Positions 1 through 64,000 of a stretch of DNA of 64,000 nucleotides are shown here, in pieces. Positions within the stretch are counted from its first letter, which is position 1. Every line of letters starts with the position of its first letter. The translations under genes were made by a program, and so were the position numbers. Source of the stretch: Alphaproteobacteria bacterium (GTDB lineage: Bacteria > Pseudomonadota > Alphaproteobacteria > Rs-D84). A model generated the notes under the pieces. The model had not been told where the DNA came from and did no database searches. It saw only the letters and a program-made list of their open reading frames with translations. The stretch is taken from NCBI GenBank assembly GCA_017503725.1, contig JAFVSL010000008.1, positions 1 through 64,000 on the forward strand, in the 5' to 3' direction.

Positions 1-19
1 AACAGCTCCCCGACTTATT

Positions 20-150
20 AAGTCAGGGATAAATCACGACACAAAACCACAGGAATGACATCGGATGACGATGCCGTCAGTAATTTTGCACCGAATACGC
101 TGGGCTTGAGATAGCCCCGAACCCATATCCCTATGGATTCATTTCATAGT
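20..150 (+). repeat. Dispersed degenerate repeat, copy 1
   Basis: No gene is visible in the first 370 bases. The stretch ending near 150 (core CCCGAACCCATATCCCTATGG, about 113-135, preceded by TTTTGCACCGA) matches the reverse complement of 58320-58400, and its core matches 9163-9183. The three copies differ by substitutions and small deletions, so this looks like an old repeat family rather than a functional gene. What the element does is unknown. Confidence 0.5.
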
Positions 151-373
151 CTATCACTAAAAATCAAAAATCTCAATTAGATATTAAAATGATGCATTTT
201 GTATTTGGTATGATTAAGTATGGGTAAAAACTTTACATAGAAAAATGGTTAAAAAATGGTGGAAATGTGGGGTGTGCAGCGGTTTTTATGTTTAATGATT
301 TTGTATTTAATCTGATTAAGACTTTTGGATTGTTTTACATATTCTAGACATCAACTATTACAAGACAAAAGAA

Positions 374-470
374 AGTGGCGGATTTCTGCGTAGTTCAAAT
401 GGAAAAATACTGTGTGGGCTGAAATATCATAATCCTTTGGTCGGGGGTCCGAATCCCTCCGCTGCTACCA
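374..470 (+). pseudogene. tRNA-Met(CAU)-like remnant (intact 3' half, aberrant 5' half)
   Basis: From about 427 onward the sequence reads like the 3' half of an elongator tRNA-Met: CATAATCC, a five-pair T stem, and a 3' acceptor strand CGCTGCT followed by ACCA. AGTGGCG at 374-380 can pair with that acceptor strand using wobbles. However, about 20 extra bases lie between the D arm and the anticodon, no anticodon stem forms, and the T loop is TCCGAAT instead of TTCGAAT. I read it as a decayed or recombined tRNA, possibly an old attachment site. A functional unusual tRNA cannot be fully excluded. Confidence 0.45.
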
Positions 471-479
471 GAATAAACA

Positions 480-504
480 AACGACCCGATGGGTCGTTTT
501 TTTA
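480..504 (+). terminator. Intrinsic terminator after the tRNA remnant
   Basis: A perfect stem ACGACCC/GGGTCGT with a three-base loop is followed by a T run. It directly follows the tRNA-like remnant. Confidence 0.7.
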
Positions 505-663
505 TTCTGTGCGTCGGGGTGGTGAAGGACACCCAGATGGGGGTCCGACCCGCAGGCAAAAGGCATACGGGCGTATGCCGATCCCCCGAAGTTTTAACGA
601 AGGGGGATTTGCCCAGGGGAATGAAGCGCAGCGGAATCAATCCCTCCGCTGTAATACAAATAC

Positions 664-693
664 AATTAAAAATCACCGCCCGAATAGGCGGTG
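664..693 (-). terminator. Terminator of the CDGC-protein gene cluster
   Basis: Read on the minus strand, CACCGCC/GGCGGTG forms a hairpin followed by ATTTTTAATT. It lies a few bases beyond the stop codon of the last minus-strand CDGC gene (ends at 698). Confidence 0.6.
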
Positions 694-697
694 GGGA

Positions 698-1384
698 TTA
701 TCGTGTGTTTTGCCTATCCTTGTTAAGGTATTCATGCATCTTGGTGGCGCATTTGCCACGGCAATCGTTTGCAAAAATATGATTTATTGTTGGATATTTA
801 TCATCACCACAACTGGGATGCGGATGCACTTGACAGCCCAGATAGCACCGCAGTTCGCACCCGTCACAATGTACAGGTGTCTGTAATGGATTTTGTTCCT
901 GATAATGTTTCAAGCCGAGATTAAAGCATTGGACCGCTTGGGGGAATTTTTGAGATTGGGTTTCTCGCATTTTCATAGACTCACCAGACAGGGTCCGCAT
1001 TTTATAATGCCCGACCAACGATTGCACCGCATGACGGAATACCATATCTTGTTCTGGGGAAAAACGGATAATGGGAATTCCCCTATATGGTTGCATTTCA
1101 TATGGATTCCAAATATATACTGTGCCGTTTTGATAGCAATAATAATTTCGTTCAAATTTATAGAACCTGTAATGATAGGGCATCCCTGGGGCAAACGAGG
1201 TGCCTTGTCCGAATCTGATCAATGCGTCTGGGGTCAAAGAAGCACGCCATCCATATACATTTATATCACGTGCAGTACGATACAGTTCATGTAAAAAATA
1301 GTCCGCATTCGTTTCACGCATTGTGGTGGGTGATAATTTATCAATGTCTTGTGGTGACATACTTTCCCAAGGATGCTGTGTCAT
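698..1384 (-). CDS. Hypothetical protein with C-terminal CDGC cysteine domain
   Basis: I do not recognise this 228-residue protein as a named family. Residues 1-165 form an aromatic-rich domain with no signal peptide or membrane segment. The last 60 residues carry C173-D-G-C176-x3-C180, then C184, C192, C208 and C212, the same C-x2-C-x3-C signature as the three smaller proteins upstream. The spacing suggests metal binding or disulfides, which is inference. It is the promoter-distal member of a minus-strand cluster, 11 bp after the 94-residue paralogue, and is followed by a terminator. It looks like a fusion of a separate N-terminal domain to the shared cysteine module. Confidence 0.7.
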   Translation of the reverse strand: MTQHPWESMSPQDIDKLSPTTMRETNADYFLHELYRTARDINVYGWRASLTPDALIRFGQGTSFAPGMPYHYRFYKFERNYYCYQNGTVYIWNPYEMQPYRGIPIIRFSPEQDMVFRHAVQSLVGHYKMRTLSGESMKMRETQSQKFPQAVQCFNLGLKHYQEQNPLQTPVHCDGCELRCYLGCQVHPHPSCGDDKYPTINHIFANDCRGKCATKMHEYLNKDRQNTR

Positions 1385-1395
1385 TTTATATCCTG

Positions 1396-1680
1396 TTATC
1401 GTTGTTTATAGTTATCGCAAAGACGAGCAATTTTGCGCGCCACGTCCAGCATGTAAATCCTTTGGTCAAAGGGGTGTTCAATACCGTTGATTGACAACCA
1501 TGTTTTGCTTTTGACAGTTGTTTGGGTGTTGTCATTTTCATCTTGGAATGAAGTGATCACGGCTCTGCCAATTACTGGAAAATAATACTCTTCTTCCTTA
1601 AGTGTGAAATCTAGATAGCAATGTTTTTTACAACCATCGCAATGTAAAATATTTGTTTTCTTTTCTTGTGTAAATGACAT
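1396..1680 (-). CDS. Small CDGC-motif protein (94 aa)
   Basis: Unrecognised small, charged, apparently cytoplasmic protein. It has C14-D-G-C17-x3-C21 near the N-terminus and a C-terminal helix with ARKIARLC and a following Tyr, matching the AR-x-C-x2-Y ending of the 108- and 82-residue paralogues. The middle of the protein has diverged. Spacing to the neighbouring genes is 11 bp on each side, so it is probably co-transcribed with them. Conservation of the cysteines at both ends suggests they act together, for example as a zinc site, but this is inference only. Confidence 0.7.
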   Translation of the reverse strand: MSFTQEKKTNILHCDGCKKHCYLDFTLKEEEYYFPVIGRAVITSFQDENDNTQTTVKSKTWLSINGIEHPFDQRIYMLDVARKIARLCDNYKQR

Positions 1681-1691
1681 TTTGCGTTCCT

Positions 1692-2018
1692 TTATTTTGT
1701 CTTGTGATAATGCGGACAGTGTCTTGCGGCAAGGCGTGCCTGATGTGTTGCCCGCTCTAATGCAGCCTCTAATGCGCCTTGGGGCAGTGGTGTAAAAACC
1801 ATACTATCATCACTATCCCAACTATAATTTTTAAGTTGTATTCCTGCATCACATTCTTTGCCGAATTCATCAATGTATTTATTTATAGCCATATCGCCAA
1901 TCATGGGATGTATGTAATAAGTAGCATAAATTGAACCACTTGTGTGCACGTTTGCCCATAGTTCGCAATTCTTTTCACATCCATCACAATAATACCTGGC
2001 TTCTTGTTCAGATGACAT
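1692..2018 (-). CDS. Small CDGC-motif protein (108 aa)
   Basis: Paralogue of the 82-residue protein at 2209-2457. The first 15 residues (MSSEQEARYYCDGCE) are identical, while the middles differ. It carries C11, C14 and C18, and C101 in the C-terminal ARHCPHY segment. There is no signal peptide or membrane helix. Upstream DNA contains an AAAGG ribosome site and a promoter-like TTGCAA-16-TATAAA that resembles the upstream region of the 82-residue gene, so the duplicated unit seems to include its promoter. Function unknown. Confidence 0.75.
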   Translation of the reverse strand: MSSEQEARYYCDGCEKNCELWANVHTSGSIYATYYIHPMIGDMAINKYIDEFGKECDAGIQLKNYSWDSDDSMVFTPLPQGALEAALERATHQARLAARHCPHYHKTK

Positions 2019-2139
2019 TTTAAGTACCTTTTTAATATTTTACACAAGATTTATAGCATAAAATCGCGGGTTTGCAAGCGTAACGCAGCGAAACCGTTGC
2101 GATTTGGAAAGGGGCCCATCGCGGCACATTTATGTGACG

Positions 2140-2205
2140 GATGGGAATATACAATCCCTCGGGCAGCTACCAAGATTCAAACCGCCAGATTAGGCGGTAT
2201 TTTTA
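2140..2205 (+). other. Second tRNA 3'-end-like remnant plus terminator
   Basis: The bases around 2148-2173 read ..CAATCCCTCGGGCAGCTACCA.., resembling a degenerate T arm and CCA end. They are followed by AACCGCC/GGCGGT and ATTTTTA (2180-2205), an intrinsic terminator on the plus strand. The order, CCA-like end then a hairpin with a T run, is the same as at 427-504. No complete tRNA can be folded here. Confidence 0.4.
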
Positions 2206-2208
2206 TAG

Positions 2209-2457
2209 TTATTTCTGTTTTGTATATGATGGGCAATGTTTTCTTGCTAATTCATGTGCTTGGGCAATCAACATAGGTATATAAATTTGACGTGTAAAAT
2301 CACTGTCAATTTTTATCTCCATTGTTGCCAACAATGGGTTTAACTTTGCATATGTTCCTGCTGGTCTGCCACAGTTATGATAACGTGTAATTATCTTTAT
2401 CTCGCATTTACTTTCACATCCATCACAATAATACCTGGCTTCTTGTTCAGATGACAT
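2209..2457 (-). CDS. Small CDGC-motif protein (82 aa)
   Basis: Shortest member of the family, with C11, C14, C18 and a C-terminal ARKHCPSY segment (C75). Its first 15 residues equal those of the 108-residue paralogue, and the start is supported by AAGGGA 8 bases upstream. It has its own promoter (TTGACA-16-TATGCT on the minus strand at 2486-2513) and is separated from the other three genes by 190 bp that hold a tRNA-like remnant and a terminator. No function can be assigned. Short length, tandem copies and fast-changing centres are typical of accessory gene families. Confidence 0.7.
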   Translation of the reverse strand: MSSEQEARYYCDGCESKCEIKIITRYHNCGRPAGTYAKLNPLLATMEIKIDSDFTRQIYIPMLIAQAHELARKHCPSYTKQK

Positions 2458-2485
2458 TTGTGTTCCCTTTTATTTTCACACAAGA

Positions 2486-2513
2486 AGCATATAATAAAAT
2501 ATTTTTTTGTCAA
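2486..2513 (-). promoter_or_regulatory. Sigma70-type promoter for the 82-aa CDGC gene
   Basis: On the minus strand, TTGACA (2508-2513) and TATGCT (2486-2491) are separated by 16 bp. The downstream leader shares a TCTTGTGT-like stretch with the region upstream of the 108-residue paralogue. Confidence 0.6.
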
Positions 2514-2612
2514 ACATTATATCATAAAAACTTACCCTTCACACTCTTGCACGGTTGACTTTTTTTTAGATATTCTCTAATATGTACACGACATATGCGA
2601 AAGGGGATTTTT

Positions 2613-3110
2613 ATGCGTAAATTGTTTGCGACTTTACTTGCATTTTTACCGTTTGGGGCATTGGCAAATCCGGCGTGTCCCGTATGCACAATTGCGGTTG
2701 GTGCGGGATTGGATATTGCACGTCGCCTGGGGGTTCCGGACAGTATTGTTGGCCTGTGGGCGGGGGCGCTGTTGACGCTGTTGGGGTATTGGATGCTGAA
2801 ATGGATGGATAAAAAGAATTGGCATTTCCGTGGTCGTGACACGATTGTAATCTTGTTATCTGTGGCAATGATTGGTTTTGTGTATATGGGCGCGGTGGAA
2901 TATGCACCAACATCGATTTGCGGAATGTTTACAATGGATCCGGTTTTGTTTGGTACAATCTGTGGTGCATTGATATTTATCGGTACCGGAAAATTGTATC
3001 AATGGATGAAGAATAAAAACGGTGGTCACGCACACTTTCCGTTTGAAAAGGTGGTGTTGCCGATTGTCGCACTGGCCATTGCAAGTTGGTTGATGATGAT
3101 TTGTTTCTAA
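2613..3110 (+). CDS. CPVC-motif multi-pass membrane protein
   Basis: This 165-residue protein has an N-terminal signal peptide ending near ALA-N, then a C-P-V-C pair just after the predicted cleavage site, and three to four further hydrophobic helices. An ATG at 2595 is possible, but the AAAGGGG at 2598-2604 fits the start at 2613. From memory, similar CPVC membrane proteins occur in Patescibacteria (CPR) genomes, with unknown function. The CxxC at the membrane face suggests a redox or metal role, which is inference. It is followed 15 bp later by the helical 185-residue protein, so the two are probably one operon. Confidence 0.7.
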   Translation: MRKLFATLLAFLPFGALANPACPVCTIAVGAGLDIARRLGVPDSIVGLWAGALLTLLGYWMLKWMDKKNWHFRGRDTIVILLSVAMIGFVYMGAVEYAPTSICGMFTMDPVLFGTICGALIFIGTGKLYQWMKNKNGGHAHFPFEKVVLPIVALAIASWLMMICF

Positions 3111-3125
3111 GTTAAGGGGAAAATA

Positions 3126-3683
3126 ATGAAAAAGATAGAATCTGTTCAAGAATTTGTTGAAAAATTGGATGCTGCGAAAAAAGTTAATCCAAAAGATTTA
3201 TCGTCTGACCAAGATTTGACTATTGGCATTATGAACCTGATTTCAATCGAAGAACATTTGATGTTTTCAGGCGCAAAAACCGGTAAACACGAATACTATG
3301 ATTTAATTAACCAGGTGCGTGAAATGCGTAAAAACGCAATGCTGAAAATTATTCCCGCGTACGAGGGCGAGGTATGGTGCATTTCAAAGCATTTATTAGC
3401 CGCCGCAATGCGTGTGTTCGAGGTTGGAACCAAGGCACTGGCCGCGGGTGACAAACAAACCGCATATGATTTATTTGATCAGTCTTATGGACTGTACTGT
3501 ATGTTCTGGGGGCTGAATATGGGTATGCTTAGTGGCGAGGCACCAAAATCCAAACCAGTCGCCACGCCAAAGGCAAAAGCAAAATCAGAACCAGCAACCG
3601 TCGAAGCGGTCGCACCAAAATCCGGCGGAATGGGTAAATTAAAGGCCTGGGTTAAAAATGCGGTTAATTGCTGTATAGAATAA
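3126..3683 (+). CDS. Conserved helical protein of unknown function
   Basis: A 185-residue cytoplasmic protein, mostly alpha-helical up to residue 140. It contains ISIEEHL and GEVWCISKHLLAA segments, then a low-complexity Lys/Ala/Pro tail with a short amphipathic end. Start ATG follows AAGGGGAAA. It is co-transcribed with the CPVC membrane protein and ends at a strong terminator. I recall similar proteins in Patescibacteria, where function is also unknown, and have not verified this by search. The tail could tether it to the membrane or to its partner, which is speculation. Confidence 0.65.
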   Translation: MKKIESVQEFVEKLDAAKKVNPKDLSSDQDLTIGIMNLISIEEHLMFSGAKTGKHEYYDLINQVREMRKNAMLKIIPAYEGEVWCISKHLLAAAMRVFEVGTKALAAGDKQTAYDLFDQSYGLYCMFWGLNMGMLSGEAPKSKPVATPKAKAKSEPATVEAVAPKSGGMGKLKAWVKNAVNCCIE

Positions 3684-3685
3684 AA

Positions 3686-3751
3686 AGATCCCCAAATGTC
3701 CACCCACGCAAACTAATGTTTGCGCGGGGGCCAGATGGGGGATTTTTTTTG
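3686..3751 (+). terminator. Long intrinsic terminator
   Basis: Outer arms ATCCCC and GGGGGAT enclose an inner CGCAAAC/GTTTGCG hairpin, followed by a run of T. It ends the 2613-3683 operon. Confidence 0.75.
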
Positions 3752-3820
3752 ATAGGGAATTCATACCTGTGGGAATAAGGGTAAAAATAAATATAATTTA
3801 TCCCCAGGGAGAATTTTTAC

Positions 3821-4171
3821 ATGCACGATTATATTAACAATCTGTCTTATTCGTTGCGATTGACACAATATCAAACGCAAGTGTTATCTAAAAATATTAA
3901 TGAGTATAATATGGGACGCGTAATAAAAAGGGGTGGCGTGATTTATGTGCCATATATGTCCCGCGGATTTATCGATAGAATTATTAGATTATTTTACGGT
4001 GTGCGCGCAGACCTAATTGGGCAAAACAAAATCCTGGTAAAAAACAAGCGCAATATCAAATTTTGTAAAAATGGATTTTACTGTATTAAAATTGGACGCT
4101 TTGTATATTATGCAGATGCAATGGGGCGCGGCATTTCACGTGATGCGTTTTTGCGCGGAATTGCAGACTAG
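3821..4171 (+). CDS. Hypothetical protein (116 aa)
   Basis: A basic protein with no recognised domain, signal peptide or membrane segment. It is rich in Arg, Lys, Ile and Tyr and ends in a short helical stretch (GRGISRDAFLRGIAD). The start follows AGGGAGA, and a TATAAT at 3793-3798 could be its -10 box. Its stop overlaps the stop of the convergent AsmA-like gene on a shared CTAG (4168-4171). The ribosome site makes it a believable gene, but nothing can be said about its role. Confidence 0.55.
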   Translation: MHDYINNLSYSLRLTQYQTQVLSKNINEYNMGRVIKRGGVIYVPYMSRGFIDRIIRLFYGVRADLIGQNKILVKNKRNIKFCKNGFYCIKIGRFVYYADAMGRGISRDAFLRGIAD

Positions 4172-6642
4172 AATTTATTGTGCGTCTTGATAAATTCGCG
4201 CAGATAGTCACCATCAAAATTTATCAAAATTTCAGACAATGAATAACGACGTGTGCCATCGGGCATAATGTCTAGTTGGATTGTGGTTGCCGATGGGGAT
4301 GTGCCACGCATTGTTAAATCCAATGTCGTGTACATTTCGCCATTTTCTAGTTCGATTATTCCAATACCGTCAACGTGTCGCATTGATATAGACAATGGTT
4401 TAGTGGTGATAAAGTTTCCGTTTTCATATTCGCCAACAATATGCATATTTTTTAACTTGGTTTCGCCACCGTTTAATGCACGCGACAGGGCAAATTCCAT
4501 ATTTAATTTGTTTAGGTTCTTAGCAGCCGCGTAAAAATCATCCAATCCCAACCCGACAATCGTTCCGCCATCGAACGACAAATCCATTTCCCCCGCCATA
4601 TTGTACCAGATGTCGTGTGCAATTTGACCAGATGTTTTCATATGAATTTCGGCCGTTATCATTGTATCGCGCAGGTTTAATGGCATATTTTTACTAAGCA
4701 ATTCGCCATTGATTACAAATTTATTCATTTGCGCAAATATGTCGTAATTTGTTTTATCTTTTTCAATGGTTACAAGTACGTTGCCACGCGCATTATCTGT
4801 GATTGAAAATACCATTGCATTATTTCTTAGCGAATATACAAAGTTTGCATATTCAATATTGTCGTAAATAATTTTATCCGCAGACAAGGATATATTTGCA
4901 TTAACATCAAATGGAATTAAAATCGGTGTGTTTGTTAAAAATTCTAATTCGTCATAGCGCGCAATAAAATCATCTGATATAAATTTATCCAGATTTAATA
5001 AATCTGTGTGTATGGTTATATTGTTTCCATTGACAGAACCTGAAAATATTGTTCCTGATAAATCCAGGCTAAAATCTGAAATTTTTCCATCATCATATAT
5101 GCCCGATATTGTGTAAGGCATATCGTTAACCGCGCGTAAGTCCAGATGTGGCACCCACGTATGTGCCGATGTACCGGTCAGCATAAATTTTTTACCATCC
5201 ATCTGAATTTGCCATTTTTTGTTATGCGGGGTAAAATTCATAACATTTCCGAACCACGTAAAATCACCAACATCACGATTCATAAAATCTGGTAAAAATG
5301 GCAGGGTTACATTTGCCCATTGCAAGGTCTTGTTTTTTGCAAATTTAAATTCGGGTTCTATTTTTTGGGGTGTTATATGATATGTGCCGGCAACATCTGT
5401 AAAATCAAAGTTGATTTTTCCGTGTGTCCCCAGTCTTTTTATACGTTCACTGAATATGCCAGATTTTGGCATTTTTTTATCCGATTTAATTGTCATATCA
5501 AACGAATTGTTATTTACAGAAACGTCACCCGTTATGTCACCGTATGAATATGGGGCGCACTTCCAATTATTTGGTGTACCGGAAAACAGGCACGTTGAAT
5601 CCATTCCATCAAATGGCATTGTAACCAAGACATCGTGTGCCCCAGATGAATCAATATGGCCACCGGTTATCGCAATATCGTCCGCGACAATGTTTGTTAT
5701 TTGGATTGAATTATTTGCGGCAATTATGTTTATGCGAATATGCTTGAACGTATGATTCATAAATTTTAAGTCACCATAAAAATCCAGGTCGTATTGCGTA
5801 TTTGTCAGCGCATCCCCAAAATCCAGAATATTTGTAAAATCATAGTTAATATTATCTGATTTTAATTGAATGAATTTTATCCCGTTTGGCTTTGTTTCGA
5901 TGTTACCTGTTAAATTGCCCGCACGAATATTGGTATACTTAAATCCATTACCACCATCCCATTCAAAGTTTAATGTAACATCGGCATCAATTGGTAATTT
6001 GGGTTGTTCGATGTTCAGCCAACTGTTTAAATCATCTGTTCTAAAAGACATATGACCGCGCATTGTGCCATTGTCAAAGAATTGCCCAACAATATCCAAG
6101 TCGTTATTTTTATTTGTTATGTGAAATGTGTTACCGGAAAATTCAACGTCATATTTATGATTTTTTGTTCGGATAATTCCGTTGAATTTATTGTCCTGCA
6201 TTTTTGCACTTATTATATGAAAATCACGACCCATAAAGTGTATGTCTGAATCAAAAATGTTTACGGTGTGATTAAAGTTCGCCGGGGCCAATTGTGGGAT
6301 ATTTATATCCGCATCGTATACGGTAACAGACGGTTTAATCTCAGGATTGTTCAGGTTGAACAAACTGCTGAATGGGATTGATATCATAACGGATCCGATT
6401 TGTGCCGTGGGCACGCGTACATCGTGGGCAACAATTTTTGCACCGGACAACAAACTAAAATGTATATCACCGTTTAGTTTTGCATCGACATTCGTCTGGG
6501 TTGCGATTGCCTGTTCTATCATAGGTTTGAATTTATTCAATGTTATCATTGATGGCGCAATGATAAAGGTCAGTACAACAACGGCGATTATTGATACAAT
6601 CGACCAAATAATTCTGCGTTTATATCTGGGTTTTAATGCCAT
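4168..6642 (-). CDS. AsmA-family envelope protein
   Basis: An 824-residue protein with one N-terminal membrane anchor (about residues 10-30), followed by LNKFKPMIEQAIATQTNVDAKL, the typical start of AsmA-type proteins, and a long beta-rich periplasmic region. Members of this family are thought to bridge the inner and outer membrane and help phospholipid transport or outer-membrane assembly. The C-terminal LSEILINFDGDYL is helical or amphipathic. The gene is monocistronic and convergent with the hypothetical at 3821. Overall similarity is clear at the N-terminus and weaker beyond, so the precise subfamily is uncertain. Confidence 0.75.
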   Translation of the reverse strand: MALKPRYKRRIIWSIVSIIAVVVLTFIIAPSMITLNKFKPMIEQAIATQTNVDAKLNGDIHFSLLSGAKIVAHDVRVPTAQIGSVMISIPFSSLFNLNNPEIKPSVTVYDADINIPQLAPANFNHTVNIFDSDIHFMGRDFHIISAKMQDNKFNGIIRTKNHKYDVEFSGNTFHITNKNNDLDIVGQFFDNGTMRGHMSFRTDDLNSWLNIEQPKLPIDADVTLNFEWDGGNGFKYTNIRAGNLTGNIETKPNGIKFIQLKSDNINYDFTNILDFGDALTNTQYDLDFYGDLKFMNHTFKHIRINIIAANNSIQITNIVADDIAITGGHIDSSGAHDVLVTMPFDGMDSTCLFSGTPNNWKCAPYSYGDITGDVSVNNNSFDMTIKSDKKMPKSGIFSERIKRLGTHGKINFDFTDVAGTYHITPQKIEPEFKFAKNKTLQWANVTLPFLPDFMNRDVGDFTWFGNVMNFTPHNKKWQIQMDGKKFMLTGTSAHTWVPHLDLRAVNDMPYTISGIYDDGKISDFSLDLSGTIFSGSVNGNNITIHTDLLNLDKFISDDFIARYDELEFLTNTPILIPFDVNANISLSADKIIYDNIEYANFVYSLRNNAMVFSITDNARGNVLVTIEKDKTNYDIFAQMNKFVINGELLSKNMPLNLRDTMITAEIHMKTSGQIAHDIWYNMAGEMDLSFDGGTIVGLGLDDFYAAAKNLNKLNMEFALSRALNGGETKLKNMHIVGEYENGNFITTKPLSISMRHVDGIGIIELENGEMYTTLDLTMRGTSPSATTIQLDIMPDGTRRYSLSEILINFDGDYLREFIKTHNKF

Positions 6643-6653
6643 TCTCTCGTCCC

Positions 6654-6681
6654 TTGTATTTTAATTATAATGAATTATACT
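6654..6681 (+). promoter_or_regulatory. Promoter of uvrB, probably giving a leaderless mRNA
   Basis: TTGTAT (6654-6659) and TATACT (6676-6681) are 16 bp apart. The GTG start of uvrB lies 7 bases after the -10 box, so transcription would begin at or next to the start codon. No ribosome-binding site is present. Confidence 0.55.
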
Positions 6682-6688
6682 AAGTGTT

Positions 6689-8680
6689 GTGAACAAAAAA
6701 ATATTTAATCTTGAAAGTAATTACAAACCAATGGGCGATCAACCGACCGCCATATCTGAATTGGTATCTGGCGTCAATGATGGTCGCCGGTCCCAGGTAT
6801 TATTGGGTGTAACCGGTTCGGGCAAGACGTTCACAATGGCAAACATTATTGCACAATTAGGCCGTCCCGCATTGATTATGGCGCCGAACAAGATTCTGGC
6901 GGCGCAATTATATACGGAAATGCGGGCGTTCTTTCCAAATAATCACGTGGAATATTTTGTGTCGTATTATGATTATTATCAGCCCGAGGCATATATGCCC
7001 ACAACCGATACCTATATCGACAAAGACGCATCGATAAATGAACAACTGGACCGTATGCGACACAGTGCAACCCGCGCAATGCTAGAAGAACGCGATGTTA
7101 TCGTTGTATCCAGTGTGTCATCTATCTATGGTATGGGGTCGCCGGAACAGTATGCGGGAATGCGATTGGTCTTGCGTGTGGGGGATAATATTTCGATGCG
7201 AGATACTATGCGTGCATTGGTTGATATTCAATATAAACGCAATGATATGTCGTTTGAACGTGGCGAATTTCGTGTGCGTGGCGATACACTGGATTTGTTC
7301 CCATCCCACGCCCAAGACAGGGCCTGGAAAATATCTTTCTTTGGTGATGAAATCGAAGAAATTTGGGAATTTGATACATTAACCGGGGCGAAATTACAAA
7401 GACTGGACCGGATTGCAATTTATCCAAATACGCACTATGCAACACCAATGCCCAGTGTTTTACAAGCAATTGGCGAAATAAAAAAAGATTTAAAAGAACG
7501 CCTGGAATACTTTCATGAAAATATGAAGTACATAGAGGAACAACGTCTGCGGGAACGTGTGAATTTTGATATAGAAATGATGGAAAATACCGGCACGTGT
7601 CGCGGGGTTGAAAATTATTCACGCTATTTATCCGGGCGGGCGCCGGGGATGCCACCACCGACGTTGTTTGAATATTTGCCACGTGACGCGGTCTTGTTTA
7701 TTGATGAAAGTCACGTAACCGTTCCGCAAATTGGCGCTATGAGCCGTGGCGACCGCGCACGCAAGGAAACACTGTCACAATATGGTTTCAGGTTGCCGGC
7801 CTGTATTGATAATCGTCCGCTAACGTTTGATGAATGGGATGCGTTGCGACCGCAAACAATCTTTGTTTCGGCAACGCCGGGTACGTGGGAATTGGAACAA
7901 TCGGGCGGCATTGTTTCCGAACAGGTTATAAGACCAACGGGACTGTTGGATCCGGTGTGTGACGTGCGCCCAACCGCGCACCAGGTGGATGATTTATTAG
8001 ACCAGATTAAAAAGACGTCTGGGCGCGTGTTGGTGACAACACTTACCAAAAAAATGGCGGAACAGTTAACAGATTATCTGAATGAAAATGGGGTTCGGGC
8101 CAAATATCTGCACAGCGATATTGAAACACTGGAACGTATTGAATTATTGCGTGATTTGCGTTTGGGAAAATTTGATGTGTTGGTTGGAATTAACCTGTTG
8201 CGCGAGGGCTTAGATGTCCCCGAATGTGAATTGGTTGCAATTATGGATGCGGATAAAGAAGGGTTCTTGCGCTCAACTCGTTCATTGATTCAAACGATTG
8301 GTCGTGCGGCCCGTAATGCAAATGGTTTGGTTGTTTTGTATGCTGATAAAATTACGGATTCTATGCGTGCGGCATTGGATGAAACGGCACGACGCCGTGA
8401 AAAGCAAATGGCGTATAACACCGAACACGGAATTGTGCCACAAACGGTAACCAAGGCGGTCTTTGCCCAGGTTGGTGATAAACAGGAAAAGACTGACAAG
8501 GCACGGCGATTTGTGTATGATAAATCGGGTGGGATTATGGACGCGGAATCGTTGCGCAAGGAAATTGCAAAACTGACCAAGAAAATGCGCAGTGCGGCAG
8601 AAGATTTGGAATTTGAATTGGCGGCCGAAATCCGTGATCAGATTCATAAACTCGAAGATGATTTATTGTTGGTGGAGTAA
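6689..8680 (+). CDS. uvrB: Excinuclease ABC subunit B
   Basis: UvrB is the damage-verifying helicase of nucleotide excision repair; it works with UvrA and UvrC on bulky lesions in cytoplasmic DNA. The 663-residue length is normal. Visible motifs are Walker A GVTGSGKT (40-47), the beta-hairpin [10 protein letters not shown] (93-102) that clamps DNA, a DESH box, the helicase VI motif QTIGRAARN, and a C-terminal UVR helix pair. The start is GTG, with no ribosome site but a -10 box 7 bases upstream. tsaE follows 3 bp after the stop, so the two are co-transcribed. Confidence 0.97.
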
Positions 8681-8683
8681 GGT

Positions 8684-9082
8684 ATGAAAGAATATATTTT
8701 AAACAATGTTGATGAAATGCGTTGTTGGGCGCGTGATTTTGCAAAGACATTATCTGCGCCGTGTGTTGTTGCGTTGCACGGTGACCTGGGGATGGGAAAA
8801 TCGGAAATTGCACGTGCGATAATTCAAACCTTGCGTGGGGCGGATACCGTTGTCCCCAGTCCGACATTTACAATTGTGCAAAATTATGATGGAATTTCGC
8901 ACTTTGATTTATATCGTGTCGAAGATGCGTCTGAATTGGTTGAAATCGGATTATTGCACGCGATTGAAAATGACATTACGTTAATTGAATGGCCACAAAT
9001 TGCAACGCATATGTTGCCGAAAAATACAATCAATGTTTATATTACACAAAATGGTGATGGGCGAAAAATTGTCACTGAATAA
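8684..9082 (+). CDS. tsaE: tRNA threonylcarbamoyladenosine biosynthesis ATPase TsaE
   Basis: TsaE is the P-loop ATPase of the TsaB-TsaD-TsaE complex that makes t6A37 in tRNAs reading ANN codons. The 132-residue protein has a P loop GDLGMGKSE (residues about 33-41; Met-Lys-Ser where many have Ala-Lys-Thr), PSPTF, HFDLYR and EWPQ, all in the usual order. It follows uvrB by 3 bp. No tsaB or tsaD lies in this window. Confidence 0.93.
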   Translation: MKEYILNNVDEMRCWARDFAKTLSAPCVVALHGDLGMGKSEIARAIIQTLRGADTVVPSPTFTIVQNYDGISHFDLYRVEDASELVEIGLLHAIENDITLIEWPQIATHMLPKNTINVYITQNGDGRKIVTE

Positions 9083-9119
9083 ATACCTGTGAAAAGGTGC
9101 CTGTGGCATAACGTTTGTG

Positions 9120-9184
9120 AATTGGTAAAATATTTATTGCGGATACAGATGTATGATTTTCTGATGTCCCGAACCCACATCCCT
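9120..9184 (+). repeat. Dispersed degenerate repeat, copy 3 (truncated)
   Basis: GTCCCGAACCCACATCCCT (9165-9183) and a preceding GCGGATACAG-like stretch match copies at 20-150 and 58320-58400. About 25 bases present in the other copies are missing. It abuts a terminator. Confidence 0.5.
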
Positions 9185-9215
9185 AAAAAAATCCCCGTTT
9201 GGGGATTTTTTTATT
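9185..9215. terminator. Bidirectional terminator between tsaE and the 9211 gene
   Basis: AAAAAATCCCC/GGGGATTTTTT forms a symmetrical hairpin with A and T tracts on both sides, so it can end both converging transcripts. Confidence 0.75.
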
Positions 9216-9873
9216 TAATCGGTGGAAAGCAATCACCGCCGGATTTGGGACAGCACGCAAACACGGTGTTACCCATATCTTTGAATACCTCGTCGCCACA
9301 ACAACCGAATTTATTTGGGGTGGTGCCGTCGGCACACAGGCCCGCTTCAATGTTTTCTTTGATTTGTTCGTCTGATAATTCGGGTTCAGGGGTGGGCTCT
9401 GTTTCCGTTATTGTTTCATCAGATACAGATACAACAATTGGTGGAAAACAATCGCCACCAGATTTTGGACAGCAATTAAATCCCAGGTCCCCCATATCTG
9501 TATATATTTCATCCGGGCAACAACCATTTTCATCAGGCGTATCACATATCGTATCTGTTGGTTCGGGTACGATATCTTCGCTTTGTGAAATGATGTCGGG
9601 GGTGATGTTTGTGCGCTGTCTGGTTGTGGTGGCCGTACTGCGCAAGCCGGCACGTTTCTGACATAAACTGCGCTGTTGTTGTTTTAGTTTTGTTAATGCG
9701 TCAATTGTGTCGGTGTCTGGTTCGATTATCGCGGACAGTTCCGCAATTTCAGACGCGATTTGGTCACAAGATTTGCGTTCGGCAACGTTTGATGTTGTGG
9801 CGATTTCCGCCGCAAATGCCGCGGTCGCAAAGCCCGCAACCATCGATGTAATGGCCAGTTTATATATTTTCAT
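9211..9873 (-). CDS. Secreted cysteine-rich protein with duplicated module
   Basis: A 220-residue protein with a Sec signal peptide (about 1-21, ending AFA-A), a helical segment with two cysteines, and two copies of a roughly 30-residue module. Each copy has GCC, then DMG, then CCPKSGGDCFPPI (about residues 117-145 and 190-219). The cysteine spacing is conserved between copies, which suggests disulfide-stabilised repeats in the periplasm or on the surface. The start directly abuts the stop of the upstream gene with 0 bp between them, so they are translated together. No known family was recognised. Confidence 0.7.
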   Translation of the reverse strand: MKIYKLAITSMVAGFATAAFAAEIATTSNVAERKSCDQIASEIAELSAIIEPDTDTIDALTKLKQQQRSLCQKRAGLRSTATTTRQRTNITPDIISQSEDIVPEPTDTICDTPDENGCCPDEIYTDMGDLGFNCCPKSGGDCFPPIVVSVSDETITETEPTPEPELSDEQIKENIEAGLCADGTTPNKFGCCGDEVFKDMGNTVFACCPKSGGDCFPPIK

Positions 9874-10440
9874 TTATTGCTCGTTAATAATTTGTTCAAC
9901 CGCCAAGATAAAGTCAATTGTTGGGTTGGTTAATTTTTTTGCCGTTTCAAAAATTTCTTCGGCGGCGGCTTGCATATTTAAACGTTTGTATGTTTCGACA
10001 ACCTCTATGGTGTCTGTTTGTGAAAATTCATCATCTTGCAAGGCGCGTGCAATCGCTAATTCTTGTTTGGCCAGGTCGTGGTATTTTTGCGCGTTTTCGG
10101 CACAGCCGCGTTCAGATAAATTTGCATAGATTTTTGCACGGTTGATGCGATCGTATGATGATGCAAATTCATCACCCTTTGGCAGGCGTACAAGCAAGGA
10201 TTCTTCTATCAATGTGCAGGTTTGTTTGCCCGAATCCACAGTGGCGGTTTCGGCCGGTGCCGGATTTTCAGATGCGTGCGCAACATTTTTGCCATAATTT
10301 GGATTGTTGTTCAGGCCCATTCCGACCATAACACCACAAATAAATAATGCCGCAAATGCCATAATGCCCCAGAAACGCTGGGCCGGGGTGTGGGTTATAC
10401 AATATTGTGTTTTCTTGGTTGCTTTTGGTTGTTTTTTCAT
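9874..10440 (-). CDS. Membrane-anchored periplasmic protein of unknown function
   Basis: A 188-residue protein with a basic cytoplasmic N-terminus, one membrane helix (about 23-44) and a helical periplasmic part with TPR-like Ala/Leu pattern, ending in LAVEQIINEQ. The start follows GGAGAG. It lies 30 bp after lolD and directly upstream of the Cys-rich secreted protein. The orientation (N-in, C-out) and the neighbours suggest an envelope role. No catalytic motif is visible. Confidence 0.65.
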   Translation of the reverse strand: MKKQPKATKKTQYCITHTPAQRFWGIMAFAALFICGVMVGMGLNNNPNYGKNVAHASENPAPAETATVDSGKQTCTLIEESLLVRLPKGDEFASSYDRINRAKIYANLSERGCAENAQKYHDLAKQELAIARALQDDEFSQTDTIEVVETYKRLNMQAAAEEIFETAKKLTNPTIDFILAVEQIINEQ

Positions 10441-10470
10441 TGCTCTCTCCGTTTTTATTTATTGTCTGTA

Positions 10471-11181
10471 TTATGCCACAATTCCATCACGAATTGTAAT
10501 AATTTTATCGGCACGTTGCGCCAGGGTCATATCGTGGGTCACGAATAACATTGCCATTTTGTTTTTGCGAACCAAATCCAGCAACAGGTCAAACACAGTC
10601 ATTGCGTGATTTGGGTCCAAGTTTCCAGTCGGTTCGTCTGCAAGCAAGATATCAGGATTATTTGCCAACGCGCGTGCGACGGCGGTGCGCTGTTGTTCGC
10701 CACCAGACATTTGCCCAGGCAAGTGATTTGCACGATGCGCAACATTTGCCGCGCGTAATAATTTCAATGCGCGTGCACGTGCATCAATTTCAGGAACGTC
10801 ATTTGCCAGCATTGGCAACATCACGTTTTCAAGTGCCGTAAAATCAGACAACAGATTGTGTTTCTGGTATACAAAGCCGATTTTTTTGCGACGAATTTGT
10901 GTGCGCATATCTTCGTCCATTTTCTGGACAGATGCGCCGTTAATCATAATGCTGCCCGATGTTGGTCGATCCAGCAGGCCCACACATTGCAGTAATGTTG
11001 ATTTGCCAGAACCGGACGTGCCAACCAATGCGATAATTTCACCACGATGCAGGTCAAATCCACCACCACGCAAAATGTGCAGGGGTTGTCCGCCCTCTAT
11101 GAATGTTTTTTTTATATCGCGCACCGACATAACAATGTCGCCCGTTTGAATTTTTGATAAAGAATTTAATATACTGCTCAT
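10471..11181 (-). CDS. lolD: Lipoprotein-releasing ABC transporter ATPase LolD
   Basis: The ATPase of the LolCDE complex, which extracts outer-membrane lipoproteins from the inner membrane and hands them to LolA. The 236-residue protein has Walker [10 protein letters not shown], a Q loop, signature SGGEQQR, Walker [13 protein letters not shown] and the switch His in VTHD. The MacB/LolD subfamily is given by the sequence and by the LolC/E permease in the same operon. Unusually, a 227-residue orphan gene sits between permease and ATPase genes. Confidence 0.85.
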
Positions 11182-11865
11182 TTATTCGTGTCCGTTGTGT
11201 TGATGAATAATTTGTGTTTGTTGGGATTGCTGAAATGATGTGCGTATGTTTTGTATTGTTTCTGGTGACATACGCCAACCGATTTTCAGGCCCAAATCCT
11301 GGGCAAGCAGGTCTTGTTTTTTTGCTTCTTCTTTGTTTTGTTGATAGTCAAGATTCTTTTTCTGTAAATCGCAGAAGTATTTTATGTCTTCTGGGGCAAA
11401 GCCATATATGACACCAGATAGAAATTCTATGTTATTTGGTACGTCTAGATTACGTAATTCTGGGTTTAATTCACGGATTTTTTTGCATTCTAGATCAATT
11501 TTTCTGTTTGAATCTGTGGCTAAATCTACAAAGTATTTATCAAGTTCTGCTTTTTCTTCGGCAGATAATTTCATAAAATCTTGTTTGTATTGTTCGCTGT
11601 TTGCAAGACATTTGGCAAGGTTTTCTGCGTCGCCTGGTTTATAACGACTGAATTTTTCTAGTGGATTTTTAATTTGTAAATAATCAGGTGCAGAAATTCC
11701 ATTTGGTAATTTGTATTCATAGAATAATGGTTTTTGTAAAACAATTCCACGTTGCTTCAAATTATTTTCTAAATTTTGTGATGACGAATACCATACTTCA
11801 TTATCTTCATCAAGTTTCAGAATTGTTTTATATTGAGCAATCAAAAATTGGATTTTTTTATTCAT
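11182..11865 (-). CDS. Orphan helical protein between the Lol permease and ATPase genes
   Basis: A 227-residue hydrophilic protein with high Lys/Glu/Gln content, predicted mostly helical, with a Gln/His-rich tail. It has no signal peptide. It starts 8 bp inside the lolC/E gene (ribosome site GAGGT) and ends directly before the lolD start, so it is translationally coupled to both. I do not recognise the family. Its position suggests a link to lipoprotein export or a simple insertion into the operon. Confidence 0.6.
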   Translation of the reverse strand: MNKKIQFLIAQYKTILKLDEDNEVWYSSSQNLENNLKQRGIVLQKPLFYEYKLPNGISAPDYLQIKNPLEKFSRYKPGDAENLAKCLANSEQYKQDFMKLSAEEKAELDKYFVDLATDSNRKIDLECKKIRELNPELRNLDVPNNIEFLSGVIYGFAPEDIKYFCDLQKKNLDYQQNKEEAKKQDLLAQDLGLKIGWRMSPETIQNIRTSFQQSQQTQIIHQHNGHE

Positions 11866-13111
11866 TGCGTAATACCTCGACTGGGTCTGTGTTGGCGGCC
11901 TTCCATGCAGGGTACAGGGTTGCTAAGAATGATAAAGCGATGGCCAAAACCGCAATGCCCGCAACACTGCTTAATTCAAGTTTTGATGGTAATTCAGACA
12001 GGTAATATAATTCGGCCGGAAATAAATCGCGCCCGGTTAACATCTGAACAAACTGACGTATGGGTTCAATATAAATCGCAATCAGTACACCAAATATCGT
12101 TCCGAAAAATGTTCCAATTACACCAATCGATGTTCCCGACAGGATGAATATCCGCATCATTGATTTTCGTGAAACACCAAATGTGCGCAAGACCGCAATA
12201 TCTTTGTTTTTGTCTTTGACCAACATAACCAGGGACGAGATTATATTAAATGCCGCCACAATCACAATCAGCATCAATATCAAAAACATTACATTTGATT
12301 CAACCTGAAGCGCGCCAACAAACCCGCGATTTAATTCACGCCAATCGCGTACAACAAATCCGTCTGGTAATAATTCCAGTAATGATTTTTGAACGGCGGT
12401 GGTGTCTTCGGGATTTTCCAGAAACAGGTCAATATGCGTCACCGCGTTACCAATGTTTAAATATTTTTGTGCCGTTTCCAATGGCATAAATATGTATCCT
12501 GAATCATATTCGTACATCCCCATAAAGAAAGACGACATTACTGGATATGACATAATGCGTGGCATAGAACCAAACGGTGTTGGTGTTGCGGCGTTGGCCG
12601 ACACCAATGAAATATTGTCACCTATTGTCACCCGCAGGGCACGTGTAAGTGATGCACCCGCCACCAGTTCGCCGTCACGAATCCCGTCCAGTGGTTTGCC
12701 GTAAATACGTGTGCCAGAATTTGTTTTTTTCTGTAAATCACTCATACGAATGCCGCGTATCATTGCGCCGGTGTTGTTGCCGCCGGCGGTGGCCATAACC
12801 TGGCCCTCGGCAATGGGAACAATAGCGGTGGCGTGGGTTGAAACAATCTTGTTCTGTTTCATTTTATCAATCAGGAAATCAAAATCTGATATTGCGCCAT
12901 CTTGGTGATAGACCACAACGTGGCCGTTCATACCGATAATGCGTCCCAATAATGTGTCGTGAAATCCGCCCATAACAGACATCACAACAATCAATGTGGC
13001 AACCCCCAACATAATCCCAATAAGTGATACCCATGAAATTACAGAACCAAAACCACGACGTTTCGCGCCAAGATATCTGAATGCTATTTTTCGTTCCAGT
13101 TTTGAAAACAT
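11858..13111 (-). CDS. lolC: Lipoprotein-releasing system permease (LolC/LolE type)
   Basis: The inner-membrane permease of the Lol system. The 417-residue protein starts with the family's typical KLERKIAFRYLGAKRRGFGSVISWVS, has one N-terminal membrane helix, a large periplasmic domain (about 50-265), and three C-terminal helices (FtsX-like domain), ending with a WKAANTDPVEVLRNE tail. Many alphaproteobacteria use a single LolF-type permease that homodimerises; no second permease is seen here, so the label C versus E versus F is open. Confidence 0.85.
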   Translation of the reverse strand: MFSKLERKIAFRYLGAKRRGFGSVISWVSLIGIMLGVATLIVVMSVMGGFHDTLLGRIIGMNGHVVVYHQDGAISDFDFLIDKMKQNKIVSTHATAIVPIAEGQVMATAGGNNTGAMIRGIRMSDLQKKTNSGTRIYGKPLDGIRDGELVAGASLTRALRVTIGDNISLVSANAATPTPFGSMPRIMSYPVMSSFFMGMYEYDSGYIFMPLETAQKYLNIGNAVTHIDLFLENPEDTTAVQKSLLELLPDGFVVRDWRELNRGFVGALQVESNVMFLILMLIVIVAAFNIISSLVMLVKDKNKDIAVLRTFGVSRKSMMRIFILSGTSIGVIGTFFGTIFGVLIAIYIEPIRQFVQMLTGRDLFPAELYYLSELPSKLELSSVAGIAVLAIALSFLATLYPAWKAANTDPVEVLRNE

Positions 13112-13126
13112 TTTTGTTTAATTCCT

Positions 13127-14476
13127 TTATTCACTTAGAAATGCACGCAATGCATCACCCGCCAATGGTGTCAATGCGTTGTCTGGGATTGTTGCCGGAT
13201 CAACAATTGAAATCAAACGCGGCGACATAAATACAACCAATTCTGCAAATGGGCTGATTAAGGTTTCCGGTGTTGTAACAAACGAATGTGTTGGAATGCC
13301 AACAATTACATAGTTGTCACCAACGCTGGATGGAATGGTGAACGATGATAATTCGCCATTACTGGTGCGCAGAACAATTTTTGCATCGATTTTATCGCGC
13401 CCCGCGTAATCACCATAGGTTGCCGTTGCACCAATTACCAGGTCTGTTTCAAGGCGTTCTTCTTTGCTGCACTGGCCGATATCAAAGCGTGATTGCCAAC
13501 CGTTCGGGATTACAAATTGACCCTGGGATATTAAAACAACATTTGCCTGTTGTGACAGGAATTCTTGCAAGGTTTTTGTGTTGATTTCAGAACTGGTGAC
13601 AAGTGCGCGTCCAACAACGCCCGGTATCGACATTTTGATATTCTTGTCGCCAAATGCCGGTAACATATTCATCCAGATGATTGGGTTGTCTGTGCGTGGG
13701 TATACACGATAAACATCAATATCCCAGCCAATCATATATTTCTTGGATGCGATGTCGGATATGATTTTTGCAACCTCGCGCTCGGTCTGGTAATTGCCCT
13801 CAAAGGTTACGGTTTTGTCATCCCAGTTGACCAACAGGTTGCGCATATCCGCGCCGTGCATTGCGTCCAGCAGTGCCATAATGATACTCTCGTTCTTTGG
13901 CATTTTGACCAGCCATTTTCCACGATGGGTCAGGTGAATTTCACCAACAGTCTCGTCGTATGAATAATACGCGTGGCCCATTTTTGCCATTAGTTCAACC
14001 GCGTCTGATAATGCACCCGATGAAATCGTGCCGGTGATGCGTTCAATCATTTCGCCATCTTCGACAACGGAAATGTCGGTGCCGTCCAGCAATTTATCCA
14101 AGGCCTGTTTTACGGTTAGTTTTTTAAATTCATAATCTGAAACTTGTAAATCGGGCAGGGGGTCACCCGTTTCCAGACGTACGATTTCAATCTTTTCTTC
14201 GGGGACAATGGAAACAATGTTTTGATTGTTCCAGTCGACATTGCAACGCTTGGGTAAATCAATCGAAAAACGTCGCGCCGTGTCGGTGGTCAGTGCCGCC
14301 TTTTTCGGGAAAATTGGAACCGAATTTTCATCAATAACCAATGTATCAACAACAGTTATATTATCATATTGTGGTTGTTGAAGGGCCTGTTGATTCTGTT
14401 TGGCGCACCCAGACATCAATACCAGTCCAGATATTGCAATTGAAAAATATGTTAAATATTTGTTAATGATTTTCAT
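13127..14476 (-). CDS. Secretin-like lipoprotein (type IV pilus / type II secretion related)
   Basis: A 449-residue lipoprotein with lipobox LMSG-C24, then a Lys/Leu-rich STN-like segment (KKLTVKQALDKLL) and a second N-domain, followed by a C-terminal beta-rich domain ending VVFMSPRLISIV, as in secretin pores such as PilN or BfpB. Secretins form outer-membrane channels for pili or secreted proteins. The start at 14476 is preferred because AAAGGGG precedes it. No other pilus or secretion genes are adjacent, and a Lol operon follows 16 bp later. It could therefore be a pilus secretin away from its cluster or a divergent relative. Family membership is moderately sure. Confidence 0.6.
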   Translation of the reverse strand: MKIINKYLTYFSIAISGLVLMSGCAKQNQQALQQPQYDNITVVDTLVIDENSVPIFPKKAALTTDTARRFSIDLPKRCNVDWNNQNIVSIVPEEKIEIVRLETGDPLPDLQVSDYEFKKLTVKQALDKLLDGTDISVVEDGEMIERITGTISSGALSDAVELMAKMGHAYYSYDETVGEIHLTHRGKWLVKMPKNESIIMALLDAMHGADMRNLLVNWDDKTVTFEGNYQTEREVAKIISDIASKKYMIGWDIDVYRVYPRTDNPIIWMNMLPAFGDKNIKMSIPGVVGRALVTSSEINTKTLQEFLSQQANVVLISQGQFVIPNGWQSRFDIGQCSKEERLETDLVIGATATYGDYAGRDKIDAKIVLRTSNGELSSFTIPSSVGDNYVIVGIPTHSFVTTPETLISPFAELVVFMSPRLISIVDPATIPDNALTPLAGDALRAFLSE

Positions 14477-14495
14477 AATGTCCCCTTTTCCCACA

Positions 14496-14819
14496 TTAGA
14501 TGTTCATAAGTTTTTCAAATTCTGCCAGTGTCATTTCGTGAATTGGTTTCTGGGTCGGCGTGGCCAGGTCGCGAACCTGATCAAATTGGGCGCCGAACCG
14601 TTCAACCAAAGATACAATTTCAGGTGATATGTTTGGATTGCTTTTAATAAGGCGGCGACCATATTCAACCACAAATTCCAGTACGTCCGCCGCGTAAAAG
14701 CGACCAACATAGTTTTCCATTGCAATGCCCCCCTTTTGTACACAGATGGCCGACATAAGCATTGCGGTTTGGTTATAGTAATTTGCAAATTTAATAAAGT
14801 TCTGAACGGTCAGTGCCAT
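14496..14819 (-). CDS. Hypothetical protein (107 aa) at the head of the secretin-Lol operon
   Basis: A largely helical 107-residue protein with a short mildly hydrophobic segment near residue 20-30 but no clear signal peptide. A longer frame reaches 15038, but ATG at 14819 has an AAGGA upstream and begins a plausible protein, while the extra N-terminal part runs across the divergent promoter region. It is the first gene of a probable seven-gene minus-strand operon. No known domain was recognised. Confidence 0.6.
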   Translation of the reverse strand: MALTVQNFIKFANYYNQTAMLMSAICVQKGGIAMENYVGRFYAADVLEFVVEYGRRLIKSNPNISPEIVSLVERFGAQFDQVRDLATPTQKPIHEMTLAEFEKLMNI

Positions 14820-14859
14820 ATATAAATTCCTTTGTCCTTTTATGGTATTATAAAAACTA

Positions 14860-14888
14860 TTGCCCCACAAACGCAAATAAATTATAAT
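14860..14888 (+). promoter_or_regulatory. Promoter of the lipoprotein gene, leaderless
   Basis: TTGCCC (14860-14865) and TATAAT (14883-14888) are 17 bp apart. The ATG at 14895 comes 6 bases after the -10 box and there is no ribosome-binding site, so the mRNA is probably leaderless. Confidence 0.65.
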
Positions 14889-14894
14889 ACAAAT

Positions 14895-15284
14895 ATGAGA
14901 ATAAAATTCCTGGGGGTTTTGTTGACTGTTATTGCGCTGGGGGGGTGTGCGTCGCCAAACCGGGGCAGTATTGATGATGCAACAATCCTTAACTGGGAAA
15001 ACGAGGCGGTAACAATGGAACAATTTGTGCGCGATCATCGGTCGTGCCTGGGGATAAATGAGCCGTCTTATCTGCCGCGGTCACGTATTGCAAAATTATT
15101 GTCACCAAATCAAAGTGCATTGATGCCGGATTGGGATGGTTTGTGGGTGACGTTTCAATCAAATGAATACAAAGACGTTGGACAGCGGGCATTGTTGTCT
15201 GTGCCGCGTAATCAATCGTCAAAGACGGTTGGGGCGTACAGACGGTGTATGTTCCGGCGTGGATATCTGCTGCGCGCAATGTAG
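14895..15284 (+). CDS. Small lipoprotein of unknown function
   Basis: A 129-residue lipoprotein with lipobox ALGG-C19, followed by a polar globular part with two cysteines and a basic C-terminus (RRCMFRRGYLLRAM). A longer frame from 14832 is possible, but the signal peptide only makes sense from 14895, and that ATG sits 6 bases after a perfect TATAAT. It is divergent from the secretin-Lol operon, and a terminator-like hairpin follows. No conserved domain was recognised. Confidence 0.7.
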   Translation: MRIKFLGVLLTVIALGGCASPNRGSIDDATILNWENEAVTMEQFVRDHRSCLGINEPSYLPRSRIAKLLSPNQSALMPDWDGLWVTFQSNEYKDVGQRALLSVPRNQSSKTVGAYRRCMFRRGYLLRAM

Positions 15285-15308
15285 TAAAATTACAAGATGT
15301 GAGATATA

Positions 15309-15350
15309 AGACAAGAGACGTGAAATTAAATTTTATGTCTCTTGTTTTTT
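15309..15350 (+). terminator. Hairpin terminator after the lipoprotein gene
   Basis: ACAAGAGAC and GTCTCTTGT form an inverted repeat around an AT-rich loop, followed by a T run. A related direct sequence (GAGACAAGAGAT) occurs without its partner arm at about 27808-27820. Confidence 0.5.
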
Positions 15351-15351
15351 A

Positions 15352-15360
15352 TGATATAAT
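15352..15360 (+). promoter_or_regulatory. Extended -10 promoter of ftsQ, leaderless
   Basis: TGATATAAT is an extended -10 element. The bases GTCGGTT separate it from the ATG at 15368. recF has TATTAT followed by the same GTCGGTT and then ATG at 34705. No ribosome site is present. Confidence 0.55.
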
Positions 15361-15367
15361 GTCGGTT

Positions 15368-16045
15368 ATGAAACGTTCAATCTGGTTTTGGGTGTGTTTT
15401 GTGGTTGCCATATTTATGGCGATATATTTTGCGACACGAATTATTATGGTTGGTATGGGACGGGGAAAACTGGCCCAGGTGCATAATATTTCTATTGTTA
15501 CAGATTCACGCGATGCGGATATGGATGCAATGCGCGCGGCCGCGGGTGGATTGGTGCGAAATTCTTATAATGTGGACTTGGATGCGCTGAATGCGCGAAT
15601 TGGGGCGGTGCCGGGGGTGAAAAAGTCCGCGGTGCGGCGTTTGCCAAATGGAAATTTGGCGGTGCGGGCGGATATGCATCGTGCGGTGGCCCAATGGTCC
15701 GATGGGGCAAGTTATTTCCCGCTTTCTGCCGATGGTACGGTGGTAAATAGCCCCAGTGATGTGCGCGATTTAGGGGCGGTGGTGTTTATTGGTACGCTGC
15801 CAGATGATATATCAGATATAACGGCGGCCGCACGCAATATGGTGGCGGATGTGGCGTATTTAGAATGGATTGAAAACAGACGCTGGAATCTGGTTACGAT
15901 GGGTGGAATTACCGTTATGTTGCCGGAAAATAACCCGGTTCAGGCAATAAGTACACTTATATCTTTAAATCAAAATCACGGGATTCTGGGTAAAAAGATT
16001 CAGGTTATTGATATGCGTGACGATGCACGTATATTGGTTAAATAG
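15368..16045 (+). CDS. ftsQ: Cell division protein FtsQ
   Basis: FtsQ joins the FtsQLB subcomplex that licenses septal peptidoglycan synthesis. The 225-residue protein has one membrane helix (about 5-25), then a POTRA-like domain with VPGVKKSAVRRLPNGNLAVRADMHRAVAQW, and a C-terminal FtsQ beta domain ending in VIDMRDDARILVK. Starts at 15245 or 15359 are also in frame, but 15368 follows an extended -10 at leaderless spacing. The gene precedes the ftsA fusion by 12 bp, as in dcw clusters, but mur genes upstream and ftsZ downstream are missing. Confidence 0.85.
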   Translation: MKRSIWFWVCFVVAIFMAIYFATRIIMVGMGRGKLAQVHNISIVTDSRDADMDAMRAAAGGLVRNSYNVDLDALNARIGAVPGVKKSAVRRLPNGNLAVRADMHRAVAQWSDGASYFPLSADGTVVNSPSDVRDLGAVVFIGTLPDDISDITAAARNMVADVAYLEWIENRRWNLVTMGGITVMLPENNPVQAISTLISLNQNHGILGKKIQVIDMRDDARILVK

Positions 16046-16057
16046 GCGATATGAACA

Positions 16058-17833
16058 ATGAATATGATGGATTCTTGTTTTTTGTGTCTGGATATCGGCA
16101 CGGCGGGTGTTCGTGGTATTGCGCATCATATTAAATCTGGAAATATTGCCAAGTCTGCGGTCTTTTCTGTGGACAGTTTTGATACTATTTTTGCAATTAA
16201 ATCGGTTGTGTCGGCGTTGGAAAAGCAAATTGGCAGAAATCTGGATTCGGCATACATTACCGGAAATTTTGGGCCATCGATTTATCAGGCAACGGTTAAA
16301 AGTATAACCTGGTCGGGGGAACATAAAATCAATCAATCGGATGTGCGGAACCTTATATCGCAAATTTTGCCACCAAAAGAATTTCATCCAATTCATATTG
16401 TGCCGTTGGCGTACAGTCGGCCTGGGGCGCGTGATATGCTGAATCCGGTGGGGTGTGTTGACCGACAACTGGTGGCGTTGTTTGGGGCAATATTTTATAG
16501 ATTAGACAGGTTGGATAATCTGCATTCGTTAATGCATCACGCATATGTTGAACCGCGTGCGTTCTTTGACCCACAGTTTGTGCAAAATGCCGCGTTTAGA
16601 AAGCCAAAACAAAATACTATGTTCATAGATTTTGGGGCGGAATTTACATCTGCGTCAATTTGGACGGATCGGGGACCGGTGTGGCATATCAAGGTTCCGA
16701 TTGGCGGTACAAAGATAACCAACGACATTGCCGATGCGTTCAATATAGATTTTGAAGAGGCCATACGTATTAAACAGGCGGTCGCAGATTTAATACCAAA
16801 GGAAATGGATCGATTTACACCGGCGGATACCGCGTATGGATTTTCACGCGGTGATGTAAATGATATTGTGTTGCCGGTTGTCTTGGATGTGGTTGGTAAA
16901 ATTCGTGATTCTGGGAATGGGGCATTTGAAAAATATCGGCCGGGTCGTATTGTCTTGACTGGTGGCGGGGCCGAGATGGGTGGTGTACGTGATTTGATTG
17001 AAAATACATTTGCCGTCCCGACCGAGGTTATGGGGGGTGATGCAACCGTTCGCGCATTGTCGCAATATGTTTGGAATTTGTTTGCTGGAAAGCGTAATGC
17101 TTATTTGGCGCGCCACGCAAAAATTCATTCTTTTATAGAACGCGTCGGTGGGATATTTACCCCGCGCAAGAAAAAGGCTAAACCAAAGTTTATCCCGATT
17201 TTACCCAGTACACTGTGCTTTGATATGAAACGGCCCGAAACTTATTCTTTGTTCAAGGCGGGTGGAATATCGATGATTCATGTCGATATTATGGATGGGT
17301 TTTATGTGGACAGGGTTGCGGGCGGTATTGATTATATAAAGTTTATAAGAACGCATACGAATGCGCATCTGCACGTGCATTTGATGACGGAAAGTCCCGC
17401 CGTCTGGGCCGCCGATGCCGTTGCGGCCGGGGCAGACACCGTGATATTATCAACAAACACATCGGGGGTACGTAATGCGGTGCGTGTGGTAAAAAGCGCC
17501 GGAAAACGTGTGGGTATTGCGTTGCATCCGGATTCATCGGTGACGATTTTAAAAGATGTTTTGCGTGACCTGGACGAGGTTATGGTTATGACGGTTGTGC
17601 CGGGCGCGGCGGGCCAAGATTTTAGACCAGATTGTCTGCACAAAATTTCGGTGTTGGCGGCGACACGTAAAAAGTATGGATTAAAATTCTTGATATCGGT
17701 TGATGGTGGAATAAATGACAAGACGGCACAAATGTGCTGGGGGGCGGGTGCGGATTTGTTGGTCAGTGGTTCTTATTTAGCAAACAGTCCCGATTTCCCA
17801 TTGGCGGTGCAAAGTTTGTTAAAACACGAATAA
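16058..17833 (+). CDS. FtsA fused to ribulose-phosphate 3-epimerase (Rpe)
   Basis: This 591-residue frame joins two normally separate proteins. Residues 1-372 are FtsA, the actin-like membrane anchor of FtsZ: CLDIGTAGVRG at 10-20, a MFIDFGAEFTSASIW phosphate loop, PIGGTKITNDIA, and the adenosine motif LTGGGAEMGG (300-309). A short amphipathic stretch (about 355-372) resembles the FtsA membrane-targeting tail. Residues 378-591 are an epimerase of ribulose-5-phosphate and xylulose-5-phosphate with S384, H408-x-D410-x-M412, H441, D549 in VDGG and GS (571-572), so metal ligands and acid/base residues appear intact. There is no stop or frameshift between them. The gene follows ftsQ and is followed by tRNA genes. 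Confidence 0.85.
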   Translation: MNMMDSCFLCLDIGTAGVRGIAHHIKSGNIAKSAVFSVDSFDTIFAIKSVVSALEKQIGRNLDSAYITGNFGPSIYQATVKSITWSGEHKINQSDVRNLISQILPPKEFHPIHIVPLAYSRPGARDMLNPVGCVDRQLVALFGAIFYRLDRLDNLHSLMHHAYVEPRAFFDPQFVQNAAFRKPKQNTMFIDFGAEFTSASIWTDRGPVWHIKVPIGGTKITNDIADAFNIDFEEAIRIKQAVADLIPKEMDRFTPADTAYGFSRGDVNDIVLPVVLDVVGKIRDSGNGAFEKYRPGRIVLTGGGAEMGGVRDLIENTFAVPTEVMGGDATVRALSQYVWNLFAGKRNAYLARHAKIHSFIERVGGIFTPRKKKAKPKFIPILPSTLCFDMKRPETYSLFKAGGISMIHVDIMDGFYVDRVAGGIDYIKFIRTHTNAHLHVHLMTESPAVWAADAVAAGADTVILSTNTSGVRNAVRVVKSAGKRVGIALHPDSSVTILKDVLRDLDEVMVMTVVPGAAGQDFRPDCLHKISVLAATRKKYGLKFLISVDGGINDKTAQMCWGAGADLLVSGSYLANSPDFPLAVQSLLKHE

Positions 17834-17889
17834 ATAAACACTTGATTTTATGTCTAGATAATATATAATCGTAAGGCTTTGAATTTGTT

Positions 17890-17964
17890 GCGGGCATAGT
17901 ACAAAGGCTAGTATGCAAGCCTTCCAAGCTTGAAATGCGGGTTCGATTCCCGCTGCCCGCACCA
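17890..17964 (+). tRNA. tRNA-Gly(UCC)
   Basis: Complete cloverleaf: acceptor GCGGGCA pairs with TGCCCGC, the anticodon stem CAAGC/GCTTG encloses CTTCCAA with anticodon TCC, the T stem is GCGGG/CCCGC, and CCA is encoded at the end. Confidence 0.95.
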
Positions 17965-18018
17965 CACTTCGCCAAGGCTTCGTGTGGCAAAGCCACAAGA
18001 GTGTGTGGCGATAAGTTC

Positions 18019-18105
18019 GGGCGTGCGCCGGAGTTGGAGAGCCGGGGCAGACTGTAAATCTGTTGGCTTAAGCCTGAGCTGGTTCGAATCCAGCCACTCC
18101 CACCA
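18019..18105 (+). tRNA. tRNA-Tyr(GUA)
   Basis: Class II tRNA: D stem CCGG/CCGG, anticodon stem around CTGTAAA (anticodon GTA), long variable arm, T stem GCTGG/CCAGC, and encoded CCA. The acceptor GGGCGTG pairs with CACTCCC except for a C-T mismatch at the fourth pair. It follows tRNA-Gly by 54 bp. Confidence 0.88.
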
Positions 18106-18106
18106 C

Positions 18107-18148
18107 TAAGAATAAATGGTCGCTGAAAGGCGGCCATTTATTCTTAGT
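18107..18148 (+). terminator. Long hairpin after the tRNA pair
   Basis: CTAAGAATAAATGG... and its near-perfect inverse ...CCATTTATTCTTAG form an 18-bp stem with a short loop. The T tract after it is weak, so it may act in 3' processing as well as termination. Confidence 0.6.
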
Positions 18149-18222
18149 GTGTTGTGGTTCATGGATTTGTGTTTATAGATTGTTCGTGTTATAATAACTT
18201 TGTTTGTAATAATGGATGGGTT

Positions 18223-18642
18223 ATGCAAGAAGTAAAAGAATATTCTGGTAGGGAAAATATATTTTTTGTGATAGTGGCTATAATCGTTGCGTGTTTGGTT
18301 AGTATTATTATTTTTCCTTCTGCAAATATATCTTCAGATAAGTCGGATACAGTTGTTGTTGAACATAGGGAATTACCACAGGATGTAGAATTGTTGGAAC
18401 ACGATTGGTGTTATGGGGATTATGGTATAAGGTATGTGTGCGGAACGGTAATAAATAATACAACAAGAGATATGAAGCTAGTAGTAGTTGATGTGAATCT
18501 GTATGATGAATCTGGGGTGCAGGTAGATTCAAATAGTGATACTATTACTAATCTTGAAGCGGGGGGAAAATGGAAATTTGAAGTTGGTGCTTATGATAGT
18601 AGAATTGTTTCTTATAAAATTAAAGAAGTTGTCCATTATTAG
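18223..18642 (+). CDS. Membrane-anchored FxLYD-domain protein
   Basis: A 139-residue protein with one membrane helix (about 14-34) and a C-terminal beta domain containing CGTVINNTTRDMKLVVV, NLYDESG and a GGKWKFEV strand, the pattern of FxLYD domains. These are envelope beta-sandwich domains of unknown general role. The start at 18223 follows GGATGGG; a longer frame from 18154 has no better site. It is a single gene after the tRNA terminator, 2 bp from the convergent Slam-like gene. Confidence 0.65.
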   Translation: MQEVKEYSGRENIFFVIVAIIVACLVSIIIFPSANISSDKSDTVVVEHRELPQDVELLEHDWCYGDYGIRYVCGTVINNTTRDMKLVVVDVNLYDESGVQVDSNSDTITNLEAGGKWKFEVGAYDSRIVSYKIKEVVHY

Positions 18643-18644
18643 TT

Positions 18645-19793
18645 TTAAAACATACGTACGATTTCAAGCATTGCCTGGTGTGTGTGATGGGTGTATGTCG
18701 GGATATTCGATTGGCGAATGGCATAGGTATAACTGATTGCGGGGATAAAGTTATAAAGGTTTATGTAACTGTTATAAATGCGGGTGTATATTTGATATGT
18801 GTTGTCACGTCTGGTGGCGTAATGAAATGTGTTGTCCAGGACAAATGTACCGGTTGTATGGTATGTGTTATGCGAATACATCGCGTTTATATAGAAATTA
18901 AATCCATATGGAATCTTGTAAAAATATCCAATCGCAATGCGTCCCGTGTCAAACCCCAGCGCAGAAACGGCCGTGTCATTGTGTGATATGGCCGCGGTAA
19001 ATGAAATAAAACTGTGATTGGTCAGATAGTATTTTGGATGAACATAGAACGTCCAATCAAACCCAGACAGAATATTGTTTATTTTTTCGTTATGATAATG
19101 GCTCTTTTGAATGTCCAGGGCGACGTCTGTAAATAATCTGGATGGAAATTGCAATGTGCCACCAATGCGCGCACCATACGTTGTATTGTAAAGGTGATTG
19201 TTATAAAAGCGGGTGCCAAAAGACGGCTGAATAAATATATCCCCGTGGGAAAATATATATCGTGGGCCGATGGCAAAGCGGGCGGAATAATCCGTCGGGA
19301 TATCGTTTGATGTGTTTAAAATTGCGCCACCAAATGTTGTACGTACCCCAAGGTTTTTATAAATATTGGTATAATAATTTACTGCACCATTTATGTTTAG
19401 ACCAAATCCAGATGGATTGTATTCCAGTTCTTGGCACAGTGGACCATTAGGTGTTTGCATACATTCGTGACGATTGGATGGGGCGAAATTGATACTGTTG
19501 TCGGGGATGGCGCCGATACCAAATTCGGTATCCCATTTTTTAAATCGACGAATATCTGACAGGTGTTTATTTATATCGTCGGGTGCATCGCACTGGGCGG
19601 TGGCAAATTCAAAGTTATATTGTGCGGCGGAATATTGGTGTGTATCAAAATATAGTTTTGCTAATTCATATCGTGCATCCACATTGGATGGATTTTTGCG
19701 AACCGTGTCGGAAAGGGCGGCAATGTTGTTTGATGCGTATACGTGGCGCGACAATATTACAAAAACACAGAAGATAAAAAAACAAATGCGCAT
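18645..19793 (-). CDS. TPR plus outer-membrane beta-barrel protein (Slam/DUF560-like)
   Basis: A 382-residue protein with a signal peptide, a single TPR-type pair (LSDTVRKNPSNVDARYELAKLYFDTHQYSAAQYNFEFA, about residues 27-63) and a long C-terminal domain of alternating aromatic strands that ends in a C-terminal Phe, as outer-membrane barrels do. This order resembles surface lipoprotein assembly modulators (Slam), which move lipoproteins to the cell surface. Start at 19793 begins the signal peptide. It is shorter than typical Slam proteins. The match is by architecture only, so a simple TPR-porin is also possible. The gene is 8 bp before the LppC/LpoA gene's end, on the same strand. Confidence 0.55.
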   Translation of the reverse strand: MRICFFIFCVFVILSRHVYASNNIAALSDTVRKNPSNVDARYELAKLYFDTHQYSAAQYNFEFATAQCDAPDDINKHLSDIRRFKKWDTEFGIGAIPDNSINFAPSNRHECMQTPNGPLCQELEYNPSGFGLNINGAVNYYTNIYKNLGVRTTFGGAILNTSNDIPTDYSARFAIGPRYIFSHGDIFIQPSFGTRFYNNHLYNTTYGARIGGTLQFPSRLFTDVALDIQKSHYHNEKINNILSGFDWTFYVHPKYYLTNHSFISFTAAISHNDTAVSALGFDTGRIAIGYFYKIPYGFNFYINAMYSHNTYHTTGTFVLDNTFHYATRRDNTYQIYTRIYNSYINLYNFIPAISYTYAIRQSNIPTYTHHTHQAMLEIVRMF

Positions 19794-19839
19794 ATCCCGG
19801 TATATTCTATAATGCGCCGGGATATATCGCAAAAGGATG

Positions 19840-21438
19840 TTATTCTTCTATTTCAATTTCGTCGATATATTTTCTGTTAACAGATTCTAGTTTTACCGGC
19901 GTATATTCCGATATGCGCACGGGGGCGCTTTCATCGGTGGGGACAACGGTTACGACGTTTGTTGGTTGCGGTGCCGGCTCGGCCGTCATATTCGCACCAT
20001 ATGTTTGTGATTTATATTTTTCCATCAGACGTTCTGGGATACGAATATAATCGTTTGGATTTATGCCCCGGGTTTTTAAATTAAATGGTTCGGCGGGGGT
20101 AATGCGACGCGGTTCAATATTATATATTGGGCGAATGAAATTTGTTGGTGCGGTTTTTATGTCTGTGGTTGTGCCGTCGCCATTTAATTTTACAATACGC
20201 AGTGCGCGTTCATTATCGCCGTTTGGTTTAAGGCGAAACAGGCCGTCTGTGCCGATATAACCACTGGGGTCCAGTAGGTATGCGGCATCACTTTTGTCGG
20301 ATTTTAGCATGCCGATTGCCATATTGGTTGCATCATATCCAAACGTTGCCAGGCGCGATGGTGCGTTTCCAGTCACACTGGTATATGTTGTGGAAAATGT
20401 TTCACTTGTTGTGGGCAGGCTGGCATATTTTGCCCCAGTCAGGGTCAGATCGCCTGCAATATCCGTACCATCCCACATTGCGGTACCATAATGTGCCGCG
20501 TCGCGTGATGATACGCCATAGTATCGCATAAACGATGCCAGTTTTTTTGTATCGTCTGCGTTGCCCAGGAATAATATCGCATCATATGGTACGGGACCCA
20601 ATGTGTCGGTGCGGGAAATCTTTTCCAGTTGCATATTCAGATTGGAATATTCCAGTGCGGTTAAGCGTTCGTTACTTAAAATATCAGACAAAATTTCGCG
20701 GGCGCGTGTGTTTGCCGCCGCGCGTGCCGTGTTCATAGACGCGGCCTTGGATGTGTCTTTGATTGAATTTGCGTTGCCTTCGTCGTAATAGAACAGGCCA
20801 CCCACTGGCACATTATAAATGTCCGCCGCATTTGTGGCCGCGGCCGCCATCAGTTTTCCAGACGTTGTGTTTGGTGACAGAATGATAAATGATTTTACGC
20901 CGTCAGCGGACATTTGACTGACAATAGTTTCAACAGAATTTGTTGGCATTAACGCCATTGTCATAACGCCATTGCCAACCGCCGTCGCATCCGATGTAAA
21001 GGACAGGGCCGGAATATCTTCAGGCTTTGTGTCACGTAAAATACGTGCGTTTTCGGCAAAAACCGGACCGATTATTATTTCTGGATTCGTGGCCAGGGCG
21101 TCTCTGATTGCGGTGGTGGCGTCGCCTGCGGTGTCATAAAATGCCACAGACAGGTTTGGCATATTGTGTTCCAGTGCCGCCGTTGTAATGGATGTTTGAA
21201 TGCTTTTGCCGATTTGTGAATTCTTTCCAGATGTTGGTAATAATACCGCAATACGATGTGGTGTTGCATCGTCGGGTGCCAATGTACCATATTCATCCAT
21301 TGGGCGACCGTATTGCATATTTATAGGCTGGCCCACCTGGGTGGTATCATAACCATCAGACCAGGTGCCATCGGGCGCGGTTGTTGCACATCCCGCCAAT
21401 AATCCAATCAAGCCTAAAAATTTTAAAAATTTGTTCAT
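19840..21438 (-). CDS. Penicillin-binding protein activator / LppC-family lipoprotein
   Basis: A lipoprotein (lipobox GLLAG-C, about residue 17) followed by a periplasmic-binding-protein type I fold: HRIAVLLPTSGKNSQIGKSIQ, a DTAGD segment and EIIIGPVF. In gammaproteobacteria LpoA of this family activates PBP1a. The gene is divergent from rsmI, the same neighbourhood as lpoA (yraM) in E. coli. Alpha members lack the full TPR N-domain, as here. Several in-frame ATGs lie upstream (21444, 21456, 21471); none has a ribosome site, so the start is uncertain. Confidence 0.75.
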   Translation of the reverse strand: MNKFLKFLGLIGLLAGCATTAPDGTWSDGYDTTQVGQPINMQYGRPMDEYGTLAPDDATPHRIAVLLPTSGKNSQIGKSIQTSITTAALEHNMPNLSVAFYDTAGDATTAIRDALATNPEIIIGPVFAENARILRDTKPEDIPALSFTSDATAVGNGVMTMALMPTNSVETIVSQMSADGVKSFIILSPNTTSGKLMAAAATNAADIYNVPVGGLFYYDEGNANSIKDTSKAASMNTARAAANTRAREILSDILSNERLTALEYSNLNMQLEKISRTDTLGPVPYDAILFLGNADDTKKLASFMRYYGVSSRDAAHYGTAMWDGTDIAGDLTLTGAKYASLPTTSETFSTTYTSVTGNAPSRLATFGYDATNMAIGMLKSDKSDAAYLLDPSGYIGTDGLFRLKPNGDNERALRIVKLNGDGTTTDIKTAPTNFIRPIYNIEPRRITPAEPFNLKTRGINPNDYIRIPERLMEKYKSQTYGANMTAEPAPQPTNVVTVVPTDESAPVRISEYTPVKLESVNRKYIDEIEIEE

Positions 21439-21492
21439 ATACATTGAAAAATCCATTTTATTTTGTATCATTTTACTATAAAAGGATTTTGA

Positions 21493-22293
21493 ATGCAATC
21501 AGGGCTTTATATTGTCGGAACACCAATTGGAAATTTGTCTGATATGTCGCCACGCGCGATAGAGGTTTTACAAAACGTCGATTTAATCGCGGCCGAAGAT
21601 ACGCGGGTGTTTGGAAAACTGGCCACGCGGTTCGATATAAAGACAAAGCGGGTTTCGTGTCACGAACATAATGAACGTGATGTTATCGATGGACTGATTG
21701 AAAAAATTCAAATGGGACAATCGGTGGCGGTTGTGACTGATGCGGGTATGCCGGGGGTAAGTGACCCGGGATTTCGTATTGTGCGTGCGGCACGTGCGGC
21801 GGGCGTAGATGTGTTTGTTGTGCCGGGTCCAACGGCGGTGATAAGTGCGCTGGTATTATCTGGATTTCCAACCGATCGATTTACGTTCTGTGGCTTTTTT
21901 GATGACAAGAAATTGCGTGATGATAATAAAATTCGTCATACCATTGTGTACTATGAAAGTCCAAACCGCATTATGAAAACAATCGCGGAATTTGCACGTG
22001 TTATGCCCGAACGTCAAATTGCGATTGTGCGCGAAATTACAAAAATTCACGAAGAGACCATTATCGGATATCCCGCAGATTTATTGCGTATAGAGCCACC
22101 ACGTGGTGAAATTGTTATTGTGGTTGGACCGGCGCCCGATAAAAAAATGACAGATGATGAAATATCAGAAATTGTCAATGATATTGTGGGGGGACGCACA
22201 AAAAATGCGGCGGCAGAATTGGCCGCACGCAGTGGGATTTCAAAGAAAGAGGCTTATAAGCGATTGTTAAATCAGGGGGGTGAAGATGATTAA
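21493..22293 (+). CDS. rsmI: 16S rRNA (cytidine1402-2'-O)-methyltransferase
   Basis: RsmI methylates the 2'-OH of C1402 at the ribosomal P site using SAM. The 266-residue length is normal. YIVGTPIGNLSDMSPRA at the start, AAEDTR, VTDAGMPGVSDPGF and VPGPTAVISALVLSGFPTDRF are the family signatures. Start ATG follows AAAGGA. It overlaps engB by 8 bp and is divergent from the LppC gene. Confidence 0.95.
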   Translation: MQSGLYIVGTPIGNLSDMSPRAIEVLQNVDLIAAEDTRVFGKLATRFDIKTKRVSCHEHNERDVIDGLIEKIQMGQSVAVVTDAGMPGVSDPGFRIVRAARAAGVDVFVVPGPTAVISALVLSGFPTDRFTFCGFFDDKKLRDDNKIRHTIVYYESPNRIMKTIAEFARVMPERQIAIVREITKIHEETIIGYPADLLRIEPPRGEIVIVVGPAPDKKMTDDEISEIVNDIVGGRTKNAAAELAARSGISKKEAYKRLLNQGGEDD

Positions 22294-22840
22294 ATTTGTT
22301 GGCAGTTTTGAAACGGTCAAATCCCTGCCGCGGACGCAATTTGCCGAATATGCGTTCATTGGGCGCAGTAATGTTGGTAAATCATCCCTGGTTAATGCGG
22401 TTGTTGGGGCGCCCATTGCGCGTACGTCAAACACCCCGGGGCGCACGCAAAGTATCAATATGTTTAATATCGATGACCGGGTTATGATTGTTGATTTGCC
22501 GGGTTATGGGTATGCGCGCGTGTCACGGGCGGATGCAATGCGATGGCTGCAAAGGTTGGAAGAATATCTGTTAAATCGGCGGCAATTAAAACGCCTGTTT
22601 ATACTGATTGATTCGCGAATTGGGGTGCGGGATTCTGATTTGGATTTAATGGATTTTTGTGATGCAAATGCAATCCCGTATCAAATCGTTTACACAAAAA
22701 AAGATAAAAAAGTACGCGAAGCAAAGCAAACACAAATCAAGCATACAGAACACGGTGCAATGGTGCCGGAAATCTTGGAAACATCGGCGGAAAAAAAGAC
22801 GGGTTTAGAACCAATAAGGGCAATACTTGGGATTAAATAA
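22286..22840 (+). CDS. engB: Ribosome-biogenesis GTPase YsxC/EngB
   Basis: EngB is a small essential GTPase acting in large-subunit assembly. The 184-residue protein has G1 GRSNVGKSS, G2 TPGRTQ, G3 DLPGYGYARV, G4 TKKDK and G5 SAEKKTG. A GTG at 22280 is possible, but the ATG at 22286 has the better spacing to GGGGG. It overlaps rsmI by 8 bp and addB by 14 bp, so rsmI-engB-addB is one transcription unit. Confidence 0.93.
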   Translation: MIKFVGSFETVKSLPRTQFAEYAFIGRSNVGKSSLVNAVVGAPIARTSNTPGRTQSINMFNIDDRVMIVDLPGYGYARVSRADAMRWLQRLEEYLLNRRQLKRLFILIDSRIGVRDSDLDLMDFCDANAIPYQIVYTKKDKKVREAKQTQIKHTEHGAMVPEILETSAEKKTGLEPIRAILGIK

Positions 22841-25352
22841 AAATATCTTTTGTGCGACAAATCCGGCAAAAATGATTGATGCATTATTTCAGGTTATGGA
22901 TGCATCGGGGGTGGGGTTGCGCGATATGCTGATATTTTTGCCCAGTCGTCGCGCCGTTCGTACGGTAGAGATGGCATTGGTAAAACGCGCGGGGACGGCG
23001 GTTTTGTTGCCGCATTTGGTCGCCCTGGGCGAAGGGGTGGATGAAGCCGAATATGCGGATGAATCAGATACCCCAGACGTTATTTCAAATATGGAACGTG
23101 TTGTTGTGGCGGCGCATTTGTTGACGGCAGATACCAAGATACACAACCTGGCGACGGCATTGCCGATTGCGCGCGATTTGGTGCGTATGTGTGACTATCT
23201 TGAAAACGAAGGGATAGATGTCGCAGATATAGATTGGGCATCTTTGGTAGATGAAAAATATGCCACGCATTTTATGGACAAGGCACAAATGCTGAATATT
23301 ATGTCGCGGGTGATGACTGAATTTGGGGCGGGGCGTGTGACACAGACACAACAAAGAAACAGTGATATTCGTGCCTGGATAAATGTTTTAGATAAATATA
23401 AATTGGTTATTGTGTGTGGTTCCACCGCCAGTGTCCCACCAACCGCAGATTTAATGGCGGCGGTGGCCCGGTTGCCATATGGGCGAATTATATTGTCTGG
23501 GAAAATTGATGGGCGGGTTGATGATTTTGCGCTGGATACAAATCCATATAATTCAGAATATAAATTTTTAACGCGTATTGGTCGTGATGTGTCTGATGTT
23601 ATCCCAATTGATGTGGGGGCATCGGTGATTGATTTTATGAACTATGCGTTTGGTAATAATCCGGCACAGTATGGGGAAAATAAAAACCTGGGGCATTGTC
23701 ATTTAATAAAATGCCCCAGCGAGGCGGTCGAGGCCGCGTCTGTCGCAGAAATTGCCGCGCGGGCATTGGCACAGGATAAAAGCGTCTTGGTTATAACGCC
23801 GGATGCCGCCGGAAATCAGCGTATTGCGGCGGCGCTGCGCGCACGTGGAATTGTGGGGGATTTTTCAGGTGGTGTGCCCGGCACAATGACGCCTGCGGGG
23901 CGCGCAATATTGAATTTATTAGATGGGTGGATTGAAAGTTCATCAGACGCGTTTGATAAATTTTACGCAAAAAATAGTTATGATTTATTCAATACGATTG
24001 CCGAAATTATTCAAAACTATGATTTAGAATTTGCACCACAATTTGTCGCAGATGATGCGGTCGATATCTGGGAAAAAATACGCGAATTATCAAATGCGAT
24101 AAATGTGGTCGGGTTGCGTTTAAATGTGTCTGATGCGCGTACGTTTATTGCAGATGCGATTTCATCTGTGTCGGTGCGTGGCGCGCCCGATGCCAATACG
24201 CGTGTGGTCGTTTTGGGTACAATTGAATCACGTATGCAGACCGCAGATGTTGTAATTTTAACCGGCCTGAACGAGGGGATGTTTCCCGCGCGCGGGTATG
24301 AAAACGCCTGGTTGCCACGAAGGGTCGCAGAACAGATTGGTTTGCCGTCACCAAATCGTAAGGTTTCTTTGCAATCATTAGATTTTATGAATTTGTCGTG
24401 TGGCGGGGATGTGTATTGGTTGCGTTCGACCGTGTCGGGTGGTGTTCAAACGACCGAGTCCAGATTTATTTCCCGCATTATGGCGCGCGGCGGTGTGTTT
24501 GATGACGGGGCGGGGGTCGACATTCTGGGGGCGGTGGCGGCGCGTGACAGGCCGGCGCCAAACGGATTGGATTATTCGCCACCACAACTGGATACACCGG
24601 ATTGGAGTGATGTTTATGTGACGGAACTGGAAACGTTGATTCATAATCCATATGCGTTCTATGTTAAGCATATCTTGCGATTAAAGGTTTTGGATGATTG
24701 GTGGGTTACGGCAGATGCAAAAAAGTTTGGAAATCTGGTGCACGATGTTATTGAACACGCAACCGATTTAAATCCAGATGTCTTGGTCGCGCAAATGGAT
24801 GCGCGTGCACGTGAAATAATTGGTGAAAAAAGCGTTCTGTATCATTTTTGGCATAAAAGGTTTTTGGAAATTGCGCCGGTTGTATCGGATGTTTTGGGTG
24901 CTTTGCCCGTGCGATATCACGAAATAGGGGGGCGGATAAAGTTTCCGATTGGTGCCTCATTTCGTAATGTGCGCGCACGTGCAGACTTGGTTTGGGACGG
25001 CGGGGTAATGGATTTTAAAACGGGTACCGCCCCGAACAAGGGACAGCTGACCAAGGGGAATATGCCACAATTACCATTAGAGGCATTGATGCTGAAATCC
25101 GGTGGATTTGATTTACCGCCCGATGTGCGTGTGTCGTCCACACCAATAATGATGTTTTTACAGATGAAAAATGGTGCGGTTGAACCGATTGCATATGACA
25201 GTGACACAACGCAGACAATGATTGATGCCGCCGCTGGCAAGGTATCGGAATTATTTAATATCTATACCGTTGGGAATGCGCCGTATGAATATCACGAAAC
25301 CGGCGAAGAAAAGTACAAGGTTTATGATGACCTGGCCCGGGTCAAGGACTAG
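22827..25352 (+). CDS. addB: Double-strand break repair protein AddB
   Basis: AddB is the inactivated-helicase plus nuclease subunit of AddAB, which processes DNA ends for RecA. Residues 1-150 contain the LPSRRAVRTVE and HLVALGE signatures of alphaproteobacterial AddB. A helicase-like middle holds LTGLNEGMFPARGYENAWLPRRV, and a C-terminal PD-(D/E)xK nuclease has GNLVHDVIEH and VMDFKTG. A TTG start (22827) fits the N-terminal strand NIFCATNPA; an ATG at 22872 would cut it. At 841 residues it is shorter than many AddB proteins. addA is not adjacent. Confidence 0.88.
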   Translation: MGLNKNIFCATNPAKMIDALFQVMDASGVGLRDMLIFLPSRRAVRTVEMALVKRAGTAVLLPHLVALGEGVDEAEYADESDTPDVISNMERVVVAAHLLTADTKIHNLATALPIARDLVRMCDYLENEGIDVADIDWASLVDEKYATHFMDKAQMLNIMSRVMTEFGAGRVTQTQQRNSDIRAWINVLDKYKLVIVCGSTASVPPTADLMAAVARLPYGRIILSGKIDGRVDDFALDTNPYNSEYKFLTRIGRDVSDVIPIDVGASVIDFMNYAFGNNPAQYGENKNLGHCHLIKCPSEAVEAASVAEIAARALAQDKSVLVITPDAAGNQRIAAALRARGIVGDFSGGVPGTMTPAGRAILNLLDGWIESSSDAFDKFYAKNSYDLFNTIAEIIQNYDLEFAPQFVADDAVDIWEKIRELSNAINVVGLRLNVSDARTFIADAISSVSVRGAPDANTRVVVLGTIESRMQTADVVILTGLNEGMFPARGYENAWLPRRVAEQIGLPSPNRKVSLQSLDFMNLSCGGDVYWLRSTVSGGVQTTESRFISRIMARGGVFDDGAGVDILGAVAARDRPAPNGLDYSPPQLDTPDWSDVYVTELETLIHNPYAFYVKHILRLKVLDDWWVTADAKKFGNLVHDVIEHATDLNPDVLVAQMDARAREIIGEKSVLYHFWHKRFLEIAPVVSDVLGALPVRYHEIGGRIKFPIGASFRNVRARADLVWDGGVMDFKTGTAPNKGQLTKGNMPQLPLEALMLKSGGFDLPPDVRVSSTPIMMFLQMKNGAVEPIAYDSDTTQTMIDAAAGKVSELFNIYTVGNAPYEYHETGEEKYKVYDDLARVKD

Positions 25353-25359
25353 GGCATTT

Positions 25360-25836
25360 CTATATACGCATCATATTGGTGTGGGCCAGTGCGATGGCGA
25401 TGGCGTCGGCCTCGTCCGGGGTTTTTGGGTGTGCAACGGGCAGTAAAATTTTAACCATTTTATCAACGGCTGATTTATCCGCGTGTCCCGCACCGGTCAG
25501 GGCCTTTTTTATAACGTTGGGTTCATATTCAAACACCGGGATATTATTATTTGCCACCGCAACAATTGCCGCGGCACGTGCCTGGCCCAGAATCAGGGTT
25601 GTTTTTGGGTTTTTATTAACGAATATTATTTCAATACTGCATTCGTCTGGTGAAAATGTTTCGCATATCTTGGAAACTTCACGAAATATCGTTACTAAAC
25701 GCTCTGACATAGGCAGGGTGGTTTTTGGCAAAATTACACCACTGGCGATATATTTGCGTGACTGACCCACGGTATCCACAACCGCCCATCCCGTATGTAA
25801 AAGTCCGGGGTCAATCCCCAATACACGTTTTGTCAT
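25360..25836 (-). CDS. ruvC: Holliday junction resolvase RuvC
   Basis: RuvC cuts Holliday junctions symmetrically in concert with RuvAB. The 158-residue protein has the N-terminal GIDPG with the catalytic Asp, an Ile-Glu pair near 68-70, and a C-terminal DEADAIAIA with two acidic ligands. The start follows CAGGAA. It overlaps the DciA gene by 4 bp and is convergent with addB. ruvA is nearby at 30392; ruvB is not in the window. Confidence 0.94.
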   Translation of the reverse strand: MTKRVLGIDPGLLHTGWAVVDTVGQSRKYIASGVILPKTTLPMSERLVTIFREVSKICETFSPDECSIEIIFVNKNPKTTLILGQARAAAIVAVANNNIPVFEYEPNVIKKALTGAGHADKSAVDKMVKILLPVAHPKTPDEADAIAIALAHTNMMRI

Positions 25837-26168
25837 TTCCTGAAACTTATTTTTCCGACCGCGTCATAGCCAAAGTATTTATTGATGCGCCCGGTTATCT
25901 CGTCCGCCATATAAGATAATTGTAATGTATACGCCGGATTTGCGGGCCGAATTGTTACATTGAATTTATCATCACGCATTTTTTTTATTGCGGCCAATGT
26001 CGCCACCGCCGCGATGTCCGGCCCCATAATCTCAGGCCACCGTGCCACCAAATCTGAATCCGATGCGCGTGCGCCAAACATTTTTAAAAATCCACCCATA
26101 ACACCGGCCATACTTTGTGGTCGGGCGGCACGTCGTGAAAATTTATCGTCGTTATTCTGGTTTGACAT
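25833..26168 (-). CDS. dciA: DciA-type replicative helicase loader (DUF721)
   Basis: DciA loads DnaB helicase in bacteria lacking DnaC. The 111-residue protein has the family core: LVARWPEIMGPDIAAVATLAAIKKMRDDKFNVTI, a loop, then YTLQLSYMADEITGRINKYFG. It starts 17 bp inside mltA and its stop overlaps the ruvC start, so it is translationally coupled with both. The DUF721 label is well supported; the loader role is from family knowledge. Confidence 0.8.
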   Translation of the reverse strand: MSNQNNDDKFSRRAARPQSMAGVMGGFLKMFGARASDSDLVARWPEIMGPDIAAVATLAAIKKMRDDKFNVTIRPANPAYTLQLSYMADEITGRINKYFGYDAVGKISFRK

Positions 26169-27240
26169 AACTGTATACTTTCGGCATCAGGATAAACATC
26201 TGTCCCTGGGCGTGTTGACCCTGGGCCAATTTGTATGCCTCGTCGCCAGAGCCAAAGAATATATCCGCACGAATCCAACCGCGGATTGCACTGCCGGTGT
26301 CCTGGGCAATCATAAGGCGACGGAATGGACGTCCGTCAGACAGATTGGTATTGATATAAACCGGTAACCCCAAGGTATATAAATCATCATCCATTGCGAC
26401 ACTGCGAATCTTGGATAATGGTGTACCCAGTTTTCCGATTACATCGGCCGGTTTGGATTCATAGAAATAAACATATCGCGGATTTGTATAAATTACATCA
26501 CGTGCCAATGACGGGTTTTGTTTCAGGTGTGTCCATACCGCATCCGCCGAATATCCACCCGCCGGGCGAATGCCACGACGACGCAATTCTTCGCCAATGG
26601 ATTTGAACGGCATATCATTTACCGCCGCAAAGTTTAATTTCACATTCGTCCCATCTTCCAGGCGCAGTACACCCGACCCTTGAATCTGAATATTTTGAAC
26701 ATCCACAACATTTGCCCAATACAATACGCGGCCGATTTGTTTTTCAACAATGTCTTTCTTGGGCACACCCTTGTATCCACGGCCGTCCGTCGGTATTCCC
26801 ATCAAGGGTTCGTTACACTGGGCCGTTTTTGTACGGCATCCCGGAATTACCGGCGAATAATATCCGGTGTACGTCCCGCGGTCCCCTCCATTGTCATTAA
26901 AGATTTGATATGGTTGAAAATGTGATTCAAACCACGCGCGCACGGTTGCAACGTCCGCCGACGCAGATGGCAACATACGACATTTTTCCGCAAACAATTC
27001 TTTGTCCGGTATTACGCGACCAACGTATTGAATTTTTGCGCGGCACGAATTACGAAACGCCTGCAAGGCATAGCGCACATCATCATCACGCCAACCAGGT
27101 AATTGGGAATAAGAAACACGCTTGAAATTAGATGGTACAACCGCATTATCCGTTGATGATGTTGGGGTCGACAGGTCACAAGACGCCAATGTTAAAACTG
27201 CAAAAACAACACCTAAAAATTTAAAAGACAATTTTCTCAT
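26152..27240 (-). CDS. mltA: Membrane-bound lytic murein transglycosylase A
   Basis: MltA cleaves peptidoglycan glycan strands to 1,6-anhydromuropeptides at the outer membrane. The 362-residue lipoprotein has lipobox TLAS-C20, a TGYYSP segment, GSGVLRLEDGTNVKLNFAAVN in the substrate domain, and the C-terminal 3D domain with AQDTGSAIRG and RADIFFG where the catalytic Asp lies. The length is normal. It is first in the mltA-dciA-ruvC unit. secB lies 106 bp away on the other strand. Confidence 0.93.
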   Translation of the reverse strand: MRKLSFKFLGVVFAVLTLASCDLSTPTSSTDNAVVPSNFKRVSYSQLPGWRDDDVRYALQAFRNSCRAKIQYVGRVIPDKELFAEKCRMLPSASADVATVRAWFESHFQPYQIFNDNGGDRGTYTGYYSPVIPGCRTKTAQCNEPLMGIPTDGRGYKGVPKKDIVEKQIGRVLYWANVVDVQNIQIQGSGVLRLEDGTNVKLNFAAVNDMPFKSIGEELRRRGIRPAGGYSADAVWTHLKQNPSLARDVIYTNPRYVYFYESKPADVIGKLGTPLSKIRSVAMDDDLYTLGLPVYINTNLSDGRPFRRLMIAQDTGSAIRGWIRADIFFGSGDEAYKLAQGQHAQGQMFILMPKVYSYVKPE

Positions 27241-27260
27241 ACTTTGTACCCATCCCCCAC

Positions 27261-27288
27261 TTGTAAAATTATTTTATAATGCTATATT
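27261..27288 (+). promoter_or_regulatory. Promoter of secB
   Basis: TTGTAA (27261-27266) and TATATT (27283-27288) are 16 bp apart, about 60 bp before secB. Confidence 0.5.
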
Positions 27289-27346
27289 ATCATAAAAGAC
27301 AAATATAAGTCCAGTGTCTTAAAACGCCAGAAAAGGAGATAAAATA

Positions 27347-27772
27347 ATGGCAAAATTCAATATTATATCCCAGTTTTTGAAAGACATTTCTTTTGAAAGT
27401 CCAAATGTGCCAGAACTGTTTTTTAAACAAGACAACGGTCAGGCAAAATTAGAAATCAACATTGATATTCAGATAAAGGGTGCCGAAAATAATCTGTTTA
27501 TGGTCGATTTGATTACCAAGGTTCATTCCAAGTTAGAGGCGGGCGAAAAATCTATTTTCTTGATTGAATCGACATATTCTGGTCTGGTCCAAATGGAAGA
27601 AGAAAAAGACGAAGAAGCAAAAAAACGTACATTGTTAATTGATGTGCCAACATTATTGTTCCCGGCGGTTCGTGGTTTGATTACCCGTTTGACAAGTGAA
27701 TCTGGGTTCCCAGCATTTGCAATGCAGCCGGTTGATTTCGCACAACTGTATGAACAGAAACAAGCAAAATAA
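27347..27772 (+). CDS. secB: Protein-export chaperone SecB
   Basis: SecB is a tetrameric cytoplasmic chaperone that keeps precursors unfolded and delivers them to SecA. The 141-residue protein shows the conserved FLKDISFESPN and the C-terminal LLFPAVRGLITRLTSESGFPAFAMQPVDFAQLY. The start follows a strong AAAAGGAG. The monocistronic gene ends at a strong terminator. Confidence 0.97.
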   Translation: MAKFNIISQFLKDISFESPNVPELFFKQDNGQAKLEINIDIQIKGAENNLFMVDLITKVHSKLEAGEKSIFLIESTYSGLVQMEEEKDEEAKKRTLLIDVPTLLFPAVRGLITRLTSESGFPAFAMQPVDFAQLYEQKQAK

Positions 27773-27801
27773 AAAAAGCCCGGCGATGCCGGGTTTTTTT
27801 T
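27771..27801 (+). terminator. Terminator of secB
   Basis: GCCCGGCGATGCCGGG-type hairpin followed by a T run of eight bases. Confidence 0.85.
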
Positions 27802-27863
27802 GAGATATGAGACAAGAGATATGTGATATGAAAATATTTAGCATGGTATTATGGATTCATTAA

Positions 27864-27896
27864 TTGCACTTTGAACTTTGCTATTTGCAAAGTGAA
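27864..27896. repeat. Heptamer-type repeat near the mnmE 3' end
   Basis: GCACTTTGAACTTTG followed by TTTGCAAAGTG is made of CACTTTG/CAAAGTG units. The same heptamers occur inside mnmE and mutL. Confidence 0.5.
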
Positions 27897-27897
27897 T

Positions 27898-29223
27898 TTA
27901 TTTCCCCAGGCATAATTGCCCAAACGTCATATCCAATATTTCGTTTGCGGTAATTGTTCCCAATATCTTGCCAATGGCGTCCGATGCACGACGTGTGTGT
28001 TCGGCAAATATGTCATAGTTGTCACCCGCACCAATTGCGTTTTCCAATTCGTTATATGCCGTTTCCAATAATGTTTTTGTTCGTGCGTTAATCACCAATT
28101 CAGATTCACGTCCATCAAACATTTCGTGAATTTTTTCACGCAAAACATTCATCAACGCATCCATACCATCGCCCGTATGTGCAGATACGCAAATCAAGTT
28201 TTCAGAGTTCCAAGTGCAAAGTTCAATTTTGGATAACAAATCTGATTTGTTGATAACTATTATTTCATTATTTACACTTTGCACTTTGCACTTTGAACTT
28301 TGTTGTTCGGGTGTTTGCACCCGAATAATAATGTCTGCGTTTTCTATCTCTGTTTTTGTGCGTTCAATACCGATATTTTCTATGACATCATCAGTTTCGC
28401 GAATGCCGGCGGTGTCTGATAAATTTACCATATATCCATCAATATCGATTACGGCGGATACAATGTCACGCGTTGTCCCGGCAATATCCGATACAATTGC
28501 ACGATTTGCCCCAACCATATAATTAAAGATTGAAGATTTCCCAACATTGGTTTCACCAACCAGTGCGACATTTATCCCACCACGAATTGCACGTGCCGTA
28601 CGATATCCACGCAGGGCCGCCCCAATTTCATCATATAATTTTTTTGTACGTGTTGTTATTGTATCCCCAATATTTGCCGGCAGATCGTCGGGACTGTAAT
28701 CCAGCATAGCCGCCGCAAAGGCAGATATTTCCACCATTTGATTACGCCAGGTGTTATAAATTTCACTGTCCCGTCCCAACATAGATTGCAGGGCGTGTTT
28801 GCGTTGAATGTCGGTCTGGGCATCCAACAGTGCCGCCAATCCGTCAACGTCCGCCAAATCCATTTTGTTGTTATAGAACGCACGCCGTGAAAATTCACCG
28901 GGGGTTGCCATACGCATCCCCAATGTACCCAGATATTCAAATACCGCGTTGATTACCGCCGGTGCGCCGTGTGTATGTAATTCGATTACATCTTCGCCGG
29001 TAAAACTGTGTGGGGCGGGAAAATAAATTGCCAGACACTGGTCAATCAGTTCACCCGCGTTATCACACAGGTTTGTAAAATATGCGTGACGTGGTTTAAT
29101 GTCCGTTTTATTCACAAATCGTGCAAATATATCACCCAGGTTTTCGCCCGATATGCGTATAACCGCAACACCGGATTTTCCATGCCCGCTTGATAATGCA
29201 AAGATCGTATCGTTGTTATTCAT
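27898..29223 (-). CDS. mnmE: tRNA modification GTPase MnmE
   Basis: MnmE with MnmG makes cmnm5U/mnm5U at tRNA wobble 34. The 441-residue protein has the folate-binding N-domain, G1 GETNVGKS (223-230), G2 AGTTRD, G3 DTAG, G4 NKSD (325-328), and the C-terminal catalytic Cys in LCLGK (438-441). Oddly, residues about 306-319 and 331-342, on both sides of NKSD, are encoded by CAAAGTK-type heptamer repeats. All G motifs stay intact. The start overlaps the subtilase gene by 8 bp. Confidence 0.94.
   Translation of the reverse strand: MNNNDTIFALSSGHGKSGVAVIRISGENLGDIFARFVNKTDIKPRHAYFTNLCDNAGELIDQCLAIYFPAPHSFTGEDVIELHTHGAPAVINAVFEYLGTLGMRMATPGEFSRRAFYNNKMDLADVDGLAALLDAQTDIQRKHALQSMLGRDSEIYNTWRNQMVEISAFAAAMLDYSPDDLPANIGDTITTRTKKLYDEIGAALRGYRTARAIRGGINVALVGETNVGKSSIFNYMVGANRAIVSDIAGTTRDIVSAVIDIDGYMVNLSDTAGIRETDDVIENIGIERTKTEIENADIIIRVQTPEQQSSKCKVQSVNNEIIVINKSDLLSKIELCTWNSENLICVSAHTGDGMDALMNVLREKIHEMFDGRESELVINARTKTLLETAYNELENAIGAGDNYDIFAEHTRRASDAIGKILGTITANEILDMTFGQLCLGK
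28203..28303. repeat. CAAAGTK heptamer repeats inside mnmE
   Basis: On the plus strand 28273-28303 reads as four ACTTTGC-type heptamers, and 28203-28226 holds a second, shorter cluster (GAGTTC, AGTGCAAAGTTCAA). Both are in frame in the mnmE G domain and flank the codons for NKSD. Confidence 0.65.
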
Positions 29224-30388
29224 GTTGTGATACCTGTTGTTTGATTTGATTTATTTCCATTGTGCGGGCAATTTGGGATACCCGTTCGACGATGCCAGTG
29301 GGGTTTATAATTTTGCCACCCATTGGATGTTCAATTGCCGTCTGTTTCATAATATCTGTTAATTCGTCCTGCCAATTTTGACGGGTGCAGAATATGGTGT
29401 TACCCTGCAGTGCACACGCAAATACACCGGCCAGGTATGGGAAAGTGGAACTGGAACCACCTAGTCTGGTGTAATAATAACCACCTTGCCAAAATGGGGT
29501 TGTTTTTCCATTTGTTGGAATTCCAACTTTTGCTGGATCCAGTGATGGATACCTTTTGTCAATTGGTGTGGTTGCCGTTGGTTTATATGCACCACCGATA
29601 ATCATTATTCCATTGCGTTCACATTCTTCAAAAATCTGTCTGCATTCGGGTTCGTATAAATCGTCTTTGGTTCCCCAGCTACATGAAATAAATCGTATCT
29701 TGTTGGTTTCTGGTAATGTTTTATTTATTTCCAGAATTCGTTTTAATGCATTTATTTTGTATTTTCTGGACAATGTACGTTTACCGTCTTTTGTAATTTC
29801 TGATGCAGATGCAGAAAAGTAGTATAGATTTGCATCAGGGGCGGTACCAGTTGTTTTGCCAACTGCACAACCTGCGACCAAACTGCCATGATAATCGGTG
29901 CCATTGGCGGGAATATGAGAGTCTATGTGTTCATAATGTTTTATTCGGTCCGCATATTCGGGGTGGTCACGATAAAGACGTTGGTCGATTATTGCAATGC
30001 CAATACCCGCACCCGTTTTTCCCATGCTATGAACATTGTGCATTTCAACAGGGTATTTCGCAGCTTCTAGGATTTGTTTTGGATCAAACCCATTTGGCAT
30101 TTTGTCTGGCTGGGGCCATATGACATCGTCGGTCCAGTTAAGGATAATTTTATTTTTGATGGCTTCTGATGTGGGCATATAGTTATCGTCTAATTCACCA
30201 ACAAGCATGTCATGATGGTCTGATAAATCCAGTTCAGATAAATCGACATGGTGAACCTTGCGCACGTGTGGACCGTTTTGATTTGGCAAATCAAGCAATT
30301 CATCAATTGTTTTTATTTTTTTGCGTGTGCCAAATTTTTTAATGAATTTATCGCGCGCATCCATGAATATATTTTTTAGGTATGCCAT
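29216..30388 (-). CDS. Cytoplasmic subtilisin-like (S8) serine protease
   Basis: A 390-residue protein without signal peptide. Residues 128-330 carry the S8 core: D135 in GIAIIDQ, H167 in YHGSLVAG, and S313 in GSSSTFPYLAG (canonical GTSMASPHVAG). The usual Asn of the oxyanion hole near residue 265-268 is not obvious (GGAYKP replaces the normal AAGN), so activity may differ. Residues 1-110 are a charged extension of unknown role. It lies between ruvA (3 bp away) and mnmE (8-bp overlap) in one operon. A maturation or quality-control protease, or an inactive homologue, are both possible. Confidence 0.75.
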   Translation of the reverse strand: MAYLKNIFMDARDKFIKKFGTRKKIKTIDELLDLPNQNGPHVRKVHHVDLSELDLSDHHDMLVGELDDNYMPTSEAIKNKIILNWTDDVIWPQPDKMPNGFDPKQILEAAKYPVEMHNVHSMGKTGAGIGIAIIDQRLYRDHPEYADRIKHYEHIDSHIPANGTDYHGSLVAGCAVGKTTGTAPDANLYYFSASASEITKDGKRTLSRKYKINALKRILEINKTLPETNKIRFISCSWGTKDDLYEPECRQIFEECERNGIMIIGGAYKPTATTPIDKRYPSLDPAKVGIPTNGKTTPFWQGGYYYTRLGGSSSTFPYLAGVFACALQGNTIFCTRQNWQDELTDIMKQTAIEHPMGGKIINPTGIVERVSQIARTMEINQIKQQVSQHE

Positions 30389-30391
30389 CTA

Positions 30392-30982
30392 TCATTTCCC
30401 CTTGCTAATCTCTTTTAACGCCATTGGGACCAGGGTTGATACATCAGCGGTCGGGTTTTGATTAACCAGCTTTTGTGCCATTTCCAAGATATCCAAACGA
30501 CGATATCCCAATGATTCCAATGCCATCAATAAATCCGGCAATGCAGACCCTGCACCCGCCGTACCTGAATCTGGTACAAACAGTGTTGCCGACACCCCAC
30601 CAACCTTGTTTTTCAGTTCAACAATTATTTTTTCGGCGACCTTTTTCCCAACGCCGGGGGCGGTTGCAATTGTTTTTGCATCCCCCGTTGCAATTGCGGA
30701 CATTAACATATCAGCACTGATTGTCCCCAGGATTGCCATTGCAACCTTTGGCCCCACCCCCGACACACCCGTCAGCATATTAAACAGATTTTGTGCGGCC
30801 AATGTTGTAAATCCGAACAGGCGTATAGAGTCTTCGCGTACAACGGTTTCAATCCACAATTCAACCGTACTTTTATGGGTCAGGTATTCCGCCGTATACA
30901 CCTTGTACCCGACACCGTGGGTTAATAAAATTACATATCCGTCACCGATATAGTCAACTATGCCTTGCAATTTGCCAATCAT
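30392..30982 (-). CDS. ruvA: Holliday junction DNA helicase subunit RuvA
   Basis: RuvA binds Holliday junctions and recruits RuvB for branch migration. The 196-residue protein has the N-terminal OB fold (MIGKLQGIVDYIGDGYV), two helix-hairpin-helix motifs (GVGPKVAMAILG and GVGKKVAEKIIVELK), and the C-terminal domain III. The length is normal. It heads the ruvA-subtilase-mnmE operon. ruvB is not next to it. Confidence 0.95.
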   Translation of the reverse strand: MIGKLQGIVDYIGDGYVILLTHGVGYKVYTAEYLTHKSTVELWIETVVREDSIRLFGFTTLAAQNLFNMLTGVSGVGPKVAMAILGTISADMLMSAIATGDAKTIATAPGVGKKVAEKIIVELKNKVGGVSATLFVPDSGTAGAGSALPDLLMALESLGYRRLDILEMAQKLVNQNPTADVSTLVPMALKEISKGK

Positions 30983-31033
30983 ATGTTATCCTTTTGGGGT
31001 AATTTTAATCTAATTAAATCAAAAGGTCAAACT

Positions 31034-31750
31034 ATGAGTGGACACAGTAAATGGCATAATATTCAGCACAAGAAAGGCGCCGCCGACGCCGCACGCAGTG
31101 GTCTGTTTACAAAATTGGCACGTGAAATCACGATGGCCGCAAAGTTGGGGGATAAAAATCCAGATAATAACCCACGTTTGCGTCTGGCTATTTTAACGGC
31201 ACGCAAAAATTCTATGCCGAATGATAATATCAAACGCGCCATTGAAAAGGCATCTGGTGCAAATACCGAAAGTTACGAATCCGTTCGTTACGAGGGCTAT
31301 GGTCCCGGTGCGGTGCCCGTTATTGTAGAGGCCCTGACCGACAATCCACGTCGTACCGTTCCAGAAATCCGCAATATCTTTGCCAAAAATGGTGGCAATA
31401 TGGGTGAAGAAGGATCGGTTGTATTTATGTTTACACGCGCAGGCCAGATTATGTACCCGGCATCAATCGGCAAAACCGAAGATGAAATGATGGAAATCAT
31501 TATGGATGCAAATGCCGACAATCTGGAAACATCCGAAGAGGGCTTTATCATCACAACCAAACCCGAAGATTTTATCAATGCCCAGAAATTCTTGGCCGAT
31601 AAACTTGGCGAACCGGAACAGGCCGAATTAACCTGGATTCCAAATATGCCAATGGACCTGGATGACGAAGCGTATGCAAAAATTGAAAAATTGGTTGATG
31701 CGCTGGATGCCAATGACGATGTGCAGAAAGTCTTCACCGCCGCAGAATAA
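31034..31750 (+). CDS. yebC: YebC/PmpR-family regulatory protein
   Basis: YebC-family proteins act as DNA-binding regulators or, as shown for some members, translation factors that help at polyproline stretches. The 238-residue protein begins with the signature SGHSKWHNIQHKKGAADAARSGLFTKL and has the three-domain pattern with PNDNIKRAIEKA and YEGYGPGGV-like residues. A longer frame from 30965 is excluded because ATG at 31034 matches the conserved start and has an AAAGG upstream. In alphaproteobacteria yebC often sits near ruv genes, as here. Confidence 0.93.
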   Translation: MSGHSKWHNIQHKKGAADAARSGLFTKLAREITMAAKLGDKNPDNNPRLRLAILTARKNSMPNDNIKRAIEKASGANTESYESVRYEGYGPGAVPVIVEALTDNPRRTVPEIRNIFAKNGGNMGEEGSVVFMFTRAGQIMYPASIGKTEDEMMEIIMDANADNLETSEEGFIITTKPEDFINAQKFLADKLGEPEQAELTWIPNMPMDLDDEAYAKIEKLVDALDANDDVQKVFTAAE

Positions 31751-31763
31751 ACAAAAAATAAAT

Positions 31764-31872
31764 TATCTAAAAACAAAACCGATGGCTCATGTAGCGTTTG
31801 TACACTACGCCATCGGTTTTGTTCTTATCTAAATCATTTTTTGTTTATTCTGCTTCAAGTGCAAGGAGTTGG
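31764..31872. repeat. Palindromic repeat element, single copy
   Basis: TATCTAAAAACAAAACCGATGG and its inverse CCATCGGTTTTGTTCTTATCTA enclose a shared GTAGCGTTTGTACACTACG core, followed by a tail ending AGTGCAAGGAGTTGG. This matches each unit of the tandem array at 38719-39000. The hairpin could also terminate yebC transcription. Confidence 0.75.
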
Positions 31873-31878
31873 GGGGGG

Positions 31879-31908
31879 ATAAAAATCCCCCAAACGGGGG
31901 ATTTTTAT
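31879..31908. terminator. Bidirectional hairpin terminator
   Basis: ATAAAAATCCCCC/GGGGGATTTTTAT with a four-base loop. The stop codon of the minus-strand efflux adaptor gene lies in its arm. Confidence 0.7.
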
Positions 31909-33137
31909 CGGCGGGGACCGCCCATTGGGTTGCCAATTCGCATCTGATTGCCAGATGACATTGTGGTTGCACCAACGCGTCCGGTCACAATTTGGTCGCC
32001 CACCTGGATTTCATCTGATATGATTTCTGTTTCGGTTGCGGTGCTTAGCCCCTTTTCGTATGGGACCAGAATGATATTTTCATCGCGCATTAACATTAAA
32101 TGTGTTTGTGGTGTGGCGCCGTTTATGTCGGCGTCATCCAATATCCCCCTGAACGAGCGTACAAGAAAGCCGGAATTTGCAGCCTTCCATACGTTTTCTT
32201 TTTCGGAAATTATAATTGTCACAAATGCGGTCATCCCCGGTTTCAGGCGCAAATCTGTGTTATCAACATCAATTACAACGGTATAAACAACAACGTTTGA
32301 TGTTACCGTCGGTGACAGACGGATTTGACGTACAACCCCCTCGAACGTTTCGGTTGGGTATGCGTCTACGGTAAATGTAACCGGTTGACCGTCAGCTATG
32401 ACGCCAATGTCGGCCTCTGATACGGATGTTTCGATTTGCATTTTTGTTAAATCTTCGGCGATTTCAAACAGGTCCGGTGTTTGGAACGATGCCGCAACCG
32501 TTTGGCCAACATCAACCTTGCGCGAGATAACCGTGCCATTAACGGGTGACGTAATTGTTGCGTACCCCAGATTTGTCACCGCACGGTCATATGTGGATTG
32601 TGCGCGTTTGACGGATGATTCGGCCTGGTTATAAGATGTTTCGGATTGTTCCATTTCGGCGCGGGAAATAAAGCCTTCGCTGTATAAATATTTGTTGCGT
32701 TCGTATTCGCTTTTTGCATAGTCGCGTTGTGAAATCGCACTGTCCAGAGATGCCTTGGATTCATCAACCGTTGCCTGTAATACAGATGGTTCGATTGTTA
32801 AAAGTACATCGCCTTTTTGTACGGTCGAATTAAAATCTACATACAGGTGGTCAATTGTACCAGACACCTGGGAACCAACGTTGACGGTGTTTACAGGTTG
32901 GATTTCACCGGTGGCGGTCACCACCTGGCGCAGGTCGCCACGCGTAATACGTACCGTTGAATATTCAGCGCGTTTATTTTCGTCGCCACCAAAGATGAAA
33001 AATCCACCCAGGGTCGCAACAATCAATATCATTATCCACCAGCGTTTACGCCATAACCACGACAGAATACGTTTGTACCAGGGGCGTTTCTTTTCAGGTG
33101 TTTGGACCAGTTTTTTCTTATTCGTTTTCTTTGTCAT
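31905..33137 (-). CDS. MacA-like periplasmic adaptor of a tripartite efflux system
   Basis: Membrane-fusion protein that links an inner-membrane pump to TolC. The 410-residue protein has one N-terminal membrane helix, VTATGEIQPVNTVNVGSQVSGTI (first barrel-hybrid half), a coiled-coil hairpin (about 120-190), SPVNGTVISRKVDVGQTV (second half), and a beta-barrel domain. A MacA-type adaptor is most similar, with a C-terminal extension MRIGNPMGGPRR. It starts 20 bp inside tolC (ribosome site AAGGAAG), and no MacB or other pump gene is adjacent. Confidence 0.8.
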   Translation of the reverse strand: MTKKTNKKKLVQTPEKKRPWYKRILSWLWRKRWWIMILIVATLGGFFIFGGDENKRAEYSTVRITRGDLRQVVTATGEIQPVNTVNVGSQVSGTIDHLYVDFNSTVQKGDVLLTIEPSVLQATVDESKASLDSAISQRDYAKSEYERNKYLYSEGFISRAEMEQSETSYNQAESSVKRAQSTYDRAVTNLGYATITSPVNGTVISRKVDVGQTVAASFQTPDLFEIAEDLTKMQIETSVSEADIGVIADGQPVTFTVDAYPTETFEGVVRQIRLSPTVTSNVVVYTVVIDVDNTDLRLKPGMTAFVTIIISEKENVWKAANSGFLVRSFRGILDDADINGATPQTHLMLMRDENIILVPYEKGLSTATETEIISDEIQVGDQIVTGRVGATTMSSGNQMRIGNPMGGPRR

Positions 33138-34461
33138 CGATTTCTTCCTTTTCAATTTCTGCCATAATTTCGCCAACCGATAATGCGACCGCGGCACGTT
33201 TAGTGAATAAATCATAGCGTGCGGCATTGTGTTGTTGCTGGGCGTTCAGTAATTCAGATTGTACCGTTTGCCAATCCAACATTGTGGCACGTCCAACACG
33301 ATACATTCCCGATGTAACACGCTCGGATTCCGTTGCAGATGCAAGCAGTGTTTCGGTTTGGGTTAAAACCTTTTGCGCGGTTTTATAATTTTGATATGCC
33401 GTAAATACATCCAGTGACGCATTGTCGTTAATTTGGCGTTCGTTTTCGATTGCGCGTTCATAATTTGCCTGGGCGGATTTAACGCCGTACAGGTTTGCAA
33501 AACCCGCAAATATTGGCATTGATGCACGGATGCCAATGCTGCCACTTATTTCATCCATACCGGCACCATATGTTTCCGATGGGCGGTTATTCCAAGACAG
33601 TGAACCAGACGCCGAAATCGACGGCAGGTTTTTTAAAAACGCACTGTTGCGGCGGTGCCAGGCGGCGTCTTTGTTGGCCGATGCGCGTAACAGGTCAGGG
33701 CGTTTTTGTTGTGCCATTTCAAACAATTCGTCCAACGATTTTGTGTCGCCCGGTGTCCCAATTTCGGTTGGCAAATCTGCGATATTTAATTCGTCATCGG
33801 CCGAGAATGAAAGTTGTGCCAATAATTTCCCCTTGGCAATTGCACGATTGTTTTTCGCACGTTCCAGGTCCAGTTCGCGACTGGCCAATGTGGTGTCGGC
33901 TTTTAATACGTCGGCCTTGGCGACAGAGCCGGCCTGAAATTTCTTGGACGCCATATCGCGTGCGGTTTTGGCAACGGATAATAATTTTTCCGCAGACTTT
34001 ACGTCGGCATCCGCATTTAATAATGAATAGTATGAACCAATCAGGCCATAAATATAGTTCTGGACCGTTTCATCATAATCAAAGCCGGCCGCCTGCCAGG
34101 CATAGATTAACTGTTTCTGGTCAGATAATCGTTTGCCAAAATCGAATATTAAATACGATGCAGAAAGTGATGCACCATACGACCAATCGCCCCATTCATT
34201 ATTACGATATGGCAGGGATGCGTTGGCACCGGCACTGATGTTGGGCAGATAATTTGCATAGCCCGCATTCTTGGAAAAGCGTGATGATTCATACGCCAGG
34301 TATGATGCCGCCGTTTGTGGGTTGCGACACAGGCCCAGTTCGATAACCGCCGGTAAATTTAATGTTTCAGATGGCGCGTGTGTTCGTGTGGCGCAATTAT
34401 CCGTCCCCGCCAAGGCATAAAATGGCGTTAATAAAAATGCTAAAAAGGACAGTTTTCTCAT
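33118..34461 (-). CDS. tolC: TolC-family outer-membrane efflux protein
   Basis: TolC forms the outer-membrane channel for tripartite efflux and type I secretion. The 447-residue protein has a signal peptide (about 1-18) and two repeated barrel-helix halves: TLNLPAVIELGLCRNPQTAASYLAYESSR and SLDELFEMAQQKRPDLLRASANKDAAW. It contains the RVTSGMYRVGRATMLDW region typical near the end of the second half. The length fits. It precedes the MacA-like adaptor gene with a 20-bp overlap. Confidence 0.88.
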   Translation of the reverse strand: MRKLSFLAFLLTPFYALAGTDNCATRTHAPSETLNLPAVIELGLCRNPQTAASYLAYESSRFSKNAGYANYLPNISAGANASLPYRNNEWGDWSYGASLSASYLIFDFGKRLSDQKQLIYAWQAAGFDYDETVQNYIYGLIGSYYSLLNADADVKSAEKLLSVAKTARDMASKKFQAGSVAKADVLKADTTLASRELDLERAKNNRAIAKGKLLAQLSFSADDELNIADLPTEIGTPGDTKSLDELFEMAQQKRPDLLRASANKDAAWHRRNSAFLKNLPSISASGSLSWNNRPSETYGAGMDEISGSIGIRASMPIFAGFANLYGVKSAQANYERAIENERQINDNASLDVFTAYQNYKTAQKVLTQTETLLASATESERVTSGMYRVGRATMLDWQTVQSELLNAQQQHNAARYDLFTKRAAVALSVGEIMAEIEKEEIDDKENE

Positions 34462-34557
34462 ATAAATTCTCTCTCTGACTTGATGCTTTTTACATTTTAT
34501 ATATTTTTATGTTGAATTACAATTTTTTTTTGCGTAAGATGCAGACACTTGAGTTAA

Positions 34558-34631
34558 GGCTTGGTGGCAGAGTGGTTATGCAGAGGACTGCAAATCCTTG
34601 GATGCCGGTTCGATTCCGACCCAAGCCTCCA
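34558..34631 (+). tRNA. tRNA-Cys(GCA)
   Basis: Acceptor GGCTTGG pairs with CCAAGCC. The anticodon stem AGGA/TCCT encloses CTGCAAA with anticodon GCA. The T arm is GCCGG TTCGATT CCGAC (one G-C change tolerated), the discriminator is U, and CCA is encoded. Confidence 0.93.
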
Positions 34632-34635
34632 AATA

Positions 34636-34664
34636 AAAAATGTCCGCTTGTCGGGCATTTTTTG
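34636..34664 (+). terminator. Terminator of tRNA-Cys
   Basis: AAAAAATGTCCG and TCGGGCATTTTTT form an A/T-flanked hairpin immediately after the tRNA. Confidence 0.75.
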
Positions 34665-34704
34665 TTTCTTGTTTAGATTTGTATTATTTATTATTATGTC
34701 GGTT

Positions 34705-35787
34705 ATGATTGATATTTTAACGTTAACTGATTTTAGAAATCATAATGCGTGCCGTGTAATAACACACGGGCGCAACAATGTGATTATTGTCGGGCCAAAT
34801 GGCGCGGGTAAAACCGCGATACTGGAAGCGGTATCGATGCTGTCGGGGGATCGGGGAATGCGTGGGGCCGATATGCGGGATATGGCACGCTTTGGCGGGG
34901 CGGGGGGATTTTCGGTTTTTGCAACATTGGCCGATGAAACAGATTTGTCGGTGACCTTTGTGTCGGGGGATTCTAATCGGCGGGCAAAGATAGATGGTGA
35001 TAATGCCGCGTTATCTGAATTGGGAAAACATTTGCGTATTGTGTGGCTGACCCCACGTGAAGACCGTTTGTTTGTCGATTCTGCGTCCGAACGTCGTGCG
35101 TTTTTTGACAGATTAACGGGCGCGTTTGATGTGACGCACACGGGGCGTGTGGCACGTCTTTCTAAGTTATTATCAGAACGTGCGTTCGCGTTAAAGTCGG
35201 GGGCGGACGTGCATTGGCTGAATGCGCTGGACGCACAAATTGCGGGTGTGGCGGTTGCGGTGGCGGCGGCACGCGTTCAATATGCGGGCGAATTAAATTA
35301 TTTTCTGGGGCGGTGTGCGGTGTCCGTTGCGGGAAAAATAGAACAGATGTTAATAGACGGAATGTCGGCGGGGGATGCGGAACGTGCGTATCTGGAATAT
35401 CTGGGGGGGGCACGTGAATTGGTTGGGGATAAAATGATTCTGGATGGGCCACATAAGTCAGATTTTGGGGTGTTTAATAATGAATTACAATTGCCGGCAC
35501 ATTTGACCAGCACCGGTCAACAAAAAACGATTTTATTGGATTTGATATTGGCGCACGCAAAATTAATTCATATTAAAACGGGGGCGCGACCACTGATTTT
35601 ATTAGACGAGGCCGCAGCACACCTGGATAAAAATGCGCGGGCGAATTTGTTCGCGGCGTTGTCTGCCGCCAATGCCCAGGTCTGGGCAACGGGCATTGAT
35701 ATGGACGTGTTCAAAGATGTACCGAATGCTGTATTTGTTGCTTGCGAAAATGGGCAAATAAATAATATACTGTTGGGCGAGGAATAA
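34705..35787 (+). CDS. recF: DNA replication/repair protein RecF
   Basis: RecF is an SMC-like ATPase that helps load RecA on gaps with RecO and RecR. The 360-residue protein has Walker A GPNGAGKTAILEAVSMLSG, an interior SGQQK-like signature (TSTGQQKTILLDLILAHA), and Walker B PLILLDEAAAHLD. An extended frame from 34561 runs over tRNA-Cys and is spurious. ATG 34696 is also in frame, but ATG 34705 is preceded by TATTAT and GTCGGTT exactly as in ftsQ. sspB follows 4 bp later. Confidence 0.88.
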   Translation: MIDILTLTDFRNHNACRVITHGRNNVIIVGPNGAGKTAILEAVSMLSGDRGMRGADMRDMARFGGAGGFSVFATLADETDLSVTFVSGDSNRRAKIDGDNAALSELGKHLRIVWLTPREDRLFVDSASERRAFFDRLTGAFDVTHTGRVARLSKLLSERAFALKSGADVHWLNALDAQIAGVAVAVAAARVQYAGELNYFLGRCAVSVAGKIEQMLIDGMSAGDAERAYLEYLGGARELVGDKMILDGPHKSDFGVFNNELQLPAHLTSTGQQKTILLDLILAHAKLIHIKTGARPLILLDEAAAHLDKNARANLFAALSAANAQVWATGIDMDVFKDVPNAVFVACENGQINNILLGEE

Positions 35788-35791
35788 AAGT

Positions 35792-36253
35792 ATGGCACGT
35801 ATTGATTATCAAACATTATTAGACAATGCATTAAAATCTGTTGTAAAAGATGCATTAATTCACGCCCAGGTTAATGGACTGGGGGATGGAACACATTTCT
35901 TTATCACGTTTAAAACACGTGATCCGGGGGTTGTTTTGCCGGATTTCTTGCGTATGCGGTATCCAGATATTATGACCATTGTGTTACAATATTCTTATAA
36001 TAACTTGAATGTTTCGGAACGTGAATTTGGGGTGCAATTAACTTTTGATGGGCGGCCGTTCTTTATTCGTGTACCGTTTTCTGCGCTGGTTGAATTTAAG
36101 GATCCGTCCGTTGATTTTATGCTGTCGTTTCATCCGAAAAATCAGGTGGCACCCGATAATGATATGGAATTGCCATTGGATGAAAAGCCGGGTACCGTGC
36201 CCGATGATAAACGTGTTGTGTCTTTGGATGAATTTAGACGTAACAAGAAATAA
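35792..36253 (+). CDS. sspB: SspB-like ClpXP adaptor protein
   Basis: SspB delivers ssrA-tagged and other substrates to ClpXP. The 153-residue protein has the alphaproteobacterial SspB core (IDYQTLLDNALKSVVKDALIHAQVNGLGDGTHFFITFKT, then LPDFLRMRYPDIMTIVLQYSYNNL), a variable linker, and a C-terminal VVSLDEFRRNKK, the ClpX-binding tail. It is co-transcribed with recF. Confidence 0.85.
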   Translation: MARIDYQTLLDNALKSVVKDALIHAQVNGLGDGTHFFITFKTRDPGVVLPDFLRMRYPDIMTIVLQYSYNNLNVSEREFGVQLTFDGRPFFIRVPFSALVEFKDPSVDFMLSFHPKNQVAPDNDMELPLDEKPGTVPDDKRVVSLDEFRRNKK

Positions 36254-36281
36254 AAAAATGCCCAATCGGGCGTTTTTTTAT
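36252..36281. terminator. Bidirectional terminator between sspB and xthA
   Basis: AAAAAATGCCC/GGGCGTTTTTT with four-base loop. It is placed between the convergent stops of sspB and xthA. Confidence 0.75.
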
Positions 36282-37048
36282 TTTAATGTTATCATCAATC
36301 CACAATGGTCGGTTGGTTTTTCCGCCAGGCGTGGCTCGATATCTATTTCGCAATTTTTAACCATTTCCATCGCGGTTTTGTTACACAGGAAATAGTCCAG
36401 ACGCAACCCCTGTTTATTGCCAACGGTGTCGCGTCCACGATATCCGTACCAGGTATAATCAATTTCATCTGGGTGCAGTGTGCGCCACGCATCAATCCAA
36501 CCCATATGCAACCACTGGTTCATTATAGCGCGTGCGGCGGGGGCAGAAATTGCAATCCCTTCGTAATTCTTGGGTTTCCAGATGTCGCGGTCTTCGATTG
36601 CGACGTTAAAGTCACCGCCGATAATAACCGCCTCTGGCGAATTTGTGTATTGGGAAATATAATCTGTGAATGCGTTCATCCATTCCAGTTTGTATGGAAA
36701 TTTTGGAGATTCAACCGTGTCACCATTTGGCATATATACATTTATAATGCGAACGTGTCCGTCGATTACACATTCCAGAAAACGTGCGTTTACATCCGCA
36801 TATGTCGGCAGGCCACACGTCACATCTTCGATAGAATATTTGGAAAATATCGCGACGCCATTCCAGGATTTTTGTCCGAATACCTTTACGTTATATCCGT
36901 ATTCGTCAAACAGGTTATGTGGGAACGCGGCATTTTCCACCTTTATCTCTTGGAGCATGATTACGTCATATTCGCCAGACTTTAAAATGTCCAAAAAACT
37001 TTGCGCGTGCGCGCGGATGCTGTTGATATTTAATGTAAGAATTTTCAT
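36278..37048 (-). CDS. xthA: Exodeoxyribonuclease III
   Basis: XthA is an apurinic/apyrimidinic endonuclease and 3' exonuclease of base-excision repair. The 256-residue protein begins MKILTLNINSIRAHA and has the family residues LQEIK (metal-binding Glu), GDFNVA (Asn/Asp), YTWYGYRG and a C-terminal TDHCGLM (catalytic His). ATG 37048 is supported by AGGAAAG. A longer frame from 37402 runs into the divergent ligase promoter. It is single-gene, convergent with sspB. Confidence 0.92.
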   Translation of the reverse strand: MKILTLNINSIRAHAQSFLDILKSGEYDVIMLQEIKVENAAFPHNLFDEYGYNVKVFGQKSWNGVAIFSKYSIEDVTCGLPTYADVNARFLECVIDGHVRIINVYMPNGDTVESPKFPYKLEWMNAFTDYISQYTNSPEAVIIGGDFNVAIEDRDIWKPKNYEGIAISAPAARAIMNQWLHMGWIDAWRTLHPDEIDYTWYGYRGRDTVGNKQGLRLDYFLCNKTAMEMVKNCEIDIEPRLAEKPTDHCGLMITLK

Positions 37049-37050
37049 AT

Positions 37051-37078
37051 TTGCTTTCCTGTTATTCTGAGCTATAAT
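37051..37078 (+). promoter_or_regulatory. Promoter of the acyl-CoA ligase gene
   Basis: TTGCTT (37051-37056) and TATAAT (37073-37078) are 16 bp apart, 41 bp before the start codon. recA has a similar TTGCTT -35 box. Confidence 0.55.
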
Positions 37079-37118
37079 AACGTCAGTCCAATATAAAAAC
37101 AACAAGGAATTTTTTGAT

Positions 37119-38699
37119 ATGAATATGTACAAGTTACTGGAACAGACCGCGGCAAAATATCCAGATAATTTATATCTGGTCCGCGAAAATGTTACGTACA
37201 AGGATTTTGTAGAACTGGTTAAAGCACGCGCCGCGTCACTGGACAAGGCTGGTGTTAAAAAGGGTGATATTGTTGGTATTTTGTCCCATAATATTCCGGA
37301 ATTTCCAACCACTATGTTTGCGTTGTGGTATTTGGGGGCAACGGTGTTATTGTTGGATACAAATCTGACACCGTTTGAATATGACAATATGGCTGAAATC
37401 ACAAATTGTAAAATGGTTTGTGCGGAAAAGTCTTTTGTTTATAAAACAGATAAATTTAAATTCTATGACATTACCAAAAAAGACGGCAAGGCAAATCCAG
37501 AATTAAAGCCGGCCGCGATTGAAACGTTGGATGTTGCGACAATGTCGTTTACATCGGGGTCGACCGGCGTGCCAAAGGTTGTGCCGTTGACACACTTTAA
37601 TTTGACCGAATGCGCAAGTTCGCTGGAAGATATGGCGGCTTGGTTTAAACCGGGTGATTATCTGTATGGATTTTTGCCAATGTATCACGTGTTTGGTTTT
37701 GCAGTTGAAGTCCTGGCGACGTTGCACTTTGGTGCGGGTGTTATTTTGCAGCCAACCGTTAATCCAAAGGAAATTATGGCGGACTTTAAAAAATTCCGTC
37801 CCCAGGTTATTCCGGCCGTTCCCAGATTGTGGGAGGTTTTCCGCAACAAAATCATCGATAACGTCAAAGCCCAGAAAAAATGGTGGCTGGTATCATTTGT
37901 TCTGAAATACGGTAAAACATTGGAAAAAATTGGCCTGGGCGCATTGGTGCGCAAGGTGCAAAAGCCAATCTTGGATGTGTTTGGTGGACGTGCGCGTCTG
38001 TTGGTGGCGGGTGGTGCCGCAACCAAGCCAGAGGTTGAAACATTCTATGAACGTTTAGGGTTGACCTTTATTCAAGGATATGGTTTAACCGAAACCGTTG
38101 GGCCAATCTGTATTTCAAAACCAACCAAAAAGCGTTTCCCATTTGCATTTGGTGGGCCAACATCGAATAACGAATGCGAAATTCGTGATAAAAACGAAGA
38201 GGGTGTTGGCGTTCTGTGGTTGCGTGGTCACCAGGTGTTTGGTGGTTACCTGAATAACCCAGGTGTTAATGCAGAAGTGTTCGATGAACGTGGATTCTTT
38301 AACACGGGTGATATGGTATCTATGGATAAAAATGGTGAATTACACTTTGCCGGACGTAAAAAACAAGTCATTGTTTTGGACAGTGGTAAAAACGTTTATC
38401 CAGATGAATTAGAGGGTATGTTTATCACAATCCCAGGTGTTAAAAATGTTGCGGTGTTTGAACATACGGTAAAGGGTAAAACCGTTACATATGGTGTGTT
38501 TAGTGTGGAACCAACAATGACAATGGAAAAGTTGTCTGCGGCGGTTGCGGCGGCAAATAAAAAGGTTGCCAGTTACAAGTGGGTAACACACTTTGCAATG
38601 ACGACCGAAGATTTACCATTGACCAGTACACAAAAGGTTAAACACCACGTTGTACGTCAGAATCTGATTGATGGTAAATATCCAGATCGTCACGAATAA
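37119..38699 (+). CDS. AMP-binding ligase, probable long-chain acyl-CoA synthetase
   Basis: A 526-residue adenylate-forming enzyme with A3 TSGSTGVPKVVPLTH, A5 QGYGLTET, A7 NTGD and A8 GRKKQVIVLDSGKNVYPDELE (the Gly-Lys hinge), and a C-terminal Lys (QKVKHH) for adenylation. This pattern activates a carboxylic acid with ATP and usually transfers it to CoA. Fatty acid is the likeliest substrate. Start follows AAGGAAT. It is a single gene followed by the palindromic repeat array. The substrate cannot be read from the sequence. Confidence 0.8.
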   Translation: MNMYKLLEQTAAKYPDNLYLVRENVTYKDFVELVKARAASLDKAGVKKGDIVGILSHNIPEFPTTMFALWYLGATVLLLDTNLTPFEYDNMAEITNCKMVCAEKSFVYKTDKFKFYDITKKDGKANPELKPAAIETLDVATMSFTSGSTGVPKVVPLTHFNLTECASSLEDMAAWFKPGDYLYGFLPMYHVFGFAVEVLATLHFGAGVILQPTVNPKEIMADFKKFRPQVIPAVPRLWEVFRNKIIDNVKAQKKWWLVSFVLKYGKTLEKIGLGALVRKVQKPILDVFGGRARLLVAGGAATKPEVETFYERLGLTFIQGYGLTETVGPICISKPTKKRFPFAFGGPTSNNECEIRDKNEEGVGVLWLRGHQVFGGYLNNPGVNAEVFDERGFFNTGDMVSMDKNGELHFAGRKKQVIVLDSGKNVYPDELEGMFITIPGVKNVAVFEHTVKGKTVTYGVFSVEPTMTMEKLSAAVAAANKKVASYKWVTHFAMTTEDLPLTSTQKVKHHVVRQNLIDGKYPDRHE

Positions 38700-38718
38700 A
38701 AATTAAATATAATAATTC

Positions 38719-39000
38719 ATCTAAAAGCAAATCCGGTGGACTCACGTAACTTCTGTACGCTTCGCCACCGGGTTTGCTTTTATCTAAATCATTCTATTTA
38801 ATTTTATCCAGTGCAAGGAGTTGGGTGGTTTTTTGAATCTTATGTAGCGTTTGTACACTACGCCATCGGGTTTGCTTTTATCTAAATCATTCTATTTAAT
38901 TTTATCCAGTGCAAGGAGTTGGGTGTTTTTTTGAATCTTATGTAGCGTTTGTACACTGCGCCACCGGGTTTGCTTTTATCTAAATCATTCTTTTATTTAT
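38719..39000. repeat. Tandem array of palindromic repeats, period 98 bp
   Basis: Nearly three units follow the ligase gene. Each contains GCAAA(T/C)CCGGTGG or a variant, a GTAGCGTTTGTACACT or related centre, the inverse CCACCGGGTTTGC, TTTTATCTAAATCATTCT, and a spacer ending in GTGCAAGGAGTTGGG. The distance between equal points in successive units is 98 bp (38811 to 38909; 38881 to 38979). The same element stands alone at 31764-31872. The array can form several hairpins, one of which could terminate transcription. Confidence 0.85.
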
Positions 39001-39022
39001 CTTAGTAAGTTTGGTGGTTTTG

Positions 39023-39031
39023 TGATATAAT
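39023..39031 (+). promoter_or_regulatory. Extended -10 promoter of the MFS gene, leaderless
   Basis: TGATATAAT is the same extended -10 element as before ftsQ. ATG 39039 comes 7 bases later, with no ribosome site. An in-frame GTG (39033) would lie too close. Confidence 0.55.
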
Positions 39032-39038
39032 TGTGCCG

Positions 39039-40229
39039 ATGGCGGGGGATAAATATATTTCTGTTAGTAAAAAAGTTAGTGGGTTTTCGTTTGCAAACCT
39101 GGGGTTGTTCACAGGGTTCGCAGACGGTATTTATAATGCGGTGTATTCACTGGTTATATTGGATATTTTCCGGTCGTCGGCAACCGTTGGTGTTTATGTG
39201 GCGTTGTATTCGGCGTTCTGTTTGATTGTTGGTTTGTTCGCAAATGAGATATTCAGACGCTTTTCCAAGGTGCGGGTGTTTTATTTTGTTTTGCTGATGA
39301 TGGCGGTGTGCTATGCGATGATGAGTTTTTCAATTTTGCCGCGGACGTTTATTATTCTGGATTTTACAAGTGGTATTTCGGCAACGTTGGTGGGGATGCT
39401 GATACCGTTGTTTATGTCTGACTTTTCGCGCAATATTGGTATGGCGCGACTTAATGCGCGATATCATTTATGGTTAAATATCGGAGCGTTGTTTGCACCA
39501 ATGGTGGCGGTGGCGATTGCTGATTATTTTGAAACAAACCGGTCAGCCTTCTTTGCATCGGCGATGATATATCTTGTGGCGTGGGGGATGTTTAAGTACT
39601 TTGCAATCGTACAAGAAGATAAAAAGATTAAGCCGGTAAATCCACGACGTACGTTTCGGGCGTTGTGGAAAAATACGGTTACATTCTTTGGTGCGCCGGG
39701 AATGACGCGCGCGTATTTAGTGAACTTTGGATATTATTCGCTGCGTGCGTTGCGTGTGCTTTATGTCCCGATTATGGTAATAGAGGCCGGATTTTCCAAA
39801 GACGCACTGGGGTGGGTTTTAACATTGGGGATTATTCCGTATTTATTGCTTAGCGAGACGATGGGAAAACTGGCAAAACAATACGGTAACAAGTTGTGGC
39901 TGATGTTGGGATTTTTATCCTTTGCGGGGTTGGCGGCGGTGGCGACCGTTGTGACGGGGTATCCATTGCTGGCAATATTTGTTTTGTGGCAAATATCGGG
40001 TGCGTTGATGGAATCTGTACACGATTTATTGTTCTTTGATACGGCAAAAAAATCACAACAGACAAAATTCTATGGCGTGTTCCGGACCAGTGTGAATTTG
40101 CCCAGTGTTATTGTCCCGGCATTAGCCGCGGGGGTTATTTCTGTATTTGGTGCAACGTCCGCAGTTTGGGGAATATGTGCGGTTGTTGGGGTTTTGTCTA
40201 CAATCATATTGCTGGCGGAAAAAAGATAA
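39039..40229 (+). CDS. Major facilitator superfamily transporter
   Basis: A 396-residue protein with about twelve hydrophobic helices and a basic central loop (around residue 190-215), the MFS layout. A weak MFS signature lies in FANEIFRRFSKVRVFY (loop 2-3). No substrate-specific motif is visible; drug efflux or sugar uptake are both possible. It is transcribed from an extended -10 promoter right upstream and followed 64 bp later by recA. Confidence 0.7.
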   Translation: MAGDKYISVSKKVSGFSFANLGLFTGFADGIYNAVYSLVILDIFRSSATVGVYVALYSAFCLIVGLFANEIFRRFSKVRVFYFVLLMMAVCYAMMSFSILPRTFIILDFTSGISATLVGMLIPLFMSDFSRNIGMARLNARYHLWLNIGALFAPMVAVAIADYFETNRSAFFASAMIYLVAWGMFKYFAIVQEDKKIKPVNPRRTFRALWKNTVTFFGAPGMTRAYLVNFGYYSLRALRVLYVPIMVIEAGFSKDALGWVLTLGIIPYLLLSETMGKLAKQYGNKLWLMLGFLSFAGLAAVATVVTGYPLLAIFVLWQISGALMESVHDLLFFDTAKKSQQTKFYGVFRTSVNLPSVIVPALAAGVISVFGATSAVWGICAVVGVLSTIILLAEKR

Positions 40230-40236
40230 GAATCCC

Positions 40237-40265
40237 TTGCTTTTTATGTGTATCCCCGCTATGAT
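40237..40265 (+). promoter_or_regulatory. Promoter of recA
   Basis: TTGCTT (40237-40242) and TATGAT (40260-40265) are 17 bp apart. I see no clear LexA-type operator in the 64-bp gap. Confidence 0.55.
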
Positions 40266-40293
40266 TTTAGTACGAAATTAAAGGGGAAATATT

Positions 40294-41370
40294 ATGGCGA
40301 AAAAAGATGTTGTAAAAGACGCGGCGCCGGCCAAAAATCCGGCATTGGAATCTGCGTTGGCACAAATTCAAAAGCAATTCGGCAAAGAAGCAATTATGAA
40401 AATGGGGGACGGTTCCCAACAGAATATAGAGGCGATATCATCTGGTTCGCTGGGGTTGGATATTGCGCTGGGGATTGGTGGTTATCCAAAGGGACGTATT
40501 GTTGAAATCTATGGGCCGGAAAGTTCTGGTAAAACAACGTTGGCGTTGCACGCCGTTGCAGAATCCCAGAAAAAAGGTGGTACCTGTGCATATATTGATG
40601 CGGAAAATGCACTGGACCCAAGTTATGCAAAAAAATTGGGCGTGGATGTTGCAAACCTGTTTATATCTCAGCCCGATTCCGGGGAACAGGCATTGGAAAT
40701 CGCAGATACCCTGATTAAGTCTGGGGCGGTTGATGTTGTTGTGATTGACAGTGTTGCGGCACTGGTGCCAAAGGCGGAATTAGAGGGGAATATCGGTGAT
40801 TCTTTTGTTGGGACAACCGCCCGTTTGATGAGCCAATCTTTGAAAAAACTGGCGGGGTCGGTTTCACGCAGTAACACATTGCTTATCTTTATCAATCAAA
40901 TTCGTATGAAGATAGGTGTTATGTTTGGTAATCCAGAAACCACGTCGGGTGGTAATGCATTGAAATTCTATGCGTCGGTACGTCTGGATATTCGTCGTAC
41001 GGGCCAGATTAAAGACAAAGAAAATATCATTGGTAACGAAACCCGGGTCAAGGTTGTAAAGAACAAGGTTGCACCACCATTCCGTACGGTTGATTTCAAA
41101 ATTATGTACGGCGAAGGGATTAGTCGTATCAGCGAAATCCTGGATATGGGTGTTAAATATGATTTAATTGAAAAGGCGGGCAGTTTCTATTCATACAACA
41201 GCGAACGTATGGGCCAGGGCGAGGCCAACGCACGTCAATGGCTGAAAGATCATCCGGATGCACAGCAGGCATTGCTGGACAAAATTATGGCACGTGCATC
41301 GGGTATTGCCGAAGAAATGACAACCGGTCCCATTGACGACGAGGATGATATGAAGGATTTAGAAGAATAA
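40294..41370 (+). CDS. recA: Recombinase RecA
   Basis: RecA coats single-stranded DNA, performs strand exchange and triggers LexA cleavage. The 358-residue protein has Walker A GPESSGKT (74-81), Walker [13 protein letters not shown], the L1/L2 loops with a [21 protein letters not shown] segment, and an acidic C-terminal tail ([11 protein letters not shown]). The start follows AAAGGGG. It is a single gene with its own promoter. The N-terminal [12 protein letters not shown] extension is slightly longer than in E. coli. Confidence 0.98.
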
Positions 41371-41384
41371 AACCAAAGGAGTAG

Positions 41385-41444
41385 ATGATGCGTGAAACAG
41401 AATATATTTATCGAAAAATAAAAAAAGAGTCGGATGAGTGGTAA
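41385..41444 (+). CDS. Candidate 19-residue microprotein after recA
   Basis: ATG 41385 follows a perfect AAAGGAG and opens a 19-codon frame (MMRETEYIYRKIKKESDEW) ending at 41444, just before a terminator. The peptide is highly charged and would be helical. The ribosome site is as strong as those of neighbouring genes, but the very short length makes this tentative. It could be a leader peptide or a chance frame. Confidence 0.3.
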   Translation: MMRETEYIYRKIKKESDEW

Positions 41445-41450
41445 TGATTT

Positions 41451-41487
41451 AATCCCCAGTTGGCGGTTGCGTTGCTGGGGGTTATTT
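41451..41487 (+). terminator. Terminator after recA and the microORF
   Basis: AATCCCCAG and CTGGGGGTTATTT form a stem around a GC-containing loop. Confidence 0.6.
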
Positions 41488-41516
41488 GTCAGATAACAAT
41501 AAAAACAAAGGGGTGT

Positions 41517-42416
41517 ATGATGAATATTTCACGTATGTGGGCAATGACTAAAATCGCAGTGTTTGGGCATATTTTGAATTGGCCGTGGCGAACGCGCGAA
41601 CATCGCCGCGCCGTCAGAAGCGATGTTATTTCAAAAGTTATTCCGCAATACTTTAAACGCTATTTACCGGCGGCCGCCGCGGTTGTTGAACGTAAAGTTG
41701 AAAAAAATGATAAAAATGACAAGATTTTCACACTGTGGTTACAGGGTGAGGACAAAGCCCCACCATTGGTCAAGGCATGTTTCAGAAATATCAGAAAAAA
41801 CTGTAAACAAGAATTGATTGTTTTGGATATGGATTCTGTGTTTGATTATATCACATTGCCCCAGGCTATTATTGACAAGTACAAGGCCGGCAAAATTGGG
41901 CACGCACATTTTGCAGACATTTGTCGTGTGGAATTATTATATAATCATGGGGGGTATTGGTTGGATTCAACCGGGTTTGCAACCGCGCCAATTCCAAAAT
42001 GGATAAGTGACCAAGATTTCTTTGTCTATATGGCGGGACAGGTCGTCGGCAGTCCGTATAGTTTTATGCAGAACTGCTTTATCCGTTCACGCAAGGGGGC
42101 GTATTTGTTGGATGCGTGGCGGGCGATGATTTTGGATTATTGGATGCACGAAAATTCAAACTTTGATTACTTTATGCATCAATTATTATTCAAGACGATG
42201 GTTGAAAACGATCCACGTGCAAAAAAATATTTTGCCGAAATGCCCCACATTGACCAGGATCCAACGCACGCATTATGGTGGACATATCACGATAAACCGT
42301 TTGATAAAAAGACTTTTGATGAAGTTACCAGTGGTGCCTTCTTTCAAAAGACAACATATCAACAGGCTAAAAACCCAATTCCGGGTTCGTTTGCCGATGA
42401 AATGATTAAAATGTAA
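41517..42416 (+). CDS. Glycosyltransferase with capsular-polysaccharide-synthesis fold (GT32-like)
   Basis: A 299-residue cytoplasmic protein with IFTLWLQGEDKAPPLVKACFRNIRKNC followed by HAHFADICRVELLYNHGGYWLDST, which contains the DxD-type metal motif of TcdA/OCH1-like sugar transferases. The HADICR and YWLDS positions are diagnostic of Caps_synth/GT32 families. The start at 41517 follows AAAGGGG. It is the first of three plus-strand genes for surface-glycan assembly and precedes a GT2 gene by 9 bp. Confidence 0.75.
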   Translation: MMNISRMWAMTKIAVFGHILNWPWRTREHRRAVRSDVISKVIPQYFKRYLPAAAAVVERKVEKNDKNDKIFTLWLQGEDKAPPLVKACFRNIRKNCKQELIVLDMDSVFDYITLPQAIIDKYKAGKIGHAHFADICRVELLYNHGGYWLDSTGFATAPIPKWISDQDFFVYMAGQVVGSPYSFMQNCFIRSRKGAYLLDAWRAMILDYWMHENSNFDYFMHQLLFKTMVENDPRAKKYFAEMPHIDQDPTHALWWTYHDKPFDKKTFDEVTSGAFFQKTTYQQAKNPIPGSFADEMIKM

Positions 42417-42425
42417 GGATTATAT

Positions 42426-43442
42426 ATGCCAGCAATTTCCATAATTATCCCAGTCTATAATGTTGAAAAATATTTGCGGCGATGTCTGGACAGTGTGTTA
42501 AATCAGACGTTCCAGGATTGGCAGGCGATATGTGTCAATGACGGCAGTCCCGATAATAGTGCCGCAATATTGGACGAATATGCAAAACGTGATCCGCGCT
42601 TTGTTATCGTGACCAAGGAAAATGGGGGGCTGTCGGATGCACGCAATGCGGGGATGAAAAAGGCCACCGGTGATTATATTATGTATCTGGACAGTGATGA
42701 TTTTATTCATCCCCAGACAATGGAAATTGCGTACACTTTGGCGGTACGTGATGGGTCGGATATCGTATCTTTTACATATGACAGAATTTATCGGCCACAA
42801 CTGATGGTGCGACACGTGTTAAAAATGGATACGGATAATGTTGTGCCAATGCGTATGCATAAAAAATACAATATCAAAAAGATTAAAACACGGGTTACCG
42901 ATGATGTATTTGAATATGCGACCGAACGCACGCACAATAAATTTAACCCTAAACGGAAATGGCTGATTAAGCATTGCCAGGTTTGGAAGAATTTGTACAA
43001 GCGCCAATTGATTGCGGATATTCCTTTTATCAAAGGTATCTTGTTCGAAGATTTCCCGTGGTGGAGTCGCGTTATGTTGCGCAATCCACGCGTGACGATT
43101 GCACCACTGCCACTGTATTTTTATATTCCGAATTTTGGCGGCATTGTATTAAGCGCAAAGCAATTACGTATTATGCAAAGTTTGTGTACGGGTATTGCGG
43201 ATGCATATACCGCATATGCGGAAGGTGCGACCGATTATCAGATGCAACGCTGGAACGCGGAGTTCAAGTGGTACTTTATCCGGTGGGCGTTTCGCAAGAT
43301 TAAATACCTGTCAACGGACGAAGATATGGCGGCGGCACGCAAGTGTTTTGTAGATTTGGAAAAGATGGGTGCGCTGTCAAATCCGCCATATAAATGGGCA
43401 ACGCAGACACGCGATGAAATTATGCAATTCATAGGAAAATAA
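42426..43442 (+). CDS. Family 2 glycosyltransferase
   Basis: The N-terminal SIIIPVYNVEKYLRRCLDSVLNQTFQDWQAICVNDGSPDNS and the metal motif MYLDSDDF are textbook GT2 features. The 338-residue length includes a C-terminal part without membrane helices, so it is a soluble or peripheral enzyme that adds one sugar to a lipid-linked chain. It lies 4 bp before the GT4 gene. Confidence 0.88.
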   Translation: MPAISIIIPVYNVEKYLRRCLDSVLNQTFQDWQAICVNDGSPDNSAAILDEYAKRDPRFVIVTKENGGLSDARNAGMKKATGDYIMYLDSDDFIHPQTMEIAYTLAVRDGSDIVSFTYDRIYRPQLMVRHVLKMDTDNVVPMRMHKKYNIKKIKTRVTDDVFEYATERTHNKFNPKRKWLIKHCQVWKNLYKRQLIADIPFIKGILFEDFPWWSRVMLRNPRVTIAPLPLYFYIPNFGGIVLSAKQLRIMQSLCTGIADAYTAYAEGATDYQMQRWNAEFKWYFIRWAFRKIKYLSTDEDMAAARKCFVDLEKMGALSNPPYKWATQTRDEIMQFIGK

Positions 43443-43446
43443 TCAA

Positions 43447-44595
43447 ATGCGACGCAAGAACAAGTTAAAGGTTGTATTTTGTCTGCGCGATATGCAGTTG
43501 GGCGGGGTGGAATCGGTTTTGGTGCGTACCCTGGAACAACTGATAAAACGTGACGATATGGAAATATCATTTGTGTCCTATGTGAATATCACCGAACCGG
43601 TGTATGCCGAATGGTTTAATGCACATCCAGAAATTAAAACCTATGTTTTGTATCCATGTTCATGGTTGGGGACGAAATTAAAACGCTTTTTCTTGGTGCG
43701 TTTGGTTCAACATATAATGCGTGACACATATCGTGGCGCGCGACGTATGTTTTTCAAGCATCATATTTTGCATAACGCGGATGTGGTTGTTGATTACTAT
43801 GATTTCGGTTTTAGAAAGGAATTGCGTCGTGTGCGGGCAAAGCGGGTTGCGTGGTGGCATTCATCTATAAATAAATTTTTGGCAAATCACAGTTATGTGA
43901 AATATATTAAAAACTATGATTTGTTTGTGACGTTGACCGATGGGTTTGTTGATGAGTTCAAGGCACGCTGGCCAAAATATAAAAAGAAAATTGTACGTGT
44001 GTATAACCCGGTTGATATCGATGATGTTCGTCGCAGAATTGCCGCCGCGGTTGTCCCACATTATGGTAAATATTTCGTTAGTGTGGCACGTTTGTCGGGC
44101 GACAAAGATATCGAAACGGTTTTGCGTGCGTTTGATATGTTCTGGCAAAAAAATAATCAACCAGATGTGTATATGGTGTTTGTTGGCGGTGGTGATGTTA
44201 CAAAATATCGCACAATCGCAGATACGTTTGCGTCACGTGACAAGATTGTGTTTGCAGGGGCGCAAAAAAATCCATTTGGCTTTATGCGTGGCGCGTTGGC
44301 GCACATTCTGTCCAGTAAGGCAGAGGGGATGGGGGTTGTCTTGGTGGAATCTATGCTGGCGGGTACGCTTAATATCGCGTCTGATTGTAAAAATGGGCCA
44401 CGTGAAATTTTATTAAATGGTGGGGCGGGGCTGTTATTTACACCGGGCGATGCGGATGCGTTGGCGGTGCATATGGAAAATGTATGGAAAAACAAGGCGC
44501 CGATTAAACAAATGATAAAGGCCGCCACCCAGTCTTGTGACCGCTTTGATGCAGAAAATATTATCCCGGATGTTGTAAAAGTTATTAAACGTTAG
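43447..44595 (+). CDS. Family 4 glycosyltransferase (GT-B fold)
   Basis: A 382-residue protein with LGGVESVLVRTLEQL (GT4 acceptor loop), a middle linker, FVSVARLSGDKDIETVLRAF (start of the nucleotide-sugar domain) and SKAEGMGVVLVESMLAGTLNIAS with the E-x7-E motif. It transfers a sugar from an NDP-sugar to a glycan chain. The 3' end overlaps the 3' end of the convergent gene at 44585 by 11 bp. Confidence 0.88.
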   Translation: MRRKNKLKVVFCLRDMQLGGVESVLVRTLEQLIKRDDMEISFVSYVNITEPVYAEWFNAHPEIKTYVLYPCSWLGTKLKRFFLVRLVQHIMRDTYRGARRMFFKHHILHNADVVVDYYDFGFRKELRRVRAKRVAWWHSSINKFLANHSYVKYIKNYDLFVTLTDGFVDEFKARWPKYKKKIVRVYNPVDIDDVRRRIAAAVVPHYGKYFVSVARLSGDKDIETVLRAFDMFWQKNNQPDVYMVFVGGGDVTKYRTIADTFASRDKIVFAGAQKNPFGFMRGALAHILSSKAEGMGVVLVESMLAGTLNIASDCKNGPREILLNGGAGLLFTPGDADALAVHMENVWKNKAPIKQMIKAATQSCDRFDAENIIPDVVKVIKR

Positions 44596-45427
44596 TTTTT
44601 TTGAAGCGTTCTGGAATCTTTACAACGATTTTTAGCCCACACATATTTGGTTTGTTCCATGCATATGGCGCGCGGATAAAACGCTGAATCGTGCGTGCGA
44701 TTTTTATCCATCGTTCGCCACGCGCGGGACGTTTGGTTATATCGTTAATTGTACCGTTGCCACGACGTTTAAGGTGGTTTACCCAATCTTCGCCACGCTT
44801 GGCGGCCTTGGCCAATAGCATATCCATATCAACCGCGCCAAAGTGCAGCAGGTATAAATTTTTATCAATATGGAAATTATGATTCTTTACCCTATGAAAT
44901 CCAGAACCCCAAGATGCCGGTTTGTTTAATACGACGGGCTTTGTGTATCGCGTGGAAATAAATGCAAATTCACGCTGGGCCAGAAAGGGTTTTGTGGTAT
45001 CCAATGGTTTTTCGTATTTCATATGCTGGCCCACGTCCAGCCCCAGACCAGATAATGTTGTGCAAATTTTCTTGTCAGATAAATATTCGACCAATCCCAT
45101 TTTTAAGTCAGGATCAACAATTAAAAATTCATCGCAATCGCAACCGATAACTATGTCGTATTTATCGAATAATTTCTGTGCCAGGTCTGACATTAACCCA
45201 ATGCGATATTTATCACCCGCGGCGCGCGACATATCGGTGTGGGGTAATTTTGTGATGTGTGCCGCACCCGCGTTTTCGGGGATAACCTGGTCGGTGCCAT
45301 CCAGGTAAATATAAAGGTTTTCCGTACCCAACGCGTCGCCATAATATTTTATCCAGCGTGATAAAAAGAATTCGTCGTTTCGTGCCATTGTTATGGCGGC
45401 GATACGCTTTGATGTTTTTGATGTCAT
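44585..45427 (-). CDS. Glycosyltransferase family 2-type (PF13704-like)
   Basis: A 280-residue protein with RIAAITMARNDEFFLSRWIKYY at the start and DIVIGCDCDEFLIVD, a variant of the D-x-D metal site. This arrangement fits Glyco_tranf_2_4 (PF13704), seen in capsule and LPS clusters. It overlaps the upstream gene by 4 bp. Donor and acceptor cannot be deduced. Confidence 0.72.
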   Translation of the reverse strand: MTSKTSKRIAAITMARNDEFFLSRWIKYYGDALGTENLYIYLDGTDQVIPENAGAAHITKLPHTDMSRAAGDKYRIGLMSDLAQKLFDKYDIVIGCDCDEFLIVDPDLKMGLVEYLSDKKICTTLSGLGLDVGQHMKYEKPLDTTKPFLAQREFAFISTRYTKPVVLNKPASWGSGFHRVKNHNFHIDKNLYLLHFGAVDMDMLLAKAAKRGEDWVNHLKRRGNGTINDITKRPARGERWIKIARTIQRFIRAPYAWNKPNMCGLKIVVKIPERFKKTNV

Positions 45428-46269
45428 ATGCCATCCGTCCTTAGTTTATAAATTGTATATTTGATATTACGCCACATAATTTTAAATGGATCATGGGTCA
45501 GAATCTTGGATATATATTGTTCGCCATACACACGGTTTGCGTTTTGCATAATACTTTTGCGAGTGTCCCGTGAAACGTGATTCAATATGTATAACAATTG
45601 TCGCCCCAGGGCGCCGTCGTGACGTGAAAATGCCAGTTTCTTTATAAATGGCATTTTGCGTTTGTAAAAATACTTTACCCGGTTATAGATTGAACGGCCC
45701 GGCGCGGAATAGAGTGCATCCCACGACAGGTTGTTTTCAATTAAACGTTTTGTAAATCCGTGTTCGTATAAAATTGTGACGCTGCCCTTGTCATCGTGAT
45801 GCTTTACAGATTGCAACAGGCCATTGAACCATTCGGACATAAATACGCTTTTACGCATACCGATAAACCAGGACTGAATATGTGGGGATTTTTTATGAGG
45901 ATTTTTTACCATTCCAAACGCATCCAGGTTTTCTGATTCCAGTTTGGCCAGGTATGGCGCCAAATCAAACAGGGGGCCGTACATAGAATCATTTGCCATA
46001 TACACAAAATCATATGATGAAATATCCAGGTTTTTCCGCGCCCAATTATATGCCCGCTTGTAAGAACCGAAATCATATTCGCCGTGTTGCGTCGCCATTG
46101 CGTGCAGGGTGATGTCTTTTAATTTTCCTAGTTCATCTTTGGCACAATCTGAATCCATACAGACAATAACATCACCCAATTTGTCCAGGGCGCGGACATA
46201 CATAATCAGTGCGTCATCAATAACGCCGTGTTTATCGTATCCCGCAAATAAAAATAGTCTTTTTGTCAT
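45424..46269 (-). CDS. Rhamnan-synthesis-F-like glycosyltransferase
   Basis: A 281-residue protein: FLFAGYDKHGVIDDALIMYVRALDKLGDVIVCMDSD, then YDFGSYKRAYNWARKNLDI and YDFVYMANDSMYGPLFDL, the pattern of RgpF (PF05045) proteins that build rhamnan-type polysaccharides. It carries a basic C-terminal half. It is the middle gene of the minus-strand three-gene set, with 4-bp overlaps on both sides. Confidence 0.72.
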   Translation of the reverse strand: MTKRLFLFAGYDKHGVIDDALIMYVRALDKLGDVIVCMDSDCAKDELGKLKDITLHAMATQHGEYDFGSYKRAYNWARKNLDISSYDFVYMANDSMYGPLFDLAPYLAKLESENLDAFGMVKNPHKKSPHIQSWFIGMRKSVFMSEWFNGLLQSVKHHDDKGSVTILYEHGFTKRLIENNLSWDALYSAPGRSIYNRVKYFYKRKMPFIKKLAFSRHDGALGRQLLYILNHVSRDTRKSIMQNANRVYGEQYISKILTHDPFKIMWRNIKYTIYKLRTDGI

Positions 46270-47204
46270 TTTAACTTCTTTAATTTAGTGACGTATTTTT
46301 TCATTATTGGGTCATAAACCTCGCTTTTGTCGAAACGGCGAAAGTTTGTTTCAACATCACGACCGAATGTTTTTACCTTTTCCCCACTGCCGGCATCGAC
46401 CAGATTGCAACGGGCAATGTATTCGGCGTGCGATTTCGTTATATAGTGATTGCATCTGATTTTATTGATTGTTGTGGGATTCTTTTCCTGGTTAACCTTG
46501 GCCAGTTTTTTGCCGTTTTCATCAATCGTTGGGCCGGCGACATAATTATAATGCGGGTTGCCCAGATATGTAATCAGACGGGGATTGATAATTGATTTTA
46601 CACCCCAGTTATCACGCGCGTGTTTTGTATAGTTTTCAATCACCAATCCGTCTGGCTTTTTCATATGGCCGTTAGAACCATAGTCAACCCAACTGACCAC
46701 CAATTGACTGAACCGGGGCAGGGTGCGTAAAAATTCGGGCAATGTTTTATGGTTTACCGGTACCAGAAATTCATCTAAATCAATCAGTGCCATCCAGCGT
46801 GTGTCATCGGCGTGCTTTCTGATTACATCATAATATGCGGGGCGCTGTTGGGCGCGACCCGGAAAGAATGTGTAATCAACAATACCGCGTTCGATGTATG
46901 GTTTTAAAATTTCGCCCGTGTTATCGGTTGAACCGTTGTCGTATAAATAAAATTTTTCCACCCCAACCAAGATATGAAAATCCAACCATTCTTTTAGATA
47001 GGGGCCCTCGTTCTTCATAATGGCGGCGATGGATAATTCGTGTGGAAATTTTGTTTTTTTATCTGCACGTAACTGTTTGTGGTATTTGCCAATGCCCATT
47101 GTTAATATTCCGCGCAGGCTGCGACGTGCGTGCCGAAATGGAATAAAGGACGTTATTAAATTGGGAAAGAAGTGTTTTTTTGTATCCGATATATGTGATG
47201 GCAT
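46266..47204 (-). CDS. GT92-like glycosyltransferase
   Basis: A 312-residue protein with ELSIAAIMKNEGPYLKEWLDFHILVGVEKFYLYDNGSTDNTGEILKPY, typical of GT92 (DUF23), and WMALIDLDEFLVPV with the metal-binding D-x-D. The region CNHYITKSHAEY carries the conserved His/Tyr near the end. ATG 47204 is preceded by AAAGGA; a TTG at 47210 is less likely. It is first in the minus-strand glycosyltransferase operon. Confidence 0.78.
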   Translation of the reverse strand: MPSHISDTKKHFFPNLITSFIPFRHARRSLRGILTMGIGKYHKQLRADKKTKFPHELSIAAIMKNEGPYLKEWLDFHILVGVEKFYLYDNGSTDNTGEILKPYIERGIVDYTFFPGRAQQRPAYYDVIRKHADDTRWMALIDLDEFLVPVNHKTLPEFLRTLPRFSQLVVSWVDYGSNGHMKKPDGLVIENYTKHARDNWGVKSIINPRLITYLGNPHYNYVAGPTIDENGKKLAKVNQEKNPTTINKIRCNHYITKSHAEYIARCNLVDAGSGEKVKTFGRDVETNFRRFDKSEVYDPIMKKYVTKLKKLK

Positions 47205-47245
47205 ATGCAATCCTTTGATGGGTTGTATTCATATTGTATACATTA

Positions 47246-47280
47246 AATATAAAAAACGCCACGATTTTATGTCGTGGCGT
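47246..47280 (-). terminator. Terminator of typA
   Basis: Read on the minus strand, ACGCCACGA/TCGTGGCGT forms a nine-pair stem followed by TTTTTTA. It lies just after the typA stop codon. Confidence 0.75.
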
Positions 47281-47288
47281 GATTTGAT

Positions 47289-49121
47289 TTATTCTTCAAT
47301 GTGCTTTTTTAATTTTTTACGTGTGTTGCTGTCTAATTCCTTTTTACGCAGACGAATTGTGGCGGGTGTAACCTCTACCAATTCATCGTCCAGGATATAG
47401 GACAGGGCTTCCTCTAATGAAATGCGGCGTGGCGGGGCCAAGAATAATTTTTCATCCGCCGTCACCGAACGCATATTGGTTAATTCTTTGCCCTTAATCG
47501 GATTGACTTCCAGGTCATTTTCCTTGCTGTGTTCGCCGATAATCATACCGGAATAAACCTCAGTTTGGGGGTCGATGAATAATGTACCGCGTGGTTGCAG
47601 GTTAAACAGCGCATATGTGGCGGCCGAACCCTTTTCCATAGATACAAGAACGCCCGGACGATATTGCTGAATTGGGCCACGGTATTCGCCGTATTCGGCA
47701 AATACACGGTTCATAATACCGGTGCCACGTGTGTCGGTGCGGAATTCTGATAAATATCCAATCAGACCACGTGATGGGGCCGAAAATACAATGCGGGTTT
47801 TGCCGTTGCCGGACGCCTTCATTTCGGTGATTGTTGCACGGCGTTTTGTCATTTTTTCAATAACAACACCGCTGAATTCATCGTCTACGTCGATAACGAC
47901 ATCTTCGATTGGTTCCAATTTTTCCCCGTTTGGACCGGTGTGCATTACAACGCGCGGACGGGAAACAGATAATTCAAAGCCTTCGCGGCGCATTGTTTCA
48001 ATCAAAATCCCTAATTGCAATTCACCACGACCGGAAACCTCGAATGCTTCGTTGTTTTCGCTTTGTTCAACACGCAGGGCGATGTTGGTTTCGGCTTCTT
48101 TAAACAGGCGTTCACCAATCATACGGGATGTTAATTTTTTACCAGATTTCCCCGCCAATGGTGACGTGTTTACAAAGAATGTCATTGTCAGGGTCGGTGG
48201 ATCAATTGGCATTGCCGGAATTGGTTCGGTAACACTGGGGTCACACAGGGTGTCGGATACGGTCGCCTTGGAAAAACCGGCAACGACAACAATGTCGCCG
48301 GCGGACGCGGTATCGCGTGAAATCTTTTCAACACCGCGGTGTTCAATGATTTTTGTAATCTTGGCGTTTTCGATAAATTCGCCGTTCATATTTATTGCCT
48401 TGACAGACTGACCAACGCGGACGGTGCCGGATTCTATTTTCCCGGTCAAGATGCGACCCACGTATGGGTCTGCTTCCAAGGTTGTCGCCAACATTGTAAA
48501 CGGCGCATCCAATTGACAACGTGTGCCATTGCAATCGGGGGCCGGTACGTGGTCAACAATTAACTGGAACAGGGGGGTTAAATCCTTGCGTTCGTCATTT
48601 AAATCGCGAACCGCCCAGCCGTCACGACCAACCGAATACAGGTATGGGAAATCAAGTTGAGAATCCGTCGCGCCCAATTTATCAAACAGGTCAAATGTTT
48701 CGGATAAAACCTCGTCCGGGCGGGCGTCACTACGGTCGATTTTGTTAATGCAGACAATCGGACGCAGCCCCAATTTTAATGCCTTGGATAATACAAATTT
48801 GGTCTGGGGCAGGGGACCTTCGGAACTGTCGACCAATAACACAACCCCATCAACCATAGACAGGATACGTTCCACTTCGCCACCAAAGTCGGCGTGGCCC
48901 GGCGTGTCCACAATGTTAATCTTGTATTCGCCCCACTGAATAGACGTTGGCTTGGCCGAAATCGTAATCCCGCGTTCGCGTTCGATGTCGCCACTGTCCA
49001 TAACGCGGTCGTCAATGTGTTCGTTATCGCGGAAGGTGCCCGCCTGTTTCAGCATATTGTCAACCAAGGTGGTCTTGCCGTGGTCAACGTGTGCAATAAT
49101 TGCAATGTTGCGAATTTTCAT
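47289..49121 (-). CDS. typA: Translational GTPase TypA/BipA
   Basis: BipA is a ribosome-associated GTPase important for ribosome assembly and growth at low temperature. The 610-residue protein has G1 AHVDHGKTTLVD, G3 DTPGHADF, G4 NKID, and the BipA-specific C-terminal domains (GRGELQLGILIETMRREGFEL; RGLIGY; HSKENDLEVNPIKGKELTNMR). The length is normal. The start follows AAGGGA. It is divergent from the promoter of the hypothetical gene at 49269. Confidence 0.97.
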   Translation of the reverse strand: MKIRNIAIIAHVDHGKTTLVDNMLKQAGTFRDNEHIDDRVMDSGDIERERGITISAKPTSIQWGEYKINIVDTPGHADFGGEVERILSMVDGVVLLVDSSEGPLPQTKFVLSKALKLGLRPIVCINKIDRSDARPDEVLSETFDLFDKLGATDSQLDFPYLYSVGRDGWAVRDLNDERKDLTPLFQLIVDHVPAPDCNGTRCQLDAPFTMLATTLEADPYVGRILTGKIESGTVRVGQSVKAINMNGEFIENAKITKIIEHRGVEKISRDTASAGDIVVVAGFSKATVSDTLCDPSVTEPIPAMPIDPPTLTMTFFVNTSPLAGKSGKKLTSRMIGERLFKEAETNIALRVEQSENNEAFEVSGRGELQLGILIETMRREGFELSVSRPRVVMHTGPNGEKLEPIEDVVIDVDDEFSGVVIEKMTKRRATITEMKASGNGKTRIVFSAPSRGLIGYLSEFRTDTRGTGIMNRVFAEYGEYRGPIQQYRPGVLVSMEKGSAATYALFNLQPRGTLFIDPQTEVYSGMIIGEHSKENDLEVNPIKGKELTNMRSVTADEKLFLAPPRRISLEEALSYILDDELVEVTPATIRLRKKELDSNTRKKLKKHIEE

Positions 49122-49202
49122 TTGTATTATCCCTTGAATTTTGTGTCGGGTGATAATTTTATATGAAAAAATCCAAATTTCAAGAATTTATATCAATAAA
49201 TG

Positions 49203-49230
49203 TTGACTTTTGTAAGTTTTTGTCTATATT
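49203..49230 (+). promoter_or_regulatory. Promoter of the 49269 gene
   Basis: TTGACT (49203-49208) and TATATT (49225-49230) are 16 bp apart, in the 147-bp gap between typA and the hypothetical gene. Confidence 0.6.
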
Positions 49231-49268
49231 TATAGGTGTGAGTGTGAATAGAACCAAAGGAGTTTATA

Positions 49269-49724
49269 GTGAAAAAAGTAACAACAGTTATTGATTATAA
49301 GGCGACATTGCAAGAATTTTTCAAAGAAGTGTTAAAATTCTTGGATAATCGTGCATCGTATGCAAAGGATGAATTTGAATATCAAAAAATTTGTAAGGCG
49401 CGTGAAGACGTAAAGCAAATTGCGGCAAATCCAAAAAAATATGCCGATTATAATGCGCGTGTGGCGGAGGGTGTCGAACCCCAGGCAGAGCCTTTTATGC
49501 CAAATCCACATGATAACAGCACATATTTAATTTTGCGCAAGGTCTTGCATCATATGGGTAATTTGGACAGTGAATTTGAATGGTATCGCAAAGAAGCCCA
49601 GGATATTTTGTTAAAAGCACGTCGTGCAATTGCGTACAAGAATTCCAAGAACTTGTTCAAGGATATCCAATTTTTGTTTAAATCGGCGGAAAAGTTCGCG
49701 GTTAAAAAGGAAATAGGACGTTAA
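49269..49724 (+). CDS. Hypothetical helical protein (151 aa)
   Basis: A highly charged, helical, cytoplasmic protein (many Lys, Glu, Asp, Ala) without a recognised domain. Segments such as FEYQKICKAREDVKQIAANPKKYADYNARV give a coiled-coil-like look. The GTG start follows AAAGGAG, and it has its own strong promoter and terminator, so it is a real, separately expressed gene. Function unknown. Confidence 0.65.
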   Translation: MKKVTTVIDYKATLQEFFKEVLKFLDNRASYAKDEFEYQKICKAREDVKQIAANPKKYADYNARVAEGVEPQAEPFMPNPHDNSTYLILRKVLHHMGNLDSEFEWYRKEAQDILLKARRAIAYKNSKNLFKDIQFLFKSAEKFAVKKEIGR

Positions 49725-49755
49725 AAAAATCCCGGCAATGCCGGGATTTTTTTTA
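49723..49755. terminator. Terminator between the 49269 gene and serS
   Basis: AAAAAATCCCGGCA/TGCCGGGATTTTTT hairpin flanked by A and T runs, suitable for both converging genes. Confidence 0.8.
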
Positions 49756-49759
49756 TGGA

Positions 49760-51037
49760 CTAGTGTTTGCCACCGATTTTGGTGCGGCCGCCCATCAATG
49801 GCTGCAGGGCCCGCGGAATGTTTACCGAACCATCTGGATTCTGGTGGTTTTCAATCACCGGTACAATCGCACGTGGCAGGGCAATCCCCGTATTATTCAA
49901 TGTCGCACAGAATTGCAGCGACCCATCCGCCGCGCGGTAACGCGTGTTGGTGCGGCGGGCCTGGAATTGGCCAATCGAAGAACAAGAGCCTAATTCGCGA
50001 TATGCATTTTCACTGGGGAACCAGGCTTCGACGTCGTGCATTTTAACCTTGTTAAATCCCATATCGCCGGTGCACGCCGCAATCACGCGATATGGTAATT
50101 CAAGGTCTGCCATAACCTCGCACAGGTTGTTTAAAAGATGTTCGTGCATTTCGTCCGACTGTTCGGGGGTACAATAGATGTACTGTTCAACCTTGTTAAA
50201 TTGATGTATACGCACGATTCCGCGGGTGTCACGACCGGCGGCGCCGGCCTCTTTGCGGAAGCAAGGGGAAAATCCCGCGTATTTAATTGGCAGGTCTTTT
50301 TCGTTTAAAACCTCGTCAGAATGCAGGGAATTTAAGATAATTTCCGCCGTCCCGGCCAGGCATCGGTCGGTATCGGTCAGCATAAATACGTCGTTTGTCA
50401 TAACTGCTGGGTCAGATCCCATAAAGTGTCCCGCGTTAAAGATTGTTTGTGGTTTGGTAATCGATGGACAGTTTACGAATGTAAACCCTTTGCCCATTAA
50501 CTTTTGCAGAACGTATGTCTGGATGGCCAGTTCCAGTTCGGCGGCCTCGCCAAAAAGGGCGTATGTGCGTGTGCCACAAATGGACGCGATTTTTTCAGGT
50601 TTCCACCAACCATTCATTTCCAGCAAGTCCCACTGGGGGCGTGGGGTAAAATCAAATTCACGTGGTGTGCCGACGCGTTTGATTTCTACGTTTTCTGTGT
50701 CATCACGGCCGATTGGGGCATCAGTGCTTGGGATTTGTGGAACGCGGTGCAATAAATCGTCAAGTGCGGCCTCTTTATCCGCCAATTCCGCCATATCAGC
50801 CGCGATTTCGTTGGCAATTTCTTTGCTGCGCGCAATCAGTGGCGCGCGGTCAGCGGCGGTTGGAATTTCGCGTGTGATTTTATTCTTTTCGGCGGTTTTT
50901 GTTTGTGTAATTGTTTTCAGTTCACGTACACGTGCGTCCAGTGCCAGGATTTCATCGGTTCTGTCGTCGATTTTCTTTAATTCACAGGCGCGTTTTACGA
51001 TATCTGGGTTTTCACGAATAAATTTAATATCCAACAT
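49760..51037 (-). CDS. serS: Serine-tRNA ligase
   Basis: SerS charges tRNA-Ser. The 425-residue protein has an N-terminal coiled-coil arm (about 30-100) that binds the long variable arm of tRNA-Ser, and the class II core: motif 2 with PCFRKEAGAAGRDTRGIVRIHQFNKVEQ and motif 3 NNTGIALPRAIVPVIENHQ. The length is normal. The start follows AAAGGGG. It is a single gene. Confidence 0.97.
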   Translation of the reverse strand: MLDIKFIRENPDIVKRACELKKIDDRTDEILALDARVRELKTITQTKTAEKNKITREIPTAADRAPLIARSKEIANEIAADMAELADKEAALDDLLHRVPQIPSTDAPIGRDDTENVEIKRVGTPREFDFTPRPQWDLLEMNGWWKPEKIASICGTRTYALFGEAAELELAIQTYVLQKLMGKGFTFVNCPSITKPQTIFNAGHFMGSDPAVMTNDVFMLTDTDRCLAGTAEIILNSLHSDEVLNEKDLPIKYAGFSPCFRKEAGAAGRDTRGIVRIHQFNKVEQYIYCTPEQSDEMHEHLLNNLCEVMADLELPYRVIAACTGDMGFNKVKMHDVEAWFPSENAYRELGSCSSIGQFQARRTNTRYRAADGSLQFCATLNNTGIALPRAIVPVIENHQNPDGSVNIPRALQPLMGGRTKIGGKH

Positions 51038-51288
51038 ATTTTATCCCCTTTGTGGATTTGTTTAATTGTTTGTTATTGTATGCAAAATTATGAAAAAGTA
51101 CACAGATAAATTATTCCCCCAACGGGGATGATGAAAAACTGAAAAATGTAAATTCTGGTTTCATATTGGTTCTATTATAAGTCTTTTGTTTGTTAATTGC
51201 AATAAAATCGTGGGCGCGAATTTGTTTGCATAAGGGGATTTAATTGTGTATGCTGTGCCCGAAGTTTAACAAGGAAAGGTTTTGTATT

Positions 51289-52206
51289 ATGTCAGATTCA
51301 TTTGATATGTATGATGTGATTATTTTGGGTTCGGGGCCGGCGGGCTTGACGGCGGCATTGTATGCGGGACGTGCAAATAAAAAGACGATTGTTTTGGGTG
51401 GTGACCGATTGGGTGGCCAGATGGCGGGGATTGCAACACTTGAAAACTATCCGGGGTGGCGCGGTTCAGGAATAGAATTGGCCGAATTTATGAAGGGTCA
51501 GGCCGAATCTTTTGGTGCCCAGGTTGTTTTTGTATCCGCAAAAAGTATCGATGGTGATGCGGAATCTGGCTTTAATATCTTGGCTGATAATGGCAAGCAT
51601 TATGTTGGTCGCACCGTTATTATCGCAACGGGGGCATCACCACGTAAACTGGAAATTGATGGCGCGCGTGAATTGATGGGGCGGGGCGTTTCGTATTGCG
51701 CAACGTGTGATGGATTCTTTTACAGTTACAAAGATGTCGTTGTTATGGGGGGCGGAAACAGTGCACTGAACGATGCATTGTATCTGGCGGATTTGGCAAA
51801 GACCGTTAAAATTGTTTATCGCAAGGGGGCCTTTACCCGGGCCGAGGCCGTTCTGCGTGAACGTGTATCACAACGCGAAAATATTGAATGCCTGTTTAAT
51901 ACAGATTTGGCAAAAATCGAGGAAAAACCGGGGGATGCGGATGGACGCCTGATTATTACGACAACGGATGGCGCGCAGATTGAAACGGACGGTCTGTTCG
52001 TTGCCATCGGGCACGAGGCAAATACAGATTTCCTGTCCGAGGATGTTGCCCGTGATAATATGGGACGTTTGGTACCAGATCAGATGCCGGCCGGCATCTT
52101 TGTCGCCGGTGATGTGCATTCAGAATTAAAAATGCAGATTGCGACGGCCGTTGGTACGGGGTGCAGTGCCGCAATGGATGCAATCGCATATTTGAATAAG
52201 CAATAA
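51289..52206 (+). CDS. trxB: Thioredoxin reductase
   Basis: TrxB passes electrons from NADPH through FAD to thioredoxin. The 305-residue protein has FAD GSGPAG (14-19), the redox pair C137-A-T-C140, and NADPH GGGNSA (154-159) in the right order, and a C-terminal GDVHSELKMQIATAVGTGCSAAM. ATG 51289 is preceded by AAGGAAAG; an earlier in-frame start at 51244 lacks one. It is a single gene ending at a terminator. Confidence 0.95.
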   Translation: MSDSFDMYDVIILGSGPAGLTAALYAGRANKKTIVLGGDRLGGQMAGIATLENYPGWRGSGIELAEFMKGQAESFGAQVVFVSAKSIDGDAESGFNILADNGKHYVGRTVIIATGASPRKLEIDGARELMGRGVSYCATCDGFFYSYKDVVVMGGGNSALNDALYLADLAKTVKIVYRKGAFTRAEAVLRERVSQRENIECLFNTDLAKIEEKPGDADGRLIITTTDGAQIETDGLFVAIGHEANTDFLSEDVARDNMGRLVPDQMPAGIFVAGDVHSELKMQIATAVGTGCSAAMDAIAYLNKQ

Positions 52207-52257
52207 TAAATGCCAACCGGTTCATCTGTGGCGGTTTTGTTTTTTTACTTTTGTTTT

Positions 52258-52293
52258 TGTCCCCCCCCAGTTTTGTGCTGGGGGTATTTTTTA
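52258..52293 (+). terminator. Terminator of trxB
   Basis: CCCCCAG/CTGGGGG stem followed by TATTTTTTATTTAT. Confidence 0.75.
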
Positions 52294-52306
52294 TTTATCT
52301 AAGTAT

Positions 52307-52335
52307 TTGCGGAATAATAAACAATTGGCTATAAT
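52307..52335 (+). promoter_or_regulatory. Promoter of the structured RNA
   Basis: TTGCGG (52307-52312) and TATAAT (52330-52335) separated by exactly 17 bp. Transcription should begin near 52342. Confidence 0.65.
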
Positions 52336-52341
52336 ATATAT

Positions 52342-52550
52342 GTCACGATGATTTTATCGTGATGAGGCGTAGAAACCTCACTCAAGCGATAGAGTATAAA
52401 CCTGTGTTGAAAAACATTGTGGGGCGTATTCTGTTGAAAGACTCCTGATATTTGCGTCAGGAGGGTTGCGAATATATTGAATAAGCACGCAATACTTGAG
52501 ATTGTTTCTAACCTCCTGACCACTCGTGAAAACGTGTGGTTTTTGTTTTT
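52342..52550 (+). ncRNA. Structured RNA or attenuating leader of unknown family
   Basis: About 209 nt from a good promoter to an intrinsic terminator (52519-52551), with no coding frame of note. It holds a 5' hairpin (TCACGAT/ATCGTGA), small hairpins GAGG/CCTC and ACTC/GAGT, then three related arms. CTCCTGA (52442-52448) can pair with TCAGGAG, or the overlapping GTCAGGAGGGTT (52456-52467) can pair with AACCTCCTGAC (52510-52520). The two pairings exclude each other, which is typical of a switch. The terminator lies 29 bp before the next coding gene. It may be a separate sRNA or a regulated leader. It does not match 6S, tmRNA, 4.5S or RNase P signatures that I know. Confidence 0.55.
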
Positions 52551-52551
52551 T
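52519..52551 (+). terminator. Intrinsic terminator of the structured RNA
   Basis: ACCACTCGT/ACGTGTGGT with a GAAA-type loop, then TTTTTGTTTTTT. Confidence 0.75.
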
Positions 52552-52579
52552 CGCGAATAAACAAAAAGGAGTGAAACAG

Positions 52580-52996
52580 ATGAAAAAACTTTTAATATTA
52601 ACCGCGGTTGGTGCGATACTCGCCGCGCCCGCGTTGGCGGTGCAAAAATGCGTGGCGTTGGATGAAAATAGTGGGGTGGTTACCTATACTGCTAATGAGC
52701 AAGAAGTTGAGTGGACTGCGACTTTGATGACAGGAGCAAAGATTTCGGGGATTGGCATATGTAATAGCACCGAAGGTATGGCGAACGAAATGTCTTATTC
52801 ACTTAAGATGACTAGTGAAGATGGAAATAGCTATTGTTGGTGTAAAATGATTAGTCCTGTTGTATCATATTGGGTGTTTGCAGAGAATATGTATAATGAT
52901 GCTTCTTGTTTTTTCTATTGTTCTGATACCTGTGCACGTTACATTCAGCAAAACTCAGACTTTCGCGCCATGATGTATTCGTTCCTTACAGATTAA
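52580..52996 (+). CDS. Secreted cysteine-rich protein (138 aa)
   Basis: The first 20 residues are a clear Sec signal peptide ending ALA-V. The mature part has nine or so cysteines in its second half (SYCWCKM, then CFFYCSDTCARYI), a spacing that suggests disulfide or metal binding. The ATG at 52580 follows AAGGAG; upstream frames lack a ribosome site. It lies just downstream of the structured RNA terminator and 12 bp before another secreted Cys protein. No family was recognised. Confidence 0.68.
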   Translation: MKKLLILTAVGAILAAPALAVQKCVALDENSGVVTYTANEQEVEWTATLMTGAKISGIGICNSTEGMANEMSYSLKMTSEDGNSYCWCKMISPVVSYWVFAENMYNDASCFFYCSDTCARYIQQNSDFRAMMYSFLTD

Positions 52997-53008
52997 AGGA
53001 GTGCACAG

Positions 53009-53281
53009 ATGAAACGAACCGTATTTTTGTTTGTGTTTGCGCCCGTGGTGGTGTTTGCTGCCGAGCCGTCCACCAGTTGTCCGTCGGGCTATATCGCCAT
53101 TGATGCGCCGTACATCACAATTGCGACAGAATGCCCCAGTGGTACGGTATCGGTCGGCACGGCGGAATCGTGTTTGGTGGAAAGTCCCGCGGGGGATTGC
53201 ATAATGTACGCGCCCGCGGGCGTATCGTATACAGACGCACCCGGCACGTATGAATTTACAGAGGCCTGTGCAATGGAATAA
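53009..53281 (+). CDS. Small secreted cysteine-containing protein (90 aa)
   Basis: Signal peptide 1-18 (ending VFA-A), then a short beta-rich domain with five Cys (CPSGY, ECPSGT, SCLVE, DCIMYAPAG, EAC) and repeated SGT/PAG turns. ATG 53009 follows AAAGGAG. It is the second gene of the unit that starts at 52580 and ends at a terminator. It may be a surface or periplasmic structural protein. Function unknown. Confidence 0.65.
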   Translation: MKRTVFLFVFAPVVVFAAEPSTSCPSGYIAIDAPYITIATECPSGTVSVGTAESCLVESPAGDCIMYAPAGVSYTDAPGTYEFTEACAME

Positions 53282-53282
53282 T

Positions 53283-53310
53283 AAAACCGCCGAATGGCGG
53301 TTTTTGTTTT
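53283..53310 (+). terminator. Terminator of the secreted Cys-protein operon
   Basis: AACCGCC and GGCGGTT hairpin followed by TTTGTTTT. Confidence 0.7.
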
Positions 53311-53311
53311 C

Positions 53312-53815
53312 TTACTTTTTTCCAAAATGCTTCTTTAATATTTCATATGCGGCGGAAATGCGCGCAAATTCGGTGGCGGCGTTTTTCTTGTCATCTGCCG
53401 TGTCGGGGTGGTACTTTTTCGCCAGGGCGCGGTATTTTACACCAACATCGCGCCAGGTGGCGGATATTCCCAAATCAAATACCTTTAATGACGATACAAC
53501 ATTGGTTGGTAATTTACTTTTTGCGGGCATTTTATCAAATTTAGATCGGCCTGTAATAAAATCGTTTATAAAGCGTGCGTAATCGGTCGCATCTGTGTTG
53601 GCGGTATCTTTGTCCTTTAATGGGGCACCAAATGTTTGACGTTCCCAATCGTCTTCGATTTCGTCCGCTGTCATATCCGCGTAATAATTCCAATTCTTGT
53701 TATATTCGGCCGCGTGTTCCGGACAAAAGAACCAGTATTCACGCAATTCGCGTGATTTTGGGGCACGGCACGTGCCCGCCTTGGTGCATCCCGGTTTATC
53801 ACATTTTTTTATCAT
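53312..53815 (-). CDS. J-domain protein with N-terminal zinc-ribbon-like motif
   Basis: A 167-residue protein. The N-terminus has C-D-K-P-G-C, then C16, and FFCPEHAAEY, a CxxxxC...C...CxxH set that could bind zinc. The C-terminus (about 112-167) is a J domain with the HPD tripeptide in YRALAKKYHPDT. J-domain proteins stimulate Hsp70. This architecture is found widely in alphaproteobacteria. The gene ends 5 bp from the secreted-protein terminator, and its start overlaps the xerD stop by 4 bp. Confidence 0.8.
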   Translation of the reverse strand: MIKKCDKPGCTKAGTCRAPKSRELREYWFFCPEHAAEYNKNWNYYADMTADEIEDDWERQTFGAPLKDKDTANTDATDYARFINDFITGRSKFDKMPAKSKLPTNVVSSLKVFDLGISATWRDVGVKYRALAKKYHPDTADDKKNAATEFARISAAYEILKKHFGKK

Positions 53816-54678
53816 TTATTATCTACCTTGGTTTCAGACAGGGGGTGATGCATTTCAATCGTTTCGCGTAATTGTTCGGGCAAAACGTGGGTGTATATTT
53901 GTGTTGTTGAAATGTCTTCGTGCCCCAGCATTGTTTGGATTGCGCGTAAATTGGCCCCGCCCGCAAGCAGGTGTGATGCAAATGAATGGCGCAGTACGTG
54001 TGGTGATACGCGATTTGGTTCAATGCCCGATAATACAGCGCATTTTTTTAATAATTTAAAAAATGCGTCACGGGTTATATGCCCCGATGCGCCACGTGAC
54101 GGAAATACGTATTTTGATGCGTCATCCCCACGTGTCGCCAGCCATTTGTTTAATGCGTTGACCGCGCCACTGTGCATTGGGACGATGCGTTCTTTGGCGC
54201 CTTTGCCGTGGATAAGTAATTTGTCACCCAAAATGGCGGTCATTGGTAATTCGCATAATTCCGATACGCGCAGGCCCGATGCATACAGCAATTCTATCAT
54301 CGCGCGCAGGCGTGTGGACGTTTTTATATCGCCCGCAGATGATATCAATAAATCTATTTCATCGATTGATAAAAATTTTGGTAATGGGCGTGCGCGCTTT
54401 GGCAATTCCAGATTTGCCGCCGGATTTTTTGTAATGATTTTTTCAAGCATCAAGAATTTGTAAAATCCGCGCAGGGCAGATGCCTTGCGGGCAATGGATG
54501 TTGGTTTTTCCGCAAGGCTTGATAAATATGATTGCAAAGCATCCGCGTCCGCCGTCATCAGTCCCCCAGGAATAGCATCGTTCGCCAGGCGCAGGTCTGA
54601 TTCATAACTGCGCAGGGTTTGAATACTGCGGCCGCGTTCGGCGGAAAGGGCTTCTAAGAATATATCTATGTAATTCAC
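53812..54678 (-). CDS. xerD: Tyrosine recombinase XerD
   Basis: XerD with XerC resolves chromosome dimers at dif with FtsK. The 288-residue protein has an N-terminal SAM-like DNA-binding domain and the catalytic set R (GLRVSEL), K (GKGAKER), HxxR (HVLRHSF), H (GHEDIS) and Tyr (IYTHV). GTG start (54676-54678) overlaps the stop of a 44-residue membrane protein. No dif site was identified. Confidence 0.9.
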   Translation of the reverse strand: MNYIDIFLEALSAERGRSIQTLRSYESDLRLANDAIPGGLMTADADALQSYLSSLAEKPTSIARKASALRGFYKFLMLEKIITKNPAANLELPKRARPLPKFLSIDEIDLLISSAGDIKTSTRLRAMIELLYASGLRVSELCELPMTAILGDKLLIHGKGAKERIVPMHSGAVNALNKWLATRGDDASKYVFPSRGASGHITRDAFFKLLKKCAVLSGIEPNRVSPHVLRHSFASHLLAGGANLRAIQTMLGHEDISTTQIYTHVLPEQLRETIEMHHPLSETKVDNK

Positions 54679-54809
54679 GGGTATACCACAATTTCATTCA
54701 TATGTTGAACCGGGGCAAAGGATATTATCATTAAAGCAATTATGGCCAAGATAAGCGCCCAAATTAAAATCTTGATAAATGTATTATTCTTTTTTTTCTT
54801 AATCGGCAT
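54675..54809 (-). CDS. 44-residue single-pass membrane protein
   Basis: Begins MPIKKKKNNT, has one membrane helix (about 11-30) and a short polar tail, and ends in a TGA that overlaps the GTG of xerD (GTGA). A GGGGTG ribosome site precedes its ATG. The translational coupling and the position between lptG and xerD support a real gene. It might be an assembly or stability factor for LptG, but that is speculation. Confidence 0.6.
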   Translation of the reverse strand: MPIKKKKNNTFIKILIWALILAIIALMIISFAPVQHMNEIVVYP

Positions 54810-54829
54810 AGCACACCCCGTCGTATGGT

Positions 54830-55888
54830 TTAGATTGTATCAAAACTGGTGATAAATATTCCGGCGCCCGCGATGATAATCAGTGGGGGGGCAATAATCG
54901 CCAACAGTGGTGGCAATGTCCCGGTTGACCCCAAGGCATTGAACATATTTGTGACAAAATACAATGCGAAACAAGTCAAAATACCGATGCTAAATTTTAT
55001 GCCAAAACTGTAATTGCGACGCTGCTTCGTTTGGGAAAATGCAACCCCCAGTGTTGCCATCGCAATCATAGTCAGCGGCAGGAAGAGCAGAGTCCAAAAC
55101 TGAACCAAATGTCCACGTGTTGGCGCGCCGATGTTGGACATTTTGTGAATGAATGCGGGTAATTGCCAGAAAGAGATTTGATCCGGTTGCAGGTATCGGT
55201 CCAGAACCGTTTGCGGATTTAGCAGGGTGTCTGTGTGCCAATCGGATTTGCGCATATTACCGTTGCTGTCCCAGATGGTGGCGTTTGTTGCGTTTAAACC
55301 ATCATCCGACAGGCGTACCGTTTCAGCCTTTACACGTTCAAGCAGTTTAAACGACGGGTCTTGAAAAAATATGGTCGTGTTTTCAAATATCAAGATATTG
55401 CCGGATTTGTGCATTGTGTCGGCGTTCATTGTGATAAATCCGTTGTCGGATGATTCCCGTAACCAAATCTGATTATCGACCAGTTGCAGGTGATCGGGGG
55501 TGATGTTGTTTGTGCTGACCCCGACAGAGTAGGGGTTGACAATCGTTGTCGCAATAATGCCAATCAGGGCCGCCCCAACCAAAAATGGGCGGGACGATTG
55601 ATATGGTGACATTCCCGCACTGGATACAATAATGCTTTCGCTGGATTTAGTAAGGTTGTATGACGCCAGCAATGTTCCCATAAATACCGCCAACGGTAAA
55701 AACAGTGGCACATATTCCAGTAACCGTACCCAGGATTCATAAAGTGCGGCCATTGCATCCGGATTAGATGGCAGGCGTTCCACAAACGTCACCGCCAAAA
55801 TAATCCCGCACACCACCAGCATTACCAGGCCAAAACCCGCAAAAAAACGGCGCATTAAAAATCTGGTTAAGATATTTAGTCTAAACAT
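54830..55888 (-). CDS. lptG: LPS export permease LptG/LptF family
   Basis: Inner-membrane component of the LptB2FGC complex that pulls LPS from the membrane for transport to the cell surface. The 352-residue protein has six membrane helices: one at the N-terminus followed by two, a large periplasmic beta-jellyroll (about 140-250), and three at the end. The N-terminal RFLMRRFFAGFGLVMLVVCGI and the LPLAVFMGTLLASYNLTKSSESII segment are typical. LptF would be elsewhere. It heads the operon lptG-small membrane protein-xerD-J-protein. Confidence 0.85.
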   Translation of the reverse strand: MFRLNILTRFLMRRFFAGFGLVMLVVCGIILAVTFVERLPSNPDAMAALYESWVRLLEYVPLFLPLAVFMGTLLASYNLTKSSESIIVSSAGMSPYQSSRPFLVGAALIGIIATTIVNPYSVGVSTNNITPDHLQLVDNQIWLRESSDNGFITMNADTMHKSGNILIFENTTIFFQDPSFKLLERVKAETVRLSDDGLNATNATIWDSNGNMRKSDWHTDTLLNPQTVLDRYLQPDQISFWQLPAFIHKMSNIGAPTRGHLVQFWTLLFLPLTMIAMATLGVAFSQTKQRRNYSFGIKFSIGILTCFALYFVTNMFNALGSTGTLPPLLAIIAPPLIIIAGAGIFITSFDTI

Positions 55889-55977
55889 AAGTCAAATTAT
55901 AGACCGAAGATTTCCTAATTGCAAAATTAAAATGATTCCTTATAATTTGATTACAAAAAAATAATAGGAAGATAAAA

Positions 55978-56448
55978 ATGGAAAAAAAGCCAATATCACG
56001 TGCGGGATTTGATAATCTGATTAAAGAATTAAAGGATTTAAAGGAAAATCAACGTCCGGAAATCTTGAAAACGGTGCAGTGGGCACGGTCACTGGGGGAT
56101 TTGTCTGAAAATGCAGATTACAGCGCGGCAAAGGAAAAACAACGCCAAATCGATAAACGTATTCAATTTATAGAGGGGGTTATTGAAAACGCCGCCATTA
56201 TTGATGTGGACAGTCTGTCTGGAAATCGGGTTATGTTTGGTGCGCGTGTCACCGCCGAGGATGAAGATGGAAATGTTATGCAGTGTCGCATTTTGTCGGA
56301 CATTGAATCCGATGGGCGTACGGTAATTTCTTGTACGTCGCCGGTTGGGCGTGCAATGATTGGTCGATGCGTTGGCGATACGTGCATCGTTAAATTGCCG
56401 GGCGGTGAAAAAGAATATGAAATTTTAGACGTAAAATTCAAGGATTAA
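55978..56448 (+). CDS. greA: Transcription elongation factor GreA
   Basis: GreA rescues backtracked RNA polymerase by inserting acidic residues near its active site. The 156-residue protein has an N-terminal coiled coil with DLSENADYSAAKEKQ (the acidic tip; Asp in place of the usual Glu in SENAEY) and a C-terminal FKBP-like domain ending KEYEILDVKF. The start follows AGGAAGA. A TATAAT at 55941-55946 is a likely -10 box. mutL follows 17 bp later. Confidence 0.95.
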   Translation: MEKKPISRAGFDNLIKELKDLKENQRPEILKTVQWARSLGDLSENADYSAAKEKQRQIDKRIQFIEGVIENAAIIDVDSLSGNRVMFGARVTAEDEDGNVMQCRILSDIESDGRTVISCTSPVGRAMIGRCVGDTCIVKLPGGEKEYEILDVKFKD

Positions 56449-56465
56449 GTCCAAAAGTTAAAGTT

Positions 56466-58235
56466 ATGTCTGTACGCATATTGCCAGATTTTTTAATCAA
56501 TCAAATTGCCGCCGGCGAGGTGGTTGAACGTCCCGCCAGTGTGGTTAAAGAATTGGTGGAAAATGCGCTGGATGCGGGGGCGGACCAGATTGTTATTGAC
56601 GTTGTTGATGGTGGGCGCACGTTAATCAGTGTTATTGATAATGGTGCGGGTATGTCGCGCGATGATTTGGCGACGGCCGTTATGCGTCACGCAACGTCCA
56701 AATTGCCGACCGACGATTTATTAAATATCAATTTTATGGGCTTCCGTGGCGAGGCATTACCGTCAATCGCATCTGTGTCTGATATGGAAATTGACACGTG
56801 CAATGGTGTGGATTCAAATGGGTGGCACCTGGATTGTAATACAATGGAAATAAAGCCGTGCGCGTGGGACACGGGAACACGTATTCGTGTAAAAAATCTG
56901 TTCGGGCGAACGCCGGCACGATTAAAATTCTTGCGCGGGGACCGCGCCGAATTGATGAGTGTGTTAGAGGTGGTAAAACGCCTGGCGATGGCGCGTGTGG
57001 ATGTTGGTTTTACACTGAATAACAAATGGCGTTTCCCAAAGAACCAGGATTTAATCGAACGCATTGCGGCGGTTATGGGGGATGATGTTCGTGGGCGTAT
57101 GTTGGATGTGGATGCGGAATCTGTATCCAATTCTGGGCTAAAATTGTCTGGATTTATTTCGGAACCGACGTTGCGACGTGCATCCAGTGTGGATCAATAT
57201 CTGTTTGTAAATGGACGCCCGGTCAAGGACAAGGTTCTGGTTGGTGCGTTGCGGGCCGCATATATGGATGTTATGCACGCGCGGGAATTTCCACTGTGTG
57301 CGCTGAATTTGACGCTGAATCCCCAGGCGGTTGATGTTAACGTATCGCCCGCCAAGACAGAGGTGCATTTCCTGGAACCGTCACACGTGCGCGCGTTTAT
57401 TATCAAAAATCTGCGGGATAGGTTGGCACAACCGTTGGCGGGGCCAGCGGTTGTGCAAAGTTCAGAGTTCAAAGTTCAAAGTTCAATTAATGGAATAAAT
57501 AATACATTTTTTAAGCCAAATGTGTCGCAACCGGCGCGGTTTGATTTTAATCTGGTGCCGGGGGCGTTTCGTGTTGCATCACGCGCCGCACCAATTGTTG
57601 AAAATCCCCAGAAACCGTGCGTAAAGACGGATTTTGAGGTGGCGCCCATTGATGAAAATATACAGGCGTTTGATATGCCGTTGGGGCGTGTTGTGGGGCA
57701 AATTGGAAATAAATATATTATTGCCCAGACGGAAAATGCAATGGTTGTTGTTGATCAGCACGCCGCGCACGAACGCATAACGTATGAAAAATTGCGTAAC
57801 CACGCGATAAAGACGCAACCCTTATTAACACCGATTGTTATCAATATGCGCGAAGAAGACGTGACGGCGGTTTTAACGGTGGCGGATGAAATGCGCGTGT
57901 CGGGTCTGCATATTGATGCGTTCGGGGACGATGCAATTGCGATTTTTGAAAAGCCCGCCGATTGGGATTTAGACTGGGGAACTGTATTCAAATCAATCGC
58001 GGATGAGGTACGCAGCAACGGGCATTCGTCGGGGTTAAATGAAAAACTGCATTTGAAATTGGCGAATTATGCGTGTCATCATTCGGTGCGGGCGGGGCAA
58101 AAATTAGACATAAATCAAATGGATGCTTTGTTGCGTGATATTGAAAATACCGAGCGTGCGGGGCAATGTAATCACGGTCGCCCGGTCTATAAATTTATCC
58201 CAATTTCTGAAATTGATGGTTGGTTTGAAAGATAA
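56466..58235 (+). CDS. mutL: DNA mismatch repair protein MutL
   Basis: MutL couples mismatch recognition by MutS to strand removal. The 589-residue protein has the GHKL ATPase motifs EVVERPASVVKELVENALDAGA (Bergerat I), DNGAGM (II) and GFRGEAL (III), a transducer domain with NGRPVKDK, and a C-terminal dimerisation domain. The linker (about residues 331-341) is partly encoded by CAAAGTT heptamer repeats. The C-terminal endonuclease motif DQHAAHERITYE is present, though I do not see the usual CPHGRP/zinc set clearly (CNHGRP). Confidence 0.92.
   Translation: MSVRILPDFLINQIAAGEVVERPASVVKELVENALDAGADQIVIDVVDGGRTLISVIDNGAGMSRDDLATAVMRHATSKLPTDDLLNINFMGFRGEALPSIASVSDMEIDTCNGVDSNGWHLDCNTMEIKPCAWDTGTRIRVKNLFGRTPARLKFLRGDRAELMSVLEVVKRLAMARVDVGFTLNNKWRFPKNQDLIERIAAVMGDDVRGRMLDVDAESVSNSGLKLSGFISEPTLRRASSVDQYLFVNGRPVKDKVLVGALRAAYMDVMHAREFPLCALNLTLNPQAVDVNVSPAKTEVHFLEPSHVRAFIIKNLRDRLAQPLAGPAVVQSSEFKVQSSINGINNTFFKPNVSQPARFDFNLVPGAFRVASRAAPIVENPQKPCVKTDFEVAPIDENIQAFDMPLGRVVGQIGNKYIIAQTENAMVVVDQHAAHERITYEKLRNHAIKTQPLLTPIVINMREEDVTAVLTVADEMRVSGLHIDAFGDDAIAIFEKPADWDLDWGTVFKSIADEVRSNGHSSGLNEKLHLKLANYACHHSVRAGQKLDINQMDALLRDIENTERAGQCNHGRPVYKFIPISEIDGWFER
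57456..57487. repeat. CAAAGTT heptamer repeats inside mutL
   Basis: Four heptamers (CAAAGTT, CAGAGTT, CAAAGTT, CAAAGTT) in a row within the linker codons (VQSSEFKVQSS). The same heptamers occur in mnmE and at 27864-27896. Confidence 0.7.
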
Positions 58236-58262
58236 AAATCCCGCGTTTCGCGGGATTTTTTA
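58235..58262 (+). terminator. Terminator of mutL
   Basis: AAAAATCCCGCG/CGCGGGATTTTTT hairpin with T run. Confidence 0.8.
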
Positions 58263-58314
58263 GTGGTTAATGTAAAGGGCTTGTGTTTTGGTGAAAAATG
58301 GTTTATAATTAACG

Positions 58315-58470
58315 TTGAATTCACAGGGATGTGGATTCGGGGTCGTCAAAAAGCCCATCAGCAATCGGTGCAAGAAAATGTGTGCCGTATCCGCACATAA
58401 AAATTGGCGCGGGATGCGTCTTTTTTTGTGTTTATAACCCGATGTATTCGTGCGATGGTCGCACATATAC
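58315..58470 (-). repeat. Dispersed degenerate repeat, copy 2
   Basis: Read on the minus strand, this stretch contains TTGCACCGA, a GGGCTTTTTGACGA and CCCCGAATCCACATCCCTGTG, matching copy 1 (20-150) and copy 3 (9120-9184). It lies in the 364-bp gap between mutL and the secreted protein at 58600. An open frame crosses it on the minus strand but has no ribosome site and is probably not a gene. Confidence 0.5.
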
Positions 58471-58568
58471 CACTTTCGTGCGTCGGGGTGCCGTCGGTTA
58501 TACAACAGGGCGCATTGCGCCCGAAAACCGGCGGGGTCAAAATTGCTGTTGATTTTTTGAACACCCCG

Positions 58569-58598
58569 ACCGCCATATTCCAAAAATGGCGGTGTTTT
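58569..58598 (+). terminator. Hairpin with T run directly before the 58600 start codon
   Basis: ACCGCCAT/ATGGCGGT with a short loop and GTTTTT. The T run ends one base before the ATG, so read-through or a start inside this element would decide expression of the next gene. Confidence 0.6.
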
Positions 58599-58599
58599 T

Positions 58600-59319
58600 A
58601 TGCGAAAAATAATTTGGGCTTTTTCACTGTGTTTGGTGGTGATGCCATCGCGCGCCGCAACATTACAGGGATATGGAACCGTGGAACGGTGTTTTGTTGT
58701 GCCGGATAGAACTATTCCGACATGTGATGGGGCTGATTATGTGTATTTCGAGACGTATTGTTATGTAGTGGAATTGGGGTGTAATATTAGGGTTAAAACA
58801 GAGGCCGTTTTATCGCCAATGAAAACCAAGTTTGCACAAATTCACGACGAAATTACAGAACCAGCGATAAAATATGGTAATAATGTTTTTTGCAAAATGA
58901 CATACCCGTATGAAGGGCTTTATGTTACGTTGTTTAGTTTTAATGATTGGGGTGATTTAGCAGCTGATCTTGAGTGTGCTTCCTTATACTTGGATAATGC
59001 ATATGATTGTTATCAAAACCGTGATGGTGATGATTGTGAAGTTGAATATTATTACGGAAGTTTTTATACCACAGAATACCAAGAATTATTTTTATCGGCG
59101 TTATTTGCGACAGAAATGCCATCCGAAATCCCGTGTACGATTGGTATTTCCAATTTAATGGTTTCAACGGGGGATGCGTTTCAATTATATGCGGAAAAAT
59201 ATACCGAACCGTCGTTGGTTGTGCAATATAATGATGAAAAATGCTATGTTAAATTGGAAAGCGGTGTGGGGAATTTAAATATAAATTTTAATGGTGAAAT
59301 TTATCACGCCGTGGAATAA
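58600..59319 (+). CDS. Secreted hypothetical protein (239 aa), Cys-containing
   Basis: Signal peptide (about 1-19, ending SRA-A), then a mature part with about ten Cys, acidic, rich in Tyr, and likely disulfide-bonded (VERCFVV, PTCDG, YCYVVELGC, ECASLYL, CYQNRDGDDCEVEYYYG). No family recognised. The ATG directly follows a terminator-like hairpin and has only a weak GGCGGTG upstream, so its expression is unusual. It is followed by yajC after 75 bp. Confidence 0.62.
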   Translation: MRKIIWAFSLCLVVMPSRAATLQGYGTVERCFVVPDRTIPTCDGADYVYFETYCYVVELGCNIRVKTEAVLSPMKTKFAQIHDEITEPAIKYGNNVFCKMTYPYEGLYVTLFSFNDWGDLAADLECASLYLDNAYDCYQNRDGDDCEVEYYYGSFYTTEYQELFLSALFATEMPSEIPCTIGISNLMVSTGDAFQLYAEKYTEPSLVVQYNDEKCYVKLESGVGNLNINFNGEIYHAVE

Positions 59320-59394
59320 GTTTTTTCTGTATTTGTCCTTTACTTTTCTAGGTTTTTTTACTATTGTGCCAGTATCAAAGCAAGGAGAAATCAT

Positions 59395-59709
59395 ATGGAT
59401 CAAGCAGCAGTTGTTGTTGATAATGCGACGCAAACCGTCGCCACGGCACCCCAGGGGGATATTTGGGGAATGGTGCTGTATTTAATCATTGTGTTTGGAA
59501 TTATCTATTTTCTGATGGTGCGACCAAATAAAAAACGTATGGCAGAATATCAAAAAATGCTGGATGCGTTAAAGGTTGGTAATCGCGTTATGGCCGCGGG
59601 TATCTATGGCACGATTAAGAAAATTAACGACAAAACAATTGAAATGGAAGTTGCCAAAGGCGTTGTTATAGAAGTTAACAAAAACGCCGTGGCATCGGTC
59701 GAAGAATAA
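59395..59709 (+). CDS. yajC: Preprotein translocase accessory subunit YajC
   Basis: YajC is part of the SecDF-YajC complex that aids SecYEG. The 104-residue protein has a membrane helix (about 23-41), the typical MVRPNKKRMAEYQKML after it, and a small basic KOW-like domain with GNRVMAAGIYGTIKKI. Start ATG follows AAGGAGA. secD follows after 12 bp, the standard order. Confidence 0.95.
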   Translation: MDQAAVVVDNATQTVATAPQGDIWGMVLYLIIVFGIIYFLMVRPNKKRMAEYQKMLDALKVGNRVMAAGIYGTIKKINDKTIEMEVAKGVVIEVNKNAVASVEE

Positions 59710-59721
59710 AAGGGTATGGGT

Positions 59722-61275
59722 ATGTTTAAAAAACTGGCTATTATTTTCACAGCAGTATTTTGTGTTCTGTTGGCGGTGCCGACAATGTCGCCAAAATTGG
59801 CGCCTTATTTTCCGTCTTGGATTAAACCAATTCCGTTGGGGTTGGATTTAAAAGGTGGGGCGCAATTATTATTAGAGGTGGATACCGACACTATGTTCCA
59901 GGAAAAAGCGGAACAGTTGTACGAAGAAACGCGCAGCGCGTTAATTAACCGCGACAAGGGGGTTATTCGTTTTTCAAACCTGCGTAATCACGATGGTGTG
60001 GTGTCGCTGGTTGTGCGTGATGAAGACCAGGTTAGCGAGGCCAAGGGACGCTTGAAAAGTGTGTTTGGCAACACCGTTGATATCGCGTCCAGTGGCAAAA
60101 CAATCACTTTGTCTTATTCGGATGTGCAAAAGGCGGAAATGACCAAAGATGCGTTGGCGCGCAGTATTGAAATTGTTCGTCGTCGTATTGATGCGCTGGG
60201 GACGAAAGAACCGTCTATTCAAAGTCAGGGCGGCAAATATATTATGGTACAGTTGCCCGGTGTTGATAATCCAGAACATATTAAAAATCTGATTGGACAG
60301 ACGGCAAAAATGACATTTCATTTGGTAAATGAAAATGTGTCGCCGGACCAGATTGCGTCGGGGCGTGCGCCAAATGGTACGGACCTGTTGCCGTATATGG
60401 ATGCACCGGGTCAGGTTGTTCCGGTCTATTCCAGGGTAGAGGTATCCGGTGAATCACTGAAAGATTCCCAGGCAGACTATGACCAGAATAATATGCCGGT
60501 TGTTACAACCGTGTTTGATGCAACGGGGGCACGTAAATTTGCGCGTCTGACAACCGAACACGTTAATGAACGCTTTGCAATTGTGTTGGACGGGCGTGTG
60601 TTGTCTGCGCCAACAATTCGTGAACCAATTCCGGGCGGCCGTGGCCAGATTTCGGGTGGTTTTTCATTACAAGGCGCAAAGGATTTAGCGGTATTATTGC
60701 GTTCGGGGGCATTGCCGGCGCCATTGACCGTTATCGAAGAACGTACCGTCGGTGCAGGATTGGGTGCGGACACAATCGAACGCGGTAAAATTGGCGCGTT
60801 GGTTGGTGTGATATTTATCTTTATATTCCTTATCTTTACATATCGTATGTTTGGCGTGTTGGCCAGTGCAACATTGCTTGTCAACCTGGGGATGATTGTG
60901 GGTGTGACGGCACTGTTTGGGGCAACGCTGACATTGCCGGGTATTGCGGGTATCGTGTTGACGTTGGGTATGGCGGTGGACGCGAATATCTTGCCGTTTG
61001 AACGTATCAGGGACGAGGTTCGTGCCGGTGTCCCGACACTGCGTGCGGTAAATATGGGATTTGATCGTTCGTTAAAAACGGTTTTGGACGGAAACTTGAC
61101 CACGCTTATCTGTGGTTTGGTGTTGTTCCAGTTTGGTGCCGGTCCAATTCGTGGGTTTGCGGTAACATTGTCGATTGGTATTTTGACAACACTGTTTACG
61201 TGCGTATGGTTTGCCAAGGTTCTGATTGACTGGTACATGAACGGCAAAAATAAAAAGATTGGTTTTGTTAAATAA
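59722..61275 (+). CDS. secD: Protein translocase subunit SecD
   Basis: SecD uses the proton gradient to help pull proteins across the membrane. The 517-residue protein has a first membrane helix, GLDLKGGAQLLLEVD, a large periplasmic domain, and the C-terminal bundle with GMAVDANILPFERIRDE and GFAVTLSIGILTTLFT. A start at 59716 is also in frame, but ATG 59722 has the better spacing to AAAAGGG. It is followed 21 bp later by secF. Confidence 0.95.
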   Translation: MFKKLAIIFTAVFCVLLAVPTMSPKLAPYFPSWIKPIPLGLDLKGGAQLLLEVDTDTMFQEKAEQLYEETRSALINRDKGVIRFSNLRNHDGVVSLVVRDEDQVSEAKGRLKSVFGNTVDIASSGKTITLSYSDVQKAEMTKDALARSIEIVRRRIDALGTKEPSIQSQGGKYIMVQLPGVDNPEHIKNLIGQTAKMTFHLVNENVSPDQIASGRAPNGTDLLPYMDAPGQVVPVYSRVEVSGESLKDSQADYDQNNMPVVTTVFDATGARKFARLTTEHVNERFAIVLDGRVLSAPTIREPIPGGRGQISGGFSLQGAKDLAVLLRSGALPAPLTVIEERTVGAGLGADTIERGKIGALVGVIFIFIFLIFTYRMFGVLASATLLVNLGMIVGVTALFGATLTLPGIAGIVLTLGMAVDANILPFERIRDEVRAGVPTLRAVNMGFDRSLKTVLDGNLTTLICGLVLFQFGAGPIRGFAVTLSIGILTTLFTCVWFAKVLIDWYMNGKNKKIGFVK

Positions 61276-61296
61276 TAAATGCAAAGGGGAAATGTT

Positions 61297-62160
61297 ATGA
61301 AACTGCATTTTATGAAATATCGTAAATTATCGTATATTATTTCAGGGGCGCTGTTGCTGATATCGGTGCTGTCTATTTTGATACGCGGGTTTAATTATGG
61401 TATCGACTTTTCTGGGGGTATTTCGATAGAGGTTACACCCGTTGCCGAAACAATGACCATTGACAAGATGCGTTCAGAATTGGCCGAATTTAGTCCGGAA
61501 TTACAGCAAATTGATGGTAATGCAATTCTGATACGTGTGGGATTGCCCAAGGGGGTAACAGATGCACAACAAAACGAACGCGTTGCCCAGATTAAAAATA
61601 TCTTGGGCGATCAGGTGACGTATTCCCAGGTGCAAATTGTTGGACCAAAAATCGGTGGCGAATTGATTCGTGGCGGTATTTTGGCGATTTTATTTGCGTT
61701 CTTGATGATGGCGGTTTATGTATGGGTGCGCTATCGCGGGGGGTATGCCGTTGGGGCGCTGGTGTCGCTGTTTTTGGACTTTGTGTTGATGTTTGGTTTC
61801 TTTTCGATTACGGGCCTGGAATTTAATCAGACGGCGATTGCGGTTATCTTGACGGGGATTGGTTATTCGATTAACGACAAGGTTGTAAACTATGACCGTA
61901 TCGAAGAAAATGTTAAAAAATATCACAAAATGCCAATGCCGGAACTTATTGATTTGTCTATTAACGAAATGTTCCGTCGTACAATGATGACCAGTATTTC
62001 AACATTGTTGGCGATGTTGGGATTGTTCCTGTTCAGTGGCGAAGTGTTGCGCGAATTTGCAATTGCAATGACATTCAGTATCGTTATGGGAACATTTACA
62101 AGTATTTATATTTCTAATGTGGTGTTGTTGAATTTCGACCTGCGTGGGGATAATAAATAA
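61297..62160 (+). CDS. secF: Protein translocase subunit SecF
   Basis: SecF pairs with SecD. The 287-residue protein has the first membrane helix, GIDFSGGISIEVTP, six-helix bundle with GIGYSINDKVVNYDRIEENV (the D-R motif for proton transport) and a C-terminal GEVLREFAIAMTFSIVMGTFTSIYISN. ATG 61297 follows AAAGGGG. It is the third gene of yajC-secD-secF. Confidence 0.95.
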   Translation: MKLHFMKYRKLSYIISGALLLISVLSILIRGFNYGIDFSGGISIEVTPVAETMTIDKMRSELAEFSPELQQIDGNAILIRVGLPKGVTDAQQNERVAQIKNILGDQVTYSQVQIVGPKIGGELIRGGILAILFAFLMMAVYVWVRYRGGYAVGALVSLFLDFVLMFGFFSITGLEFNQTAIAVILTGIGYSINDKVVNYDRIEENVKKYHKMPMPELIDLSINEMFRRTMMTSISTLLAMLGLFLFSGEVLREFAIAMTFSIVMGTFTSIYISNVVLLNFDLRGDNK

Positions 62161-62202
62161 CAAACGTTAAGCGCGTGCGTCACAATCGGCCAAGGGGGAA
62201 AG

Positions 62203-63711
62203 ATGATGAGAATGCTGAATAAAATCATAGTGGTGCTTGTTTCTATTTTGATGGTTGGTGGCGCGCGCGCGGATGGTCTGTTTTTCCCAGATGAACCGGT
62301 TCAAGATGGTATTCAGGTTTTTGAAGTGTCAAAAACATTTGCCGAAATTTATGAAAAACTGGATGATATAAACTGGGCCGGCAAGAATATAAATATTGCC
62401 ATTGAAAGTCTGGAAAACCTGAACAAAAATGCGCATATCGCGGCGACCGATGAACGTGTCGTTTTGGTATGGGGGGATGAAATTGTCGCAAACTATCCAC
62501 GTCCCGCGGCACGTGACTGGGCGGGGTTTGGCGAAATAACAACGGCGTTGGTTTTGCGTATGCGGGCAATGGATGCAAATTTGCGCGCAATGTCGGAAAG
62601 TGCCCTGTACCAGGCGGTTATTTCGGCACTGATGCGGGGAATTGATGAAAATGGGCGATATGTTTATTCGCGTGCGGCCGAAATTACCGAAGATGGACGA
62701 TTGCTGACCAGTGTGGGCCTGGAAGGGGCGCGGGATGCACGTGGAAACTTCCGCGTTGCCGGTATTTTCAAAGATGGGCCCGCCGATGTCGCCGGAATAC
62801 GCGCCGGGGATTTAATTTCGCAAATAAATGGCGCGCCGGTCGCAAATATGTCTGATGCAGATGTTGCGGCGGCAATGTCTGGATTTAATTCGGGTACGGC
62901 AAAGATTAGATTATTGACACCATCGGGGGCGCGTGATGTTGTGTTGCGCCGTGCAACGGTGGTGGTGGCGGATTCTGATATTATTCATCGTTCGGGTGAT
63001 AATGGCGGTATCTTGGAAATTGTTGTTCATCGTGTGTCAGATAATGCGGTTGCAATTGTTAACGAGGCCCTGGCACGATATGCAGATGCGTCTGGAATTA
63101 TCTTGGACCTGCGGTCGGCGACGGGGGATGATGAACGGGCGGCGGCAAAACTGGCGGGGTTATTTATTGGGGCAAAACCCGTTATGCGTATTAAAGAAAC
63201 CGCCCTGGACGAGGTCGAAGTGGTCCCCGGTGGTAATGCCGTAACCGATGCGCCAATGGTTGTGGTTATGTCTAATATGACGCGCGGCACCGCCGAGGCA
63301 ATCGCGGCCGCGATGTATGAAAATGCACGTGGTGTGTTGATTGGGACGCCGACGGCGGGAAATGCCAGAATTGCATCAAAAATTGATTTAAGTAATGGTG
63401 GCGCGTTGGAGGTGCTGAACAAATCTTTGAAAACCGGGGCGGGGCGCGTACTGGATGGACGTGGGGTATTTCCGATTGTATGTTTGTCTAATATTCGCAC
63501 CACGCAACAACAGAATGCATTTTTCCTGAACGTGTTAAATAATGATTTTAATGCCCAGGACTTTAACAAAGATGCGGGTATAAATCCAGAATCTGTGCGT
63601 CGGGGATGTCCGGTTATCGTTAATGGCGCGGACGAAGATGCAATAGCGGCGGCGGTGTCGGCCAAGATTTTAACGGATAAAAAAGTCTATAACAGGTTAA
63701 TCGCAGAATAA
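62203..63711 (+). CDS. S41 (C-terminal processing) family protein lacking catalytic residues
   Basis: A 502-residue protein with a signal peptide (1-23), a PDZ domain (about 170-250, with GPADVAGIRAGDLISQING) and a C-terminal S41 fold. Canonical S41 has SASASE and a Lys in GEPTFGKG. Here the equivalent bases are TRGTAEA (360-366) and GTPTAGNA (381-388; Asn387 at the Lys site), so both Ser nucleophile and Lys base appear lost. It is probably a pseudoprotease with a binding or scaffold role. It may be co-transcribed with secF (42 bp). The start codon may be 62203, 62206 or 62212. Confidence 0.75.
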   Translation: MMRMLNKIIVVLVSILMVGGARADGLFFPDEPVQDGIQVFEVSKTFAEIYEKLDDINWAGKNINIAIESLENLNKNAHIAATDERVVLVWGDEIVANYPRPAARDWAGFGEITTALVLRMRAMDANLRAMSESALYQAVISALMRGIDENGRYVYSRAAEITEDGRLLTSVGLEGARDARGNFRVAGIFKDGPADVAGIRAGDLISQINGAPVANMSDADVAAAMSGFNSGTAKIRLLTPSGARDVVLRRATVVVADSDIIHRSGDNGGILEIVVHRVSDNAVAIVNEALARYADASGIILDLRSATGDDERAAAKLAGLFIGAKPVMRIKETALDEVEVVPGGNAVTDAPMVVVMSNMTRGTAEAIAAAMYENARGVLIGTPTAGNARIASKIDLSNGGALEVLNKSLKTGAGRVLDGRGVFPIVCLSNIRTTQQQNAFFLNVLNNDFNAQDFNKDAGINPESVRRGCPVIVNGADEDAIAAAVSAKILTDKKVYNRLIAE

Positions 63712-63730
63712 AAAACACGGGGTGTGGAAA

Positions 63731-64000
63731 ATGTTTTTAACAAAAAATAATGAAATGCTGTGGCGACGTTTGGCGTGGGGCACGCTGGTAACGGCGATGT
63801 TGGTGCTGATGGGGGTGTGTTGTTTGGATGCGCCAATTTATGCCATAACACGTGGTATTGGTAATTGGGGAATATGGGTATTTTTGGGACGCGTATTTGA
63901 TGCGAAAATTTGGATTCTGGTATCGATGATTATTTTTGCCGTTTATGGGGTAAAAAGATTAGTAAAAACAATAGAATCAATACAGGATAAAAGAATCCAG
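63731..64000 (+). CDS. Membrane protein, truncated at the window end
   Basis: ATG 63731 opens a frame that runs off the window. The first 90 residues have two hydrophobic helices (about 18-32 and 61-74) around DAPIYAITRGIGNWGIWVFLGRVFDAKIW, which slightly resembles the N-terminus of PAP2-type lipid phosphatases. That assignment is weak. The gene follows the S41-like gene by 19 bp. Confidence 0.5.
   Translation, partial: MFLTKNNEMLWRRLAWGTLVTAMLVLMGVCCLDAPIYAITRGIGNWGIWVFLGRVFDAKIWILVSMIIFAVYGVKRLVKTIESIQDKRIQ

Follow-up and report, generated by a model that had tools for sequence, protein, structure and literature searches.

Why would a bacterium with a genome of 1.0 Mb carry side by side four small genes that share one cysteine triplet, and what could their products do? 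The genes lie near the start of the window, by which we mean the whole stretch of 64,000 nucleotides analysed; this stretch opens a 243-kb contig (C7) of a genome that is 98.8% complete. The features of the locus are as follows.

426 to 470, plus strand: exact 45-nt copy of the 3' part of tRNA-Met (positions 31-75) without the 5' part, an att-like remnant adjoining the array.
674 to 693, minus strand: hairpin resembling an intrinsic terminator, judged from sequence, 3' of ORF1.
698 to 1384, minus strand: ORF1, 228 aa, with the family motif from residue 173 after an N-terminal domain of about 172 residues; the usual C-terminal tail is absent.
1385 to 1395, minus strand: seam between ORF2 and ORF1, 11 nt, CAGGATATAAA, after the KQR-stop.
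1396 to 1680, minus strand: ORF2, 94 aa, a canonical member (98 bits, E 3e-28 against profile A1, which includes ORF2).
1681 to 1691, minus strand: seam between ORF3 and ORF2, 11 nt, AGGAACGCAAA, after the KTK-stop.
1692 to 2018, minus strand: ORF3, a member of 108 aa, with a 95% identical allele in genome G034.
2050 to 2077, minus strand: promoter-like leader of the ORF3-ORF1 unit (TTGCAA, 16 nt, TATAAA), of a type common to other arrays.
2209 to 2457, minus strand: ORF4, a member of 82 aa, whose N-terminal DNA through CDGC is that of ORF3 and whose centre is different.
2486 to 2513, minus strand: promoter-like site of ORF4 (TTGACA, 16 nt, TATGCT).

The four ORFs are real genes of one family. 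As the earlier note had described from the sequence, all four carry C-x2-C-x3-C, beginning at residues 173, 14, 11 and 11 of ORF1 to ORF4, and one copy, ORF1, is fused to a long domain ahead of the motif. The two genes said to have the same first 15 residues are ORF3 and ORF4, which are identical at the DNA level through CDGC (42/42 nt) and diverge afterwards. The AR-x-C-x2-Y ending ascribed to three genes is exact in two (ARLCDNY and ARHCPHY), the third reading ARKHCPSY, that is, AR-x2-C. Since C-x-G-C-x3-C was found in 5 of the 266 window ORFs of at least 60 aa, against 0.07 on average and never more than 2 when the residues of the ORFs were shuffled, its recurrence is not due to chance. The fifth of these is a mechanically called 73-aa ORF on the plus strand at 24400-24621; a fifth member of the family itself lies elsewhere in the same genome (G000:C3, L080:9261-9512).

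Homologues are present in other genomes of the genus, which is very likely Candidatus Enterousia of the order Rs-D84. A single-member query gave matches in 26 of 96 genus genomes at E up to 1, and a profile of 31 members gave matches in 40 of 156 at E up to 0.01, with a maximum of 19 matches per genome. The profile had no match in 27 other genomes of the taxonomic family and none in 45 other genomes of the order (0/45), and in a sample of the class profile A3 matched 2 of 385 genomes (G000 and G074), both of this genus. Within the genomes searched, the gene family is therefore found only in this genus. The relatives with named records are Alphaproteobacteria metagenome assemblies from the hindgut of roe deer, water deer, sheep, goat, yak and water buffalo, together with one Candidatus Enterousia excrementavium; the genomes are drafts and, as far as their records show, metagenome assemblies. 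Genomes of Ca. Enterousia are about 1 Mb or smaller, and a symbiotic or parasitic lifestyle has been inferred for them (PMC12306168).

An HMM search of 80 loci (79 fetched stretches and the first 20 kb of the window) returned 155 ORFs with 167 domains from 38 genomes. C-x2-C-x3-C was found in 160 of the 167 domains, with G at the third place in 159, and the 160 motif-bearing domains had a P-x-[ILV] centre in 154 cases and a C-x2-[YHF] tail in 145, although some of this conservation is by construction because the domains were picked by profile. The hallmarks of a member are C-x-G-C-x3-C, a P-T-I centre and a tail resembling LCDHYKTR. The seven domains that lack C-x2-C-x3-C were excluded from the motif and mosaic counts. 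Fusion forms comprise the ORF1 type, with relatives in L005, L021, L064 and L190, as well as tandem domains and other extensions.

The family genes are clearly under coding constraint. Across 31 disjoint allele pairs dN/dS was 0.37 overall, a substitution pattern of the protein-coding type and not a random-looking one, and by part it was lowest in the last 12 residues (0.12), higher in the motif stretch (0.18) and highest in the centre (0.60). Among 138 unique full domains (the 160 minus short or duplicate ones), there were 16 pairs alike in the N-terminal part and unlike in the C-terminal part and 19 of the reverse kind, where alike means 80% or more and unlike under 45%. Three chimeras hold in DNA comparison, of which L083:272-577 is the clearest: its N-terminal part matches L076 at 82/87 positions and L081 at 67/87, while its C-terminal part matches L081 at 211/219 and L076 at 151/215. 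Between species, array alleles differed by a dS of 0.03-0.47 compared with 0.63-2.83 for the core U32 peptidase gene, the array being closer in 9 of 9 species pairs; this yardstick is a single core gene, applied to the species pairs with U32 genes at hand, and because the family is multi-copy and the closest alleles were paired, the dS of the allele pairs is lowered to some degree. As judged from these comparisons, alleles are exchanged between species. The suggestion that repeated copies with variable centres form an accessory system was thus supported, in that the family is patchy in the genus, multi-copy, horizontally exchanged and mosaic. It could be argued that this is a neutral or selfish family of recombining repeats that benefits neither host nor phage, as the mosaicism, the gene-end remnants in L198 and L203 and the presence of the family in only about a quarter of the genus genomes would allow. 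However, the purifying selection (0.37 overall and 0.12 in the last 12 residues, with 0.60 in the centre) speaks against such a family, and we consider this explanation improbable.

No known family had been recognised from the sequence alone, and this remained so: Pfam, NCBIfam, PHROGs and PADLOC hold no model for the family and gave scattered weak matches only. We call the family unnamed with respect to these four libraries, not to the literature. PADLOC gave nothing of note, no defence or anti-defence model matching the family, and with the queries used relatives were absent from viral contigs (query A2), phages (one match, E 4) and plasmids. One candidate was lambda Ral (PF11058), which is likewise small with a C-x-G-C stretch, and if members were Ral-like they would modulate type I restriction as Ral does. 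The best matches to the Pfam model (E 0.0037, 1 of 31 members) and to the PHROG model (E 0.0015, 2 of 52) might be taken in its favour, but the cysteines are spaced as C-x5-C-x2-C-x5-C in Ral and as C-x2-C-x3-C with one more near the C-terminus in the family, and profile-profile comparison returned probabilities of 3% and 11% over 16 and 9 aligned columns. Since the single-member matches are weak (E 0.0015-0.0037) and the profile-profile comparison gives no support, membership in the Ral family was rejected, and a Ral-like antirestriction role appears quite unlikely. A Panacea-like C-terminal half, suspected by eye in L205, likewise received no support from Pfam.

The AlphaFold2 model of ORF2, made with 52 sequences, has four strands and two helices (pLDDT 84.5, pTM 0.75). 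Neither PDB nor BFVD gave a confident match to this model, Foldseek finding none with E of 0.001 or lower and the best VIA Z being 3.1; a PDB sequence search with the profile gave a best E of 0.23. A structure model of ORF1 made without an alignment was unusable (pLDDT 34). The conserved cysteines would imply a metal site. The roles named in the earlier note, antitoxin, metal sensor or surface protein, gained no direct support, the library matches being scattered and weak and a metal site being at most implied by the cysteines; no signal peptide was noted by eye in the four ORFs.

The genome context in relatives repeats that of the window, with family genes in tight same-strand runs (20 fetched stretches and the window). 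Mixed into these arrays are five other gene clusters, described by eye as cysteine-rich 76-residue proteins, 139-residue proteins, lipoprotein-like proteins, proteins with a probable membrane span and 51-residue proteins; Pfam was silent or weak on the first four. The unit consists of a promoter-like leader, packed genes with near-constant seams and a terminator. The seams (n=53 array junctions) are mostly 10-14 nt and read ...ACACGATAA-AGGAAA..AA-ATG. A leader of the form TTGMAH-N11-15-TGCTAW stands upstream of 27 of 97 units, including the ORF3-ORF1 unit of the window; the units were called mechanically; one is over-extended, one is doubled (the window operon counted twice) and many are single distant relatives with other leaders. 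A K[TQ]R end is found in 53 of 69 family genes and in 18 of 24 co-array genes, compared with 4 of 202 background ORFs, although the 24 co-array genes represent five independent cases and not 24 because they fall into five clusters. Three of the four background cases lie within the operon of L061 and L063 described below. Of 79 array genes, 63 use CGA for the terminal Arg, a codon that makes up 8.5% of the Arg codons in the background and 8.7% of those in the interior of these same genes. Unrelated array genes, as read from their codons, share a coding end at the DNA level, and one co-array gene (L078:1285-1620) clearly took over the family tail.

This shared end bears on the proposal that the proteins are secreted effectors or surface-related proteins of a host-dependent bacterium, with the conserved start or the KTR end serving as a sorting signal. 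The small genomes and the inferred symbiotic or parasitic lifestyle (PMC12306168) would suit effectors, as would the presence of K[TQ]R on unrelated array proteins. The end is, however, fixed at the level of the codon (CGA in 63/79) and continues into the non-coding seam, which would be superfluous for a peptide signal alone. The co-array protein that looks lipoprotein-like by eye carries the same end and family members occur within a phage tail operon, and for these reasons we regard the effector explanation as unlikely. Toxin-antitoxin or antitoxin-like modules are also conceivable for small paralogous genes, particularly as a Fic-domain gene lies in or beside some arrays (L061, L063, L064). 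Nevertheless, the arrays are runs of one family with no consistent two-gene pairing, and none of ten proteins scanned, mostly fusion forms, had a Pfam antitoxin domain with E of 0.01 or lower; this explanation therefore seems very unlikely.

Other genes were observed near the arrays. L061:1223-4773 and L063:2585-6123 contain an operon with genes that by eye are nicotinamidase-like, radical-SAM-like (PF04055, E 1.4e-5, below the cut-off), NadE-like and NUDIX-like; some of its genes end in K[TQ][RK] with AAGGA seams, and arrays are present in the same stretch. Cro/C1-type HTH genes stand beside arrays at L061:12981-13241 and as cluster 2 (8 genes at 6 loci; PF13443, E 0.001, below the cut-off), and such a gene could possibly be an array regulator.

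With regard to chromosomal position, an intact tRNA lies within 1 kb of 23 of the 81 family clusters, and tRNA density is 0.100 per kb near clusters compared with 0.048 farther off (p 0.012), a modest excess. Partial tRNA-Met copies like that at 426-470 of the window were also found in L226 and L228; Rfam returned nothing credible over window positions 1-9000, and the copy at 426-470 was recognised by comparison. The 5' half of tRNA-Asn (1-38) recurs, exactly or nearly so, in L061, L063, L069, L076, L190 and L212, mostly near arrays. At the U32 peptidase gene, 30 loci were returned, 15 of which have tRNA-Thr at a distance of 100-131 nt from the start of the gene, and in five genomes (G004, G016, G026, G033 and G110) an array occupies the interval between the gene and the tRNA. 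The other loci hold unrelated inserts or are cut, and a target-site duplication could not be defined at this site. In L278 (G048) the tRNA-Thr beside the U32 peptidase gene is broken after its 5' half. A further stretch of 5.5 kb, L064:8361-13945, has an intact tRNA-Met at one end and, at the other, a 22-nt copy of positions 31-52 of that tRNA. The stretch holds an array and a Fic gene; an integrase search of it gave no match, and it looks like a non-autonomous island. Overall, of 139 family ORFs, 1 has an integrase-domain gene within 5 kb and 4 have one within 10 kb, counts that are limited by the draft contigs. In the window itself, the non-coding positions 1-293 have repeats of 83-96% identity in L062, L069, L070, L191, L198 and L215, each of which carries family genes, and this repeat might be the end of an element. 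Two imperfect direct repeats (TTTTGTATTTNNTNTGATTAAG-like) at 196-218 and 298-320, to the left of the tRNA-Met remnant, could possibly be arm-type sites of a recombinase.

One array was found in a prophage. Going by gene D, 11 of 151 genus genomes have a P2-like tail operon with the genes for tape measure, U, X and D. All but X were named by PHROGs, and X is presumed from its position and LysM-like look. In ten loci (L250-L259) X directly abuts D, whereas in G114 (L065) three family genes stand between them. The flanks in G114 are identical to those in G092 (L252) at 788/806 and 365/379 positions. The insert is about 1.1 kb and, as read from the DNA, comprises a leader (TTGAAA..TGCTAA), the three genes and a terminator hairpin with a T-run; it is bounded on both sides by the 7-nt AATGAAA, which can be either a target duplication or microhomology. 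This is the one prophage insertion seen, the other arrays being chromosomal as far as seen.

Phage morons have their own promoter and terminator. The G114 insert is moron-like in its anatomy when judged by sequence, having extra genes that lie between two conserved phage genes and are absent from close relatives, with a leader and terminator as promoter and terminator of their own. Unlike a moron, however, the family was seen mainly in arrays on the chromosome, where seams are shared and some members are mosaic. In integrons one promoter precedes exchangeable gene cassettes that lack promoters of their own and share a boundary, and the arrays likewise combine a promoter with exchangeable genes that have a common boundary. 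Unlike in integrons, an integrase gene accompanies few of them (1/139 ORFs within 5 kb) and the boundary takes in coding sequence. The variable hotspots of P2-like phages and P4 satellites (PMC9122126) are comparable as a small, high-turnover locus amid conserved P2-like phage genes, but here the X-D site is in the tail operon and occupied in one genome, and no known defence model matches. The term moron, or prophage accessory locus, is that of PMC7067206.

We lean, with some reserve, towards the explanation that the arrays are self-contained mobile units of a genus-restricted family that most likely acts in phage-bacterium conflict. It builds on the family and its distribution, the anatomy of the units, the species-to-species exchange, the mosaic genes and the clean prophage insertion, all of which were observed. 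Units of leader, packed genes and terminator would travel whole, like phage morons or accessory cassettes. Their landing places would be tRNA-linked sites of the chromosome and, in a single genome, a prophage tail operon. The likeness in DNA of the gene ends, the seams and the CDGC stretch would allow neighbouring or incoming genes to recombine with array genes, and new gene combinations would arise in this way. As for the proteins, each probably folds into a small alpha/beta domain; the four conserved cysteines would bind one metal ion, and the variable centre would contact different partners. The finding of one unit inside a prophage points to a role in the contest between bacteria and phages, and a phage-linked, exchanged and mosaic family with a faster-evolving centre would, on its anatomy, fit proteins that meet changing partners. 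The likeliest use would be in phage-bacterium conflict, such as superinfection exclusion or counter-defence, and our best guess is that the family proteins are small metal-binding adaptors in phage conflict.

A further possibility, which we put forward only tentatively, is that these arrays constitute an integrase-free cassette system, in which seam-sharing genes are recombined into arrays that hop and serve phage conflict in a genome-reduced bacterium. Unrelated genes would gain the common coding end and seam (K-T/Q-R-stop-AGGAAA-N-ATG), recombination at the seams would shuffle them into promoter-driven arrays, and the arrays would move among prophages and tRNA-linked hotspots, so that the bacterium would have a rapidly changing set of proteins for phage conflict.

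Genome-reduced bacteria are expected to shed accessory genes, yet this genus retains and exchanges arrays of one unnamed family. The prophage insertion ties the family to phages, and the seams offer a concrete, testable route by which cassettes may spread without a dedicated integrase nearby. Since both empty and filled sites exist, the mechanism would be testable directly from more assemblies.

Follow-up and report, generated by a model that had tools for sequence, protein, structure and literature searches.

FtsA is normally understood as the membrane anchor of FtsZ, the usual organiser of bacterial division. Among the obligate intracellular bacteria that have been tabulated, a genome retains both proteins or neither (PMC10591338), and in Chlamydia and Wolbachia supergroup J ftsA is absent together with ftsZ (PMC10591338, Table 2). 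Chlamydia and the Planctomycetes divide without FtsZ and have kept genes for wall synthesis (PMC4164004, PMC5147048). FtsA alone can form filaments on membranes, and with FtsN it can form MreB-like curved double filaments (PMC7613929). It has also been proposed as an activator of FtsW (PMC10591338).

Here, a family of bacteria is described that likewise appears to divide without FtsZ while keeping wall-synthesis genes but, unlike Chlamydia and Wolbachia supergroup J, keeps FtsA, fused to ribulose-phosphate 3-epimerase (Rpe). The fusion was found in a stretch of 64,000 nucleotides (hereafter the window), whose best named relatives are genomes from gut metagenomes, several of them Candidatus Enterousia, a genus placed in Rs-D84, an alphaproteobacterial order with reduced genomes (PMC12306168). 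An earlier reading of the window made from the letters alone (hereafter the sequence-only reading) knew of no such fusion; the fusion is genuine, and in the open-licence papers searched neither a description of an FtsA-Rpe fusion nor a report of FtsA kept without FtsZ was found.

Architecture of the FtsA-Rpe Fusion

The gene is an uninterrupted reading frame of 591 residues without stop or frameshift. Together with its upstream neighbour it can be divided as follows.

15245-16045, forward strand: ftsQ, directly 5' of the fusion gene (PF03799, E 1.3e-9); longest reading, the true start being probably further in
16058-17833, forward strand: FtsA-Rpe fusion gene, 591 amino acids; single open frame, conserved across the family
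16058-17080, forward strand: FtsA actin-like domain, residues 1-341, with the 1C domain at about 82-165 (PF14450, PDB profile search, AlphaFold, Foldseek, and residues D12, G14, D191, G302 and G303)
17084-17158, forward strand: basic helix, residues 343-367, at the position of the C-terminal membrane-targeting helix of FtsA (model, amphipathicity, charge)
17159-17197, forward strand: linker, residues 368-380, of low model confidence (model, alignment)
17198-17818, forward strand: ribulose-phosphate 3-epimerase domain, residues 381-587 (PF00834, NF004076, Foldseek match to 2fli, invariant catalytic residues)

Pfam places FtsA (PF14450) at residues 189-324 (E 1.7e-11, passing the Pfam FtsA cut-off) and Ribul_P_3_epim (PF00834) at residues 386-574 (E 1.4e-41). 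When a profile of 55 homologues was compared with the PDB, solved FtsA chains matched over residues 10-340 (best E 3e-17) with PilM behind them (1e-8), and solved Rpe chains matched over residues 379-589 (E 1e-48). In the AlphaFold model (mean pLDDT 89.9), residues 1-341 adopt an FtsA fold with its 1C domain and residues 343-367 a helix; a short linker, modelled as disordered, leads to the TIM barrel of residues 381-587. The relative orientation of the FtsA and Rpe parts is unreliable (pTM 0.61). Reading frame, Pfam, PDB profiles and model thus agree with the sequence-only reading that FtsA is followed in one frame by a complete epimerase.

FtsA structures rank first in Foldseek searches (target TM 0.67-0.75). 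With the FtsA proteins of E. coli, V. maritimus and T. maritima (PF14450/PF02491, TIGR01174) the fusion shares the actin fold and 1C domain, the nucleotide motifs (in Enterousia), a gene position directly behind ftsQ and a C-terminal basic helix. In contrast to known FtsA, its N-terminal region is about 20 residues shorter, a C-terminal enzyme is added, and no FtsZ partner is found in the genome. PF02491 was not detected by Pfam, although the 1C region aligns and is modelled, and the FtsA part reaches 85 bits to TIGR01174, under the NCBIfam equivalog cut-off of 175.85; on these scores it is a diverged FtsA homologue and not a standard member. PilM (PF11104) belongs to the same actin-like superfamily and the fusion gives a weak PilM_2 match, but identity as PilM was rejected, FtsA matching better in both sequence profile and fold (target TM up to 0.75 vs. 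0.59) and the neighbour being ftsQ.

The epimerase part shares with known Rpe (PF00834, NF004076; 2fli) the TIM barrel (target TM 0.92, rmsd 1.5 to 2fli in Foldseek) and the full set of catalytic His/Asp, Ser and Met residues, and differs from it in being carried on the C-terminus of FtsA. It scores above the cut-off of NF004076 and under that of TIGR01163 (152.5 vs. 212.6 bits). Residues S384, H408, D410, M412, H441, M443, M511 and D549, the established catalytic set of the epimerase family, are invariant in an alignment of 91 sequences; H408, D410, H441 and D549 had been named in the sequence-only reading and are correctly placed. The fusion is present once in the window genome (998 kb, 98.8% complete), and a check proposed at the outset, for a separate rpe, gave a single PF00834 match in that genome, the fusion itself. 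The Rpe part is expected to be enzymatically active and is the sole candidate of its genome. A separate standard FtsA was not found there either: the fusion-protein query, which does detect standard FtsA in nearly all relatives of the class, finds one match. The gene is predicted to encode one bifunctional FtsA-Rpe protein with epimerase activity.

Between the two parts, the sequence-only reading had placed the amphipathic tail of FtsA at about residues 355-372. A tail helix does lie there, but it spans residues 343-367 and its amphipathicity is weak in the window protein (muH 0.34, compared with a family mean of 0.48 and 0.40 for shuffled sequence). The helix is amphipathic in many homologues, carries a net charge of +6 in the window protein (family mean +7.4) and presumably binds the membrane.

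Distribution and Origin

An order-wide sample contained the fusion in 143 of 149 Candidatus Enterousia genomes; among the matches listed, which leave out a few of the weakest, it is full length in one frame. Of 23 genomes representing 11 further genera of the family, 22 also have it, as single open frames of about 570-617 codons, so that the joint architecture sought in related genomes is widespread. In one genome (G180) two matched pieces share one frame. The genomes without a match are mostly fragmented MAGs, and one miss (G129; 95% complete, 40 contigs) is unexplained. Identical architecture in more than 160 other genomes rules out an assembly error or local frameshift. Although an open frame by itself says little about a fusion, as G060 illustrates, this frame is meaningful because it is kept jointly in all these genomes and its upstream portion is FtsA itself. 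An rpe within an 891-codon open frame in G060 was rejected as a second fusion, its upstream part being a spurious arginine-rich reading. Plasmid records gave partial matches only, none covering 80% of the query and the best being separate epimerases. Two full-length fusion genes lie on different contigs of one MAG of the genus, G026 (G026:C5 and G026:C32); as the contamination of this genome is estimated at 4%, two mixed strains are the likely source.

Separate ftsA and rpe genes occur only outside the family, and not in all close relatives. Three sister families have the two genes side by side, overlapping by one base in G048 and G051, and in a fourth sister family, f4 (L112, L114, L116, L121, L124), they flank a gene of about 590 amino acids with its own membrane domain, called ABC-transporter-like here from a reading of its sequence rather than from a family search. 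In the relatives' genomes looked at, ftsZ lies away from ftsA and rpe. Given the adjacency in sister families, the joining of two genes that were already neighbours is the simplest history. The ancestor would have had rpe directly behind ftsA, the two frames would have been joined once in the ancestor of the family of Enterousia, and FtsZ would have been lost on the same branch. The Rpe parts of the fusions form one clade in a tree (support 100/98), which fits a single fusion event, and no reversion to split genes was seen across 12 genera among the family genomes with a match. Fusion and loss of FtsZ map to the same branch, and because each apparently happened once, a link between them is statistically untestable.

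FtsA Without Detectable FtsZ

Does the family possess an FtsZ for this FtsA to anchor? TIGR00065 searches, run with controls, found FtsZ in none of 47 genomes of the genus, compared with 18 of 18 genomes from elsewhere in the order and 14 of 14 from a class sample. With the same model, no FtsZ was found in additional Enterousia genomes, among them the single-contig G106 (99% complete, the same place as OX097180.1), or in any of the 23 genomes from the other genera of the family; in those same searches, relatives from outside the family gave FtsZ matches. Coverage amounts to about 80 family genomes, one of them a single contig and others consisting of 2-5 contigs. Three weak TIGR00065 matches in the family (<13 bits) were discarded, as they sit in unrelated genes, and PF00091 gave nothing at E ≤ 10 in the window genome. 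As far as these profiles reach, the family is one without detectable FtsZ in which FtsA is retained. For this reason the proposal of the sequence-only reading, a pentose-phosphate enzyme tethered to the divisome, loses its Z-ring premise and keeps the joining of FtsA to Rpe. The fusion is accordingly an FtsA kept in a family with no detectable FtsZ and joined to the only epimerase, rather than an enzyme attached to a Z-ring.

The fusion has a shortened loop at the position surrounding E. coli R286. Loss of this FtsZ-contact loop was considered as a signature and dropped, since the loop is also shortened in the FtsZ-bearing family f6 and is not diagnostic.

A separate observation concerns ftsZ in four sister families, where a gene resembling a phage portal (phrog_332, E 1e-82 to 1e-109) is found only a few genes away; in G049 a terminase-like gene is also near. 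This conserved neighbourhood, prophage- or gene-transfer-agent-like, might have a bearing on the loss of ftsZ.

L160, L162, L157 and L158 (G048, G049, G050 and G052; families f3, f4, f5 and f2): ftsZ near the phrog_332 portal-like gene

Conservation of the Two Parts

Residues D12, G14, D191, G302 and G303 of FtsA are invariant or nearly so in the 91 sequences, which are mainly from Enterousia. Pairwise comparisons give dN/dS values of about 0.04-0.12 in the FtsA half and 0.03-0.08 in the Rpe half, rough figures that include many comparisons with high dS, and by this measure purifying selection acts on both. Of the two, FtsA is the faster-evolving (mean identity 0.55 vs. 0.73). The nucleotide-binding motifs present in the FtsA part of Enterousia are eroded in genus g28 (L190-L192, L195), which has lost the nucleotide-site aspartates, and in genus g33 (L189, L193, L194) the N-terminus of FtsA is shortened. 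Fusion and epimerase are intact in both genera, and the g28 protein is still predicted to adopt an FtsA plus Rpe fold (pLDDT 87.7). The FtsA nucleotide site is eroding in these two genera, and FtsA function may be fading.

Possible Roles of the Fusion

We lean, by a small measure, towards a bifunctional protein in which a membrane-bound FtsA scaffold serves FtsZ-less division and carries an active epimerase. The FtsA part would assemble on the inner membrane and work with FtsQ and FtsW, placing or activating septal wall synthesis without a Z-ring; the epimerase part would supply the only Rpe activity of the cell from this scaffold and, by oligomerising, may in addition help to connect the FtsA subunits. 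The filaments that FtsA can form (PMC7613929) and its proposed activation of FtsW (PMC10591338) make a scaffold role without FtsZ plausible. Against it stand the faster evolution of FtsA, the changes in g28 and g33 and the weak amphipathicity of the helix in the window protein; moreover, filament formation by FtsA could be impeded by so large a domain behind the helix. A metabolic signal from the epimerase to division is possible, and that the enzyme regulates division is speculation. The fullest form of the idea, that this walled family divides free of FtsZ by an FtsA scaffold carrying its only Rpe, with the enzyme a structural or regulatory part of division that couples pentose-phosphate metabolism to septation, is rather doubtful. 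With a division protein and a metabolic enzyme physically united, metabolic control of division becomes directly testable, and a family with FtsA and without FtsZ is a natural test of FtsA acting alone and of Z-ring-less division.

The changes in g28 and g33, where the epimerase stays intact, are the main evidence that FtsA might instead be vestigial, having lost its division role after the loss of FtsZ and surviving only to anchor an essential epimerase to the membrane, to oligomerise it or to keep it soluble, and the lower conservation of FtsA relative to Rpe points the same way. The near-invariant FtsA residues of the mainly Enterousia alignment, the low dN/dS of this half, the FtsA fold still predicted in g28 and the constant position of ftsQ directly 5' speak against such a remnant, which we regard as somewhat unlikely. 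It is also conceivable that adjacent genes were joined by chance and that both parts work without coupling, the arrangement being kept as reversal is hard. Ancestral adjacency, the one-base overlap in two relatives, the single origin and a linker that is the least conserved part of the fusion (identity 0.34) are all consistent with neutrality. The sequence-only reading had allowed for a chance fusion; as a recent accident this is not supported, given one origin (the well-supported Rpe clade) and the lack of reversion in 12 genera, whereas a neutral event that was later fixed is possible. The argument that no matching family genome has a split, even though an uncoupled fusion ought readily to acquire an indel or stop in its linker, counts weakly against neutrality because splitting also needs a new start signal, and overall we judge a neutral fusion improbable.

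Two proteins might alternatively arise from the one frame, through an internal start at the Rpe part or through cleavage in the linker, where model confidence is low. An in-frame ATG is found at residue 382 in 49 of the 91 homologues, but a start there would truncate the first barrel strand of the AlphaFold model (381-384), and only 4 of the 91 have a start-type codon accompanied by a Shine-Dalgarno-like motif. A conserved internal start for a separate Rpe is absent from the window gene, which has TTA at 382, no in-frame ATG in the junction and, as its sole in-frame start-type codon across residues 342 to 384, a TTG at 350. Production of two proteins seems extremely unlikely. Division could, finally, be more ordinary than it appears if a highly diverged FtsZ were hidden in the family. 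FtsZ does erode in the order, as a degenerate homologue in G050 of family f5 attests (L157:3519-4745; 31 bits to TIGR00065, no recognisable GTP-binding loop, no Pfam match). TIGR00065 caught even this copy, yet gave at most 13 bits in the roughly 80 family genomes, and an order-specific FtsZ profile, searched without a positive control, found nothing at E ≤ 10 in 59 genomes of the genus; a hidden FtsZ is very unlikely.

Remaining Division Genes and Neighbourhood

FtsQ and FtsW, the partners proposed above for the FtsA scaffold, are both retained. The ftsQ gene lies directly 5' of the fusion in 80 of 80 loci, and two SEDS proteins are encoded in nearly every genome of the genus searched; in the window genome one is beside mraY and murG (FtsW) and the other beside PBP2 and MreC (RodA). 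MreB, RodA and MrdA have been reported for the order Rs-D84, and the non-oxidative pentose-phosphate pathway, minus transaldolase, for most of these genomes (PMC12306168). On the opposite strand, a lipoprotein-like ORF of 455 amino acids (13127-14494, reverse strand) falls in no confident family and gives a weak hint of a secretin STN domain (E 0.004); a homologue of it is found near ftsQ in 69 of the 80 loci.

Follow-up and report, generated by a model that had tools for sequence, protein, structure and literature searches.

The window, a stretch of 64,000 nt covering positions 1-64,000 of the forward strand of contig JAFVSL010000008.1 (assembly GCA_017503725.1; Alphaproteobacteria bacterium, Rs-D84), carries at positions 52336-52550 one copy of a structured leader RNA family, hereafter the window family. 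The RNA lies between a sigma-70-type promoter and two small genes (Table 1), and boxes similar to this promoter are found upstream of most copies in the same genome. The promoter with its 17-nt spacer, the 209-nt non-coding stretch, the U-tract terminator and the gap of 29 bp before the first gene had all been described in a sequence-only reading of this DNA and are present as described. The same reading considered the first gene product to be a secreted Cys-rich protein; its start is indeed signal-peptide-like, yet its richness in Cys is fair but mild (5% of residues). Neither this protein (at E 0.1) nor its neighbor matched Pfam, and the second gene is likely on the same transcript as the first.

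Table 1. Features of the leader RNA and its surroundings, in window coordinates.
Feature	Position	Strand	Remarks
Sigma-70-type promoter, TTGCGG-17-TATAAT	52307-52335	+	TTGCGG 52307-52312; TATAAT 52330-52335
5' hairpin, GTCACGAT(gattt)ATCGTGAT	52342-52363	+	7/7 pairs changed on both sides, 97.4% of cells paired, 105 copies
Hairpin H2, GAGG-cgTAGAAA-CCTC	52364-52379	+	a1 (TAGAAAC, 52370-52376) in loop
b1, CTCAAG	52381-52386	+	Partner is the loop of hairpin E (b')
Variable hairpin domain, b1 to strand 1	52387-52441	+	Greatest length variation among copies; hairpin in the MFE structure
Strand 1, CTCCTGA	52442-52448	+	Pairs with strand 2; 1:2 hairpin 6/7 pairs changed on both sides
Strand 2, GTCAGGAGG	52456-52464	+	5' arm of P1 in C4-like fold; 2:3 covariation
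Hairpin D (P2 of C4-like fold), loop GAATATATTGAATAA	52466-52492	+	Conserved
Hairpin E (P3 of C4-like fold)	52489-52505	+	Loop is b' (CTTGAG, 52495-52500); stem 98.6% paired
a', GTTTCTA	52504-52510	+	Partner is a1
Strand 3, CCTCCTGAC	52512-52520	+	3' arm of P1; overlaps terminator arm
Intrinsic terminator, ACCACTCG...CGTGTGGT-TTTT	52519-52545	+	5/5 pairs changed on both sides
Gene for 138-aa protein, 7 Cys	52580-52996	+	Signal-peptide-like start; putatively controlled by leader; starts 29 bp after 52550
Second small gene	53009-53281	+	Signal-peptide-like start; 12 bp downstream of first gene

The RNA folds with -73.8 kcal/mol (z = -6.3), a stability equaled by none of 200 shuffles. At its cut-offs, Rfam recognizes nothing in the window except tRNAs, and no Rfam riboswitch appears up to E 10, in agreement with the earlier statement that no known riboswitch signature was recognized. 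Below the cut-offs, however, the best match, sRNA-Xcc1 (RF02221; 31.2 bits where 53 are required; E 0.0013, scan of 421 nt), reflects a genuine similarity. 6S RNA, which the sequence-only reading had named as a family to check, is absent from the list up to E 10. Two other candidates were rejected by eye. A conserved leader peptide after GGAGG is contradicted by a frame that stops early in some copies. The inverted repeat of integron attC sites has an AAC..GTT motif, whereas the window repeat is GTT..AAC.

The locus belongs to a multi-copy family. A blastn search found 24 places in the genome itself, and the covariance model built from 20 of them (R1) found 36 places at E ≤ 0.1 in these 998 kb, two being the ends of one contig. 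A covariance search in relatives, as had been proposed for this element, was made with R1 and gave matches in every one of the 30 genomes sampled from the genus (between 2 and 50 places, median 9.5) and in 128 of the 142 sampled from the order; one relative harbors 53 places. Across a class-wide sample, 8 of 240 genomes match, of which three are the genus itself, leaving 5 of 237 for other genera. A DNA pattern derived from the core occurs in at least 116 stretches of named genomes among the matches listed, which belong to Candidatus Enterousia and unnamed Alphaproteobacteria, many of them from rumen, sheep, goat, deer or chicken according to their titles. Divergent copies of the genome itself (L071, L074 and L035) precede tiny helix-turn-helix proteins instead of secreted ones, the protein downstream of L035 being assigned to HTH_31 (Pfam). 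One contig (L352) has at its ends an 89-bp direct terminal repeat that is a family copy. A mobile circle was considered for it; its housekeeping-like genes (named by eye) together with the 89-bp repeat make an assembly effect likelier, and the repeat is probably due to assembly breakage at family copies.

Covariation was read from a structure-aware alignment of 100 chosen loci, which contributed 105 matches (E ≤ 1e-9). The two ends of a single contig (L033 and L034) are in neither this alignment nor the one underlying the model, which also omits L035, whose 5' part was misplaced by MAFFT, and the divergent L032. Of the 29 pairs in the stored structure, 26 show changes on both sides, and 97.9% of its cells are paired, figures that favor these pairs as the alignment was fitted to them; none of 500 shuffles was as high by any measure. 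The alternative stem of strands 2 and 3 (GGAGG:CCTCC), which is absent from the model used for the alignment, has changes on both sides in 5 of its 8 pairs, with 93.5% of cells paired. Its covariation score (0.238 vs 0.074 in shuffles) was reached by 0 of 500 shuffles. Strands 1, 2 and 3 carry matching letters, AAC in 31 copies, TGA in 21, TGC in 9 and others more rarely. Since both the 1:2 hairpin (CTCC:GGAG) and the 2:3 stem covary, with the three strands sharing letters across types, both mutually exclusive helices are selected. The claim that GTCAGGAGG can pair either with CTCCTGA or with CCTCCTGAC is thus borne out over the 105 copies.

The same 105 copies back by covariation the 5' hairpin, the two-part helix a1:a'/b1:b' and the terminator, and the stem of hairpin E shows changes of the type ACAAT:ATTGT to CTATA:TATAG. 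G-U pairs are kept in the family helices, and at least four U stand at the 3' end of 88 of 105 copies. An ORF of at least 45 aa begins within 124 nt of the leader in 92 of 105 copies (median gap 27 nt) and was not found within this distance in the other 13; its start is signal-peptide-like in 67 of the 92 by a crude rule applied without a control set. As far as sequence comparison goes, the structures and the homology are well supported. The a1:a' and b1:b' helices, the multi-copy nature of the family and the relation to sRNA-Xcc1 and C4 had all gone unremarked in the earlier reading.

The similarity to sRNA-Xcc1 holds in both directions. RF02221 scores 36.6 bits, also under the cut-off of 53, on the copy at the equivalent place in another genus. 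Conversely, R1, although trained on window-family copies only, matches four of six viral Xcc1-type loci (L356-L359; 28.6-33.5 bits, E 1e-7 to 3e-6) and, at E ≤ 0.01, three (L109, L114 and L116) of 30 genomic sRNA-Xcc1 loci taken from 299 Pseudomonadota genomes (L109-L138), that is 7 of 36 in total. When the 150 nt upstream of these genomic matches were read by eye, an H2-like hairpin with a1 and also a b1 were seen, and many RF02221 loci have both this upstream part and a b2 at the start of the next gene. Indeed, the a'/b' of Xcc1 loci fits the upstream part of its own locus better than that of others (22.3 vs 17.4), and likewise its own ribosome binding site (RBS; 17.5 vs 13.4; 0/2000 permutations as good in the 23 of 30 loci with a start codon found). 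Both families thus share the P1/P2/P3 fold, the D core (GAATA...GAATAAGCC, which in sRNA-Xcc1-type elements flanks an inserted hairpin at the place of hairpin D), a P3 loop that contains b', an a' downstream of P3, and H2 with a1 and b1 upstream. They differ in that sRNA-Xcc1 loci carry b2, frequently together with a2, where a phage-type regulator has its RBS and show, in the loci read, no U-tract terminator after P1, whereas the window family has the terminator and lacks a2 and b2. The latter also has a constant, covarying 1:2 hairpin beside P1, a statistic available for the window family alone. Judged from these sequences and predicted folds, the window family is homologous to sRNA-Xcc1 with the same fold, and the Rfam entry, which has no clan in Rfam 15, appears to describe just the 3' half of a longer, C4-like leader.

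This homology bears on whether the element acts as RNA at all. A structured DNA or repeat element, such as a recombination hot spot or mobile element, would account for the many copies and for a recombinant-looking one (L020:9606-9837), in which a1 (TCAGAAC) and a' (GTAGTCA) mismatch as if they came from two different copies. We consider this explanation highly improbable: the element has a fixed orientation with respect to promoter, terminator and gene, it keeps G-U pairs, and its homolog sRNA-Xcc1 is transcribed, having been mapped by RACE as an 88-nt RNA (PMC2996969).

The order of elements in the window family (5' hairpin, a1, b1, a hairpin, and finally the P1/P2/P3 fold, whose P3 has b' in its loop and is followed by a') is also that of C4 RNA of phages P1 and P7 (RF01695; c4-a1b1 motif), an antisense RNA of the kind by which phages silence regulators of their own. 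In the annotated phage P1 record, a1, b1, C4, a2 and b2 follow one another, and by eye this phage has a hairpin at the place equivalent to the window 5' hairpin. The window family thus presents the C4 features of a P1-P2-P3 fold with b' loop and a', and of an a1/b1 part upstream on the same transcript. It differs from C4 in having no RF01695 score (no match in the window up to E 10, and none in its own genome), no a2/b2 before the gene, a terminator at that place, many copies per genome and no antirepressor downstream. As R1 matches 0 of 12 C4 loci, the link to C4 is made by anatomy and by a phage-borne member, not by score. C4 loci found with RF01695 have an a'/b' that fits their own RBS (22.5 vs 15.0 for cross pairings; 0/2000 permutations as good in the 10 of 12 loci with a start codon found). 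Since a'/b' fits the own upstream part and the own RBS in both, sRNA-Xcc1 works, on this evidence, like C4. Published accounts (PMC2996969, PMC12444791, PMC2864571, PMC5320573, PMC12197685) place sRNA-Xcc1 upstream of symE in integron cassettes and describe C4 RNA as being cut by RNase P and as binding near the RBS of its target. A comparable multiplication is provided by the C4-derived Group 1 small RNAs of Acinetobacter baumannii, which according to PMC5320573 have many chromosomal copies, a C4 structure and a variable a' region; they differ in scoring with the C4 motif and in being discussed as trans-acting, the window family consisting of leaders with their own code partner and a terminator before genes. 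The literature searched on sRNA-Xcc1, C4 antisense RNA and Enterousia gave no account of the window family or of a link between C4 and sRNA-Xcc1, a link that a 2011 RNA Biology paper on sRNA-Xcc1 may state. From its predicted anatomy, the window family is a relative of the phage-type C4 antisense scaffold.

The phage-borne member is found on an IMG/VR phage contig (L348:5461-5633; R1 53 bits), has the exact D core and lies upstream of a gene for a Rha protein (PF09669, E 2e-30). Both a2 and b2 are present at the Rha RBS (CCTGTTAAGAAAAGGATATAAGTTATG; a' GTTCTTAA, b' CTTATATC), no U-tract follows P1, and the layout is fully that of C4. This locus likely connects the C4-type control of phages with the leaders of bacteria. 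In another alphaproteobacterium, a b2-like stretch was seen by eye next to the start codon (L366), whereas L353, also before a Rha gene, has no good b2 and L349-L351 are without b2 and resemble the bacterial type. In two contigs of the virus collection (L349:12214-13164 and L351:962-1912), the RNA precedes a secreted-looking 316-aa protein, which suggests that leader and gene were moved together by phage. None of 50,697 phage records matched the RNA in a blastn search.

The a/b helices are both well kept and highly variable. All seven positions of a1:a' are Watson-Crick in 93 of 105 copies, as against a mean of 5.3 and a maximum of 14 in shuffles, and the b1:b' helix reaches at least 6 bp in 101 of the 104 copies that have hairpin E, with 100 distinct loops. 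Among 19 close copies of the genome itself, sites differ by 60% in b' and 46-48% in a1/a', as against 29% in the 5' hairpin, 23% in the D core, 6-10% in H2, 1-4% in strands 1-3 and 0-2% in stem E. Moreover, in 28 of 31 copies of this genome the complete a-and-b code matches the partner within the copy, and it matches the partner of another copy in 12 of 930 pairings. As pairing under drift should not single out the a/b helices, we infer from a simple comparison of these percentages that the code is selected for distinct, copy-private addresses. It could alternatively be proposed that one shared protein or ligand binds H2 and the D loop and sets termination everywhere, the a/b helices being ordinary drifting helices with compensation; D core and H2 are indeed far less variable than a/b, and many copies precede signal-peptide-like genes. 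Such a regulon switch seems rather unlikely to us, since the neighboring helices (stem E, strands 1 and 2) barely drift and a/b variation is far greater, and since the sRNA-Xcc1 relatives employ a/b as an address code. Within the variable domain, a subset of this genome's copies (L020, L023, L024, L028, L029 and L031) has in common an additional hairpin, GGCGCGCC..GGCGTGTTTTTT, which comes with a U-run and resembles an internal terminator, and Xcc1 loci show GCGGTATTTTTGTGCC near this position.

The search for targets of a'/b' gave a different picture from that in C4 and sRNA-Xcc1. At the RBS of the 91 window-family copies with a start codon found, own pairings score 11.70 and cross pairings 11.66, with 430 of 1000 permutations as good, and an earlier, looser test on 73 copies gave 12.73 and 12.83, respectively. 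An a2/b2 at the RBS was found only in the phage-borne L348, not in the tested bacterial copies. Searched over 220 kb of the own genome, candidate trans targets amounted to 89 matches, mostly the leaders themselves, the remainder being scattered and chance-like, and there was no convincing copy of a1+b1 elsewhere in these 220 kb. These results weigh on the possibility that the copies are C4-like trans-acting small RNAs, a terminated or RNase P-cut antisense RNA silencing another mRNA through a'/b' with weak read-through. The sub-threshold sRNA-Xcc1 score, the C4 anatomy and the RBS complementarity in both relatives speak for it. RNase P favors RCC-type sequences, and RCC(A/G) follows P1 in most window-family copies. 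With no RBS target, no convincing second a1+b1 in the 220 kb and codes that fit only their own a1/b1, we consider this explanation unlikely. Translational control, in which strand 3 (CCUCC), when free of strand 2, would mask the Shine-Dalgarno sequence of the gene on read-through transcripts, is less probable still. Strand 3 fits its own Shine-Dalgarno sequence with 14.0 (permuted 13.2; 0/1000 as good), a fit that is not controlled for relatedness; copies of a subtype share both elements, and any CCUCC pairs with any Shine-Dalgarno sequence.

We favor, as reasonably probable, the view that a C4-type antisense scaffold was multiplied in Alphaproteobacteria of the Enterousia group and converted into an individually addressed attenuator leader. 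The attenuator part of the earlier proposal of attenuator or riboswitch logic is supported by the sequence evidence, in which alternative helices covary and one of them overlaps the terminator: the 3' strand of P1 and the 5' arm of the terminator share at least 3 nt in 97 of 105 copies. The riboswitch part is unsupported. What varies most is an RNA-RNA code specific to each copy, and the RNA is laid out like a C4-type antisense RNA. In trp-type attenuators, the pairings 1:2, 2:3 and 3:terminator compete. The window family shares this competition and differs in having no conserved leader peptide and an extra a/b helix that would set the ground state. The fold combining the long-range a/b helix with 1:2 is the MFE structure in 96 of 104 copies, and lies lower in energy than the P1 fold in 100 of the 104 (median -11.3 kcal/mol).

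In the proposed attenuator, the ground state would be OFF: the a1b1:a'b' and 1:2 helices would form, P1 would be blocked, the terminator would fold and most transcripts would stop. In the ON state, P1 (2:3) would form and rob the terminator of its base, and the gene would be read. As the code is private to each copy, the trigger may be recognized copy by copy, for instance through a processed C4-like RNA or the nascent RNA, and the conserved D loop could be a binding site for a factor common to the copies. When a1/b1 was masked in silico, the MFE structure kept 1:2 in 86 of 104 copies and had P1 in 12, and a trans RNA on a1/b1 alone would therefore be no obvious trigger. Candidate triggers are co-transcriptional timing, the binding of a factor and a cut between strands 1 and 2. 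Since the overlap of P1 and terminator typically spans 3-5 nt, with G-U or A-U pairs among them, and does not exceed 2 nt in 8 of 105 copies, partial termination is possible in both folds. Switching and its trigger are thus model elements, put forward from predicted folds.

These results join the orphan Rfam family sRNA-Xcc1 to C4-type antisense control and reveal a large set of orthogonal RNA-RNA codes that occurs naturally on a single scaffold in gut bacteria with reduced genomes. We tentatively suggest, as a possibility short of probable, that a phage immunity RNA was domesticated into a switchboard for an arsenal of proteins, with up to about 50 copies per genome and an orthogonal address for each secreted-protein gene, so that individual genes could be under feedback or be expressed exclusively with no need of protein regulators. 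If the attenuator reading is true, it would explain the one-by-one control of dozens of mostly secreted proteins of unknown function, and the family would offer a ready library for synthetic orthogonal switches.
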